From: Microthyrium microscopicum
Lineage: Eukaryota > Ascomycota > Dothideomycetes > Microthyriales > Microthyriaceae
Length of the DNA stretch: 64,000 nt
Reading direction: 5' to 3'
Assembly (NCBI GenBank): GCA_010405405.1
Contig: MU004230.1
Coordinates: forward strand, 3,493,744-3,557,743
Of the stretch, positions 1-64,000 are shown one piece after another (the stretch's first letter is position 1; each line of letters starts with the position of its first letter). Made by a program: the position numbers and the translations under genes. A model generated the notes under the pieces. It worked only from the letters and a program-made list of their open reading frames with translations, ran no database searches and was not told the origin of the DNA.

Positions 1-439
1 TGATAGAAAGTTGATGACAAGTTCTACCTTGTTATCCACGTTCATGGTGAACACGGATTGAGTAGATGTCCAAGTCAAAGAAGTTTGGTTTACAGCCGGA
101 TAGTTGGCCCATCCCATCCATTGCCAGGTTTTGCCATCAACTCGAATCAAGCCTTCCCATCCAGTGACTTTGTCTCTGTTCGATATGTTAGTTGCCATAT
201 TCTTTCAATGAGATAGATTCATAGAATGAGACCAATACTTACGACCAATGAACAGGCCAAGTGCCTGCTAGATATCCTCCATTGCCTCCATCGACGCCAG
301 CTTTCAACCACGTACTTAGATACGGCGATTTAACAGCAAGAGGAATAGCTGGCGGTCTCAACGGCGTAAAAGATCCCGCTTCAACTAAAATACATAGACT
401 GAGTAAACTGCATAGCAGCATAGACAGAGAAGAGTACAT
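1..439 (-). CDS. gtaA: Glutaminase A (GtaA-like), 5' part only
   Basis: Secreted glutaminase family of fungi (DUF4965/DUF5127/DUF1793 type), which hydrolyses L-glutamine to glutamate outside the cell. Seen: a signal peptide (Leu/Ser-rich residues 1-20), then the family's N-terminal signature with FTPLRPPAIPLAVKSPYLSTWL and GGNGGYLAGTWP. Exon 1 is 243-439. A 67-nt intron (176-242, donor GTAAGT) leads into exon 2 (1-175), which keeps the frame and reads VTGWEGLIRVDGKTWQWMGW, also typical of the family. The rest of the gene, about 600 residues expected, lies left of the window. The start at 439 is the only ATG giving the signal peptide. It is divergently oriented to COQ3. Family assignment rests on remembered conserved sequence. 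Confidence 0.85.
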
Positions 440-1651
440 AGTGTGCGATCAATTCTCCATTGACAACCAGACTAACTGCGAGAACTTTTGAAAATAGAAT
501 TCGGAATAAATGATTATGCTTATATCCACATTAGTAGTAGAGACAAACGCAAGTCAAGTCAAGTGATGAGCCAGCTCAGTAACCTGACGTGAGCACGAGA
601 GACATATGGTTGTCCAAGGTTTCAACAAACCATCTGAACAACTGGAAACTATGGAAACTACTAGTGGTCAAGCTAGAAACGGTATAACTAGCTATAGAGC
701 AATCCATGTCCTGGTCGTATAAAGATTGGCCCGAATAGAATACTTTAAACCAATTACGCCTCGGGAGCGTATATGACAGTGGCTACCGTTTGTTCTTAAA
801 GCTTGAAGAGAGCAAGGAAGTTCCCAGGGCCAGCCGACGAGCCGAAATTAATAGCATTGTTTATCCAGATTTGTCCCAGATTTGGGATTAGCAGCCGCAT
901 TCTAATTGTCCTCGACTAGACTGGAGGCTTTGGGCGGTAGTGATATGGAGCGCTTACAAGTAACATCCAAGGCGAAGATGCAAACGCATAGGATCAGCTT
1001 ACAGACCCTGCTCAAGCGGCTCATGTTTCCGTCGAAAGAGGTAAAGATTGAGCAGGATGGAGGCACGGGGCAAGGCGCGGGATCTGTTTGTTGAACATAT
1101 GGTGTAATGAAGGTGCAAACAACACTGAATAGATTAAATGGCATGCGCATAGACCGCAGGGGATGGGTTGATATAGCGCGCAATGACTTCTTTGGGTGGG
1201 GAAGTTGGAAAAGGTCTGATGAGCTAGAGAATGCCATGGCGGTTACAACTTGGCAGATATGTAGTGAGACGAATGGATTACCATTACCAAGAGTTGTATG
1301 AGAATAGGCTTGTGATGAGGAAGAATGACGGTTTACGTTGGATGTCTTGAAGTTGGGCGAAACGATACATGGATTCTGGCGCTAGACCTAATTGAGATTG
1401 CATGATCCGTCTGGTTGCAACTTTTTGTGTCCGACCGCATCAATGCCACTCGACGTGATACACAAAGGCAGCGCGCAGTTCCCCTCCGATTCGAGCTAGG
1501 CTACAGGATCAATTGATCAAGTATGAGATCACGACTCCGTTCAACACCACCAACTAATCAGAATCCCCAGAAATTCCACATATCATGAACAACGAACGAA
1601 CCTCTTAACAACACCAACTCCATCACCAACTTCCCCAACACCACAATCACA
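440..1651. other. Intergenic, divergent promoter region
   Basis: 1.2 kb between two divergently transcribed genes (glutaminase leftward, COQ3 rightward). Small ORFs on both strands (for example 902-1237) overlap each other, have no recognisable domain and no intron support. The last 100 bases before COQ3 are rich in C and A, like a fungal 5' leader. Confidence 0.6.
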
Positions 1652-2518
1652 ATGACAACTCCCAAACTCTCCCGAATACGCCTCCCCCTTTCTCCCAAGC
1701 CCACCCTCACCAACTCCACAATCCGCTCCCCCACCGTCCGGCATCACACAACCTCAACAATCAACACCTCCGAAATCAACCACTTCAACGCCCTCGCCTC
1801 CTCCTGGTGGGATCCCCACGGCCCATCGCGCCTCCTACATCTAATGAACCCACCCCGCCACACCTTCCTCCGATCCTGTCTCGCCTCGCACCCCACCCAG
1901 CCCTCCAAAAATCTCCATCTCCTCGACGTCGGCTGCGGCGGCGGCATCTTCGCCGAATCCGCCGCCCGCCTGCCCCATTTCTCCAGCATAACAGCAATTG
2001 ACCCCTCGCCCTCCGTCCTAACCGTCGCACAAGCCCACCTCGCCCTCGACCCACCCCTCCACGCCACCAACAAACTCACCTACCTACAAAGCTCCATCGA
2101 AGACCTACCGCGCACCAAACAATACGACGTAGTCTCCATGTTCGAAGTGCTAGAGCACGTATCGAACCCCTCAAATTTTCTGCGCGAAGCAACCCAGCGG
2201 GTAAAGCCGGGCGGTTGGATAGTAGGGAGTACGATAGCGCGGACGTGGACGAGTTGGGTGGTGACGAATGTTATTGCGGAGGAGGTGTTGGGGGTTGTGC
2301 CGCGGGGGACGCATGATTGGCGGAAATATGTTAATGAGTATGAGTTGAGGGCTTGGTTTGTCAAATTGACTGCTGGTACGGATGTTGGGGGGATGGATGG
2401 TGGGAGGTGGGATTTTAGGAGTCAGGGGGTGGTTTATGTGCCTGGGTTTGGGTGGAGGGTTGTTGAGGGGGGAGAGAAGTTTGGTAATTACTTCTTTGCG
2501 GCGAGGCGGATGGAGTGA
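1652..2518 (+). CDS. COQ3: Ubiquinone biosynthesis O-methyltransferase, mitochondrial
   Basis: SAM-dependent methyltransferase that performs both O-methylation steps of coenzyme Q synthesis on the matrix face of the inner mitochondrial membrane. Intronless, 288 residues. Seen: a basic, Ser/Thr-rich presequence (about 1-35), the COQ3/UbiG signature ASSWWDPHGPSRLLHLMNP (about 49-67), SAM motif I LDVGCGGG (91-98), acidic motif at AIDPS (about 115-119) and the post-II/III region FEVLEHV...VKPGGW. Length fits the family. The ATG at 1652 is the first in frame and lies after a long pyrimidine/adenine-rich leader. Base composition flips inside the gene: the first 550 bases are C-rich on this strand and the rest G-rich. 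Confidence 0.95.
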   Translation: MTTPKLSRIRLPLSPKPTLTNSTIRSPTVRHHTTSTINTSEINHFNALASSWWDPHGPSRLLHLMNPPRHTFLRSCLASHPTQPSKNLHLLDVGCGGGIFAESAARLPHFSSITAIDPSPSVLTVAQAHLALDPPLHATNKLTYLQSSIEDLPRTKQYDVVSMFEVLEHVSNPSNFLREATQRVKPGGWIVGSTIARTWTSWVVTNVIAEEVLGVVPRGTHDWRKYVNEYELRAWFVKLTAGTDVGGMDGGRWDFRSQGVVYVPGFGWRVVEGGEKFGNYFFAARRME

Positions 2519-2768
2519 GGGAGCAGAGATGAGATGGGAAGGGTGTGGAATGTGTACTATTATCACCTGTGTTTGTATCACTACATGGAAGAGAAGTCTA
2601 TGGAGATATGCTAGATTAATGTTACATAAGATTGGACTATACAAAATCCTTTACATGCAATTGAGGTTTTCCCAATCCTCTACGCCATTGAACAATCCCC
2701 CAAAACGCCGCAGAAGGGATATGCGCTATGAAAGATGTAAAGAGTGACTGGGTTGGGAAGCATCATCA

Positions 2769-4486
2769 CTAGAACTTCCGTAGTTGTGCCTTTTGTCGAT
2801 CGCGTACTTCCTTCAAGACTTTGTACGTATCATCCAAACTTGCCATCTGCTCTTCGATTGGCAAATCACTCGTCCCATTTGTCCGGACCATGGCGACCGT
2901 GAGATCTTCACGAATGTAGTCCAGATTTGACTTCATCAGAAGCAATTTTTGACCAAAGTCCTTCAGCACATCTTTATGCTGCGTGGTCTGCAATCGCACA
3001 GTGCCCAACAAATCCCTGTTCTTCTCGAATTTGGTCAACGCATTCTTGCGAGGCCCCATAATGCGGACCCACGCAGAGCTCAGCAGCTCGTTTTCTTCTG
3101 CGTCTTGCTGGTCGACTTCATGGAGAGCGGTGGTGGCGAGATTTTGATAGATTTTGTCGATATCTTCGAATTTTTGATACAGGAGCATGGCGATTTGAAG
3201 CTGTGTGCTGATAGAGCTTTCGACAGCGTTTAGAACTTCGTCAAATGTATACTTTAGTTTTTGGCGGTTGCGTTGGGCGGTGGTGCCGCGGAACATGAAT
3301 TGCATCATGTGGCCGACTGGATTTGGAGTGCCGTCACGGTATTCTGAGATGCCGGCTTGGCTGAGCATTTCTTGGAGATTGTCTGTTATTGTGGTCATGG
3401 ATCCTGGCTGTGTTGGTTCTAGACGGTCTAGGTATCGTTTTGCCCAATCCATCATGTAAATGATTCTATGCTAATCAGTAAAATGATGGGAGATACAGAA
3501 TCGATTCACTCACCCATCTACATCACCTTCAACTTTGGAAAAGAAATCAGTCAGATCGATGACTAGCTTCTTCATGATTTCTGACACTGTGTAAAGATCG
3601 TCTGCAATCTCCTTGCTCTTGTTCAAATTGGAAGCGTATTGAACACTTGCGCCGAGATCATAGACGGCATAACCTGTCGTCTGTAGCTGATTGATTTGCT
3701 TCCGTCCTGAATCAGTGTGATAAATCAACGGCTCAAATGTCTTTGCGACCTCGGCAACCTTTAAAAGGTTGGGAACTGGAGGTGGGCTTGGTGCGCCCAG
3801 TAGCATTTTGAGGGTCCAGTATGCCAATATGACAGTAATGAAAGCATACATGAGTGATTTGGAGTTGAATATAACAGAGTCTACCTTTTCGCGCAACCAT
3901 TGTAAGGCTGATTCGAATGGCTCGGTTCGATGCTGGACTTCTGCTCTGACAGCGAATCGTATAACTAGAGATGTTAATCGATGCTTGTTCGGTTGTTGGC
4001 TAAATACTCACAGTTATTGGGAAGTTCTGGCTGGGCAGATGCATCTCGGTCAAGTGTTGAATCTCTTCTTCTCCGTTGAAGTGAAGCAACGCTTTGTTCT
4101 CTGTGTTGATCTGGAGTTGGCTCGACACTGTAAAGAGGAGTGCCTTTCTCTGGCGAAACCGGTAGCGGGACATTTGCAGGAATCAAAGTGATGTCAATGT
4201 CCTCATCCTCGGTGCCAGTTCTTCGACTTCGGCTTCGCGATTTTGATTTGCGTGGAGTATTGTGTTGTTGCCAGGCGCTAGTTCCCTTGCGCCATGCTGG
4301 TGGTGACCATGGAGTAGAGGATCGTTCTGATTCTGCTTCCGAATCCTCTGACCGGTAGTGCGATCGCGTTGATACCATTGAATGCGCCGGGAGGTACTGA
4401 TCAGGGTCGAAACTCTCAAGTGATACAGCCAGAGATCCAGGATCGTCCAGATAATGGTCGATTTCGGTGGCGCTTCTCGACATCAT
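2769..4486 (-). CDS. Single-pass membrane protein, unknown function
   Basis: Three exons: 4012-4486, 3514-3964, 2769-3465, separated by introns of 47 and 48 nt (donors GTGAGT). The joined frame is open for 540 residues. The N-terminal 160 residues are hydrophilic, with Ser/Arg-rich stretches and several acidic patches. One membrane segment (YAFITVILAYWTLKMLL, about residue 190-210) follows an RFAVRAEVQHRTEPFES segment. The remainder is helical and charged, with likely coiled coil (for example KFEKNRDLLGTVRLQTTQHKDVLKDFGQKL region). No catalytic motif is seen and I do not recognise the family; it looks like a conserved fungal protein of an intracellular membrane. It ends 250 bp from the COQ3 stop (convergent). 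Confidence 0.8.
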
Positions 4487-5347
4487 GGTGGGATATGGAT
4501 TGTATATTCAAGTATGAACAAAGAGTGCATGCGCAACAGTCACCGTTTGCGCCTTTGTAATCCTTTGTATGGGGCGCTCAGAACATTCGTAGTTGAGACA
4601 ATGGCGATTGTGATAACAGTGTCCGCAAGGCTGAAAGATGTCGTCCCAGGCACGATATATCTTCTCAGATGTTGTTCAGGGGCAGCAATGGGATTTGGTG
4701 AGTCGACAGTATATCCAAACTGGGGAGTGAATTTGATGCAAGAGGTACAGTAGCAGTTGGGCAAGACGTGGGGTTAAATTGAAACAAGAGAGGCTGGGCT
4801 GAATGCTGGCACTCCTCGCAAGGGATATCATCGATTGGATGAAAACGCATCTCCCAGACATACGCTACTGCAGGCTTCAAGTCGCGGGAGTTGACTTGGT
4901 GTTGAATGTCTTTGGAGTCTATCACCACTTGATTCTCTACCATATCGTCTGATCTCAGAGTTCCGGTCATGATCAGAAGTATTGGGTTGCTCTTGCTCTT
5001 TAAAGTCAATCGCTCTTTCCCATCTTGAGTGTTGTACCTTCCCAGAGTTGGGTAGTGCCTGCCCTGGCAGCCTTGCGCGACCTCAACCCCTCCTTAATGA
5101 TTGGTGATAGCCAACCCTTGTCTCCAGAGGTGCCTGATAAAATGAACACTGGCTAGCAGCACTATCTACGACTAAGACAGGCTTGCATTCTATCAGGCCC
5201 ATTCAACAGCTTCAGCATCTCAACTTTGCCCGGTGATCCTGGCCTGAATAGAGTTTCAAGAACATCTTCTGCCCTGGCTGCTCGCAGCTACAGAACCATC
5301 CGTCCATATTCTTTTCCGTCTTCATACCCATCGTGTCGCCCGCAATC
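4487..5347. other. Intergenic, divergent promoter region
   Basis: 861 bp between the membrane-protein gene (leftward) and the PWI-domain gene (rightward). Short ORFs here (for example 4665-5009, minus) overlap one another, lack domains and are judged chance. Nothing else is seen. Confidence 0.55.
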
Positions 5348-6828
5348 ATGGCCTCAACTGTTGATGCTAAGCTACTCAAGGCCACCAAATTCCCTCCTTT
5401 CTTCAATGAAAAGGTCGACATGCAAAAGGTCAACACTCAGGTCATGAGAAAGTAAGCTTGCTACTCTTGTTTGCATTGCTATCTTGCTAATCTTTCCCAG
5501 ATGGATTGCCAATCGCATCTCTCAAATCCTTGGGGAGGACGACGATGTTACTATCGAGTTGTGCTTCAACCTACTCGAGGAATCCCGACACGTCAGTCTC
5601 ACATACCCTCCAAATCATACATATCATGCTGAAAATGTTTAGCCCAATATTAAGCACCTTCAAATCCAGCTTACCGGGTTTCTCGAGAAAGATACCCCAG
5701 CATTCTGTGAGGAGCTCTGGAAGCTATGTCTGAGCGCACAGTCTAGTCCACAAGGTGTGCCAAAAGAGCTTCTCGAAGCCAAGAAGCTGGAGCTTCGCCA
5801 GGAAAAGGTTAGACTGATTTCATTGCTGAGAGACTAAAGTTGCTAATCTATCCAAGCTTGAAGCAACAAAAGCCGCCGAAGAAGCCAAACGCCGCCGCGA
5901 AGAGGATCGAATCCGAGAGCTGGATCTGAATAATATGCGACAGCAAGAACGAGGCGATCGATCTCGAGGACGAGGAGGCTTTGGCAGAGACCGACGTGGA
6001 TCCCCGAGAAGAGATAGGTCACCACGCCGTCGGCGAAATAGTCCTCCACCAAGAGCGTTCGATACCTATGTCCCCCGAGGCAGTACGCGCAGAGACGACA
6101 GACCAAGACGACCTGTGCGTAGGTCTCGTAGTCGAACTCGAAGTCCTCCTCCTCCAATTCGCAGCCGGCGAGATAGATCTCCATCAGCACGTTCTTCTGT
6201 TCCTCGTAGTCCAAGTCCACGTCGAGACCGTCGTCGCTCTAGCCGCCATTCTTCGCCTCGTAGCCAGTCTGTCTCACGTTCACGCTCACCACCACGAAAA
6301 GCTCGTAGACGCTCTCCTTCACCTACATCCTCTCGCTCGCGATCTCCCGCCCCGCGTCACAAAAAGCGTCGCGATCGCTCACCTTCGCGCAGTGTCTCCC
6401 GAGAGCGCTCTAGATCTAGATCCAGGTCCCTTACTCTCCGTACAAAGCGCCGCTCACCTAGTCCCAGACGCCGCCGCCTCTCTCACGATCGCCGCCCCTC
6501 TAAGCGTCAACCGCGCAGCGTCACACGCTCTGCTTCTCCCTCCTCTCCTCCAGCTCGGCGCAGCCGTTCCCCTTCTTCACGCTCAGATGGTTCACGCGCT
6601 GACACATCTCGCAAGGGCCCTACTCGTAAAGACAAACGCGATCGGGCAGCAAGCTCAGGTGCTAGTCGCTCAGTGAGCCGATCACGTTCGCGCTCCCGTT
6701 CACCGCCTCGTAAACGACGACGGTCACTACAACGTTTTGCTCCGCGAATGAAAAGACGAGGCGCAGATGATGAGGATGAGCTCTCGGCACCGAAGAGGCA
6801 TAATACTTCTTCTGGAGAGTCAGATTGA
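5348..6828 (+). CDS. PWI-domain SR-related splicing protein (SRRM1-like)
   Basis: Homologue of the splicing co-activator SRm160/SRRM1, a nuclear RNA-binding factor. Exons: 5348-5451, 5501-5591, 5643-5807, 5857-6828; 443 residues. The PWI fold spans about residues 10-110, including KFPPFFNEKVDMQKVN, the signature ...VMRKWIANRISQILG (the W-I of PWI) and ELCFNLLEESRH/PNIKHLQIQLTGFL. A charged helix (EAKRRREEDRIRELD) follows, then a long Arg/Ser domain (about 130-443) with dozens of RS, SR and SP dipeptides. The second intron has a weak donor (GTCAGT) and the third GTTAGA, yet the frame closes exactly. The start ATG is in a good context (atcATGGCC). Confidence 0.9.
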
Positions 6829-7718
6829 GGCGCAGAAGCCCTTTCCCCCTGTTGGTGATGTGCATACAGGACAAGATGAAAACGGGCGTGATGAACATAT
6901 CAACATGAGCGATTGCAAGGGAGATGTAAAAACAACTGGAATGCCCAGTTCTGACGTTAAGGATATAGCGTGATATGCTCCGTATGATGTGTATATCCTT
7001 AGGTGAAGGGTAATGTAATACAGTTATGCTAGCTACACAACTACGTATACATATTTTCCCTTTCATAAACCTCATCCACATATTGTACTAAGATTTCTAA
7101 TATTGATCGTTTGCCTGAGTTCCGATCCCAACGCGTATGCTAGTATGCTCCTTCTGATTCGGTGGGAGAGCAGAGCTGTCAATTTGACGTATTCCTTAAG
7201 CCGAAAGCGATAGAATAGCCGGCGACCGCGTTGCGAGTTTAGTGTTTGCAGCGTACCTAGTAGCAATGAATCAAAAACCTCAGATGTATTGTAGTGTATC
7301 TTGTCGTGCTGATGACCTGGCGTTATAATTCAAAGTACCACTTGAACTAAAGCAAGCATATCAAGCCCAAAAACGAATATGAATTGATCATGGAATTACA
7401 AACATATATGCTCCCAGCAAAAATGCCACAGTACCCGAACCCACTACGCCTATCAAACAGAGCATATCATTCTGGATTGTGACCAGATCATCATCATTGC
7501 CTCATTCGATCTCGTAGCATGAACAAGAAAACAATTACAACACTCGCACGCATGATAGAGTAGGAAAGAAGAAGCTTTGTACAAACAGAAACACAAACAG
7601 ACATAAGGAAAAAAAAAGCCACACAGCACGTATGCTGCAGCAAAGAGAATGAATTCATGATTCGCAAACAAACAAAAAAGGACAGATTCGTAAACACAAC
7701 ACTTTGCTCCCGGCCAAA
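6829..7718. other. Intergenic between convergent genes
   Basis: 890 bp between the stop of the PWI gene and the stop of the ApsA/Num1 gene. It should hold both 3' UTRs. AT-richer than the flanking genes. Small minus-strand ORFs (7453-7697) overlap each other and look like chance. Confidence 0.55.
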
Positions 7719-10700
7719 CTAATGATGGCTCTCGACGATACTTGCCGGATCCATCTTCTCCATCAGCCGTCTCTCGCGCCTACTCTCACTGTTTGCGCGC
7801 TTATGGCTACTTGTTGTTGAGCCGGCCAAACTACTCGTGGTGGAGGGATGGAAACTTGCGCGCTTATACCTCGATGCGGCTGTGCCCCATTGACTGGCTA
7901 GTCCACCTACGCTGACTTGTGCGCGTTCACGTGGCAGTTGACCCACATCGTGTTTGCCTGCGGGGAGAAGATGTTAGGAAGGGTTGGGAAGGGTTGGTTA
8001 AGGAGGGTCGGTGGTTTAGGGGTTAGTGGCGGTAGCGCCGAGGAATGGTAGAGGGAGGAATGAAAAGGGAGTAATTACCGTCGCAGCAGGCGCGCACGTT
8101 TTCCATGCGAAGAGGATCACGTGTGTGCGTTGTTTGGCTATGGGTGGGAATGTTGTCTGTGGAGGAACGCTCGGAGATTTCAGCGCCGGTGCTTGTTTCA
8201 GGGATATGGCGGACGGTGGAGGCGACTGAGGAGCGGCTGCGCAGAGAGGCTTGAGGAGTGCGGAAGACTTGAGAGATGCGGCTAGAGAATGAGGCGTGAG
8301 GTTGGGCTGATTGGGAGCGTACAGTGGAGCCCATCTGGGCAGTGGGACGGAGAGTTGGATAGTGACGCGATGAGGCGGTGGTGCGGCTTGCGTAGGACAT
8401 TTGGGAGACTCGCGAACGATGTGTGGTACGTGATGAGGACCGAACATTGGGATCGAAGTCGGCGAGATCATCGGCAGTAATATCGTCCTCTTCCTCAGCT
8501 TCATTGCCGGATTGACGTAGGAGTAGATAGGAGAGGGCGTTGATCCAGATTTTATGGGTCTCGGCGGTCTCGGCGGTTAGCTTGACCTGTCGAGCCGGAG
8601 TGAAAACCACAATAGATTGGTGATGGAGACCAGGAGGGGATTGATTATCGTCATGAACTTCTTGGACAGAGACAATAGCAACAGAATTAGCCTTGCCTTT
8701 CTTGGCTAGCGATTCGTTTGCTTGTTCCTTTGACCAGTAAAGCGCCAGAGTATACGGATGTACCCAGAAGAATCGCTTGTGTCGGCTTGTCTTTCCTTTG
8801 TATTTCCACAACCACGCACCAAGCATGGTGGTTGTCAGGGCTCTAAGCATCTTAGGATCGGTGCCTTGCATTGACATGCCCATGTTGCCTCCTTGACCAA
8901 TGTTGAACCGTTCGTCTAGCTCAGATGCAAAAGAAGAGACGGATGACCGACGTGTGGCAGGCGAAGACATTCCACTACGGACCGCAGAACTATTCGCTCC
9001 AACTTTTCGGCCACCGACAGGTGTTGAAGGTCGGAAAATTGTAGCAGTGCCATGGTTACGCTTGTAAGCGGACGCGGGCATGAGAGGAGGACCCATGGCT
9101 ATTGGTGGAGGAGGCATTGCACCTGGTGCGGCTGCTTTATCTGAACCGCTGGACTGTAACGATGCTCGCTGGGCTGCAATAACTTGCTTGGCTTCAGCTG
9201 GTAGAGGTGGAGGAGGAGAAAATCCACTTCGATTGCTTCCTGCACTTCCTGGTCGTCGTATGGGATCTCGAGATTTACGAGGACTCGTGTTGCCAGCGAT
9301 TTGGGCAGCTGGGATATCTCGTGAACCTGATGATTTCAATAACCGATCCATATCTTTTGCCGAAAGCACGGTCTGGGTAGATTCATTGGTGATATCAGCT
9401 GCAGGCATGTTTTCGGAAGCCGGTGCCAGTACAGCTTGGGCATTACCATCAACTGCTTGGAATGGAACTCTGGAATCGCCGTGACTTGAGCCAGGGGTAG
9501 AATCAGCTGCCAAACCTCGCTCACTGCTTGTTGAATCTTCCGCAACGATAATAGGTTCCGATTTGTCGCGGCTGCGCTTGAATACAGAGCCGAAGCGTCC
9601 AAAGCTTGATTTGGAAGGAGTGATTGCCGCTTGAGAAGCTTGAGCTACCAGGACAGGAGCGGGTGCAATCGCTGACATTGGTCGAGTTTCCTGTGACATG
9701 ATTGTAGATTTCGAGTGAACCGGATGAATGCTTGGGACTCCAAATGCCTCATCAGCCTTTTCGCCAAAGACTGGAGCGCTATCCTGTGTCATTATATCAG
9801 AGAACTCCAGTATTGGCTCGGTAAACTGCGGTTCCTTTGAGACAGGATAGCTGACTGCAGGTAGTACCGACTCCGGAATTATGGGTTCTGGTGTAACAGG
9901 CGCGGTGTGCAACGATTTAATGGCAGCCATACCAAGAATTGGAATATGCTGTTCAGCCTCAACAGGTGGAGTATGTTGATGTACAAATGAAGATGAGATC
10001 AGCTGTGGAATTGGCGTTGATGGCGCTGCAATTGGCTCTGTACCCTGAGATGTGATGGCAGTCTTCTTCAATTGCACAACTAGTGCTTGAGGCTCCGTAG
10101 CTTGTGACATTATTGACGAGGCCTTCAATATTATATTTTCTGGCTTCATTTCCGGCTCTGGTTCTGGGATTGGAACAGGAACGACAGCGACAGGAGTAAT
10201 TGGCGCTAGAGGTTCCGTCTCTTGCGATATTATCGAAGAAGGATTGAATGCTGAAAGTTTTGGTTCCACAACAACTGGTGCAACAGGCTCGCTATGTTGA
10301 GAAACAAGGACAGATTGCACAAATCGTACGGATTTTGGAGCAATAGTCGGTGCTGCGATAGGCTCTGTGCTTTGAGATTTGATTAAACTTTTGTTGAGAT
10401 TTTGGGGTGGTGCACGATACTCAATTTTGATCTCTGGCTCTTTTGCATGTTCGGAAGCTTGGTGCTCAACTCCAGCACCAACAAGAGCACCAGCAATACC
10501 AAGGCCAGCTGCCTCAAGCAAAGACGGAGCGGACTTTACTGGTGGCTCGGGAAGATCATCAGTCATGGTTGCCATATCAGCCATTGCTGGTATCGTTTCG
10601 TGAGACTCGCGGAGTTTGCTAGGCACAGTAGTCTTGCGAACCGCCTCTGGGCTATTGAATCTCGAGGAACGAGCTCCTGTGCTTTGTGGTGTTCCTGATG

Positions 10701-12729
10701 CATCAGTTTCACCATCACTAAATTCACCAAGTTCGGCAAATAAGCTTTTGCCTTGCACAGGTGTACCAGAACTGCTAGCTACAGAGGCCGGTGAATCTCG
10801 AAGCTCGCTTTGTACGTCATTGAAGCTGGTAAAACTGTTCTCAGCAGTGCGTGGTGAAGAAGCTTTTCGGTATCCGGCACGGCTCATTCGGACCTTGAAG
10901 CGACCTTGCTGAGCAATAGGCGTCTGAAGTTGGTAATCGTCATACTCATCAGAGTCCTCGGAGGTGGATGCGGTGCTTTGGAAGGACATGCGATTCAGGG
11001 CCGATGGTTTCTTTCGAAGCGTATGGTCGGCGGCTGAATGTTCAGTCTCAGTGAGATCGCCTTCAGAATCTGGTTCTATGCTCTCAACACCAGTCTGGAA
11101 TGCTTCTGTCTCTGTACCTTGTTCATTGGCGGTTTCAAAGGCATCCGAGTTCTCAGTGGCCGTGACATAGGCATCAGTGGTGTGATCAGTGTGAGACGCG
11201 CGAGTAGCAATCGATGGTGGTTCAAGAGCGGCTTTTTCATTTTCCTCGGAAATCTCGCGGCGAGTTGGTGGCTTACTAGGCGTATCCAATCCTTCGTGAT
11301 CTTCCCATTCAGGGTCATCCATAATGATCTCATCTGTAGTTCCTCGTGAAGCACCAAGTCGATCCGGTCGGCCTTTCTTGGCAGAGTCTAATTGCTTAGA
11401 GTTTCGCTTCTTGCCTGCGCTGTCTGAGGCCTTGCGCTTAGTTTCAATCTCATCGCGGGCATCTTGAAGCATTTTCTTAAGCTCAAACTTTTCAGTCTTT
11501 TCGCGGTGGATGGTGTTTTTGAGATGCTGTATCATACGTTGCGCATGATGTAATGATGTCTTGAGGGTCTCAGATTCTAGACCACCATGACGAGGAGTAG
11601 CTTTGCTTGGAGATGCCGGAGGCGAATTATCGGGAGTAACCTGTTCATCATCCTCTACCCCCTCAAGAAGAGCAAACTCCTGACCAGTCGATTGTTCTTC
11701 CCCACGAAGACGAGCAGTAAAAGCCTTGGCAAGCTCTTTATTTTGATGTGTGAGATCCTCGACCTTCTTGCGCATAGCTGTGACTTCTGACTCATTCGAT
11801 GTCGCATTACGACGGAAAGTATTCAGCTCAGCATCATGAATCTTTCGTGCAGCGCTATGATCTTCTGCAAGTTTGTTGTGGGATTGCTTCAACTCTTCAA
11901 ATTCATGTTCCATTGCATCCTTTTGAGAACTCGTAGCCTTAAGAGTTTGCTGTAGTCGCAATTCCCGCTCTACTAGGTCTTTTTGTGATGATAGAAGCTC
12001 CGAAACTTGTGTTTCTAACGACCAGTTTTCGTCCTTGAATCGTTGCTCGCTCTCATCTAGCTCTTTTAACCGCTTTTGCAGATGCTCGAAATCCGCGTCC
12101 AATTCAGCCTTTTCAGCAGTGACAACTCTTAACGATTCATCCTTCTCGGCAAGCACGCCTTGAAGTTCGCGTATTTGTATCAAAAGTGTGTCTGTGAGTG
12201 CAGCTGCTAGTTCGACGTCGTTCTTTCGGGTTGGTGGCTGATTGCGAGCTTTTCGCGAAATTGGCGCGTGGATTTTGGATGGAGATGCTTGAGCTTGGCT
12301 TGACAACACAGACGCGTTGGCAGCATCTGTAGCATTTTCACCACTAGGAACACGTTTTGGAACGTATATGCGCGCAGTCTCTCGAGAGATCTCTGCGACT
12401 TCGCGCTCGAGTTGGGCGACCTTCTGACGCATCTCGAGAGGAATTTCGTCGTCATTTTGTGGGCTCTGAAGCTCGTTGAGCTGCGATTCGAGTTCTGCGC
12501 GCTGTTTCACGAGTATTTGTCCAACGCGGCCTGCATCATCCAAGCGTCGTTGTGTCTCGGCCAGATGTGCTTCAAGCGCGCGACGAACTTGAGCTGGAGA
12601 TCCATTGGCGTAGCTGGAGAATTGTTGGCTGTCAAAGATGGAATATCTATGGCGCTGTTCGGGAGTAGGGTGGGTAACGAATGGATCGTCTATCGGCATT
12701 GTCCCTAGAGGTTTGGCCATGGAAGCCAT
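7719..12729 (-). CDS. apsA: Cortical anchor protein ApsA/Num1 (nuclear migration)
   Basis: Large cell-cortex protein that anchors dynein and mitochondria to the plasma membrane and is needed for nuclear positioning. Exons: 8079-12729 and 7719-7957; the 121-nt intron (donor GTAATT, acceptor GCAG) joins VRACCDG to KHDVGQLPRERAQ, giving 1629 residues. Seen: N-terminal coiled coils (about 50-150 and 190-460); an acidic, Ser/Thr-rich middle; degenerate repeats around S-Q-x-T-E-P (about 775-1015); then a C-terminal PH domain of the Num1/Mcp5 type (about 1293-1410, ALTTTMLGAWLWKYKGK ... RHKRFFWVHPYTLALYW), which binds PI(4,5)P2 in the family. A Ser/Arg-rich tail follows. Start taken at 12729; a second Met three codons in is equally possible. 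Confidence 0.92.
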
Positions 12730-14175
12730 TGGTGGTGTGGTGTATCAAATCAAGGTAGGGTAGTGTAGACTCAGGAGCGAGGGTTATATGGGAATTCGTA
12801 ATTTAGTGAGTGGAAAGAATGGTCCTTTTTGAAGCGGGAGTTATGCAGGTAGGCGGGAGAAGTGAACGGCAAGAGGTTCTTTTTAGGTGTGTTGATACAC
12901 AACAGGCTTCCAGATGTTGTTGCTGGAGGGGTTCAACAAGCAAAGCAGCAGCAACAGTAGGGGTGTGACGCGACAGCAACGGTAACCATTATTAGAAGCG
13001 GAATATAACGAGGCCTAGGGACCCATGAAGAAAAGAAGAGAAGAAGAAGAAAGGATGAGCAGGCCGTGTGAAAGAGAGACCGGGGGTAAGAAAAACAATC
13101 AACAGGATAGAGTAGTACCTTGGTAGTTGGTGGGAGGGTAGAAAGATGGAGGAGTTGGAGGTTGAGCAATTGATTATTGACGGAGGGAGACTTGGAGAGA
13201 GACCAAGGCCAAATTGAGGCAAGAGCGAGGGAGCGAAGCAAGGGTCGTGGAACTGACGTGTCAATGCCTTCTGTGATTGGCTTGCTGCACCAAACCACGC
13301 TTACTTTTCCTTAGAGCTCTCACAAAGTAAACAAACAAAAGTATTGCTGCATAATAATAAATAAATATTATCCGTCTTTAATTCCGCCAAAGTGCCTCCT
13401 TGCTACCTACATAGAATGATGTATTAGATTGCTCAGCCTTTTCGCTTTTATGCATATTTCCCCTGGATTCCACGTTGTAGCCATGCGCTGTACTTGTTTG
13501 TACTGGACCTGACTTTCCAAAAGCACTCAAGCATTTCATCTTACCAGCAACCTAGCGTGCTTACCAACACTCTTCAGCTTTCCAAGAACTCAAGATATGT
13601 TTCCATTTTCAAGCGTAATCAGGTTTACGATTTTGTGAGTACAGTAAAAATGCTCCGAAAAACATACATTCGTCGCACGGTGAATCGATAAAACAAATGA
13701 TAGAGGCCTCCGAATATGATAAGCTCTATGACATGTGAATATGTACGCATTCTCTAGTAGTCATCGCAAGAGATACATAAGTACGCCCATTTCGTCAAGT
13801 CGCAAGTGGTTGAACATTGTATCAAGATCTTGATCTCAACAGAACTTATTCAGATATATACATCGCGATCTTATCTTATCTACAGGGTGCAAATAGTAAC
13901 AACCCCTGAGGTACAGACCGGGGATAATATGCAAAGATGATGATAAAGTGAAGCTGCAGGGATGGTGGTTTAGAAATAACAATTCGACAGATGGCATCTA
14001 TTCAACTTTGGACCTTTGGTTACCAACACCACTCAAAGGCCCTGACCACTTTTCCATTCCTTACCACACCTTCAATCTAATTTCTTTTCTTTCTGACCAC
14101 CTCACATCCAACATCTCAGGCCAACCCGCACTTCCTATCTTGATACACCTTATCGTTACTTGGTAAACCGCGGCC
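12730..14175. other. Intergenic, divergent promoter region
   Basis: 1.45 kb between apsA (leftward) and SEC66 (rightward). A CCAAT box on the minus strand (ATTGG at 13276-13280) may serve apsA. A run of AG-rich sequence lies at 13020-13060. No convincing ORF. Confidence 0.5.
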
Positions 14176-14994
14176 ATGGTCAACTGGATAGGCTTGGCCT
14201 TTCCATTCCTCTATCTAGGACTACTCGTCGGCGCCCTCTCCACATTCTCCTCTCTATATAGAAAGCGCAAAGCATGTGCGTACATCCCCTCTACCTCTTT
14301 AGATATCATGAACAACGACTAACATCTTATAGCACGAGCACAATCTCTCGCGCCTTGGTTCGAGTCGCATCATCCCCGAGATGTCTACCTATCCCTGATA
14401 CACCTCGACGAAGACGATTCCGAAAAGCCCGAAGTTCCTGATACTGTCCTGAAAGCCGCGCTTCTCCGCCGTGCACAAGAAGATGTCCAGCGAGTCCTAC
14501 AAATGCGAAACTCAAAGCAAGCGCTCGCAACATTACTCCAACGAGGCAGCATAGGCGACGATCTATGGCAACGGTTTCTACGAGCAGAGCAAGAATGTGA
14601 AGAGGAAGTGCGAGACGTAGTTCAAGAAGTGAGCAACCCATAATTGGCCCAATATCCTTCCAAAAAGCTAATAATGTGCTAGGCAAATGCATTCGCAGAC
14701 AACTGGGGTAGCTTCATATTCCAATCCGCCCATGAAATGGCCCAAAACCAACAAACGCGCAAACGCATGGCCGAGATCCAAGCAGAGACTGAAGCAGAGA
14801 AGGAATGGTGGGAGAAGAAGCGATCAACTGTGCAAGCCGAGTTCATGAAAGAGCTAGATGATGAAGCAGCTGCTGGCACTACTACACGCAAACTATCCTC
14901 GAAAGGTAGCGACGACGAGGCTGTTCTTGTAGAAGCACCGGCAGGAGCATCACAGCAAGGTGGTGGGAAGAAAAAGAAGAAGGGAAAGAACTAG
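14176..14994 (+). CDS. SEC66: Translocation protein Sec66 (Sec63 complex)
   Basis: ER-membrane subunit of the Sec62/63 complex for post-translational protein import. Exons: 14176-14275, 14333-14628, 14683-14994; 235 residues. Seen: an N-terminal membrane anchor (WIGLAFPFLYLGLLVGALST region, residues 3-25) followed by SLYRKRKA; the family core LAPWFESHHPRDVYLSLIH, VPDTVLKAALLRRAQEDVQR and KQALATLLQRGSIGDDLWQR; then FADNWGSFIFQSAHEM. A Lys-rich tail (GGGKKKKKGKN) ends the protein. Introns of 57 and 54 nt have consensus sites and preserve the frame. It converges with the Vps3844-domain gene 252 bp downstream. Confidence 0.93.
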
Positions 14995-15246
14995 AAGCGC
15001 TCCCGTGTCTGATTAAGATTTCCACAAATCACCTCTTTGTACCATTATCTGCAAGGCTAGCATTTTCTGTGCGTTTGGCGTTGGAACACTATTTACACGG
15101 GCGTTTGAAAGGCTGGAAGAGCTGCGGGTTTGATTTCATGATTTGTATTAATCGCCTGTGGAATGATAGGATAAGGTTTCTAAAATATATCATGCTTCCG
15201 GATTTAACGCCCGGTATATCGCTCATATAACAGCCTCGTCTTTCCT

Positions 15247-16494
15247 CTATTTTGCCCGTGGTCCTGATACACCTGCTCCGATGACACTAGGCAGTTCTTC
15301 GGAACCCATCGAATACAGTAGGCCAATTCCCAAGGTCACGACTGAGACTAACATGACCGAAGTACCAGCCAAAAGCCAGAACGGGGCAGCAACATCCTTC
15401 TTTTGACAGGCTGTGCCGCCGAAATATGTTGTTTTCTTGCCTCCATCTTTAAACTCCCGGACCTCTGGCTTGTTGCAAACACAAGAGAAATACTGGATAT
15501 CTCTATCATCTTCCTTTTCGGTAGCAACGACCTTGCATTCACCATGACCGGTGCAATTTGAAGTAGTCCGTTCGCAGCCTTGTTGTGAGGTATATCGAGC
15601 GGGAATTGACGATTTAGCTGCCGTAAGTTGGTTTGTCGCCGGGCTGAATGACTCTGCCTTTGCATTTGACTTGGTATCGGGATGTAGTGGAACTTCTGAT
15701 CTGGCTTTGAGTTGAACGGCGCGGCGTTGAGATCCACCGTAGCTTTTGGCTGCTCCAGCTCGCTTCCCGCAGTGTGCCTCTGGTGGCATAAACGCGATTG
15801 TAACGGTGGTGAAGTCATCGTGTGCGTGGAGTTCATCAATCAGATGCTGTACTTTGATGACTTCATCTTTGTATTGGTGGCTGGATAGGCCATAGGTTTG
15901 TGATAAGCGCTATCAATATCAGTACTAAGCAATACACCCTCTACTAGATGCACTCACTGTTAGGCTAGATAAGTGCAGTATTATCTTATCCCCATGAATT
16001 TGTAGATCGTTTCCGACGTGCTCTGAGAGGTCGTTTAATGCTCGGAGATTGGAATGGTAGTTGCTAGCCTTAGACGAATCGTGGTCCGCAAACTCTGACA
16101 AGAGCTCTCTTGTATCCTCCGGGTGAGGTGCGGGAATAATCTCGAAGCTAGTCGTGCTTTGAGAATGCTGAAAGATGTCTTCAGACTTCTCTACACCATC
16201 CACAACTATCAAGACTCTGGAGCCTTTTGGTGGCGCGCCGGCCATAGGGTGTTGTTGAGGGCCGCCATATCGGTCTACTTGCTGTATCTCAGCAGGCTCG
16301 AAGCCTGATATCGAAAAGTCGTCTGATAGCCCGAGTCTTTGTGCGAAAATCAGTCGTGCAATCTTTGGGGAAACGGTATCGGCGGAGGTGGTAGCTGGCT
16401 GGTGAGGGGATTCGAGGAGTAGGACTTGGCCGGACGAGCTGGCAGAGACAAGAGCTGCAGCTCCGAAAAGCCACGATATCAATTCAAGCTTCAT
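15247..16494 (-). CDS. Vps3844-domain membrane protein
   Basis: Type I membrane protein of the fungal Vps3844 family (Pfam PF12955), linked by name to vacuolar/endomembrane sorting; molecular function unclear. Exons: 15958-16494 and 15247-15909 (48-nt intron); 399 residues. Seen: signal peptide (1-20, MKLELISWLFGAAALVSASS); a lumenal region with GLSDDFSISG and SRVLIVVDGVE; a C-terminal Cys-rich, EGF-like module (QQGCERTTSNCTGHGEC ... YFSCVCNKPEV ... GTACQKKDVAAPFW); one membrane helix (WLLAGTSVMLVSVVTLGIGLLY); and a short cytosolic tail. The Cys spacing and the FGGTACQKKD-TM order are the diagnostic features. Divergent from the next gene over 401 bp. Confidence 0.85.
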
Positions 16495-16895
16495 TGTCTT
16501 GGCCTCATGAGTGTTGTTGGGTGCTGAGTAGCTATCTTGTAGGCCTTGAGTAGAGCTTCAAGCGTTGTTGCGATGGCCAAGATCGGCTTGCCGACTCGCC
16601 ACCAACCACGTGGAGAGGGCGACAATATCGGCCCGACGCTCCGACTTCAGATGTACTTCTCTGGGTGACAGGTTGGAACGACATACAACTTTGACTGACA
16701 ATTTCTTCATTTTGTCGAACGTTGCGCTTAACCTCGAACCATACGCTCTCAGCTCTCCCGACTTCCAGGTCCTTTTCCCTGCGCGTGGGTTTGATTCCCG
16801 CTTCCGGTCGTACTACACTTCCCAAACACTACAAAACCGTAGTCTCCAGGCGGCGATGCAAATATAGTAACAATAAGAGAGGGAGAGCTCCCAAA
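16495..16895. other. Intergenic, divergent promoter region
   Basis: 401 bp between the Vps3844-type gene and the mitochondrial-protein gene. Overlapping ORFs on both strands here have no domain and do not join the neighbouring frames. Confidence 0.5.
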
Positions 16896-18222
16896 ATGCT
16901 GAGACCAGTTGCGAGAAGAACTTTTGCAACATTTCCCCCGAACGGGTTTCTCAGTCGGTTTCGGGGCAAGTCCAATCCTCAAAGGATAGAATACAAAGTC
17001 CAGTTACATCGCCCTCCGTTCTTCACATTCGGGCATGTATTTCTACAGCTTACGCCATGATTGATCAACTGACAGGTGATAGCAACCTTGGACGACGAGC
17101 ATTACGTATACTCCCTTTATTCGCGGCCACCTATTACTTTTCCCCCATAAGCGTATCGTTTGAGGACGAGAAGGAAGCTATCTCTGAAGACGGGTCCGAT
17201 ATTGAAGATGGCATTGTAGACGAGGAAGACGAAGATGATGCGAATATCCTACTCTTTCTACCTGTCTCATGGCCCAAGTTGGGGGAGAGAACATATTATC
17301 GCGGATCAGATCCAGAGTGGCAAGAATACATCAAAATAAGCAAAGACAAGGAGAAACAAAAAAGGGTATTTGGTGAGGCCTGCAACTACACGATAAATGA
17401 ACATTGTTGACCTTCATAGCTGCTCTTGTCCGCTACATCAGAGAAAGCATGACAGAAGACCCGAAAATTGCCCACTTAATGGGGAAAGTCGATCTCGACA
17501 AAGGTAGACACTGGTTGGACGTGATATTCCCTCCAGGGCCTCCTCGGCATTACGAGCAGACAGGGTATGGACCAAGATTGTCGCTTCTATAATCTAGCTT
17601 ACAATGACATAGCATCGCGATTTCCGACCAATATATCGCACTCTCTGTAAGAGAAGTTTCCGAAGCGGAATATCATTCGATATCCAGCCTCTTCAATCCA
17701 ACGGCGGCCGCGAAATCAGTTTGGTCAGCAATGAATCAAATTGTCGGTCCTCCTGCAGACAAAATCAAAGCTTTGTTCGGTGGAGAATCATACACTCCAC
17801 CCAATAACAAACCCTTTGGTCCTCCCAACCAAAGTGGAACACCCGGCCCTCCAATGGGACCAGTGGGCTTGTTCCCGCCTGTTGCGGCGCCTGGAAACGC
17901 GCCCGTACCGCCTACTCCTGGAGCTGGTCTCATAGGCGACTCTCAAGAGGAAGCCCTCAGTGCTGAAGCTGCCAAGCAGATAGCCGCTAAGCAGGCTGAG
18001 ATGCGTAAATCCTTTATGCGGATATTCGCCAGTCCGCGAACTGTTGACCCCCCTAGGGGCTGTATTATACTGTCTGGATTAGTCGAATGTGTTGGAAGCC
18101 GCGCGAATGCCACGATGGATGTTGTGGCTGCGTTCGATCTCTTCCATGACCATATTGTTGTGGCAGTCCGAAATATACGGCGATTGGCACCGCATCAGCA
18201 ACGGCCTCGGGGCGGACGTTGA
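16896..18222 (+). CDS. Predicted mitochondrial protein, unknown function
   Basis: The N-terminus is a good mitochondrial presequence (MLRPVARRTFATFPPNGFLS, Arg-rich, no acid), in exon 1 from 16896 to about 17038. Later exons are well supported: one ending at 17372, then 17420-17564 and 17613-18222, all phase-consistent. They encode an acidic stretch (EDGSDIEDGIVDEEDEDD), a conserved-looking core (ALVRYIRESMTEDPKIAHLM, RHWLDVIFPPGPPRHYEQTG, IAISDQYIALSVREVSEAEY) and a Pro/Gly-rich linker before a basic C-terminus. The first intron is unresolved: the obvious donor (GTATTT, 17039) and acceptor (CTGACAG, about 17081) do not keep the frame that contains a possible membrane segment (ALRILPLFAATYYFSPISV). 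No family recognised. Confidence 0.7.
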
Positions 18223-19074
18223 ATGTTATGTTTGTGTCCTACCTGTTAGAACTGCACCGTAGTTCAGTGGCGGAAAAGCCTTTTGTATAGCTAGGTACTT
18301 CTTTACTCTGTTAGCCCATATGATACCCCTTGTTTCTGTCCAGAACCACGAATTCTTCTCTTAAAGGAATACTGGGTATTCATCTCAGGTTCTCTATCTC
18401 TGTGATAAGTGTCTAGCTCCATCTGGTTTATTACCTCGATTGCCCGTTCAATTGCTAAATTGATTGCTAATCCAACCTCATAGTCGACCTAGGTTTTAGT
18501 GTACATGTTATTTCCACTGTCCACCAGTAACCTTTTTTGGATCTCCCTTCCGATTTACTGTCAATAGTCACATATTGAATAAGCTACATTCTAGGAGCTG
18601 AGGTGGCGATTCTGTACCTGTTTGAAAGTTGATCATGCATATCAAGTCGCTTGAACCCGTATCGAAGCTGCTCCTTCCCCAGTTCCTCTCTGAGCTCAGG
18701 TATCAAACGGCATTAGCGTATAACCTAGCTGAACTACCTTGTTGAGATAGTCACCAATCACTTGACCTCTTCACCTGAAGGCTGTAGAATACGCAGGTAT
18801 CAACTTCTATCTTAGGAACTTTAGCACCTCATGTTCCTCTAGGCATTGACCAAAGTCAACCTTCACCTGATGAGGTGACTGCTAGTGAACTTTGCGCTTT
18901 CACTCCACGCTCTATTCGAGTACTATAAAACATCTTCAACTATCCAACATCCTTCCAAATTCTTCATCATCGTCCTCCACTCCAGCATCCAACACAATCT
19001 ACCCTCTACAACCTTCAATAACAAAAATCCTCTACAACAATCAACAACATCCAAAACACCTTACAAAACTCAAG
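18223..19074. other. Intergenic with promoter of the small secreted protein
   Basis: 852 bp with no credible ORF until the secreted-protein gene. The final 100 bases are CT/CA-rich leader sequence. Confidence 0.5.
18924..18930 (+). promoter_or_regulatory. TATA-like box of the secreted Cys-rich protein gene
   Basis: TATAAAA sits 145 bp before the ATG and is followed by a long C/A/T-rich, G-poor leader, the usual arrangement for strongly inducible fungal genes. Position fits a start site about 30-40 bp further down; not proven. Confidence 0.45.
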
Positions 19075-19636
19075 ATGCGTTTCTCCACCATCATTGCTGC
19101 CTCCGTTGGCGCTATGGGACTTGCTACCGCTGTAGCTCTTCCACACTCCGAACACGCCATTGGTAAGAACCCATTGACCTGTCGCTTTTGAACGCCCATA
19201 ACGTGAACCGATTCTAACAAACCCCCCAGAGCGTCGCAATGCTACCGCAGCCCTCGCCCTCTACGGCACTCGCTGCAACAACAACAACCTCAATGCTGCG
19301 GACTTTGGCAAATGCCTTGAGCGCTTCGCTAGCGTCCAAAACAACCAATGTCTAGTGCCGCCTCTAGGCAGCGGACACTTCTGCCAGCAGGGCAACGTGT
19401 ACTTCAGCGGAGTCAAGTGGTCTGATGAAGGAGATCTTGGTCTTCTAAGCGCTCCTTGCAGCACCGTAAGTCATCGAAGCATCTGGCTCTGAAAGTGTAT
19501 ATCTAATGAATTTCAGGTTCTCGCTGGTGTCAAGCGCATCTTGGGCCAGTGCGGTTATGCGGGCGGTTCTACCGGTGTTTGGGGGTCTGACGGCGAGGAC
19601 TTGATTGTCCACGTTACTGACCATAACGTCGGTTAA
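19075..19636 (+). CDS. Small secreted six-cysteine protein (effector-like)
   Basis: Exons: 19075-19162, 19230-19465, 19517-19636; 147 residues. Signal peptide at 1-21 (MRFSTIIAASVGAMGLATAVA), then a short propeptide ending in a dibasic ERR (30-32) that could be a Kex2-type site. The mature part of about 115 residues has six Cys (LYGTRC, FGKC, NNQC, SGHFC, SAPC, LGQC), enough for three disulphides, and no membrane anchor. Size, secretion signal, even Cys count and TATA-box promoter are those of fungal effector-like or antimicrobial proteins. I do not recognise a named family, and no function is assigned. Confidence 0.85.
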
Positions 19637-20886
19637 GTGCGACAAGGTCATGGCTTCAGGGCAGGGAGGTTGTACTTGCTGCTTCAAAGAGCCTTCTCGG
19701 GTGGGTGGTTGATGACAGCGGTCCTGATGACAAGTCTGATGGATTGGTTATTTGAGGCAGGAGTCTATATCAGTCGATGTAGACTGGCATAGCTGAAATT
19801 ACAATTGATTACAAACTCTAAAAGCTATCTCTACAACTTGTGTCTTGAATCGTCTATATCTTTTTGTATTACGCAGTAAAATGATATCTCACACCATGGA
19901 AGAGACGACTGACATCATTTGATCCACGCTGCTGGCTGCCATTGCCCTCAGTCCTTCTCCAGTGCATACAGGGCTGGACTGTCTCAGCGTAAGGGAAAGA
20001 AGCATTAGGCAACATACGGAGGCCTGCTCAAAGGGGCGCGAGCGAGTATACAAGCGTAGGTTGACCTACTCGAGCAGCGAACATTGGCCTTCACTATATC
20101 TTGGACTGACACTTCATAGATTCTAATAGGGGCTGCACTTGATTTGAATTTCGATGCTATGGGTGTGGCTAGGAATATCCAAAAGTCAGCCAAGGCTGGT
20201 ATGACAAGAGAATTACTTCCAATGTGTTTATCGCTGAGTTGCTCTAGGCAATGCACATATCTCACGGCAGCCATGCCTGCGAAATTAGGCATATTGGCTG
20301 AAGACCAGCCAAGCCAGTCAATAACAGAGCCTCAACGAAATAGCCATGAAGCTCGCATGGTGAGCATTCTAATTTTGATTCTTCTGCTTGTGGCACCTTC
20401 AACATTCACTGCCCGCATCTTTTCATTTCCCAGCCGTATGGTCCTGGCGGGCCACTCTTTGAGGTGTTTTGGGCGGTTTCCTTGCCAGTAATAGCGCTCG
20501 TAGGTTTCCTAGTAATGATTTGGTTGTTTGGGAATCAACACTAACGTGGAGTATGGCGAGATTTCCATTCGAAGTTGTCCTCCATTTGCCCCAAAAAAGG
20601 TAGCAGCTTGGCCAGCTGATGTCGAGTTGGGTTTAAGTCCATATAACAGATAGTAAGGGAGGACGCATATCTCATGTTCATAAGAATGTTTAGCCAAACT
20701 CGGAGGAATGTGAGCCTACAGTGGTTGGAAACAGCTATCGCTCAAGGTGCCTAGGCTTGTTAGAGTTCTTAGATCAAGTCTATGCCCAAAAGTGGTCTAT
20801 GACATACCGATGAAATTCTACTTTCTTGCAACAATATGATGCCAAGCAATTGCTGTTAATTAATGAAAGCCGTTGTCATAATCATC
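19637..20886. other. Intergenic, no gene seen
   Basis: 1.25 kb. Two overlapping opposite-strand ORFs (20005-20292 minus, 20144-20491 plus) lack domains and codon regularity. Should contain 3' UTRs of both flanking genes (convergent). Confidence 0.5.
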
Positions 20887-21820
20887 TCAGCGCTCGTTCT
20901 CTGCACTAAGTTCCGCCATGAGACCACCGGCATCTCGTTTCTTTGCATCGTCGTCTAGTGCGGCCTTAATGAGTTCAGAGAGAGTCTGAACTTGCGGAAG
21001 GGCCATGTTGGACCAGTTGACGATTGAGTAGGCGTCAACTGCTGCACCACCATACTTGGCTATTTGACACAATTCTCCATGCCGGTTCATTGTGATGATG
21101 ACTTGACCATCTCGAACTTGCTCTTCGGCCTGCGTCGCATCCACAAGGACAGTCTTGCCCTCATTGTAGTGTGAGAAGGTTACGCAGAGCGGATGATGAA
21201 TGAGAGACAGGGCTACTGGTTCTCGTTCCCGAATATCGTGGACAGTGACGCTATCACCATCTACAGTGACATCAGGACGCCGAAAGTGCTGGAGCGCTGT
21301 CATAAGAGCGATACATGCTGCATCGATTAGGTTTCCATCATGGTCCAGAACGTGTATATCAGCTCGAAGCGCGAAGCATTTGGAGCCAGCGACTATACAG
21401 AGCGACTCCGTGTCCAGAGCCGAGCTGCGACGAATGGCCTTCTCCAGGATTCGAGAAAGCAGGATTTCGTCTAGATTTGGTCTATAACATATATCAGTCT
21501 GGCTCATCACTCGAACAAGAACAAACTGACCGGCCTATTTCGAATTCTGGTGATGCCATGGGGGAAAACTCGCAACTGATGATGAAAATTCCATCGAACT
21601 TGCGCTCCGGATAGGGAGCAGTTACTTCACAAGAAAGTCGGACTGCAATTTGCGTTTTTCCTAGTGCAATATCGACAGAGCCATAGTCTTCGCCGAATTT
21701 GATGTCAAGCTTGCGGTACTGGTCAACTGGGCGCGCATCGATGCGCTGATTCTCTTGCAATGCTTGCAGAATGAATGACCGCTCATTATTCGACAACTCA
21801 GCCTCTCGTGGCATTTTCAA
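20887..21820 (-). CDS. RRP45: Exosome complex subunit Rrp45
   Basis: RNase PH-like subunit (EXOSC9/PM-Scl75 type) of the nine-subunit ring of the RNA exosome, in nucleus and cytoplasm; eukaryotic ring subunits are catalytically inactive. Exons: 21531-21820 and 20887-21481 (49-nt intron); 294 residues. Seen: the family opening LSNNERSFILQALQENQRIDARPVDQYR, then GSVDIALGKTQIAVRLSCEVTAPYPERKFDG. The second exon carries RILEKAIRRSSALDTESLCIVAGSKCFALRADIHVLDHDGNLIDAACIA, the typical second half of the RNase PH fold. Length is normal. The start may be at the first or third codon (both Met). Shares a short promoter with the mL46 gene. Confidence 0.94.
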
Positions 21821-22014
21821 CAGCTTTGCTTTTCAAGAGTGTGGTGTCTGGAAAACTAAAACAATGTTGTTGCTTTGAATGTTTTTCCTGGTGGTAGCGG
21901 CGACACTCGGCTCTGATTGGCTGCGCTGCTACAGGGGGAATCTTGGGGTTTCTTGAAAAAAGTTCAATGACCTTGATGCTTCACTTCCAGTCGCGAACTT
22001 CTAATACTTCATCA
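21821..22014. promoter_or_regulatory. Bidirectional promoter, RRP45 / mL46
   Basis: Only 194 bp separate the two start codons. A CCAAT box (ATTGG on the plus strand, 21916-21920, within a ggctctgattggctgcg context) lies near the middle and could serve both genes. No TATA box, as expected for housekeeping genes. Confidence 0.55.
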
Positions 22015-23173
22015 ATGGCTGCGCGAAGGAATCCTTCATCTATCACATCGTTTGGATCTGGTGAGTTTTCAGCGTTCTTACATAGCTTTGAGACACAGAG
22101 CAGTCAGGGTGTTTCCTGAGGCGTAGACTCGATCGCTAACTTACAAAGCTCAAACAGTCCATCAATCAATATGTAGATCCTGTTCACACACAATACGGCG
22201 GCGATATGCATCTACGGCCGCAGCTGTTGCAGAACAGCCAACCTCCGAAGCACCTGCACCACAAGAAGCCCATCAACTCCTCGCTGGCGTAATCCTCTCC
22301 CGTCCTCCCCAAATCACACGCGACCTCCATCCATTCGAGAAAGCTTTCTTCCTCTATCAAAAGCGTCTCAATGAGCGACTCGCGCTGCCGTTCACGAGAT
22401 ACTTATATTATAAAAAGAAAACGCCGAATCTGCTCGACTTTCGGAAAAAGCTTGACCAGCGCAAGACCCCAGCCCGAGACATTGGAAACTACAGCGCGTA
22501 TTCAGAACATGCATGGCATGACGAGCCCATGGTGGGTGCAGTAGAAGGCGAGATTGAAGATGTCAAGGAGAAGCTACTCACGGACGAGCAACCGTTCCCA
22601 GAAGATGAGGATCTAGACCAAGTGGTGGCGATGGAAGAAAAGGTCATACCGGATGCGCCCATGCCCAGAACCACGGAGGCGGATAAAGCTGGAGATGAGA
22701 AGAGTCTCAACAGGCTACTGCAGCGTACGCTGTATTTGCTTGTGAAGGATGGCAAGGGCAACTGGCGATTTCCCTCTGCTCCATGGGACGGAGTGAAGAA
22801 AGAGACGCTTCGAGAAGTAAGGCATATATCCATACAGTCAAGCAAGCATCAACTAATTCGAGAACAGTCCGCTGAGCGCATAATTCGACAATCTGCTGGC
22901 ATCAACATGCACACATGGATCGTCAGCAACCACCCTGTTGGTCACTTCGAGCGGCCATACGGGCAAAATTATATCACAACAAACGAGGCTGGGGCTACTG
23001 TCAAGGGTGAAGTCACATTCTTCATGAAAGGACGGATAATGATGGGGCAAGCCGATATCAAAGAGAGTGAACTGGGGGTCAGTGATTTCAAATGGCTTCC
23101 TAAGGAAAGTATCAAGGAGCATGTACATCCCAAGTACTGGGCTTCAGTTGATGATATTCTGCCGTCCCGGTAG
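22015..23173 (+). CDS. MRPL17: Mitochondrial large ribosomal subunit protein mL46
   Basis: Mitoribosomal protein mL46 (yeast MRPL17), which has a NUDIX-like fold. Exons: 22015-22060, 22158-22816, 22868-23173; 336 residues. Seen: basic presequence (MAARRNPSSITSFGS, then an Arg-rich stretch after the first junction); the family block ILSRPPQITRDLHPFEKAFFLYQKRLNERL; KTPARDIGNYSAYSEHAWHDE; the NUDIX-region start LYLLVKDGKGNWRFPSAPWDG; and GINMHTWIVSNHPVGHF. The second intron (22817-22867) is 51 nt with no in-frame stop, so the frame stays open if it is retained. The splice is chosen because it restores the family pattern LRE-SAERIIRQSAG. Confidence 0.92.
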
Positions 23174-24149
23174 TATGGAGTTTGCATCACTAATCGGGAT
23201 CAGCAAATGTTTGTCGAGAAGTTGTATGCATAGTGAATCTTAGCGCTTGTACATAACTTTGTAAGATAGGAATATATCATCGACGCTCTACTCAAGCGTT
23301 GCGCATTTTGGTTTTGGCTATGTTTATGCTCTTCAGCAAGATTGTATCTTCGCCCAATATCCCAACTCCAAGTAGGACTCCACATGTCCGTAAAAGGAAG
23401 AACGAAATTACTGGATGCGGAAGGTATTGATGTGTAACAGCGAATTAACGGGCAGAGCCGCTGCGTGAAACAGGGACCAGGCCAAATGGTGCACCATAAG
23501 TGGTCGGTCCCTTTTTGCCGTAGTATCTATAATATGTCGAGTGTTATATGGTTTTGCGAATTGTATAGTCAATGGGCGTGCTGGAGAAGACTTGAGAATC
23601 CCTTTGTAGGCTTCTCCAGTACTATACCTATCAATTACCATAAAGTTGGGGAAATGAAAACGTTGTAGTTATTTTAACCTGCGATTTGGCAGATGCTCAT
23701 CATGCTGTGCTTTTGCTGATGTCCTGCCAGCCCACAGAGCCTGCCTCTCCAACACCATCCCGGCCACTCAAGGCTCAAGCAACTGCCCAGACCCCAGATG
23801 CGCTATCCTCATTGCGCTGATCCAGTTGCACATCCAAACCCAGTCGTCAGCATCTCTGCTCAGCCGCCTTTCCATATCCAACAAACTCCGCTTCTACCAA
23901 ATCAACTCCCTTCAATCATCCTTCGCTTCCGCTCGCTTGCGCTCAAACACCCGATTCAAACTACGCGAAGTCCCCGCTGCGAGTAGCAACCTTCCAAGTT
24001 ACGTCTGACAGCCCCCCAATCCTTCAAACACATCCGCCGCATAGGCCCGCTGCCTTCCACCATGAATCTCCGGCTAGTGTAGGCATACATCGCAATATAC
24101 CTACTGTACTCCCACTACACTTGGAGGTTTTAGCCTTTACTCAATCGCC
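23174..24149. other. Intergenic, promoter of the P4-ATPase gene
   Basis: 976 bp upstream of DRS2. The last 400 bases are C-rich on the plus strand (likely leader). Short ORFs here (23798-24008) overlap each other and lack features. Confidence 0.5.
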
Positions 24150-27100
24150 ATGGCTGGCAAAGGCCCTCATGGACCACGGTCTCCAGACGACCTACTCCTG
24201 GATCTGGATGATTCGAGGCCTATGTACAACTCTGGATCCCGACCTCCCGCAAATGATGACCAGCTTCTACAACGGTACAACATTGATGACTCTGAAGAGT
24301 TTCAGGCGCGGCCATCGGTGTCCTATGACCAATTTGTTGGAGGTCCTACACAATCAAGCAGATCTCAACCTACACCCGGCGCATCCCTACAAACCGGCCC
24401 TTACCTCACTACAGACCGAGCACGAGCATTCTCACAAACTTCCGGTCTTCAGAACTATTCAAGATATCAAGATGGCTTGGAATCCGACGATGACAGGTCG
24501 CAAGCTGGGGGTTACTATGCGACGGGAGGAATTGACGACCCAGCCTTGTCATCACCTGGTGTAAGGGATGCAAGAAGTCGGAATAGTATTTTGGCAATGG
24601 GTGGAGGTTTCATGGGAAAGGCTAGAAATATGCTTGGGATGGGCCCCAAATACTCGGAGATGGATCTACCTTTGACAGAAACTGGACAACGGAGAGCAGC
24701 AACCGACAGCTCTGAGCAACCATCCAAACCCAAGAGCTCAGGGGGCTTCAAATTTGGCTTCAGAAAACAGAAACCAGACCCGTCTACTTTGGGACCCCGT
24801 ATAATATACCTGAACAATCCTCCATCCAATGCCGCCAACAAATATGTCGACAATCACATTTCGACTGCAAAATATAACGCTTTCACCTTTCTTCCAAAAT
24901 TCCTATACGAGCAGTTCTCGAAATACGCCAACATCTTCTTCTTGTTCACGGCCATTCTCCAGCAAATACCCAACATCTCTCCTACAAATCCATATACGAC
25001 TATCATTCCCCTCATAATCGTCCTCATCATTTCCGCAATCAAAGAAGTAGTGGAAGACCTTCGCCGAAAGTCTTCTGATAATATATTGAATAATTCCCGG
25101 GCACAAGTTTTGAAGGGAAGTACCTTCGAGGACACGAAATGGATAAATGTTGCTGTCGGCGACATTATTCGTGTTGAATCCGAGCAACCATTTCCCGCTG
25201 ATTTAGCTCTCCTGGCAAGCTCGGAACCAGAAGGACTGTGTTATATCGAGACGGCGAATCTGGACGGTGAGACCAACTTGAAAATAAAACAAGCCATCCC
25301 AGAGACCGCGCATCTGGTTAGTCAGGCTGAGCTTAGTAGGCTCGGTGGGCGTATTAGATCGGAACAGCCCAACAGCAGCCTTTACACCTATGAAGGCACA
25401 TTGACCATGCAAGCTGGAGGAGGAGAGAAAGAACTTGCTCTCACGCCCGAACAACTACTTCTTCGCGGAGCTACTCTTCGAAATACGCCTTGGATTCATG
25501 GCGTGGTTATCTTTACTGGCCATGAAACAAAACTGATGCGCAATGCCACTGCTACACCAATCAAGAAAACCGCAGTGGAAAAGATGATCAACAAACAGAT
25601 CTTGATTCTTGGACTTATTCTTATTACTCTGAGTATCATTAGTTCCGTTGGTGATCTAATCTACAAATCTACTCAAGGCCATCAGATGTGGTATGTGAGT
25701 CAAGGAGCGTTGAGCCCAGTCAAGCAGTTTTTCTCTGACTTTTTGACATATTGGGTGCTTTATTCCAATTTGGTGCCAATATCCCTTTTCGTTACAGTGG
25801 AAATCGTCAAATACTCTCAGGCGTTCCTCATCAACTCAGATCTGGACATATACTATGATAAGACGGATACTCCTGCAAATTGTAGGACCTCTTCTCTTGT
25901 AGAAGAACTCGGCCAAGTCGAGTACATATTTTCTGACAAGACCGGAACTCTCACTTGCAACATGATGGAATTCCGCCAAAGCACAATTGGAGGATTACAA
26001 TATGCTGATGAAATCCCTGAGGATCGCAGAGCTACGGTAGAGGATGGCATCGAAACCGGCATTCACGACTTTAAGCAACTCGAGGCAAATCGGAAGAATC
26101 ATCGAACCAGTGAAGAGATCAACCAGTTCCTGACTCTGCTCGCAACCTGTCATACAGTCATTCCTGAACAGGGCGCGGATAAGTCTGGACCGATCAAATA
26201 TCAAGCAGCTTCGCCAGATGAAGGAGCACTTGTGGAAGGGGCAGCGCTTCTAGGATACAAATTCATCGCTCGCAAGCCTCGCTCTGTCACGATATTAGTG
26301 GACGGACAAGAGCAAGAGTATGAATTGCTAGCAGTCTGCGAATTCAACTCGACCAGGAAACGAATGTCGACAATCTTCAGATGCCCAGACGGCAGAGTCC
26401 GAGTGTACTGCAAAGGTGCTGACACCGTCATACTCGAACGTCTTGGCCAGAACAACGAAGTCGTCGAAACTACGTTACGGCATCTAGAGGAGTATGCTGC
26501 AGAAGGCTTACGAACTCTCTGCTTGTCAATGCGCGAGGTTTCAGAGCAAGAATTTCAAGAATGGTATCAAGTTTACAATACAGCCATGACTACTGTTGGT
26601 GGTAATCGTGCTGAAGAGCTGGACAAGGCTGCTGAACTTATAGAGCACGACTTGACTCTTCTCGGTGCAACGGCTATTGAGGATAAGCTTCAAGATGGTG
26701 TTCCCGAGACAATTCATACTCTACAAGAAGCCGGTATCAAGATCTGGGTCTTGACTGGAGATCGTCAAGAAACGGCAATCAACATTGGCATGTCATGCAA
26801 GCTCATTAGTGAGGATATGACATTGTTGATTGTGAATGAAGACAGCAAGCACGCAACCCGCGATAATCTAGAAAAGAAGTTGGCGGCTGTCCAAGGTCAG
26901 GCAGTATCACAGGCCGAACTCGAAAGTCTTGCATTGGTTATAGATGGAAAATCGCTGACCTTTGCGCTTGAACGAGACTTGGAAAAGCTTCTCCTGGATC
27001 TTGCTATCAAGTGCAAGGCCGTGATATGCTGTCGGGTGTCGCCTTTACAGAAAGCACTGGTCGTCAAGCTCGTTAAGCGACATCTCAAAGCTATTCTACT

Positions 27101-28313
27101 TGCCATTGGAGATGGTGCCAACGATGTCTCCATGATTCAGGCCGCACATATCGGAATCGGCATTAGTGGTGTCGAAGGCCTGCAAGCAGCGCGAAGTGCT
27201 GATGTTGCAATTGCACAGTTCCGATTTCTACGTAAATTGTTGCTTGTCCATGGTGCTTGGGGCTATCATCGAGTGTCTAGAGTCATTTTGTACTCTTTCT
27301 ACAAGAACGTGGCGCTTTTCATGACCCAGTTCTGGTATTCTTTCATGAACGCATCCACTGGTCAAAGTATCTACGAATCCTGGACGTTGAGTTTCTTCAA
27401 CGTCATCTTCACAGTCGCACCACCATTCGTCATTGGAGTCTTCGACCAGTTCATCTCAGCAAGATTACTCGATCGTTACCCGCAGCTATACCAACTCAGT
27501 CAGAAAGGTGTCTTCTTCAGAATGCACTCATTCTTCTCCTGGATCGCCAACGGATTCTATCACTCTCTCATCCTCTTCGTTGCATCAGTATTCTTCTTCT
27601 ACGACGATCTCCCTCAAAGCGACGGCAGAATAGCCGGCCATTGGGTTTGGGGCACAGCATTGTACACTGCGGCGCTGGTAACAGTTTTACTCAAAGCCGC
27701 GTTGATCGTCAACATCTGGAACAAATGGACTGTCCTCGCAATCCCTGGCAGTTTTGCTCTTTGGGGATTGCTTCTACCGCTCTACGCGTGGATTGCACCC
27801 ATGGTCCACGTCTCTCCCGAATTCTACGGCATCAACGAACGTCTCTGGCCATCGCTAGTCTTCTGGGCTATGGCACTTGTCTTGCCGCCCCTCTGCCTAA
27901 GTCGTGACATTGCATACAAATAGTAAGTTCATCTCAATATCTCGCATGAAGAAGACTATCGCTAACTCTCTTTCCCAGTGCCAAGCGGATGTATTTTCCT
28001 CAGCAATATCACTATGTGCAAGAAATTCAAAAATACAACATCCAGGACTATAGACCTAGGTACATATCACCATGGAGTTTTAGCCGCGTCATACTAACAT
28101 CGTTTCTCTAGGATGGAGCAGTTCCAGAAAGCTATCCGTAAGGTCCGTCAAGTCCAGCGTATGCGAAAGCAACGCGGATATGCGTTTTCGCAGACCGACG
28201 AGTCACAGGCGCGTGTACTGCAGGCGTACGACACGACGAAATCGCGGGGTCGGTATGGTGAGATGGTTAGTTCGAGAAAGCCGGGCGAAGGTGGTGTGGG
28301 TATGGCGCGGTGA
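24150..28313 (+). CDS. DRS2: Phospholipid-translocating P4-ATPase (flippase), Drs2 type
   Basis: Flips phosphatidylserine/ethanolamine from lumenal to cytosolic leaflet at the trans-Golgi, driving vesicle formation; partners with a Cdc50-family subunit. Exons: 24150-27922, 27979-28059, 28112-28313; 1351 residues. Seen: long disordered N-terminus (1-210); the P4-specific LDGETNLK (about 371-378); phosphorylation site SDKTGTLTCNMM with Asp near 596; KGADTVILERL; TGDRQETAINIG; the hinge GDGANDVSMIQAAHIGIGI; then about ten membrane helices in total. The last exon carries the regulatory C-tail RKQRGYAFSQTDE and AYDTTKSRGRYGEM, matching the yeast Drs2 autoinhibitory/Gea2- and PI4P-binding region. 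Start ATG in strong context (cgccATGGC). Confidence 0.97.
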
Positions 28314-28476
28314 GATTTGGAGCGAATGGTTTAGTTGTTGTTATTATGAGATATGAGCTGTTGTGGTCTCATTGACTGTTTCTTTTTGAGAAGATTGATC
28401 TACCCAGCTGTGGGGGTCTTTTTGGCATGGAGTTTTGGTGGTCTACTTCACTGGACTGAGTGGGTTTGTTGTTCTT

Positions 28477-28571
<95 letters not shown>

Positions 28572-28581
28572 NNNNNNNNNN

Positions 28582-28676
<95 letters not shown>
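28477..28676 (+). repeat. (TAC)n trinucleotide microsatellite
   Basis: An uninterrupted TAC/ACT/CTA array of about 190 sequenced bases, roughly 63 units, broken only by ten N. It lies 164 bp past the DRS2 stop, so it is probably in or just beyond that gene's 3' UTR. The transcript strand would carry (UAC)n. Confidence 0.98.
28572..28581. other. Assembly gap (10 N) inside the microsatellite
   Basis: Ten N in the middle of a perfect repeat; the array's real length is unknown. Confidence 0.99.
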
Positions 28677-29892
28677 TCTCTGCGGAATAGTAGGCTTTTT
28701 GGTTCTGTGCATAGTATGTTGTTTGTTTAGTGTACTTTCTTGGACTTTGTCGAGATTGTATATCAAATTTATCAATGAAGGGCCGAATGGATGCCCCTGC
28801 CTTTTGAATATATTCAATGCTTATTCTATAATTTCGATATATCCTAGATATCATCGACTAGATTAGTGGATCAAATTATGGCAGCAAAAGGACCGAATCG
28901 ATCGCGTTCTACGCTTTTGAACTACCATACACGTGGAAGAGCTTGTTACGGAACAATAGATGCCGTGGAAGGCACGGATTGATATGGATTCGAATTTAAT
29001 GGTAGGCTTGAGCCGGGTCTGATATGGCTTGCGCTGTGTTTGGTTGGCAAAAAACCCCCGAAGCTTGAACTGGTTCCGCAAACAAGACTAATATGCAGGC
29101 CACGCAATTGGTGAATCATACAACGTGCTTCCACCCAGGTACGAACCAAAATAAAGATCGCTATGATCTTCGACAGGCATAAAATGCTATTGATCTGGTA
29201 GTGATCGTGTCCAAAGGTAGACAAAACCGAGTGGACTTCAGCAGCAGAGTCCAAGGCTTGAAGCGTTTCAACGTAGACAGCGCCAAACCACCACCAAGCC
29301 CAGATTGTGGAGTTGGCAAAGGTGAAGAATCTTCAAAAGAAGGGGAATTGGCTGGCTTTTTATTCTCCTTGTTGGCTAAGGCTGAAACGGGCAAAGTGGT
29401 GGATGAAGAAGGCTTTCTAGAGCGTACGCCAGACAGTTGCCAGTCGCCAGCCACGAGTTATTCAAACGAATCAAACCAAAGAAAGCTCACGCCAAAAGAG
29501 ACGATTTAGTAAATTTCTGGTAAAGTTCTGGTTCCCAGCGAACGACATTCGATCATACATTCAGCTTAGACTCCACTTGTTGACCCTCCACTGTCTGCAC
29601 TGTCCTCCTCCAGTCCTTCACACTAACACCGATACATCCTCACCAAAAAGTCATCAGCTCCGCCCCAGACTAACTCTACACTCCAATTGCCAATCCTCCT
29701 GTTTTTCCCATCTTCCGTCTGCATCTTACTTTGCGAAAGAAACATCTCCAAACCATCTCGCTGCATCATATCGATACTATCGCTGTCATGCGCCCTATCC
29801 GCTGTTTGTCTATCATCCCTCAGCCGCGCTCACGTTGATGATCCACCCACGTTCCACCTGTTGGTAGCCGGCCCGCGCCTGGCCACAGCAGA

Positions 29893-32800
29893 ATGTTTAG
29901 AAATCGCAAGAAAGACAAGTTGCAACCTCCGCCGACCCACTCCTCCAAGCAATCTATAACTTCGGTGGCATCTTTGACATCGGTTGGATCTGCTGGTCGC
30001 AATGCATCCTCGCCGCATCTTCCCTCCAAATCCCCCAGTCTCTTGAATCTTCCCTCTGCCACCGAACCGTCTTCCGCAGCGTCCGACTACGAACACGGCA
30101 CCTATCCTTTTCTCGACCATCCGTCCTCCATTCCGCCGTACCAATCGTACCAATCGTACACATCCTCTCCAATCTCGTCGCTGCCCCCAACGTTGCCGGA
30201 TATAACTCGAGTGTCGAGCATTAGAAGTGTCTTGGGACGACAAGGCCAGCAGACAGGCGAAGCTGGCACTAATATACTTGCGCGCAATGGATCTGGGGAA
30301 TCGTGGCTGCGGTCTTTTGGCTCGTCCGCTAAAGATGAAGCTTCATGGGACGAGTCGAAGCAAGCGAGCGTAGGCGAGGGGAGGCCTGCACCGACAAAAA
30401 CAAAACTGACATTACCTGGAGACATTGAGGCGCCCCGTCCACCACCCAAGGAAAGAGAAGAATCACGATCTCGCCCAACAACTGCTGGAAGTAGGTCGGA
30501 TCAACTCTCCCGCCCGCGTACAGCTCCACGCGACGATTCAAGGGAGGCCATACCATCTATTGTAACACATGGAGCAACACCTCGACAGAACCATAGATTC
30601 GACCTTGACGGAAACAAATCTCCTCCTGTTTCTCGTCCTCTTACGGCCGCCTCCTCGCTACTCAGTTATACGCAACACTCTGATAAAAGCAGCGCCACAG
30701 GATCTTCGATTCGGTCGTCGTCTACCTTTAGTCATCCCATGATGATGGGACAGTTCAATGATCCTGTTCAGACGTCACTTTCTGTGTCGCCGTCTAAGTT
30801 TCCTACAGAAAGTCATCGGCCACCTCCAAAACCCCCTTCCTATGCTCCGCCTCCAGTGCCACAGACTCAGATTCACGCACCAGCAAAAGTTATGGATCTA
30901 AACCCACCAATACCTAAACATGCACCTCCTCCACCTCCACCTCCAAAGGTGACCAAACATAAACTTAATCTACGGAATCCAATGTCTCTGCTTTTAAAAC
31001 GACGCTCGGCGCAGAACATCCCACAACTGTCAGATGACTCTCTAGTCTCACGCAAAACTCCGAGATCATACGGCTCATCGGCACAAACAAAAGACCCAAG
31101 TATAAGGGGCACCATCGTCCATGACTTTAGTGCGCCCAAAGAAAGACGGAATAATAATGGCTTTGACGATTCGATGGCTTCGATACAAGAAGAGCCTTGG
31201 CCTGATAAACCCCATACACCTATCTTCAAGGAACACTTTGATGATGGGCAAAGCAACGAGGCTGCTATTCGTGCAGAAGCCATGGCGAATCGCGATTTTA
31301 TAGCTCGAAACCTTCCACCTCCAATGCCTTCTGCTCCTCCGCCACTGCCACCACCTCCTCCATTTGGACGACCGGCGGCTGCTCAATATATGCCTGATTA
31401 CCATGCTGCTCACCATGTAGAAACTGCCTTGTCAGCACCTTTGCAACCTCCACCTCTAGCTGCACTTCCTGAGATACCGCTTCAGATAGATACTACTGTG
31501 GCATCGGGACCTCAAGCTGGTGGAACACTTTCCCCATTGATCGAGGATCCTGGTACATCGCCGGTAGGGCCAAAAAATCCATCGGGAAATATTAGACGCA
31601 ACACCATAAGCAGCAGACGACGGAACACGAGATTCAGCACTGCTTCAAGAGGATCAATGTCCAGTATCGCTTCCGATGGCAGTAATCGCTCTTCTGGCAT
31701 ACCGGCTCACATGTCGTCTCAATCGTCGCGATTTAGTTTCCAGTATGCGGGACAAGATTCGATCTTGCAGGAGAAGATGCTGGAAGAAAAGCATAAACAG
31801 AGGGCGGCAGCGAAGGCGCTTGCTGAGAAGGCCAATCCGACTGAGGAACCGGAGCCTGAAGAAGAGGACGATTATGACTATGAGGACGAGATGGACGATA
31901 TGGAAGAGGAGGTTCCTATGATAGGCGATGATTGGGGTTATGGTGGTGGAGGACTGGGAGACATGTCTTTGGGGACCGGCCTGGGCAATTTGACACTCGA
32001 GGACGTATTGAATACATCAGCAATGAATGTTGCTCTCATGGGGAATCCACTCGACAATTCATCATTGACAGCCCAGTCACCCTCGGTACATGGACTTGGA
32101 ATATTGTCTGGCCCACAGCAGCAGGAACATCAAGTTGAAACTCGCCAATCTTCAAAGCCTTCAGTCTATCAGCCAAGTGGAATTCCAACCCAAAACTCAG
32201 TGCATCTCAACTTTGATGAAGGGGCGATGGATGACGATCTCTACTTTGACGATGGCATGATCGATGAAGTCAACTTTGATGATACGCAACACTTTGACGA
32301 GACGGTGCTTGACGATCCCTCGCATCCTCTTTACGAACGGAAACGATTGTCTGCCCCAATGACAGAGCCGTTGTCTGCTCTGTCAGACGATGGTGATGAT
32401 AAGCCAGCCCACTCAAATATGTTGGCACCGATGAATAGTGTTCATAACAGCACTCAGGTGTTCAATTTTGCGCAGTATCCAAGCGTCAACGCATCACCTG
32501 AACAAGTTTCTGAATATCACAGCATCCTTGCCATGGCCGCAACCAAGGCGGCCGAGTCTGGACGTTTTGAGCGAAGCGATAGTGTGAGCAATCTGAAAGA
32601 TGCCGCTCAAACTGGATTGCATGAAGCTGAATCACAACCGGGTCTTGTTCCTGACGACTCGCGATCAAGTCAAGCAACCACCATGTCACCGCCACCTGCT
32701 GATACGGTCACGGAACTAGACACTCAGGAGCTCTCTCGACAAGAATCGCAAAAGCAGGTCATGTTCACATTAGGCGGTCAAGGACACTACGATAATGACT

Positions 32801-33951
32801 TCATGGCCTTTAACTCAGACATGTCGGACTATGACTCGGCGTACGAAGATGACCAAATCATCGCAGCTGCCAATGCCGACGCACTTGCTAATGACGACGA
32901 CTGTATCTACGGAACGGAGTTTGGTTTCTACGCACGACCTGGTCCCAATGGCGGTGACGACGGCGAAGAGGCTATTAACGGTGGCTATTTTGGACCAAAA
33001 GAATGGAGCCAGATTGAACGCCAAAAGTCTACTCGCGAGCCAAATCTTACACCGATCACCGAGCGAAGCGAATACTCGACGCGCAACTCGTTTGTGTCGG
33101 TGCCAACGCTCGATAAGGGAGCACACTCCAGTCCCGGTCTTGCTCAGCTGGCGCGCATGAGTCCAAGTTGGAACAACAGCGAAATGAATCTTGAGGCATT
33201 GATGCGCCTCCGCAAAGGCACATTCGGCGGCAGCCAGGCCAGTTTAAAGAGCACTGGAAGCAATGGAAACCAACCGAGTAGTCCTCTCGCCTCGAGCCCC
33301 ATCATAGCCATGCAAGATTCTCGCAGTGCTTTTGCTCACCCAGAACTCAAGTCCAACTCTGCCCTCCAACACGCCATCAACGCGCCATACCGAACCACTG
33401 ATGATGTAGAGGACGAAGACGAGGCCTGGGAAGACACAACCACCGCCTCTACCGATGAGGAAGAATCCGACTACACCGATACCGAAGAACTAGAAGACGA
33501 CGAAGAAGGTGAAAGCCCAACCATCACCGCAACAACCTACTCCTGCACCGCCGGCTCAACCACTTTACCCGCCCAAAAATCCTTCCCTCGCCCCTTCAAC
33601 CTCGTCATCCAGCCCGCGACTTCTCCGCACGCCAACCTACCAGCATTCCACTTCCCCTCCAGCGCCTCACCCATCTCGCCCACGGACGTTGGCCTCGCGC
33701 CCCTTCTTTCCCAGCAAGCTGGCGCCGCGCGCGGAAAAGCCGCCTCCGGCACATTCTACTCGCCCGCCTCATCCGTCGCTTCCCCCGTAAAAATCAGCCA
33801 CTCGCGCACCGGCTCCGACAGCGTCGCCTACGTCGAAGAATGCGACGAGGAAGGCGGGCAGCCACATTGGGTGCTGGAACGTCGACGAACAGGCGAGAAT
33901 GGCGTGGAAGAATTGATTGGTAGGACTAGAATTGAGCATGGGTCGATTTAG
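29893..33951 (+). CDS. Large disordered proline-rich fungal protein
   Basis: Single open frame of 1352 residues, no intron. Mostly Ser/Pro/Asp/Glu-rich, likely disordered. Two polyproline tracts (HAPPPPPPPKVTK at about 344-356 and APPPLPPPPPFGRP at about 478-493) could bind SH3, WW or profilin partners. A short ordered-looking block GTIVHDFSAPKERR lies near 415. A charged helix (LEEKHKQRAAAKALAEKA, about 636-653) is followed by an Asp/Glu run (about 654-676). Short repeated acidic motifs occur around 776-800 (DDDLYFDDGMIDEVNFDD), with a second long acidic tract at about 1171-1206. No enzyme domain and no family I can name. Composition suggests a scaffold, but no function is assigned. Confidence 0.85.
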   Translation: MFRNRKKDKLQPPPTHSSKQSITSVASLTSVGSAGRNASSPHLPSKSPSLLNLPSATEPSSAASDYEHGTYPFLDHPSSIPPYQSYQSYTSSPISSLPPTLPDITRVSSIRSVLGRQGQQTGEAGTNILARNGSGESWLRSFGSSAKDEASWDESKQASVGEGRPAPTKTKLTLPGDIEAPRPPPKEREESRSRPTTAGSRSDQLSRPRTAPRDDSREAIPSIVTHGATPRQNHRFDLDGNKSPPVSRPLTAASSLLSYTQHSDKSSATGSSIRSSSTFSHPMMMGQFNDPVQTSLSVSPSKFPTESHRPPPKPPSYAPPPVPQTQIHAPAKVMDLNPPIPKHAPPPPPPPKVTKHKLNLRNPMSLLLKRRSAQNIPQLSDDSLVSRKTPRSYGSSAQTKDPSIRGTIVHDFSAPKERRNNNGFDDSMASIQEEPWPDKPHTPIFKEHFDDGQSNEAAIRAEAMANRDFIARNLPPPMPSAPPPLPPPPPFGRPAAAQYMPDYHAAHHVETALSAPLQPPPLAALPEIPLQIDTTVASGPQAGGTLSPLIEDPGTSPVGPKNPSGNIRRNTISSRRRNTRFSTASRGSMSSIASDGSNRSSGIPAHMSSQSSRFSFQYAGQDSILQEKMLEEKHKQRAAAKALAEKANPTEEPEPEEEDDYDYEDEMDDMEEEVPMIGDDWGYGGGGLGDMSLGTGLGNLTLEDVLNTSAMNVALMGNPLDNSSLTAQSPSVHGLGILSGPQQQEHQVETRQSSKPSVYQPSGIPTQNSVHLNFDEGAMDDDLYFDDGMIDEVNFDDTQHFDETVLDDPSHPLYERKRLSAPMTEPLSALSDDGDDKPAHSNMLAPMNSVHNSTQVFNFAQYPSVNASPEQVSEYHSILAMAATKAAESGRFERSDSVSNLKDAAQTGLHEAESQPGLVPDDSRSSQATTMSPPPADTVTELDTQELSRQESQKQVMFTLGGQGHYDNDFMAFNSDMSDYDSAYEDDQIIAAANADALANDDDCIYGTEFGFYARPGPNGGDDGEEAINGGYFGPKEWSQIERQKSTREPNLTPITERSEYSTRNSFVSVPTLDKGAHSSPGLAQLARMSPSWNNSEMNLEALMRLRKGTFGGSQASLKSTGSNGNQPSSPLASSPIIAMQDSRSAFAHPELKSNSALQHAINAPYRTTDDVEDEDEAWEDTTTASTDEEESDYTDTEELEDDEEGESPTITATTYSCTAGSTTLPAQKSFPRPFNLVIQPATSPHANLPAFHFPSSASPISPTDVGLAPLLSQQAGAARGKAASGTFYSPASSVASPVKISHSRTGSDSVAYVEECDEEGGQPHWVLERRRTGENGVEELIGRTRIEHGSI

Positions 33952-35208
33952 GAGAGACTTTGTGCCGATCGTGTCCGCAATCATGTCCGGTAGGGTTGGA
34001 AGGTGATGATGCTGGTGATTGTATATAGTGGACTATTCGGATGGGGATGGGGATGGAGCTTTGACTGGTGGATGGATTGGGGGAGAAAGAGAAGAAGATT
34101 GTTATTGTATATACCCGCATGGATTGTTGTTTTTGCACTGTGCATAGCGATGGGAGCGGTTCATGTTTTAGACTTTTAGGGATTGGGATATACCACTGCG
34201 GTCGTTTAGGGGATTTTTGTTATTAATTTTAGCGCCGAGAGCGGTATATTTTTTCTCACTTCAATCAATCGCTCAGTGAAAGTGATTAGGCGGATGATAA
34301 ATCGATCTTTGCTTCTTGGTATCGCCCTCGTCTACATTCGATGGCTGATGGCTGGGGGTAGTGGAGCCCAGGAAGTCTTGTCGCTGTCATGATATTACTA
34401 TTTTAGCTTCAAAGATCTGCCGCTTTGGGTGCAAATTCAGTGGAACGCGAGAACAAAGATCTCTTATATTCACTAATCCTGTAAACATGATCCCGGCTCT
34501 GAAATGTCCCTTGAAGACAGTTCTGGTACCAGGTTAACCAAAAAGAAGTCATAGGAGAAAAGTGTGGCTGGCATGAGAGACAGCTGGATTGTTGTGGTAC
34601 CGAAGAATAATAGGATTGAATGATGATTTCTATCAAGGAGAGAAGTGTATACCGGTGTTACAAAAGTCGAAGGATCACTGTATCAACTGGTCACGTTCTT
34701 CCATGCCATCACAAGCTCCTTGTGCTATAAACATAGAGGGCAAGCCATAGAATGTACCGCTGGTTTCGTCAAAAACGGGCTGGAGCTATATCGCTTCCAG
34801 TCACTGCGATCATAAATTGCATCCACAGCTCCAAACAGTCGACTAAGGGGCACGCTCAAATGTTCCTTGATTTGAGAAAGCATCTATACTGTTTTGGGAA
34901 GTGTAGTTACAAGTTTGTAGAGCGTTGATAGTCCTACTTTTGGCGACAAAGAGCAAGGCGAGAAGCAATCAATCATGCCTTACCCAGACAGTCGTAGTAC
35001 ATCATGAACAGGATTAAATCTTTGTTGAATTGGCATAAGCAAAGTTAGCGTCACGCTTACGATTGCCTTGGACATATCTTCTGCCCGTTCCGTTTCGGTA
35101 TATATTCTCAAGTGCTGCTGGGCTTTGAATTTAGGAGTAGTCATTCTACTATCTTGTCTACCTACTAATTCAGCAAGTGTAGTTCTTTGCGAACTTTTCC
35201 ACACCATC
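33952..35208. other. Intergenic, no gene seen
   Basis: 1.26 kb marking the change from the dense housekeeping stretch to a gene-poor accessory stretch. One weak minus-strand ORF (34980-35321) overlaps the next gene's first exon and is rejected. Confidence 0.5.
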
Positions 35209-36682
35209 ATGAGTTCCTTCTTTCTTCTAGCCGCTACAACTGGCACTGCAATCGCACAAGTTAATACGCTGCCAGCTTGTAGCCTTGCGACCTTCTCACC
35301 ATTTCCTGATGGGACGAGCAAGATATACTTCTCGCCAACAGATACCGGAACTCTGGTGGCTACAACTATGGCGAGGACAGGGGGTATTTATACTGTCTTC
35401 CTAATTCTGAAATGACATGACTTACGTTTGAAAAGCACAAGGGTGTTCTCCAGGTTCTGTCGGCACTGTGTCTCTGATTTTCCCAACTGGGGTGACTATA
35501 AATGGAGCAACCAGTCTAGACTGTGGCACATTTGGTTTGGATGGAACTGTTCAAACAATCAATTGGTGAATATTATGCTGACCTGAGGATTGAACATCAT
35601 TGCTAACTTGTTCCAGGCCTATTGTTGTTGGCACATTGGTCCCAGGTATGGTCTAATTGTTTGGATCGAGTTCTTCCAGTCCTATCCCTGTCGTTACCAG
35701 AAGACGCTTAGAACATCCTATGTCTTGATAAAGCTTTACTAACAGGTCATAGGAGTGTATGGCTATGCCATAAACCTGAACTTTATCAACGGCACGCTTC
35801 CAGTATACTACACAAATCAGCAAACCACCATCACCGCAGATCCTGCAACAGTAACTGACACTAGTACTCCAAGTAAGCTTATAGCTTTGAATTGGAGGGG
35901 AACTGTGCTAATATGTTTCGTGCCAACCAGTTGTAACCACTACCGAGACAGACTTCACAACCATCACAGAAACGGAGACTTCTGCTCAAGTGACAATTAC
36001 TTCTCCTACCCCAGGTTCATATACCGTAACCATACTCCGCGTAGAAGCACTGTATTGTCTACTTCAACATTACCAGTACGAAGAAAGATGTATCAGACAC
36101 ATGGGTCATAAAGACAGCGACAGAGACCGCACCATGCACAAGAACACCTACCGGTCATCCGTGGCATTTCGGCCCAGCTCCCAAAGTTCGTCGAGGTGTG
36201 AAAAAAGTAAGGCGAAAAACATATACAAGTCACGTAGAATCGTAAAACGGGACACATCTCCTGTACTCGGAGATGGGCCAGCTTCGGTCACGACCACACC
36301 TGACCCGATTATCACTACAGTCACTGCCTCAGATTCGACTGTTACTGCTACTACCACCAGTGGAATCGATGTTACAACCACAGTGTGAGTTTTTCCGACG
36401 GATATATACCGGTGGAAGTACGTGTTCATGCTGATGTTTGTTCAGACCAGCCGATCCTGCCACCACCACAGTTTTCATCGGCATTGCAGTCCAAACTACA
36501 ACTCTGCATGCTCAAAATTAAACCCGTTTTAGATCCACTGTTACCACTACTACTGTTCACTCGACTAGTACTCATACGTAAGTAATTCTAATCTCATTCG
36601 TCCTTGGTTCTAAGCATTCTCCAGATATACCAAACCAGCACCGTTACTCAGCGATGCTCGGGGAGAAGGTAAAGAAGGTTGA
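35209..36682 (+). CDS. Secreted threonine-rich protein, intron-rich, middle uncertain
   Basis: Signal peptide MSSFFLLAATTGTAIAQ, then a Cys-containing domain and a Thr/Ser/Val-rich tail typical of fungal extracellular proteins. Phase-consistent exons: 35209-35383, 35436-35565, 35617-35645, 35753-35872, 35931-about 36015. A block reading DTSPVLGDGPASVTTTPDPIITT ends at 36384, continues from 36446 (PADPATTTVFIGI), and probably reaches a last exon ending at 36682 (PAPLLSDARGEGKEG). Between about 36015 and 36250 the Thr-rich reading (TATETAPCTRTPTGHP) is in a different frame from the flanks. Either extra introns with weak sites or a frame-shifting mutation separates them. No GPI signal is visible. 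Function unknown; possibly decaying. Confidence 0.5.
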
Positions 36683-37929
36683 GTAGACCCAAATTGGGTC
36701 CCAAATGTATCAAAAAACCATAGAGTAAAGTCGTCGTTAGGCGTCGTAACGTTGGAAATGTATTGTGCGATTGGTTTGGATCAGTGCTCTGATCAACAAG
36801 CTTTCGCGATCCTGTATCTAGTCTGCATGCTTGATAGCTTAGGAAGGCAGGAAACGACACAGCGGTGATAAGAGAAATCTTCTCTCAGTGAGGACGTAAG
36901 ACAGGTATCCGCATCGTCGTTAAAGTGGTATATTGCGGGAACCAAGCATCGCCTATAAGGCTGCAACAAGGCTGAAGATGTGCAAACGATCTTTAAGCCT
37001 AAAGCAGGAAACCTTGCAGTCTATTAAGTGATTACCAGACCCCTGTAACTATTAATATTCGACTTGAGCTCTAATCTTTCTCTTTAAACTCTAATATATA
37101 TCCGTAGGCGTATCTAATGCAAGAACAGGAAACGGGCCGAAATTCCTCCTCTAGCTTCGCTTACTCGTTCATGAGCGACTCATTAGTCGCAGTAATTGTA
37201 GACACTTGGTGGCTTCCGGTGGAACTGTTTGGGCTTCTTTTTCCGAATAAAATATTGTGAAGGAATGAGAATTGATAGATATTCATCACGGACGGAACAA
37301 TATATGCACTACCCGTGCAAAACCTCTACGGCACAAACAAAGCAATCATCTCGTTTTGGGAACCTAAAATCGACTTTGTTCCTGCAGTAGATTTCCCCAG
37401 ATTCTTTCTCAGTATACGTTAGGCCCGCCTGATAGGTGCGCGCTGAAGAAGCAATATATTCTCTGTCTTTGGTATCACTCTCGAATGGGGCTAATTTCCC
37501 GAACTACCCTAAAGCATCCTACTGAACGGTTCATAGTATCAGTTACGACTCCATGAATGTGTACTAGTCCGTTTCAAGTCCTACTTTAAGCTAGGAGGTA
37601 TGTTTCTTGCTCACTTCGCAACTATTGCAGTAATAACCAAAAGAAGTAGTAGTAGTGCGCTAGATAATTGCGATTTGTTTCGCAAAGCTGTTTCTAAGAT
37701 CTGCATCGGTGTTAACAGTAGCCGTTATGAACCGGGGAGCTAACGTATATGGATTATCCGACAGCTTACTTCTTCTTTGTACACTTTGATCATTATAATA
37801 GTTAGCTTTATCTTTTTCAACAATCGCACAAGTGTATTGCGCCGTTACCCGTATTGGAGCTCTTTTTGTCCTACTTATTTTCTTGCAACAATACCTAGCG
37901 ACACAGAGTGTAGATTTCTCTCGAGGAAG
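36683..37929. other. Intergenic, no gene seen
   Basis: 1.25 kb. AT-rich, stop-rich patches (for example 37020-37110) suggest old degraded sequence but nothing can be named. A short AGT repeat occurs near 37645. Confidence 0.45.
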
Positions 37930-39517
37930 ATGGCACACCCTAGGACTACCCGTACTACAGGGCCCCGCGTCGATTTCTCCGAAAGCTACGATCCTAGCGT
38001 TCTCAAAGGCCGTTCTGCTCTGGTTACTGGCGGATCGTTGGGGATTGGGCATGGCTGTGTGGAGAGTTTAGCTGAGAATGGGTAAGGGTCTCTCATTTTC
38101 TATATCTTATCATGTCTCTGCGCTGGCAAAACCTCCTTGGCAACACGGCGTAGGCTGTTGGAGGTCTATATGTATGGGCCCGCGCATGCCAGCATCAACG
38201 CAATCTCGACCTCAGTGACAAGTCTTCAGACTGGCGGTCTCGATTTCAAAATGGGCAAATTCGGCGCGATCACAGGAAGAGCACGGCAAGGGAGGTTGCA
38301 TCAGGGGTGCATTAAAATCGACGGGAGTCTGGACGCGTACAAGGCATACATGGAACATGAACACAATGGCTGATACATTCATTTTCGCAGAGTCTACGTC
38401 ACGTTTGCAGACGTCAACGCTGAAGCAGGACAAGCAGCTGAGAAAGAACTCAAAGACAAGGGATTGAAGTAAGCATTATCATTTCATTCGTCGTAGGGAA
38501 GCTATTATACTACACAATTACCATTGGTCGGCATAAAAATACAACATAGGTGGTATAGAGCAAGAAAAACATCGCTAATAATGCACCCAATCGCAGTGTA
38601 CAATTCGTACAGACGGACGTATCATCATGGGAAGCCTTGGTGGCTGTTTTCAAGGCCGCCGTCGCCTTCTCTCCATCAAACACCGTCGATATTGTCATTC
38701 CCAATGCTGGGGTAGGTGGCGTCAGCGTTGCCCACTGGCTTTCAAATACCCCAGTGAATTCTGTAACGAATGACCCGCTACCACCACCAACACGATGTGC
38801 AGACATCAACTACATGGCAGTCCGCAACACCATCTATGCGGCCATGTACTACTTCAGGAACTTTCCTGGCAAGGAGGACGCCACGCATTCGAAACAGATT
38901 ATATTCGTCGCTTCCATGGCAGGATATTCGCCCATGGCTTCTGTTATTGACTACAACAGCTCGAAGTGGGGTGTGAGAGGAATGTTCTGGGCATTGCGAA
39001 ATGTTCCCCATATTCTTGGTGAAGGCAAACCGTTATTCCGAGTTAACTTGATAGCTCCAACATGGGTCAAGACGAATTTGACAGCACGATTCCAACAACT
39101 CATAGAGGGTGGGAACTCCACAGTCAAGATGGCGGAAGTCAGTGACTGTACTGACGTTGTGTTGAGAATGGCGTCGGACGAGAAGGTCGTGGGTATGTTG
39201 AAACTGAGACAAAGTATCGGAAGTTTTCAGATATACTGACGGGTGATCCAGGTCGGGCCGCTGCAATTGCCGCGGACAAGAAGAGCTTTGACGTGTGTGA
39301 CGAATCCGAGGGTCCTGGAGCAGCTCAAGTATTGAATGATCCCGAGTATCTCAAGTTCTTTGGCTATGGGCCAGCAGTTGAGGTGTCCAAAAAGCCTTCC
39401 GAAGCAGACTCAGCAAAGTTCCTCGATTCAGCTGCTTCAGAAAAGGTTCCGAACCCAACAGTTTTGTCTGTGGAAGATTCGCTGAAGGCAGCTGTGCCAG
39501 TACCCAACGCAGCATAG
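37930..39517 (+). CDS. Short-chain dehydrogenase/reductase (SDR)
   Basis: NAD(P)-dependent oxidoreductase, classical SDR fold. Exons: 37930-38081, 38391-38468, 38597-39192, 39252-39517; 363 residues. Seen: cofactor motif TGGSLGIGHG (33-42), acidic residue after beta-2 (TFADVN), DV after beta-3 (FVQTDVSSW), PNAGVGG, and the catalytic set Ser183, Tyr196, Lys200 (ASMAGYSPMASVIDYNSSK). Substrate cannot be read; fungal relatives include metabolite alcohol dehydrogenases. Odd points: the first intron is 309 nt, long for this window, and the protein has about 60 extra Ala/Ser/Pro-rich residues after the SDR core. It converges with a 7-TM gene 273 bp away. Confidence 0.88.
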
Positions 39518-39790
39518 ATAGTGGAGTCGTACGTGGCGGGATAGAAACCATCAACCGGGTTGGCGACGTGCTGCGATACGCAGGCGAAGATATCTTTCAT
39601 GTAACACAGCACGGCGAAAAGAAAAGATTGAGCCAGGGGTATGAAAGCTGTTTTCGTGACTAGCGCCGCTGTGTAACACAATTTTGACGCAAAAGTCTCC
39701 GTAAGAGGCTTGGTGAACCCATAAGCTGAAAATCCAAAAGGTCTTGATTCGAGATTTGCGCATGCATGGAATCTGCATTAGACCGCCTGC

Positions 39791-40899
39791 TCATTTGGTG
39801 GCCGTGGAGTGAGAACCATTCGACACTGTCTCTTCTTGGCCTGGCCACCTTTCCAGCTGGCTTTCCAAGTCGACCTCTGGAATTATGGGCGAGCGCTTTT
39901 CACGTATTCGTTCATCCCTAGTGATACCTCTGCTTTCGTTCCACGGCGCATACTCTGTAGGACGCCTAGTATTCCGGTCGAGTTCGCTTATGGCACTGGT
40001 GCTACCGCCGACGAATTGTCCAAGTTTGTAGGCTTTGAGTTTGTCCAACGCTGTCTTAAAGTCGTCCAGAATTATGGTGTCAGTCAGACATTTGAAGACA
40101 AAAGCCAGTTTCCAGAAAGGGTTCAAGCCATCAGGGAGAGCATGAGAGATGATGCTGGTGACTGAAAGGCAGTCCAGGATAATAAAGCAGATTGACAAGA
40201 ACATGCTGAACAGCAGCACGCCGAACCGTGGAGACACTTTTATTAGCTCCACAAGGCCGAATTCGTAGCGACGTTTGATGTTCCAGAACAAGTTCACAAC
40301 CGTAAAAATCCACCATGGATCCCTGAGGCACAGATTAGTTAACTTCACCTTTGCTGTCACGTTGCTATCACATACCGGAATATGGCTTCATATGGTCTAG
40401 TTGACTCAAACAAGTTATTGATGTTGTTGAAGAATGTGAAATTCGCGTAGATTTCCAGAACCCAGTAAGGTTGGGCAAGGATCACAGTGCCAATATATAT
40501 AAGGCTGACTTTCCTGGAAAGGAAGGGTTTGTTTTTTATCCAGGCGATAACATTGTGCAAACTCCAGCTCATGTTCAGGAAAATAGCTGTGACTGATAGG
40601 TACCAACCGTATGCGGGAGGATTTGGAAACATGAAAGTCCCATGTGGCATGCCCATGATTAACTCGAGAAGAATGAGCTTATGTAGCAGCACGCCCCGGC
40701 GCATGTTGGCGATTGTTATTCCTGTCATCAATAATTAGATCTCCCAGACAGACCATGGATCGAAGCACGACGACGTACCTGCCATGACTACCATGGCTCC
40801 AACCATGAAGCCTTGAGACCATGATTCCAAAGTGACCGAGGCCACTGCTGATGGTTTTTGAGTTTCATGATTCACCACAGTCCCGTTGCCAGTTGACAT
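39791..40899 (-). CDS. Seven-TM fungal membrane protein, unknown function
   Basis: Exons: 40779-40899, 40376-40721, 39791-40322; 332 residues. About seven hydrophobic helices, starting with GFMVGAMVVMAG and HKLILLELIMGMPHGTF. Conserved-looking loops include ANMRRGVLLHK, HNVIAWIKNKPFL, RPYEAIFRDPWWIF and KVSPRFGVLLFSMFLS, then FKCLTDTIILDDFKTALDKL near the end of the membrane domain. The cytosolic tail (about 80 residues) is hydrophilic. I recognise this as a widespread family of Pezizomycotina membrane proteins without known function; it resembles receptor topology but lacks a GPCR signature I can name. Introns of 57 and 53 nt keep the frame. Start chosen at 40899; the frame is open upstream of it to 41049. 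Confidence 0.85.
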
Positions 40900-42881
40900 G
40901 ATGCTCCGAGGTTCAATCACAGTGGCATAAAGGGCGGAGGAGGCAACGCGTGAGGTGGGAAGGATGACAAGGGAAGCGTAAAGCAAACGGAGAGAGAAAG
41001 GATGATGACGATGTGGGAATAATGAGAAAATACACAATTTGCTGATCACTTGAGGTTCGGGCCGCGATGGGATGCAGAGAGGAGTAGACCTAGGTTTAAT
41101 AGGGACGAGTTAGGTACAATAACAACCAACCTTCACGATGAGTGGGCGAGGCTGACTATCCCAGTCTTGAAAGACTACTGACGTTTCCCAAAGGACGACT
41201 TGCACGACACAAAGCAGGAGCTGTCCTGTTGCAGCACCACACAGACAAGACACACTTGCCGACTACGAGAAAGCCTCGCAGTGGAACTGTACTCCAACAC
41301 CGACTACTTTCGGATGGGCCTGTGACCAGGCCTCGGGAACCTTGCTTTCAGGTGGAGGTACACACCGTCTTTCGATGATAAAAAGGCTCTCGCCTACGAG
41401 GTATCGTCAAAAGGCATCAAAGAGCCAAACCTCTTTGTTGGCGGCTGCTTCCGCCCTTGAATGCGGGGAAACAAACGAGTTGAAGGAAGGACCCACATCG
41501 CGTCGGGAGGGATCGAGGGAACATTTTACTCCATAATACTGATAATTATGGGCAAATCACCGTACAAACCAGGAGGGTAACGGGGACTATTTCCACAAGC
41601 TTGCAGGTCACGAGAAACCGGGGGCCGACTTGGAGCTCACCAATTGAAGAAAAGGATTGACCAACGCCACCATGCAAACCGCCATCACTACTCCACAGTA
41701 TCAGCCAAGCAAACGTGTCAACTATTCGCAACTTCGCAAGTCTGTTTTTCAGTCTGCCTCTAAACGGACGCGATGAAGGGGACCAACTTCCGAATCTCAT
41801 ATCAAACCATTGGTTGTCTATGGAGCACGACAGGACCCTCTTTCGTATATCAGTACTTGGAGCTGTGGATCCCATGCACCTTATTTCGTTTGGGCCAGAC
41901 CGTCTAAGATCAAATCCGTTTCCTGTCAAATGATCATCGTTGCGGAGTGGCGTGGTAACACAAAATGCTGAACTTCCGACTGAAGTCTCCACCCTTTCAG
42001 CATTCACAACGGCGGCACACGCGGCTAGATCGAGTCTCGCTTAACTGCCGATATCAAGTTCTTTGTATTGATGAAGCATAAAGCGACAGCTCTTCAATGA
42101 GATTCAGCACAAAGAAAACATGGAGTCGGGAAGAATGCGCTTCCTATAGGAGAGCCTCCGTGGGCGGATGCTGCACCGTATCATTGATGACAACCTTTCG
42201 TACCGGTCATTCTGAATTTATTCTTGTATGATGTTCATATCATTGACAGGCTTGATTTGCCTTGCCTGATTGATTGATCATTGGTCAAGAATCCGCAGGC
42301 GTAGTGCCATGCCATACCAAGTCCATTAGATCCACAGTACTCTACTCCGTACTATCAAGATCGTGACAGCCAAGCTCCTTGGAAGAGATAAATGTCAAGA
42401 CATTGCAGCCTTGGTTCTGTTGGAGTCACTTGATTCAGTTCTTCGGAGCGTTTTCTTTTGTTACAAGATATTGACGAACCCAGGCCCAGGACTACTTAGA
42501 TGCCGATTAACTAACACGCTAACCTGATTGACCTGATATACAAAGCTGTCCAGTATCATATCAATCAGGGCAATTCCAAAAGTGGCCCAGGGTTGTGGAA
42601 GACCCTGCATTTAATTTCATGCTATAGGAAGTGACGAAGAGGAAGTGTAATCTCTCATCCATCTGCGACGAGATGTATACGAGCTCTTGGCCGCCTTGTA
42701 GCAAGTCACCCGCTTCGCTGCTGGAATCATGATCGCCATATTCGAGAGATGTGGTAGCTGCAGTCTTTCAAGGTAAGTGGTATCTCAATATGCTCCAGTA
42801 TGCACCAAGCTAGTAGTAATACAAGATGGTTATGTGCCTCATGCTCAGGAGCAGCAATTATTTTTAACAGTGTTTATGCAA
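40900..42881. other. Long intergenic stretch, no gene seen
   Basis: About 2 kb. The largest ORF (41546-42007, minus, 153 codons) has no domain, no splice-consistent extension and an opposing ORF inside it; treated as chance. Confidence 0.5.
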
Positions 42882-44457
42882 TCATCGACGAGTTCCATTT
42901 CTTGACTGCCAGTAGTCGTAGTCGAAAGCAACCAACGTTCCAGCAATTGCCATCACTTCGTCGAGCTCTCCTTTGGCATTCTTCATGCTATCACCGAGTC
43001 AGAATTGTTACTATCGTAGGTTCAAGGAAAACTTACCCGGCATGAGCTCTAAAGTCATAGTTGCATTTGATATACATTGAATCTCCGGATTTGAGAGGAA
43101 CGGGCTTGTCGAATGCGCAATGCGTTTGATGGGCAATGTGCTCGCCACCCATACCATGACCTGCGGCCGGAGGTCCCATTTGTCGCTTTGAGTGTGAGTG
43201 ACCACCAGGCATTTCGCTGCTTGGGCTCGCCATTGATCCGCCTGGGCTGGACATTCCTGCTGGTGCGTCTTTGCTATAAGATGCTTGCGATGTGCATACC
43301 GCTTTATTGTCCAGATACACCTGAGTTTCAACGCCACCTATGAAAGATTAGCCAGTGATGCGAGGCATCATCTCTGGGATCTACCTACCATCGTGTAGAT
43401 GCGAGTTTGCTCCAAGGAGGAAACCATCCTTGGGTGTCTTCCAGGGCATCGAATATTCTTCGAATACATCTCTCATAGGCTGTTGGGTGGCGGTCAGGTT
43501 GGTAGGACCAAATGGATTATTGGTGTCCTTTCCAGTGCAGCGGTCTGGTCCAACACTTATCCATACGATTTTGCCTTCCTTCCACTCTGGGTCGAATCCG
43601 TCAATGTAGTTGTAGTCAAGAGTGACCCAGACCCACTTCTCCTTATCTTCCATGTTCATAAGCTCAGTGTTTAGAGCAAATGAATCAGATTTGCGAACAT
43701 GATATGCTGATTTCATGCCTGATTCTGGCGAATAGAACTTGAGATCTGAACGCTCGTTGCCAGACTCAAAAATGTGTTCCGAGTCCTTGTCGCAAGTTGC
43801 ATCTCGAACTTCTTTACCCATATTGACGAGAACGACATGATGTAGCCACGCTCCAGTGACGTTGTTTGGCACCGCTTTGCCATCTTCGTACTCCATGCCA
43901 GCTTTGATATCGAGGATCATGCAATTGTCTTGACCACATGGCTTCCTTGCACCGAACTGGAGAGTGTTGGTCATTCCAGTCGCTTGGAGCATATAATATT
44001 CGACATTCTTTTCGGAAGTGGGAGGGATGCGGTATGGCCCATATCGTATCTTCTTATGTTGAGCTTTGAATTCTGCTGGGTATCGTTTTGAAGGCTCAGC
44101 AAAAACTTCTGCCACTGAGGCCACGGGCTTCTTCTTTCCCAGGCTGGTGATTACATTCCAGAACGATCCGAGATAAGCTGCGGCCTCGCTGCTTTGGCGT
44201 TTTCGAAGATTTAGATTTGATGGGAGGTTCTTTGTGACTGCTTCTAACATTATCCGCGCTACATAACATGGTCAGAACGATACTAAACAGTTTTATCCGC
44301 TTCACTAACCATTCTTAGGCAGAGTATATGGATTTTCTCTGAAATACTGCAACGCCTCCGCTTCAGAGAATGGCTGTTTCTGGACATCAGTTTGTATCAC
44401 AGCCGCACTCCCAGCCTGAACCCCTAGAACGATTGAGACTGCCGTTGAAATCTTCAT
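42882..44457 (-). CDS. Secreted SURNod19-like protein (PHM-like copper fold)
   Basis: Exons: 44310-44457, 43389-44258, 43037-43337, 42882-42987; 474 residues. Seen: signal peptide MKISTAVSIVLGVQAGSAA, then AWLHHVVLVNMG (His pair about 189-190), VWVTLDYNYIDG, GANSHLHDGGVETQVYLDN (His about 336 and 338) and MYIKCNYDFRAHAG ... EVMAIAGTLVAFD. The order HH, HxHxGG, then a C-x-Y/D segment before a terminal beta strand matches what I recall of the stress-up-regulated Nod19 (PF07712) proteins, which are similar to the copper type II PHM domain. A Met/His-rich, low-complexity insert (GMSSPGGSMAS, GGHSHSKRQMGP, GHGMGGEHIAH) could bind copper. All three introns are phase-checked. Upstream Met at 44496 would spoil the signal peptide. 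Enzymatic activity is not established. Confidence 0.65.
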
Positions 44458-46226
44458 TTCTGCAAATTTTGAGCTGAACGAGGTTGCCGATTCCACCGAA
44501 GATCATCTGTGCAAACTGGAAACTAAGTGATATATACCTAAAGCCGCAACCTCGCATATTTCAGACCATAGTTCACCGCGAGGGGGTTTGGTAATAAAAA
44601 TTGGCCAATAGCACCATTTGCCCCTTAACAAATCCTGTACATTTGTCCGGTTATTACTATTCAATGGTTATCTCACTTGGGCGAAAGCGTAGAACAGGCC
44701 AGACTGCAGTCCAAGAACGCAAGGGCAACAGCCAATGGGCTTGTCGACTTCTTCTTGTGCAATCTAGGTTCTGTGCGTAATATAGCATATGGGGGAGTCT
44801 TCCTAGTCTTAAGATGCAAAGCATAGATGAGATATTGATGAAGCGCAGAAATCAGTTGTTCGTTTACTGCTAACATCTAGATACTTTCAGGCATCACGCC
44901 GTCTTACGCGCACGGATAGCCGAGCCAGGACTGAGAAGACCGATGTATGGCACGTTGCCGATTGTGGAGAGCTCCAGACTTTCTGAAACGAATCTCTAGC
45001 CATGGGAACTTGTAATACTACTTTCACTTGGAAGATATAAGAGTACTCAGTCTCACGATCATCAAATCATGGCTCGATGTATCTTCGAGTGTGAAATTGA
45101 CTACCAAGGCCCATCTCTTTTAACGGATTCTAGAAGATCCCTCTGACTTGCACAAGCTAAATGCCTTGGTCTTTCATTGTGGAAGCAAGATGAATAGTGT
45201 GGAAGCAAGATGAATAGCTTCATATTGAGATCTACCAACACGACATGGGCTTCTTCTTTTGCGTCGTCAACACAGTAAATTTCGCCCCGAGAATCTTCAA
45301 TCTATAGATGAAAAGCCTCTCACTTGCGTCAATTACTGAAACCGAAGCACTTGGCAAAGATCACTGAAATTTTAAGCTATGAGAGGCAATTTCGGCAAGT
45401 CTCCGTTGAGATTCACCCCGGTGTACGGATATATATAGAGACTCTGAAGAACTGTTCGAGATTTTCCGATTTTAGCCAGGAAACAACGCTTGTCTTTTGT
45501 CGACCCTTGGTAAGGTTTCTCCGGGCTAGATAAAGTTTCAACTATCCGAGTCTTGGGGACAGATAATCCTTCAAGCAGTGGCCAGGCCCTCGAGACAATG
45601 GGCAGGGCAGCGGCGACAATAAATTGCCGTTGTGCACCAAAATTATCAAAGTCAATGCGATTTGTCTAGTTCAGGGTCTTTCAAGCATGTTCAACCACTA
45701 AGAAGCCACTATTAAACATGTCTCTTTCTTTGTCCGCAGTTATATTGTTTACATGGATCACACCATACCAGCCTATAATCGTTGATTGTTAAGGGCTGTC
45801 AGCGATTGACTTTGACACGCCTCTGCCCACTAAGACTTACCCTTTATTTGCAAGGATAGTAGCTTCTTAGCGGTGAGGTAAGTTCGACAGCGGTAAAGCA
45901 CCCTTATACATGCTCGACCTCAGAATAATGGTGGCGTAGATGCACGCAGCATGGGGATATAATGGATAATCCCTTTACGTTTCTGCTGTAGACCAAATTG
46001 GAATTCCAAGATTTCGCCAATTTACAAAAGGGTAGATAAACTTATCAAATTATATGACTGTGCTCTTTAGAGGTCTTTTAGGTTTATTAATCTAAAGGGT
46101 TCCTAAATGGTAACTGACACTGTGGCGAGGAACAGTACCTGTTAGAACCAAGCATGGTCTACCTATTATAAGAAATTCTTGCTGTTGCAAATCGTTTTGT
46201 GAGAGTTGCTCAGTTCCTGTCCGGCA
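44458..46226. other. Divergent intergenic stretch, no gene seen
   Basis: 1.77 kb between two genes for secreted proteins transcribed away from each other. A 20-bp tandem duplication lies at 45178-45217. No credible ORF. Confidence 0.5.
45178..45217. repeat. Perfect 20-bp tandem duplication
   Basis: The 20-mer tgtggaagcaagatgaatag occurs twice head to tail with no mismatch; a young slippage or repair product. Confidence 0.9.
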
Positions 46227-48335
46227 ATGATGTACACTCCTTTGCGATTGTGGTTGCTTCTTGCGACCATTGAAAGTGTCGCATTATGTGCCCCTTCACC
46301 ACAGCAAGAACCAAGTCCGCTAGACCTGCCACCATCAAAACCATATCAAAGTGTCTTGCCATCGCTAAAATCCCATCCTCCTAAAGTATCGAATGGCACA
46401 TCTTCTGGTCACTCCGCGCCTGCTGCGCCGCCGAAATCCAGCAGTGTTTCCTCGGCCAAAACCTCGCCAACGGGCTCCAGCGCCGCGATTCCTTACCGCA
46501 ACACGACTTCGACGGGCATAATATCTTCTGCGACAGCTAGCCCGAAAGCTTCTATGGCGCCACCTTTCAAAGTGCCAGACAATTTCCCTGGAAACGATGA
46601 GTGGTACCGGCCGCCAGCGGGCTTCGGAAAGGAAAAGACAGGGGCATTGTTGAAATATAGAAAGACCCCAAAAGCAATATCTTTGGACAACAAAAGTGCT
46701 TTGAAGATGAAGGAAGCATGGCAATTGATGTACAGGACCCAAAACACAGTTGGGGAGCCCGAATCATCTGTTGTGACGGTTTTGGTCCCGTACAATGCTA
46801 CGAGGAGCAACGTCTTTGCATACCACTGGTTCTCTGTAAGTGATGGAATATGGAATCAAAGATCGAGAAGTAGCTAACATTACCAGGATTCTACTTACCA
46901 AGAGTACGACACAATCTCAACTATTTTCTATCAATTGCTAACTTCATTTTAGCTGCAGTCCATCTCTAGGAATGCAGGTTGGAACTCGGACTGACAATAC
47001 TTATACCCAGAAGCAAACTGGTATTCTAGTTTCCGCTCTGGCTCAAGGTTGGCATGTGGTCGTACCAGATGATGGCGGACCACACGCCATTTTCGGTGAG
47101 CTTCAATTAGAAAGTGCACGATAAGCATCACTAACTAAGACCAAGGTAACTCGAAGTATCTGGGCTATTCTATTCTCGACAGCTTGAAGGTAGTCGTCAA
47201 TTCAACAGAGATTGTAGGCTTAGATCCAGATCCCATTGTCACAACATATGGATATTCAGGCGGAGCGATGTCCGGAACCTTTGTATGTCCTGAATCGCAT
47301 AAATTGTTGAGATCGTATCCTAACATGAGTAGGCCATGGAAATGCAGCCTACTTATGCGCCAGATCTTAAAATCGCCGGAGCAGCACTTGGTGGATTGCT
47401 TCCAAACATGACTTTCGTAATGAGTATGTGTCACGATTTTATTCATGATTTAGGCTTACCATTCACAGCGCATATGCATTATGTGGCAAATCGATCTGCC
47501 TATGGACCTCCATTGATAGCTGGATTCGCAAAAGAATACGCCAACTTGACCAACTGGCTTGACGAGAACTTGGCACCAGAACACGCAGAAGAGTTCCGTA
47601 AGGTGTATACGCAATGCTACGATGCAAACTGGGATCTGTTCAGCAAACGTCCTACAACTGAATACTTGAAGCGAGGAATAGATTCATTAGAAGATGCCAT
47701 TCCAGTTAGCGTGTTTAACAACTCTGGTAAGCCTATACGACAACTTGATGATGTGCCAATGGTCTAACTCTTTCCAGGAAACTTGGGACAAAATGGAAGC
47801 CCAAAAGTCCCTCTGTATATATATGAGGTGTGTATCATCTGTCTTGCGCCAAATCAGAATTTCACTAATAGTCTACAGACTGTTGGAGACGATGCCTCTC
47901 CTGTGAACTTCACAGATGCTATTATCACGAAATATTGCAAGGAAGGAGCAAACATTGAAGTGAGTTCGTCGTGACAATTCGTATAGATTTACTGATGAAC
48001 TGGTAGTACGAACGAAATCCGATTCGTATAACCCACAGCGAAGAAATGGTCGCCGGTATGTTCTTGCAATTTTTATTCTTTAGCATGATCCTCGTATCAT
48101 ACACCTGATACTGACTTCCGCAGGCTTACCTGGAGCAATGAGATGGTTACAGGATCGACATGAAGGCAAAGATATAGTCACTGGTTGCCGGAACTCAACC
48201 GAGACTACATTCTCGAAAGATGCCAAAAAGCAAGGTCATTTGGTCACTGGTATTCTAGGTACGCTTTTCGCCTACTTTGGATTCACCATCGGACCAGATT
48301 ATTGGATAGCGCCTTTCACAATGTTCTGGCCTTAA
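46227..48335 (+). CDS. Secretory lipase (LIP family)
   Basis: Extracellular lipase of the Candida LIP-type family (PF03583, alpha/beta hydrolase). Nine exons: 46227-46835, 46887-46903, 46953-47095, 47146-47282, 47333-47726, 47778-47827, 47879-47959, 48007-48055, 48124-48335; all phases match, giving 563 residues. Seen: signal peptide (about 1-22), a Ser/Pro-rich low-complexity linker (25-125), catalytic core with VVTVLVPYNATRSNVFAYHWF, GWHVVVPDDGGPHAIF, the nucleophile elbow GYSGGA (Ser about 294), YAPDLKIAGAALGGLLP, VGDDASPVNFTDAIITKYCKEGANIE (Asp region) and RITHSEEMVAGLPGAMRWL (His region). Exon 2 is only 17 nt. The N-terminal linker is not part of the usual LIP core. Start: first ATG of a double ATG. 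Confidence 0.92.
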
Positions 48336-49376
48336 TAGAGCTGCGTCACTCGTAAATCTTCTTTGGAGTAAGGCCCAAGGGAGATGTTTAATATTTAAGC
48401 TATCAAAAATGTTACATATTTTGCTCCAATATCCTTCTTCGCTGGTCGGTAGAAGAACATACTGTCCTCAGTCATGAAAATAAGAAAGATGAGATGCTAA
48501 TCGTCTTTGTTCAAACTGAACATTAGGTCCGCGGCATTGTCAGGTGCTTTGATTTGGAGAAATAGCCATAGATACACGGGGACAAGATGCCCTCACACAT
48601 TGTCCATTTGTGTTTTGAGACGTGAGTTACGCTGCAGCAAAGCTTTAGCCAGATGGCTTCTGGACAAGATTTTTGCGTTGCGAAACCAGACCATGTCAAA
48701 GGAGCCTCTTCTTTTCAATCCAATGGAGGTGTATTGTCGGCGCTCAAGGTGACGGGAGCTTAGCCTTCGCGACCGAGCTGGCGGAAGCTTATCATGGCAG
48801 CTCATAATCAGGCGTAACTAGTTCTAAGTGTTACGCGCTCTCCCAAGTTTCCTTAGAGAACATGTATTGAGGCTTTTGAGCTAGTTCGGGGAACTAGTCT
48901 TAAGGTAGACGATTGCGATCGAATGAATTCAAGGCCAAGATCTCGAGGGATGGAGGCTGTTGAGGGTGGGGATTTCGTGCCTTTCTTTCTGTTTTATGTT
49001 CGTTAGAAGTGACTTGATGTCTAGGAAACCCGGTTTGGTTGCCGGAGCAGCCTCCTGTTACATGTGTAATTACCGTGCGTCGAGGTTAACTACATGTGCG
49101 CAGTAAAAGTAAGGGTAAATTATCACTCAACAAGGAAATTACAAGATGGGGGGTCTTCGCTCACAGAACGAGCAGGTTGTACCCATGTGTTGTTCACGAT
49201 AGTAGGAATTTCTTAGCTTAGGATTTCCACCGTGCCTTGGTGTCCATGAGGTGCCATTTTACGCGTTTCTCGTGGGTTGGTTCCATTGGCTCCTTGCAGT
49301 ACCTCCAATCTCAACTAGTACAGAAAATATTGTAGTATATATATGAATTTGCAGCGTTCGTCGAGCAACGACATAA
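48336..49376. other. Intergenic, no gene seen
   Basis: About 1 kb between the lipase gene and the split tRNA gene; no ORF with features. Confidence 0.5.
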
Positions 49377-49421
49377 GGCGCTTTGGCGGTGTGGTTAACG
49401 CGATGCCCTGCTACCACGTTA

Positions 49422-49447
49422 GTAGCGTAACTCACGGCGCAGGGACC
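49422..49447 (+). repeat. Left terminal inverted repeat of the Tc1/mariner element
   Basis: Starts GTAGCGTAACTCACGG just after TA and continues GCGCAGGGACCA. It matches the right end except for a 4-nt length difference near the tip and a few substitutions. Much less RIP-altered than the interior. Confidence 0.8.
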
Positions 49448-50786
49448 AGGTAGCCCCTTTTTAGCTATCACCAACAATAATTATATTCTCTTCAAACCAT
49501 AATTACTTAACCAAAATAGGTCGTAATAATCCTAAAAGACAAGAATATAATACTCCTCAAAAAGCTTGTTTTATTAAAGCTTTAAAAAATAAAGAAAACT
49601 TCCCTTCTTTTAATATTCTTTACAAATCTAAAGGAATTAATATCTCTATAGTAATAGGTCGCTATTAGGCCTTAGAATTCAAAGAATAAGGAGATATTAC
49701 CTATTAAAAGATAAGGAAATAATCTACAAAGCTAGAAGTATCTAAACAAGTCTATAATAAAGAGCTACAAGCTATTCTAAATCCCTTATACCCCCTTTAT
49801 TAAATACTGTTTAAATCTATGCCTTTTAGCCTTTTAAAAAGATAACTTTAGAAGCGATTTTAAGCAATTAGAGCCTATAGGTATAAATAACGAACTACAA
49901 AGAAGATCTCTAAGAAGAATAAGCTTCTTCGTATTACTTATAGTAAACAACATAAAGGCAAAACGATAACTAGCTTCTAGAAGAACATTTACTTTATAGA
50001 TAAAGTATATTTTAACTCTCTTAACTTAGCAAACTATTAGGATTATAAGATATTAAAGCTAAGCTATCCTAAGGATTAATTACTACCTTAAGAACTTAAC
50101 TAATCCTCTTTAAATATAACTCTTTACGTTATAAAGGGGATATTCTATAGAAGGAAGGGATTTTTTAGCTTTTATAATAATTCTACTAAATTAACTACCC
50201 TAAAGCCTTAAGTACTACTAAAACTATAATAAAGGAAGGTAGAAATAAAAGAATAGTTTAAATAACGATATTTAGATTACAAAGTAAGGAAACTACCTAA
50301 AGTTAAGGTAAAGCTAAAGGATAATTTAATAATATAGAAATTCTATATTAATAAGATCCTACTAAAGTATATTAAAGAAATAAAGGCCCTTAAAAAGAAG
50401 TATAACTATAAAATCTAGTTTTAAAAGGATAATAATCTAAGTTATAAAATAAGATCTAAAAAGAATATAGTAATTACTTATAAAATATAGGTAGAATTCT
50501 AGATTATTACTTATCCTACTTAATTACTAGATTTCAATCCTATAGAAGTAGTTTAGAATATTATAAAGGATAGATTACGTAGTAGAAGCTTCTTAAACGT
50601 AGAGGAATTTAAAATAGCAATTAAGGCTAAATAGCAACGAGTAACTATTATAGAAATTTAGCGACGAATTACTAAGATGCCTCAAAGGTACATTAATATA
50701 ATAGAACAACACAGAGAACGTTTAAAGTCTTCGTTGTGGTGATAATCGATTTTATGTAGAATATAATATATTGATTTTTGATGTTG

Positions 50787-50817
50787 TGGCCCCTGCGCCG
50801 TCAATTACGACACCTAC
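50787..50817 (-). repeat. Right terminal inverted repeat of the Tc1/mariner element
   Basis: Reverse complement begins GTAGGTGTCGTAATTGACGG and continues CGCAGGGGCCA, mirroring the left end; TA follows at 50818-50819. Confidence 0.8.
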
Positions 50818-50940
50818 TATGCTACTTTAAGCTAGGCATTTCCTTCGGGGTATGTTTGGATACATTAATGATGTGTGGTCGATCTAACTTTAATAGAGCG
50901 CAGGTTCGAATCCTGCAGGCGTCGGAAATAAATATTAAGG

Positions 50941-50949
50941 TTTTTTTTT
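50941..50949 (+). terminator. Pol III T-run terminator of the tRNA-Ser gene
   Basis: Nine T 16 bases after the discriminator base of the tRNA 3' half, the expected place for RNA polymerase III termination. Confidence 0.75.
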
Positions 50950-51543
50950 AAATCTCTTTTTTCTTCTCCTCTCTTTCCCCATCGTTCTAACCTTTGCAAC
51001 TCGTCTAATTAAGAGAGATAGCTCTAGGGATGGTCTAAATTCAGCTCGTTTTCGTTGCGTGATAGACGTTTTATCTTGTCCTCGCTGTCACCAGTCACAG
51101 CGCCACAGCGATGGCCGAGTCTTTTATCATCCAGCGTAGCAAATTTCTCCACGTCGTAGTCATAAAAGATTGACCTGCAGCTCTTCTACTCGCAAGAGCA
51201 ATGGGGCGTCCTCTGTCACTGTCGTTCGAGCCGGTCAGCAAACGCTCTGATGAGCCGCGGTCGCCGACACCGTCGACACGCGTCGAGCTGGCTTGCTGCG
51301 GATGGGCAAGATATGATACTCAACATTTCTCGGTTAGCTCGGACTTCATCTCCATTTGCTGGACCTATCAACTAATCCTTTAGTTATCAATATGCCACTA
51401 TCCGAAGGTGAAAGCTCCTATGTATCCCCAACCTCACACCGACTTCACTTGGATTTGATCTGACTATAAATGGGAAATGTTATTTCTATTGCTTCAGGCT
51501 CTTTGTCCTAATAATTCTCATGTATGGGTACGAGTCCGTCGGC
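50950..51543. other. Intergenic, no gene seen
   Basis: 594 bp; a 60-codon plus-strand ORF (51201-51383) has no features. Confidence 0.45.
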
Positions 51544-52662
51544 CTAATTTTTCTTATTATACGTTTTAGCTCTTAAGTTCCACAGCTTTTGACTTACTGA
51601 GTTTGGTTGAGTATGACGTTGACTTGTAGATGGTCCTGACCGACTTGGAGGTAATCCTGACCAAACATTGAGAACATCACTAATCTCTACAAAAACTTCT
51701 CGCCTGACAAATTCAATATGCTTGCTGCTGGTGGCTCTGCCGTTAGAATCGTCATTGGCTTCTGATATATGCGCCTCGCCAACTGTGCGAGCCGCTCTTG
51801 CAGCCTTGCCATCGTCACTGACATCGTACAGGCTGTCAAAGTCATCAGGACCATTATCTCTTTTTTGAACAGAGATAGCGTTTGTCTTTACTTCAAGCTG
51901 CCCTAAATTGACAGCGTTGAGCTGCTTCGAAGTTTTTGTCTTCGCCTGCTCTACCTTAGCGGTATGATATTCCATCAACGCTACTCGTCGGCCTTCCAAG
52001 AACTGTATTACACGCTCTAGTATGCTCCAATTGGGCACTTCCTTGTCTACTGCTCTGAAATAGGCCAGTATCGGATCCCAATTCTTCATCAAATAGACGT
52101 GCCAGCGTACAGCAGCGATAAACTTGAGAGTATCATAAACAGAGCCACAAGTATCAATAGTTTCCTGAACTCTACGCTGGACGCCCCGTATAAACTTTTT
52201 ATCCTTATCGTTAGGACAAAAGTCTTGGAGCATTTGCCCGAGATGTTTGCTAATGGTTGGGAGAGGATCGTTCGCAAGCCAGAGTAAGGTGAAAGCATCA
52301 AGCGCTAAATCCAGCTGCCTGATCTCGGCATGTATGTCCTCCAGGTAGGTCGGAGTTGTTGTTTCTGGCATGAGAGGAAGAGGACTATCTGCTGTCGAGC
52401 CCATGGTCATGTTTACAGCGGCACGCCATATTCCACATGAGAGATTCATGTTCTCTTTAAGGATGTCAAATGCTTCTTGATCTAAGCCATTGAAGCCTTC
52501 ATACGACTGATAGATCTTGCCGATCACCCATCCCTCAGTGTGTCTGTCCCTGGAACGGCGCTCTCCTGGCAATTTGTAGGCCATTGTCAAAGGTTTTGAA
52601 TCCGCCTTGCGGAAGTAAGCCTTTATTGCATTGCTCATAGCAGCGCCACCTTGGCTGCCCAT
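51544..52662 (-). CDS. Orphan hypothetical protein, intronless
   Basis: One uninterrupted frame of 372 residues. Mixed charged/hydrophobic composition with predicted helices (DIHAEIRQLDLALDAFTLLWL, RRVQETIDTCGSVYDTLKFI, ILERVIQFLEGRRVALMEYH) and a polar C-terminal third. No signal peptide, no membrane segment, no motif I recognise. Length and balanced composition argue that it is coding. Absence of introns and its position beside a transposon-hit tRNA in the accessory part suggest a lineage-restricted gene. Upstream Met alternatives exist only at codons 1 and 9. Confidence 0.6.
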   Translation of the reverse strand: MGSQGGAAMSNAIKAYFRKADSKPLTMAYKLPGERRSRDRHTEGWVIGKIYQSYEGFNGLDQEAFDILKENMNLSCGIWRAAVNMTMGSTADSPLPLMPETTTPTYLEDIHAEIRQLDLALDAFTLLWLANDPLPTISKHLGQMLQDFCPNDKDKKFIRGVQRRVQETIDTCGSVYDTLKFIAAVRWHVYLMKNWDPILAYFRAVDKEVPNWSILERVIQFLEGRRVALMEYHTAKVEQAKTKTSKQLNAVNLGQLEVKTNAISVQKRDNGPDDFDSLYDVSDDGKAARAARTVGEAHISEANDDSNGRATSSKHIEFVRREVFVEISDVLNVWSGLPPSRSGPSTSQRHTQPNSVSQKLWNLRAKTYNKKN

Positions 52663-53415
52663 ATGAACAGTTGTCGTAGTTACTGTTTTTCTTTTATTGG
52701 CTGAGGGTTTACCACAAATCAGTGGATTTTTGGAAACTTTGGGTTAAATGCTACATGATTATATGTAGGATGGATTCGCGCGGTCCTACAATGCCTTTAA
52801 TGGTAAGACGCAAAATAATCTTATTGTTCTTTTCGAGGAACCACAAAGAAAGTCTTTCGTATAATCAACAAAGAGTTTCTTTGATCCTACATATCATTGT
52901 TATCATCTACAAAGCACAAGGATCAAGATCAAATTGCTAAAAAGATGGTATTCACCCAATTGAATCGAAGAATCGTGCAGTGAGGCGGAAGGTTTACTAA
53001 CAGGTTCTTGCTGTCTGGGTGTGGTTACAGTGCTTGTTGGCCTAGTTACCTTCAAAGAGAGGAATGGACATGCATTATACCAGCAGTTTGTAAGGCAGAG
53101 AACTAGAGTAGGCGCAACGCTGTGCCAACATGACACGGATGTTAAACCAAGGTAAAGAATAGGTTGTAAAGATTGCATTTTGCTATGCTCCTCGCATGCC
53201 ATGTCCAAAGAAATTAGAGAATAGTTTATATATCGACCAGACGTATACACACAAGTAAAACCCTTTAAAGATGAGAGTTTACATAACCTTAATGCATCAT
53301 CGCCTCCCAATGCAGCTCTGTGCAGTCACAAAAGAAAATTCAAACTCGTTCCTTGGACCTCCTGGCCTTGGCCTTCAAATGCAACAGTTATTTGTCCAAG
53401 AGGAGGAAAATGGGC
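52663..53415. other. Intergenic, no gene seen
   Basis: 753 bp. The ORF 52903-53310 (minus) has no domain or splice link to the neighbours. Confidence 0.45.
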
Positions 53416-56400
53416 TCAGGCCCATTGATTTCTCGGAGGCACATATGTCGCGTCGTTGTTGTTCGCTGGTGGTGAGATTTGACCAGCCGACTGTCCTCTG
53501 AATGCCGAGACTGGCGCCATACGCTCCATGGCATGCACATGTGATGGGCCGTACATTCGAAGATCGCGCTTCTTCATGGCCTCTACAGTCTGCATGGGTA
53601 GCATTTGACCGCCATACATAGAACTGCCCGTTTGATCGATAGGAGATAGGCCCTCAGAAATAGGGGGACTGGCTAGGGGTAATCCCTGCGGATTTTGGTT
53701 GACGATAGGTCCGTATGGGCCCATACCGCCATGCTGTGGTGGACGTGGTTGGCCAAGGGGAAGTTGCTGAGGTCCGGGACCAAAGTTTTGAGGTGGCGGT
53801 CCACCATATTGTCCGCCTGGAGGAAGCACAGGTGGTGAGACTGGGTTTGCATTAATTGTATTAGGATACCCGCCTTGGCCTTGGTGGATTGGAGGTGGAG
53901 GAGGACCCATTTGCCCATGTGGTAGCAATTGAGGAGCATACGGTCCACCAAGGTTGCTACCATAAGCGGGCTCCATTCTTTTGGATGGAGACCCTTGCCT
54001 TAATGGCGATCCGCTACGAATTTCGCTGTGGATCGAGTTTGCTGTACTCGGACGCGAACCTTCGAGTGGTGGCCCAGCTGCAGCTCCAATAGGCATTCTC
54101 GATATGTTAGACGAACTGCCGGTAGGAGGTGGCATTACTGGTCGCAGAGCTGCCCCCTCTGGAATTGATGCTTGCGTTTGCTGGAAGTAGGACGACGGAG
54201 TGGTTGCGCTTCCTGGACTAGCCGCTTGGTCGATAAAAGGTGAGGCTGGGATGGTAGCAAGGCGTGGAGGTGGATATCTACTCTTCTGTTGAGGAGAAGA
54301 TGAATATTGATTCTGCATCATAACCCGTGATTGACCATCATCTTGACTGCCCCAGCTTGATCTCTGATTGGGATATTGCCCATGTTGCCCTTGCTGGCCT
54401 TGCTGTTGCAGTGGCGGTCCAAATCGATTCGGCGACTGGTGCCTTGGCTGCTGTCTTCCAGAGGAAATGTCTTCCAATTGCGACAAGGTAGCTTGATCCA
54501 AATTCGCTTGACCTGGGCGAAGATTCTGACGCTGTGATGGCCTCTCGCCTGGCCCATGGGCCATTGCTGGTGGCGCGGCGACGGGTTGTGGAGGTGGTGA
54601 TCTTTGAGTTAGTGCTTGCACCTCTGGGGGAATATTTCTCTCAGGTGTTCTTTCTCCTGACTCTTTACTACTATCAGAAGCAGTTTCGAATTTATCAAGC
54701 CCGTCTGGAGCACCCATTCCAGGGACGAAATTAGCCTGTTGATGTAGAGGTGGAGCGGGTGGCGACTCTACTTCTTCATAACCTGGAGTAAATCTTCCTT
54801 GCTGATTAGGGGCATTGCGATTATATCCAAGCGCCTCCGAATGTGATCTTCTATGTGACAAAGCTCCAGGTAGCGGCTTAATTGGCGACATGTTATTTCG
54901 ATTGATGTTTTCTGGTCCATTCGGCGTGCTGCGTCCAGATGCTGACTCGTCAAATCGCAATCTGTTAGATCGAGTTGGTGGTAGACTGGTTCTACTGCCG
55001 TTCGCTCGTCCGTTGCTCATGATGCTATCCCGATCACCTCCTTCTGCAACCACCATCATACGTTTCGCGGTCAAATCTTTCAGCTCTTTACGCCATTCTC
55101 GTTCACCCCAATTTCCACTCCCTTCGGTATTGACAAGTCCTGCTACGTCTAGTGTCTCTAGATAGCCATAATGCCGATCCTTGGGCATTGCAAACATGAG
55201 GCCTCTAGCATCTCTAACATCTGCGATGAGCCGATTAGGCCGACCATAGATGGCAAATGTATCCCAAACAGGGAACAAAAATTTCAGCATCATTTCGAAT
55301 CCAGATATTGCCGGGTGAGTCTCAGGCATGACGAATACAGATCCTTCGGTCGACGACCCGCCCGACTTGTCATGTACTGTGATGTTACCTTCAATTTTGA
55401 CTAGTGTTGACTGCTCAATGAGTGGTTTCGAAGCGGGATATATTGCGTATGCGGAATATGCATCGGTAATTGTCGCGATAGGTCGAGTCTTTTTTCCGAT
55501 TTTTTTGGTTTCGTAGAATTTGAGGTCACCCCGGAGGACTGGCGCTTTTTCGTAAGGACCTCGTTTCTTCATGGACTTTTGAAGCTTTTCGTATTCCTTT
55601 TGATCCGGAGGACTGATCACGAACCAGCATTTGCGCCAAGGTGTTCCGGCTCCAAATCTGACCCTCGCCCAATCCTCATACTTGAATCTTGATCTTTCCA
55701 TGATCATTCTGATGTTGTTAAGGTTCTTGCCCTTTCCAGCTATCAAAGATCCAGTATACGCTTCTTGAAGAGTGGTGTTCTCGTAAATAGCGAGCCGTAT
55801 TGCCGATGCCCATTGCGTCATGGAGGCGAATGTGCTAAAGTGGAATAGGTATCGATTGTTCCCAGCCGTGGAGACACTGAGTACGTTTTGTAGAGGTCTA
55901 CCTCCGTTCTCGTTCATGGGTAAAGATTCAAGCTAGAAATGTTAGAGGAGTCCACGAGGATCAAGATCAAACCTACCATTTTGATTGAAGCGTCGGCTAT
56001 GTTTATGAAAGCTGGCTTGACTTCTCCACCATCACCCACAGCATCTAGCTCGGCAGCATCCCAGACAGACATTACAGTTCCTACTAGTTGAGCAAAACAT
56101 TCTGTCCAGTTACGATCAGAGCTTGGCCGTCCACCTGCACAAGTTAGATATGCCTTTCAGAGCGCATAGAAGCCAAGACTCACGCGGATCCAAGTCATGT
56201 AATTTGAGAAAATAGCCTTCTTGATATAATTTGTTGGAATGGCTGTTGAGGTAGGTGAAGATGGGCAAAAGCTCGGGCAGGGTATCTTGAGCCACATCCA
56301 TCAGTGGCGGTTGGAACGTCTGGACCATTGAAGATGGGCGGGAGCCGGTCCGCGAAGAAGTTCGTCTGCGGGGTTGAGGTGAATAATGGCTGCTTTCTGG

Positions 56401-57066
56401 CCGTTTTTCGGGGGATGCAACGATCGGAGAGGAGTCTGCGACTGGCGCTGCAGTAACATGTGGTAAGGATGACGATTTGGTGTAATCATCAGCTTCAATT
56501 GGCGGCGGTTTCGTTTCTGAGCCTGATGGGGAGCGACTGTGCGAGAGAGATGGTACTCCCCATTGGGACATGAACGACAAAACTGGGAAAACCTTGTTGT
56601 TAGTTGCTATGGGCAGTAATGAGGCAGCAGTGTAAAATAAAATTGGATGTTTTGCGGTATGGACCTGGGTTGGAAGGGTGTTTGTTTGGCATGCAAGATG
56701 GTTGCAAGGGCCCAAAACAGCAGGTCGAAACGGCGAGGATCTTTGGCAGGAAACGTACAACAACCGACAGATTTGCAGAAGCCGAAAGGTTTATTTCAGG
56801 CAAAGAATGCTGCTGTCAGACTGTGAAACGATCTCGCTGCCATGATCCTCCAAGTCCGATGCTCCCGTCTCCGTATCCGTCTACTCCGTCTACTGGACAC
56901 ACCGGCACTGGCACGGCTGCCTTGTAGGAAAATGCCCGATATTGCGATGGTTATATTGACCACTTGGCCGCAGCTAATCCGTTGACAGTGTGATTGCGGC
57001 TACTATCATAGGGCAACGGCTGATGGGGAAAGGACAGTACGACTTACCTCTGGTCGTGCGAGGCAT
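53416..57066 (-). CDS. CAF120: PH-domain protein Caf120/Skg3 (CCR4-NOT associated)
   Basis: Fungal Caf120/Skg3 family: in yeast a CCR4-NOT-associated factor and its bud-localised paralogue. Exons: 57048-57066, 56184-56582, 55977-56134, 53416-55932; 1030 residues. Seen: Ser/Pro-rich N-terminus; LPELLPIFTYLNSHSNKLYQEGYFLKLHDLD opening a PH domain (about 115-235) that spans exons 2-4, through WTECFAQLVGTVMSVWDAAELD, FINIADASIKM and YLFHFSTFASMTQWASAIRLAIYE. A second conserved block follows (RFGAGTPWRKCWFVISPPD, VLRGDLKFYETKKIGKKTRPIATITDAYSAYAIYP, GYLETLDVAGLVNTE). The C-terminal half is Pro/Gln/Gly-rich and disordered. The 19-nt first exon and 465-nt intron are inferred from splice sites; without them translation could begin at MSQWGV in exon 2. 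Confidence 0.88.
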
Positions 57067-57609
57067 CTTGAAATAAACCTGGCCAGGATGTCCTAGTTGA
57101 TTCAACCTGGAAAAGTAGGTGGTAGTTCCTTTGCAAATGGCCAAAGTCAGGCTGGTGGTGTTTGTAGAAAGGATGCCCAGGCAATGCTCATTAATTCAAC
57201 AGGTTTCTTTTAACAAAGTGACAGCAAGTTCAGTCGGAAGAGTTAAAAGGGAGGTGTCTTAAAGCAGCTGATCAGCTTTGTCCCAATAGGATTTTGGTGG
57301 TCCAGATTTAGAGCCAGGCGAGCCAGGTGAGCTAGTTTTGTTGCAGCTGCGAGTGTAAAGTCTTGTTCGTTGGCAGCACAAACGAGTGTCGTAGCCAAGC
57401 GCTGGGTATGAGTAGCAGCCAAGGGGAGCCGCGTAGTTCCTAGAGAAAAGTGAAGGGACCTTGAGAGCAATCGATGCTTGCTAGTGGGGACTGCAAGCAG
57501 ATGTACTGATGTGGATTCTGTGGAAGAGAGAAAAAGTGAAGACGTTGATAATGTGTGAACCTCTAAACAGGCTAGCGCTTCCACCGTGCGTTTAAACATA
57601 CGTCGTGGA
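57067..57609. other. Promoter region of CAF120, ending at the AT-rich block
   Basis: About 540 bp of normal composition upstream of CAF120. The minus ORF 57243-57599 has no features. Ordinary sequence ends abruptly near 57600-57640. Confidence 0.5.
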
Positions 57610-60600
57610 ATCCAGAGGACAAGAGGATATGAATTAGATATAGAAGACGTACTTAATTTGGCTATATAACGTATATCTTAATGATTAAAGTAAGTTAAGA
57701 TCTTGCCTATTTCTATGCCTTTAGACGTAGTCTACGCTATTAGGTTTGTATAGTGCTAAGGACTATAGGTTAGTAATCTAGCTATTAACTATCTTATAGA
57801 TAATAAAGGTTAAGATATAATCTTAACCTTATATATAAATAAACCTTTTACTAATAGATTTCCTACTACTTAATTTCCTCTTTGTTAGTTATAGTAGACT
57901 TACTACCTTTAGTTTCCTTACTTTTTCCTTTAGTGCCTTTACTCTCCTCTTTATTATCCTCTAGTATATTATCTAAAAATAGTTCCTATTTAGGTTAGAT
58001 AGTTAATAATAAGTTATATTCCTCTTTAGGCTATTCCTTTTTATAAAGAATCTTATATATCTTTATATATATTAAACGTAGCATTAGGTAATAAGTACCT
58101 ATATTTAGGTCTTTAACTTTATTTCGTTATAAAGTAGGTAAGGGCTATAGTAGGCTATAAGTAGTTAGTAGCGTAGTATTAGAAGATATTATTAGCTCTA
58201 AGGATAAGAAGCCTATTTAATTATATTCTTACTATATTAGATAATATATAAACTAAAGACTATAAAGCTATATGTCTTCTTATTAAATTATATTATTATA
58301 GACCTATTATATAGATAGATTTTGCTACCTAACTTCGTTAAGTAGTTATTTAGCTTCTAAATTATTAGGGTGTCTATATTCTTTAAGATTATTATAATCC
58401 CTATATTAATTATTTATTATGACTTTCTCTATAATAAAGTTATTAATTAAAGTAGATATTTTAACTAGTGCTTTCTTAGGTATAATATTATCCTCTTAGG
58501 GCACTATTATTAATTAAGGCATACTATTTAATAGTTTACTATAGTACTTAGTTTCTTTAGGTAGTTTATTAGTATAGAATTTAAATTAATTATTATAGTT
58601 ACTATCCTTCTTGTTATTATCTATCTAGTTACTACTAGAGTTAATATTTATATAATCTTATAGCTATAGTAGATAATTACTATTATATTACTATTTATTT
58701 TTATATTTACTTATAGGTAGAGTAAGTTAAACTAATAGGTTGTTAAGGAAGTAGTCTAGTAGTAAATAATCTAAGTGCTCTATTATATAGTCTATAAGTT
58801 TATTACGTTATTATTAAATAGTATTATTTTCTTATAGTAAGGCCTTAACGTACTATTAAACTTACTTATTACGTTCTATTGTCTACTTTTAGACTTATTC
58901 TAGTATTAAGTTTTAATTAAACTTAGTTATAGCTACCTTATTAGCTATGCCTATTAGCTATTTCTAAGTATCTCTAAGATAGTCTAGTCTTAAGTCCTAG
59001 TATATAACTTTCTTATTTTTAATAATAAATATTATATTTTACTAATACTAAAGTAGATTATTATACATAACGTTAATAGGGTTAAAGCTTCTTAGTCTAG
59101 GGTAAGTAAATATATTCTAGACTACCTATCTTAAGAGAGTAGCTATAAATTTATTCTTAGCGTTATAGAATAGCTTTATAATCTTTCTATATTAAGTAAA
59201 GTACCTAGTATTATTTAGTAGTACTAGTAATTTACTAATAAAATCTAGATTCTTCTCCTTATATATAAGTTCTTAGATTATTCTATTACTTACATAGACC
59301 TTATAGAATTTTAGTAATAGTCTAATTAGCTCTAGGCGTCTTATATACGCCTAAAGAGGCCTACTAATTATAATTTAACTTTATTATAAAAAATAGTAAT
59401 ATCCTTAATTCTTATAAACTAATTAACCTTTTGCTATCTTATAGTTATATTAAAGTTAAACTTAGGTTCTTGCCTAGGTTAGATACTTAATAAAGATATT
59501 TAGCTTCTAAAGGCTTATCTTGCCTTTACTCTTTTTTAATATATAGTGTTATATAATTATTTTAATAGTAGCTATAATTTTTAGGAAAGGCTTTAGTTAT
59601 AGAGGATATTTTATTACTAGTAGAATTCCTAAGTCTATCTTAAGATATTTAATTTCTAGATTAGGTTTATAAAGCTATATTTATAGGATTTTACTATCTA
59701 TATGATTCTATAGCTATTCTTTTAGTATATAGTACTTATCTCTATCCTAATCTAGGCTATGTACTATCTTTAGTTTTGTCTTTTTCTTTAGCTCATTTTC
59801 TAGTTATTCTTATTATATTTAGGCATCTTTAAGGGCCTATATAGTAGTATATATATTTTCTATTAAGAAGTTTAGTAATAAACTTAGTCCTGCTTTTATA
59901 TTAGATAAGCTTAGAGAGATTAGATTTTTATTAATTTGCTCTACTCTCTAATATAATAGAGAGGCTCTACTTTCTATCTTTTTCTATAAAAAAGGTTATA
60001 TAAAGGATAGTAATATTAGATTATTAATCCTAATTAGTAGATTTTGGAATATAGTAATAGTTTCTAGCCTAGAAGTAACCTTATCTTCTTTACTAGTAGC
60101 TATTAAGTTAAATTAAACTTATTTAGCTACTAGTTTGACTAGTAATCTATTTGCCTAAACTTAGACTTTTTACTTATCTATAGTAATAGAAGATTCTATA
60201 ATAGTTATATAGGAATTAGCTATATCTTAATATAATTAGGGTTATTTAATCCTCCTTAAATTTGCTACTTTACTTTAGGGTATTAAAATATCTAGCTCTT
60301 CCTTATTCTTCTTACGTACTTATACCTATAAGACGTATTCTACCTATTAGAGGGAGTTATTATTATCTTTAAACTCTAAGTTATCTTTTGCATTAACTTA
60401 TTAGTATAATAGTAGACTATACTAGGCGTTAAGCATCTTAAGTTAGTAATTAGAAGAAATTACGTCTTCTATATAAAGCTAAGTATAATAAGTAGCTTTT
60501 CTTGTGTCGTTTAAAATATATAGAAACTTACGTATATTAGCTTGCTACTAATTAAAAATAGTTTTAATATTAGTTTAATCTATATATTTTTATTCTTAGA

Positions 60601-63600
60601 GTTTAATAGAATCTAAGTTATATATAACTATATACTTTCGTACCTAACCTTAGTAGACTAGAAACGTAAATATTCTATGTTAGATAAGAACTCTTAAACG
60701 TAGGTTAAGGCGCTCTTATACCTTATTTAATTCATCTACTAGATCTTAAGTATTCTACTTTTCCTTATCTATTGCCCTAAGAATAGCTAGTCTTTACTAG
60801 ATCTTTTCCTTAAGATAGTTTACTACCTTCTCTAGCTTCTACTTATTATTAAGTTTTGCTACCTACTTATTATAATTTAGCTAGTTATATTTTAGAATAT
60901 TTAGTTCTTTCTCTTGCTAAGCTTAATTGCTCGCATTTATTTCTTTTACTAACTAATACTCTTCTCTATATTCTCTAATTAGATTTAGGTAGGAGTTAGT
61001 TATTAAGAAATACTTTTTAGTCTATATATATTATACTAAATATAAATAAGTTAAGTTAGCTACCTTTTGCGCTTTATATATAGAATTATAGTAATTATTT
61101 TATAATTATTTATTATTTGTACTTAGTTTAATAAATAAGCTCTCTAGGAAGTCTCTTAAGAGATCCTTTAGCTAAAGTACTATATTAGTTTTTAGCGTAA
61201 GTTATTATTGCTTAGTAGTATCTACTAGATCTACTATTTTTAATAGTAATGTTAAAATCTATTAATATATCTTTATATAGTATTTATCCTTATAATCTTA
61301 GAATATCTTATTATAAAGTATAGTATAAAGGAAATAGAGTAATTTAATTTAAAGAAGTAGGGTATGTGCTAGTAGGTAAATAATTTATCTCTTTCTTAAT
61401 TAAATATTAGTACCTACTTAGAGAGGTTACGCTTAGATCCTTAGATCTTTAAAGCTAAATATTTTGTTAACTCTTTACTAGCCTTCTTAGGAGGTAATTA
61501 TAACTTTTAAAATTAGAAGCTCCTAATTACGTTTAAATACATAGAAGTAGTGACTTTATTTCCTATAGTAAGAGATCTAAAGCTAGCTCCTAGGTTATTA
61601 AATTCTTAAAGGTTTACGTTATTAAGTTAGACTTTTATTTGCTCGCTAGTATTGATTATATTCCCTTATAAGTATATTGTTAAAATCTAGCTTCCTTAAT
61701 TTAGTATATTTAAATTCCTATTATATAACTCTAAAGAAAAAGCTATTATTAAATAGATAGAGGTATAGAGTATTAGAATTTTATAGCTAAGCTATTCTAT
61801 AGATAATAAAGGTTATTATTAGGTCTCTAAGATAGTATAGGGAGTTAACTTTATTCTTTAGGTTCTATAGGGTCCTATATATATTTTGCTTAGTTAGAAA
61901 TAGTATATTTAAAGGCATAGTAGCGCCTAAATTAGCTATATAGCTTTTCTTAAGAAAATATATTACTATAGCTCTTCTTAAGAATCTTTACTGCTACGTT
62001 TAGCTAAACTATAGATATTAAATAGTATCCTAGCTAATTATAAATCTATTAATATTTGTAATATAAAGGTACTATGTTTAAACTAATAGAAGCATAGGGT
62101 TATTTATATACTTCTTAGAATATTATATTTAGAATATCTTCCTCTACTAGGAGTATAGAGATATTTGCATACCTTTTAGAATATTATACTTAGAATATCT
62201 TCCTCTACTATAGAAATATAATCTCCTCTACTAGGGTGTTATTAAACTAATAGTAGTACTTCTAGTTATTTTAGACGTATCTAGTCTTATAGAAGAATGC
62301 TTTATCTTAAGTTACGTTATAGAAGATCTATTAATCTTTTACTTTCTCTATAAGTCTTTATAAAGTATTTATATCATTTCATCCCTAGGTTCTATCTTTA
62401 CTAGGTACTTTATAGCCCTATTATTAAATAGATAGGCGTAGTTTATTATATTTTCTAAGTACTTAGGATTTATTCTATCTTAGTATACGTTAGAGTATAT
62501 TTAAACTTATAGTAAATATATATATAGCATTTTTGCGTTTCTATAAGGAGTAGTATTATAGAATAAATACTCCTTTATATAATACTTAGTATCGTCTTAG
62601 CTATCTATCTAGAGAGTAATATTCTAAATTATATATTATAAAAGAAAAGTATTATATTTTAGTATTTATCGTAGTGTATTTAAACTAATAGTAGTAGTTT
62701 AACTCCCTATAGTCTAGAAATTTCTTAATAATCTATTAAAGTAGAAAACAGCTTACTAGCCTTATTATTAAATAGATAGGTGTAGGCAATTTACTAGGCT
62801 AGGATTTTCTTTTAACTAGTTTTCTAGTCTAGTTATCGTATAATTTAAATCTTTCTATAGAATAGGAGTAATAGTTTAATAATAGATATATATTTTGCTA
62901 GTTAGCTACCCTTACTAGTAACTTACTTATTATAGTTCTTACTTAGCTTACGCCTTAGGAGCTAAATATATCTAATAGCTCATTATATAGAAATACTAAT
63001 CCCATTTTACGAACCTTCTTACTTACCCTATTTAAATTTAGCTTATAATAATACTAATATTCTAGGTTATTATCCTTCTTATTATTTAGGCTAGATTGTT
63101 TAGATCTTTATGGCTACTCTTATCTTTATTTAGGAACTTCCTTATCTTTAAGCTCTTTAAACTCTAGTAGCTACTCTTATTTTAATACGTTCTACTAAAT
63201 AGGTATATTGCTTTGTAATCCCTTTATTTATTCTTCTAGATCTTCTAGAATCTAAGGAAATTCCCCCTTTTTTAGATAGATCTTTAGATTATCTAAGTAT
63301 TATCGTATATCTTTATAAGTTTAACCTAGGAAGATTCCTTTTATTATAACTATCTAGCTATTATCGTTAAGAGACTCTACTATATAGGGCCTAGCTTATC
63401 GTAGCTAAAAGGCTTAGCTTCTTTATTTATCTAGATAGACTTCCCTTATAAGCACTAGATTTCTTAGCTTTATATTATTATTACTTACTAGAAGGTTTTT
63501 GCTAAAGTGTTATATTACTTTAGTAGAGCGATTTTCTATAGTGTGCTCTCTAATTTTATCTAGCTAGGCTAGCCTTATTATCTAATTTACTTAAGCTACT

Positions 63601-64000
63601 ATATTAAGCCTTAATGAGTTAACTTCTTCTTATAAACCTAGGTCTATTACTAATTGCCTAAGTTCCTTATTAACTATAAAGTCCTATGTTCTTTAAGGTT
63701 AAAATTTGTATAATAGTATTTTAGATATATATTCTTCTACTTTTAATAGTCTGCCTACTAGTATTTTAAACTACTAGTTTACTACTTTATACTAGTACTT
63801 TAGCTATTTAGGATAATTAAGGATATATTTAACTATTTCTACTTTAACTATATAGACTAGCTTTTTAATAAAACTAGTAAAAGAAGGATAATATAGTAAA
63901 CTAAAGAATATCTTTATTGCGTTAAGCTTAAGCTTATTTATAAACTTTCTATTCTAGAATTAGGCACTATTATCTAAGAAAGTAGTTAGTAGATATCTAG
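57610..64000. repeat. AT-rich, RIP-like repeat block with degraded transposons
   Basis: 6.4 kb to the window end without any gene. It is dominated by TA, with CA and TG almost absent while some CG remains, the pattern left by RIP acting on CpA. Residual coding character appears on the minus strand in several places. Near 63.24-63.50 kb it vaguely resembles an integrase C-terminal region, so an LTR-retroelement fossil is possible, possibly with more than one nested element. Family and ends cannot be fixed; it is heavily broken and old. Short internal repeats occur at 61.7-62.8 kb. Probably heterochromatic. Confidence 0.7.
62115..62210. repeat. Direct repeat inside the AT-rich block
   Basis: A 35-bp unit (ttagaatattatatttagaa... 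ending ctcctctacta-like) at 62115-62149 recurs at 62176-62210 with one mismatch, 61 bp apart. Confidence 0.8.

Follow-up and report, generated by a model that had tools for sequence, protein, structure and literature searches.

U2-type introns probably interrupt many nuclear tRNA genes of Microthyrium microscopicum, including one for tRNA-Ser(GCU) whose 37/38 intron contains a transposon

Passages of the review PMC4090602 describe a protein endonuclease as removing the introns of eukaryotic nuclear tRNA genes, which mostly occur at one site, and suppose non-canonical introns to be rare in eukaryotes, with nucleomorphs and Cyanidioschyzon merolae as exceptions; the letters "spliceosom" are absent from its main text. 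In the relevant part of PMC11782384, archaeal-type introns are assigned to tRNA genes and spliceosomal introns to other genes. The spliceosome acts on a non-Pol II RNA in the case of fission yeast U6 (PMC10484740, in excerpt), and lichen rDNA carries spliceosomal introns that have been called "ectopic" and that, once placed in yeast rRNA, were removed by yeast from the Pol I transcripts (PMC8527467, in excerpt), the word tRNA being absent from the main text of the latter paper. A literature search, with most subscription journals outside it, turned up no paper describing nuclear tRNA genes that carry spliceosomal introns. As far as could be seen, the intron type considered here is known, and its host gene class, the nuclear tRNA gene, is apparently new.

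The window, the whole stretch of 64,000 nucleotides that was analysed, lies on contig C1 of the 36.9-Mb genome (20 contigs) of M. microscopicum, a Dothideomycete of the Microthyriales. An ORF of 348 aa matches a protein of this species at 95%, and an ORF of 837 aa matches the species at 100%. The window contains a TAC triplet repeat of about 67 copies (28477-28676) and an AT-rich block with 23-25% GC (58001-64000), typical of RIP-mutated repeats. It also contains a tRNA-Ser(GCU) gene. Judged from the DNA, it is very likely (with a probability of roughly 0.86) that many nuclear tRNA genes of this fungus carry U2-type introns, and that the Ser(GCU) gene has one of them in addition to a transposon in its 37/38 intron. 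What deserves attention at the locus is not the transposon but the fact that tRNA genes of this genome carry introns of the mRNA type.

An earlier, sequence-only reading had joined the two halves of the Ser(GCU) gene into one and placed a DNA transposon between its exons, inside the 37/38 intron. Both proposals hold. The halves pair with each other across the insert, with an acceptor stem of 7 bp that includes two G-U pairs (GGCGCTT/AGGCGTC), an anticodon stem ATGCC/GGCAT, a T stem GCAGG/CCTGC, and G73, and the Pol III terminator that had been proposed is found downstream as a T9 run (Table 1). In the intact window, neither ARAGORN nor Rfam at its gathering threshold reports any hit, and the only Rfam tRNA match listed for the uncut locus, at 16.5 bits, falls short of the cut-off of 29. 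Loose ARAGORN settings gave only low-threshold calls on the uncut gene, and a Ser(GCT) call with a 127-nt intron among them was judged spurious and not used.

It had been expected that removal of the element would restore the tRNA, which is not what happens. With the originally proposed stretch alone removed, six different ARAGORN settings all fail to yield a tRNA-Ser(GCU), and the score of a home-made cloverleaf scorer is 29.4. Removal of the exact transposon alone leads to no call or to a Tyr call, and to a score of 29.9. The reason is that a second insert, of the GT-AG type, which had been overlooked, also splits the variable arm. When this insert of 47 nt is removed together with the transposon, ARAGORN (introns allowed) reports Ser(GCT) with a 9-nt intron, and the score rises to 52.4. 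Excision of the 47 nt creates TTCCTTCGGGAGC, which is also the variable arm of L024, an uninterrupted tRNA-Ser(AGA) gene. The 47-nt insert lies in the variable arm, and the 37/38 position is occupied by the separate 9-nt intron that bears the transposon.

Alignment with another Ser(GCU) gene of the genome had been suggested as a check. Such a gene exists in the paralog L008. A GT-AG insert of 48 nt occupies the variable-arm site of the window insert in L008, and a further GT-AG insert of 49 nt lies in its D arm (GTGAGA...CCTAAC...CAG). The window copy lacks the D-arm insert, and its sequence there equals the spliced L008 product, so that it represents an exact empty site. The mature Ser(GCU) sequences of the two genes differ at 2 of 81 bases, and the 37/38 intron of L008 is 16 nt long. 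The D-arm insert cannot be explained as a decayed 5' end, since the full acceptor is present upstream of it.

The survey was extended to the whole genome. Candidates were taken from Rfam tRNA searches (63 of 1477 candidates were scored in one of them, which makes the counts lower bounds) and from B-box patterns (100 listed of 198 places, and further lists of 44 and 69). The resolved set comprises 33 tRNA genes, in an incomplete census that has none for Asp, Tyr, Trp, Cys and elongator Met. Sixteen genes are uninterrupted (L009-L018, L022-L026, L102); L017 is Leu according to ARAGORN, but Glu(UUC) in the cloverleaf scoring. The other 17 carry 19 inserts of 47-56 nt, located in acceptor, D, anticodon, variable and T arms. 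An ordinary 37/38 intron is also present in the window gene, in L008 and in several other interrupted genes. The Leu genes L063 and L066 have a common 3' flank, introns at different sites and different anticodons.

Some tRNA-like sequences were left out of the 33 genes. These include 13 of the 32 hits of one Rfam search (L019-L021, L027-L029, L032, L033, L035-L037, L116, L121), which are dispersed, mostly AT-mutated tRNA-like repeats, although L019 and L020 parse intact at 50.3. Other weak Rfam tRNA matches were also left out, as was L091, an AT-rich locus that parses as uninterrupted with anticodon GCT and with a score (33.7) below that of all real genes. The dispersed repeats L019-L021, L027-L029, L032, L033, L035, L037 and L118-L121 (GGGGGAGTAGTACAG...) are variably mutated and possibly a SINE. 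A second, AT-rich family of tRNA-like repeats (L036, L113, L114, L116) is also matched by the tRNA model.

Table 1. Features of the window tRNA-Ser(GCU) gene, and sites of the 47-56 nt inserts in the interrupted tRNA genes of the genome.
Feature or gene	Coordinates	Strand	Site	Basis or remark
tRNA-Ser(GCU) 5' exon, positions 1-37	49377..49413	+		cloverleaf pairing with 3' parts
Anticodon GCT, in 5' exon	49410-49412	+		
Target-site duplication CTAC, left copy	49411..49414	+		flank comparison
RIP-mutated terminal-inverted-repeat DNA transposon, 1407 bp	49415..50821	.	37/38 intron	other copies
Right CTAC (50822-50825) and remaining 37/38 intron (TTTAAGCT)	50822..50833	+		
Exon: position 38, anticodon 3' strand GGCAT, variable arm 5' part TTCCTTCGGG	50834..50849	+		
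47-nt GT-AG insert, GTATGT...ATCTAAC...TAG, putative spliceosomal intron	50850..50896	+	variable arm	homology to L024 and L008
3' exon: variable arm remainder, T arm, acceptor 3' strand, G73	50897..50924	+		
T9 run, likely Pol III terminator	50941..50949	+		
Ser(GCU), window			variable arm	
Ser(GCU), L008			D arm and variable arm	
Ser(UGA), L038			acceptor	
Leu(UAG), L063			10/11	
Leu(AAG), L066			anticodon stem	
Leu(UAA), L079			D arm	
Leu(CAA), L083			10/11	
Gln(CUG), L070			D loop	
Gln(UUG), L126 (also L112)			8/9	GC-AG
Lys(CUU), L071			31/32	
Pro(CGG), L082			10/11	
Arg(CCG), L030			9/10	
Arg(UCU), L031			T stem	
Arg(ACG), L125 (also L110)	C14:232365-232977	minus	32/33 and acceptor	
Val(UAC), L123			T stem	
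Gly(CCC), L034			acceptor	with mismatch
Pro-like, L081			T stem	only this insert placed; no anticodon reading

The inserts share the signals of U2-type introns. Seventeen of them have GT-AG ends, one has GC-AG (GCAAGT) and one GT-TG, so that GT-AG or GC-AG ends together with the 5' splice-site consensus are found in 18/19; the exception is intron 1 of the Arg(ACG) gene L125, which would need a TG 3' end. All 19 have a branch-like motif near the 3' end (CTAAC in 14, CTAAT in 2, CTGAC in 2 and TTAAC in 1), which conforms to CTNAY in 18/19, reads ATCTAAC in the window insert, and is separated from the intron end by about 10 nt. Four mRNA introns of the same species, placed with the help of annotated proteins, are 44, 49, 51 and 88 nt long and contain CTAAC or CTAAT. 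The tRNA inserts match them in form, with the mRNA introns spreading more widely in length (88 nt). The ORF at 43381 did not serve as a source of mRNA introns, its protein matches including none from its own locus. The gene for U6, which is a Pol III product and serves as a positive control, contains a 53-nt GT-AG intron (GTACGT...TACTAAC...TAG) directly 3' of ACAGAGAAGA (L122, C8:343259-343413, minus strand). All seven 5S rRNA genes that were found are uninterrupted. Intron-like motifs number 25 in the window, against a null mean of 16.1 and a maximum of 24, a weak excess that is not used as proof. The two introns of L125 resemble each other, with a score of 21 where the highest of 950 null values is 12.5; a lesser resemblance links the introns of L030 and L083 (score 16). 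A genome search found no other copy of the L125 gene stretch. The likeness of the two introns within one Arg gene hints at intron duplication, and suggests that the introns may be able to copy themselves.

The boundaries were tested by scoring the product of every deletion of 36-72 nt with the cloverleaf scorer, without assuming GT-AG, in 16 tests of single inserts. As calibration, scores of 44.2-59.5 were obtained for 15 of the 16 uninterrupted genes (the T-loop rule skips the gene for initiator Met), and the best of 314 background stretches scores 16.5. The GT-AG excision is the sole best among 4,067-5,691 products in seven tests (L071, L079, L030, L031, L038, L123 and the L008 D arm) and one of 2-13 tied best products in five more (L063, L066, L070, L082, L083). 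In these 12 successful tests, GT-AG deletions make up 0.27-0.72% of all products, and the product of the chances is about 4e-26. The four misses are the variable-arm inserts of the window gene and of L008, L126 and L034. For the two variable-arm inserts, 10 other deletions score slightly above the GT-AG one, because the structure leaves the boundaries in this arm unfixed; there, the boundaries rest on the homology with L024. In L126, GC-AG rather than GT-AG is among two tied best products, and in the Gly(CCC) gene L034 the GT-AG fit needs an A4-C69 mismatch, the structural best being one base off. L071 can alternatively be parsed with a 44-nt 37/38 intron, at a score of 52.6 versus 58.8 with the GT-AG excision.

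Since the interrupted candidates had first been spotted by eye as GT-AG, a census control was run on 113 B-box loci, on both strands. At a score of at least 38, five loci parse intact, and in seven GT-AG is equal best (L063, L066, L070, L071, L079, L082, L083). The same score is reached by L081 and L110, each of which needs two introns, and by chance by the AT-rich L108 (38.0). ARAGORN, which is independent of the cloverleaf scorer, was given the exon-joined forms of 15 interrupted genes (those other than L034 and L081) and assigns the predicted anticodon to 15/15. The cloverleaf score after excision is 51.7-60.6 in 16 genes; before excision it is at most 36.8, or there is none, with the exception of L071 (52.6).

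Among other explanations for the inserts, the least improbable is that they belong to the ectopic tRNA introns known from Archaea, the red alga C. merolae and nucleomorphs, and that the tRNA splicing endonuclease recognises them by bulge-helix-bulge (BHB) motifs and cuts them there. Their positions in D, anticodon and T arms do resemble those of the ectopic introns described in passages of PMC4090602, and among the 18 junctions tested, those of L066 and L031 reach 3/4 pairs in both helices. These are the only two that pass, at a chance of 3.2% each, so that the motif is not general, and the window insert junction forms 0/4 central and 2/4 outer pairs. Moreover, cleavage at BHB motifs needs neither the GT..CTAAC..AG pattern, nor the narrow length range of 47-56 nt, nor a distance of about 10 nt from branch to end, all of which are spliceosomal signals. 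We therefore regard this explanation as very improbable.

It is slightly more improbable that insertions have killed the interrupted copies, and that intact genes elsewhere supply the tRNAs. In favour of decay, the window gene contains a transposon and has T at position 14, where L008 has A, a sign of decay; short insertions in D and T arms of eukaryotic tRNA genes are mostly deemed pseudogenes in passages of PMC4090602; and the genome searches give lower bounds. For the window copy itself, the sequence-only reading had suggested that the insert stops expression, which is probable: in view of the T5, T6 and T5 runs at 49458, 50161 and 50775, all located 5' of the variable-arm insert, and of the A14 to T change, this copy is probably dead and no longer expressed. 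As a general account, decay has against it the exons, which still form a cloverleaf in 16/17 interrupted genes, and the common splice signals of the inserts. The flanks also speak against it, since terminator and TATA signals occur there at rates like those of intact genes. A run of at least five T within 30 nt downstream is present in 13/17 interrupted and 13/16 uninterrupted genes, compared with 10/570 in the background, and TATA[AT] at about -45 to -19 in 7/17, 6/16 and 23/570, respectively.

The supply of intact genes that decay would require was not found either. Searches of the genome with the joined sequences of Ser(GCU) and Gln(UUG) detected no uninterrupted gene for either; apart from Ser(AGA), their matches were limited to the window gene and to the Gln gene that is interrupted. 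A joint genome search with 14 interrupted tRNAs likewise found no uninterrupted copy. This search and the Ser(GCU) search missed L008, so that they set lower bounds and an uninterrupted copy could escape them. All Leu (4/4), Gln (2/2) and Ser(GCU) (2/2) genes that were found are interrupted. Three long ORFs of the window contain 23, 29 and 48 AGC and AGT codons, and a Ser(GCU) tRNA is thus needed. Apart from the probably dead window copy, the only source of it that was found is L008, with its two GT-AG introns and a 37/38 intron, from which we infer that L008 is spliced. The Pol III A box lies at tRNA positions 8-19, and six introns (L126, L030, L063, L082, L083, L070) fall within this range. 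The splitting of the A box in six genes counts against the spliceosomal reading and would need explaining. Also against it are T5 runs inside the introns of L082, L083, L030 and L126, which could stop Pol III, and the uninterrupted state of the 5S rRNA genes.

The ends of the transposon and its duplications were determined by comparing the flanks of its copies by eye. The other copies place the limits a few bases outside the previously proposed 49422-50819. The insertion had been attributed to a Tc1/mariner element at a TA, an assignment that the ends of the other copies do not support: the duplication is CTAC, and a 4-bp duplication is found in 4/5 copies (GGCC, GGCT and AGAT at three others), the fifth being ambiguous by a base. 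The empty site is accordingly a 9-nt intron, CTTTAAGCT, at 37/38, and not one of 22 nt; its AGC can pair with the GCU anticodon, as had been pointed out. The shared core of the element has 27% GC. Over about 1387 bp, it shares 80.5-83.4% identity with each of four further copies (L002-L005), and two partial relatives are more distant (69 and 65% identity). Differences among the copies are mostly transitions (328/429 two-state columns), the pattern that RIP would give. Matches to the Pfam DDE_3 domain are below the Pfam cut-off in the window element (E 0.023) and in L006 (E 0.0062), and there is none in L007 (three plus-strand frames) or L002 (two frames examined). Classification as Fot1/pogo-like is unsupported. 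In L002-L005, the left terminal repeats contain TACTAAC followed by CAG, and the right ends of some copies GTGAGT, which resemble splice signals. That the locus is unusual only in having a tRNA intron with a Tc1/mariner insertion, as terminal repeats and the weak DDE_3 match might suggest, is barely credible, given the 4-bp duplication instead of TA, the tRNA that is not restored unless the second insert is removed, and the independent inserts of L008, which occur without any transposon.

The inserts in the Pol III tRNA genes of M. microscopicum are thus most likely spliceosomal introns, in view of the DNA anatomy, the splice and branch signals, the exact empty sites in paralogs, and the needed tRNAs for which no uninterrupted copy was detected. 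A tRNA gene with such introns would be transcribed by Pol III, and the GT-AG intron would be taken out in the nucleus by the spliceosome, as in the case of fission yeast U6 pre-RNA. Only then would the tRNA fold and its ends be trimmed, and the 37/38 intron would be cut last, by the tRNA splicing endonuclease. This order is suggested because the endonuclease is considered, in passages of PMC4090602, to measure from the tRNA body. It is likely that spliceosomal introns have invaded the nuclear tRNA set, and that translation would depend on a spliceosome that acts on Pol III transcripts ahead of the endonuclease. If needed tRNAs require the spliceosome, mRNA splicing would be directly tied to translation. 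The reading, if true, would challenge the view of spliceosomal splicing as bound to Pol II, and it would offer a natural test bed for intron gain, with paralogs that have or lack introns at known sites, and with very short exons. As standard tRNA finders miss the interrupted genes here, other fungi with seemingly incomplete tRNA sets may hide the same situation.

Ordinary nuclear tRNA introns have a fixed position at 37/38 and no GT-AG or branch signal, unlike the 47-56 nt inserts of M. microscopicum. The tRNA genes of C. merolae and nucleomorphs are similar in that a single gene of nuclear type may have several introns, with the D, anticodon and T arms as their sites (PMC4090602, PMC9602550, both in excerpt). 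However, the introns of C. merolae are attributed there to the tRNA splicing endonuclease and BHB motifs, whereas in M. microscopicum 16/18 junctions fail to form the BHB and spliceosomal signals are present. In ascomycetes and lichen fungi, the nuclear rDNA likewise provides a non-mRNA gene with spliceosomal introns, but the transcript is a Pol I rRNA and not a tRNA. Fungal U6 introns are alike in being spliceosomal introns in a Pol III gene, and M. microscopicum U6 has one itself. The difference is that U6 is part of the spliceosome, whereas here the hosts are tRNAs, with introns in 17 genes and at many positions.
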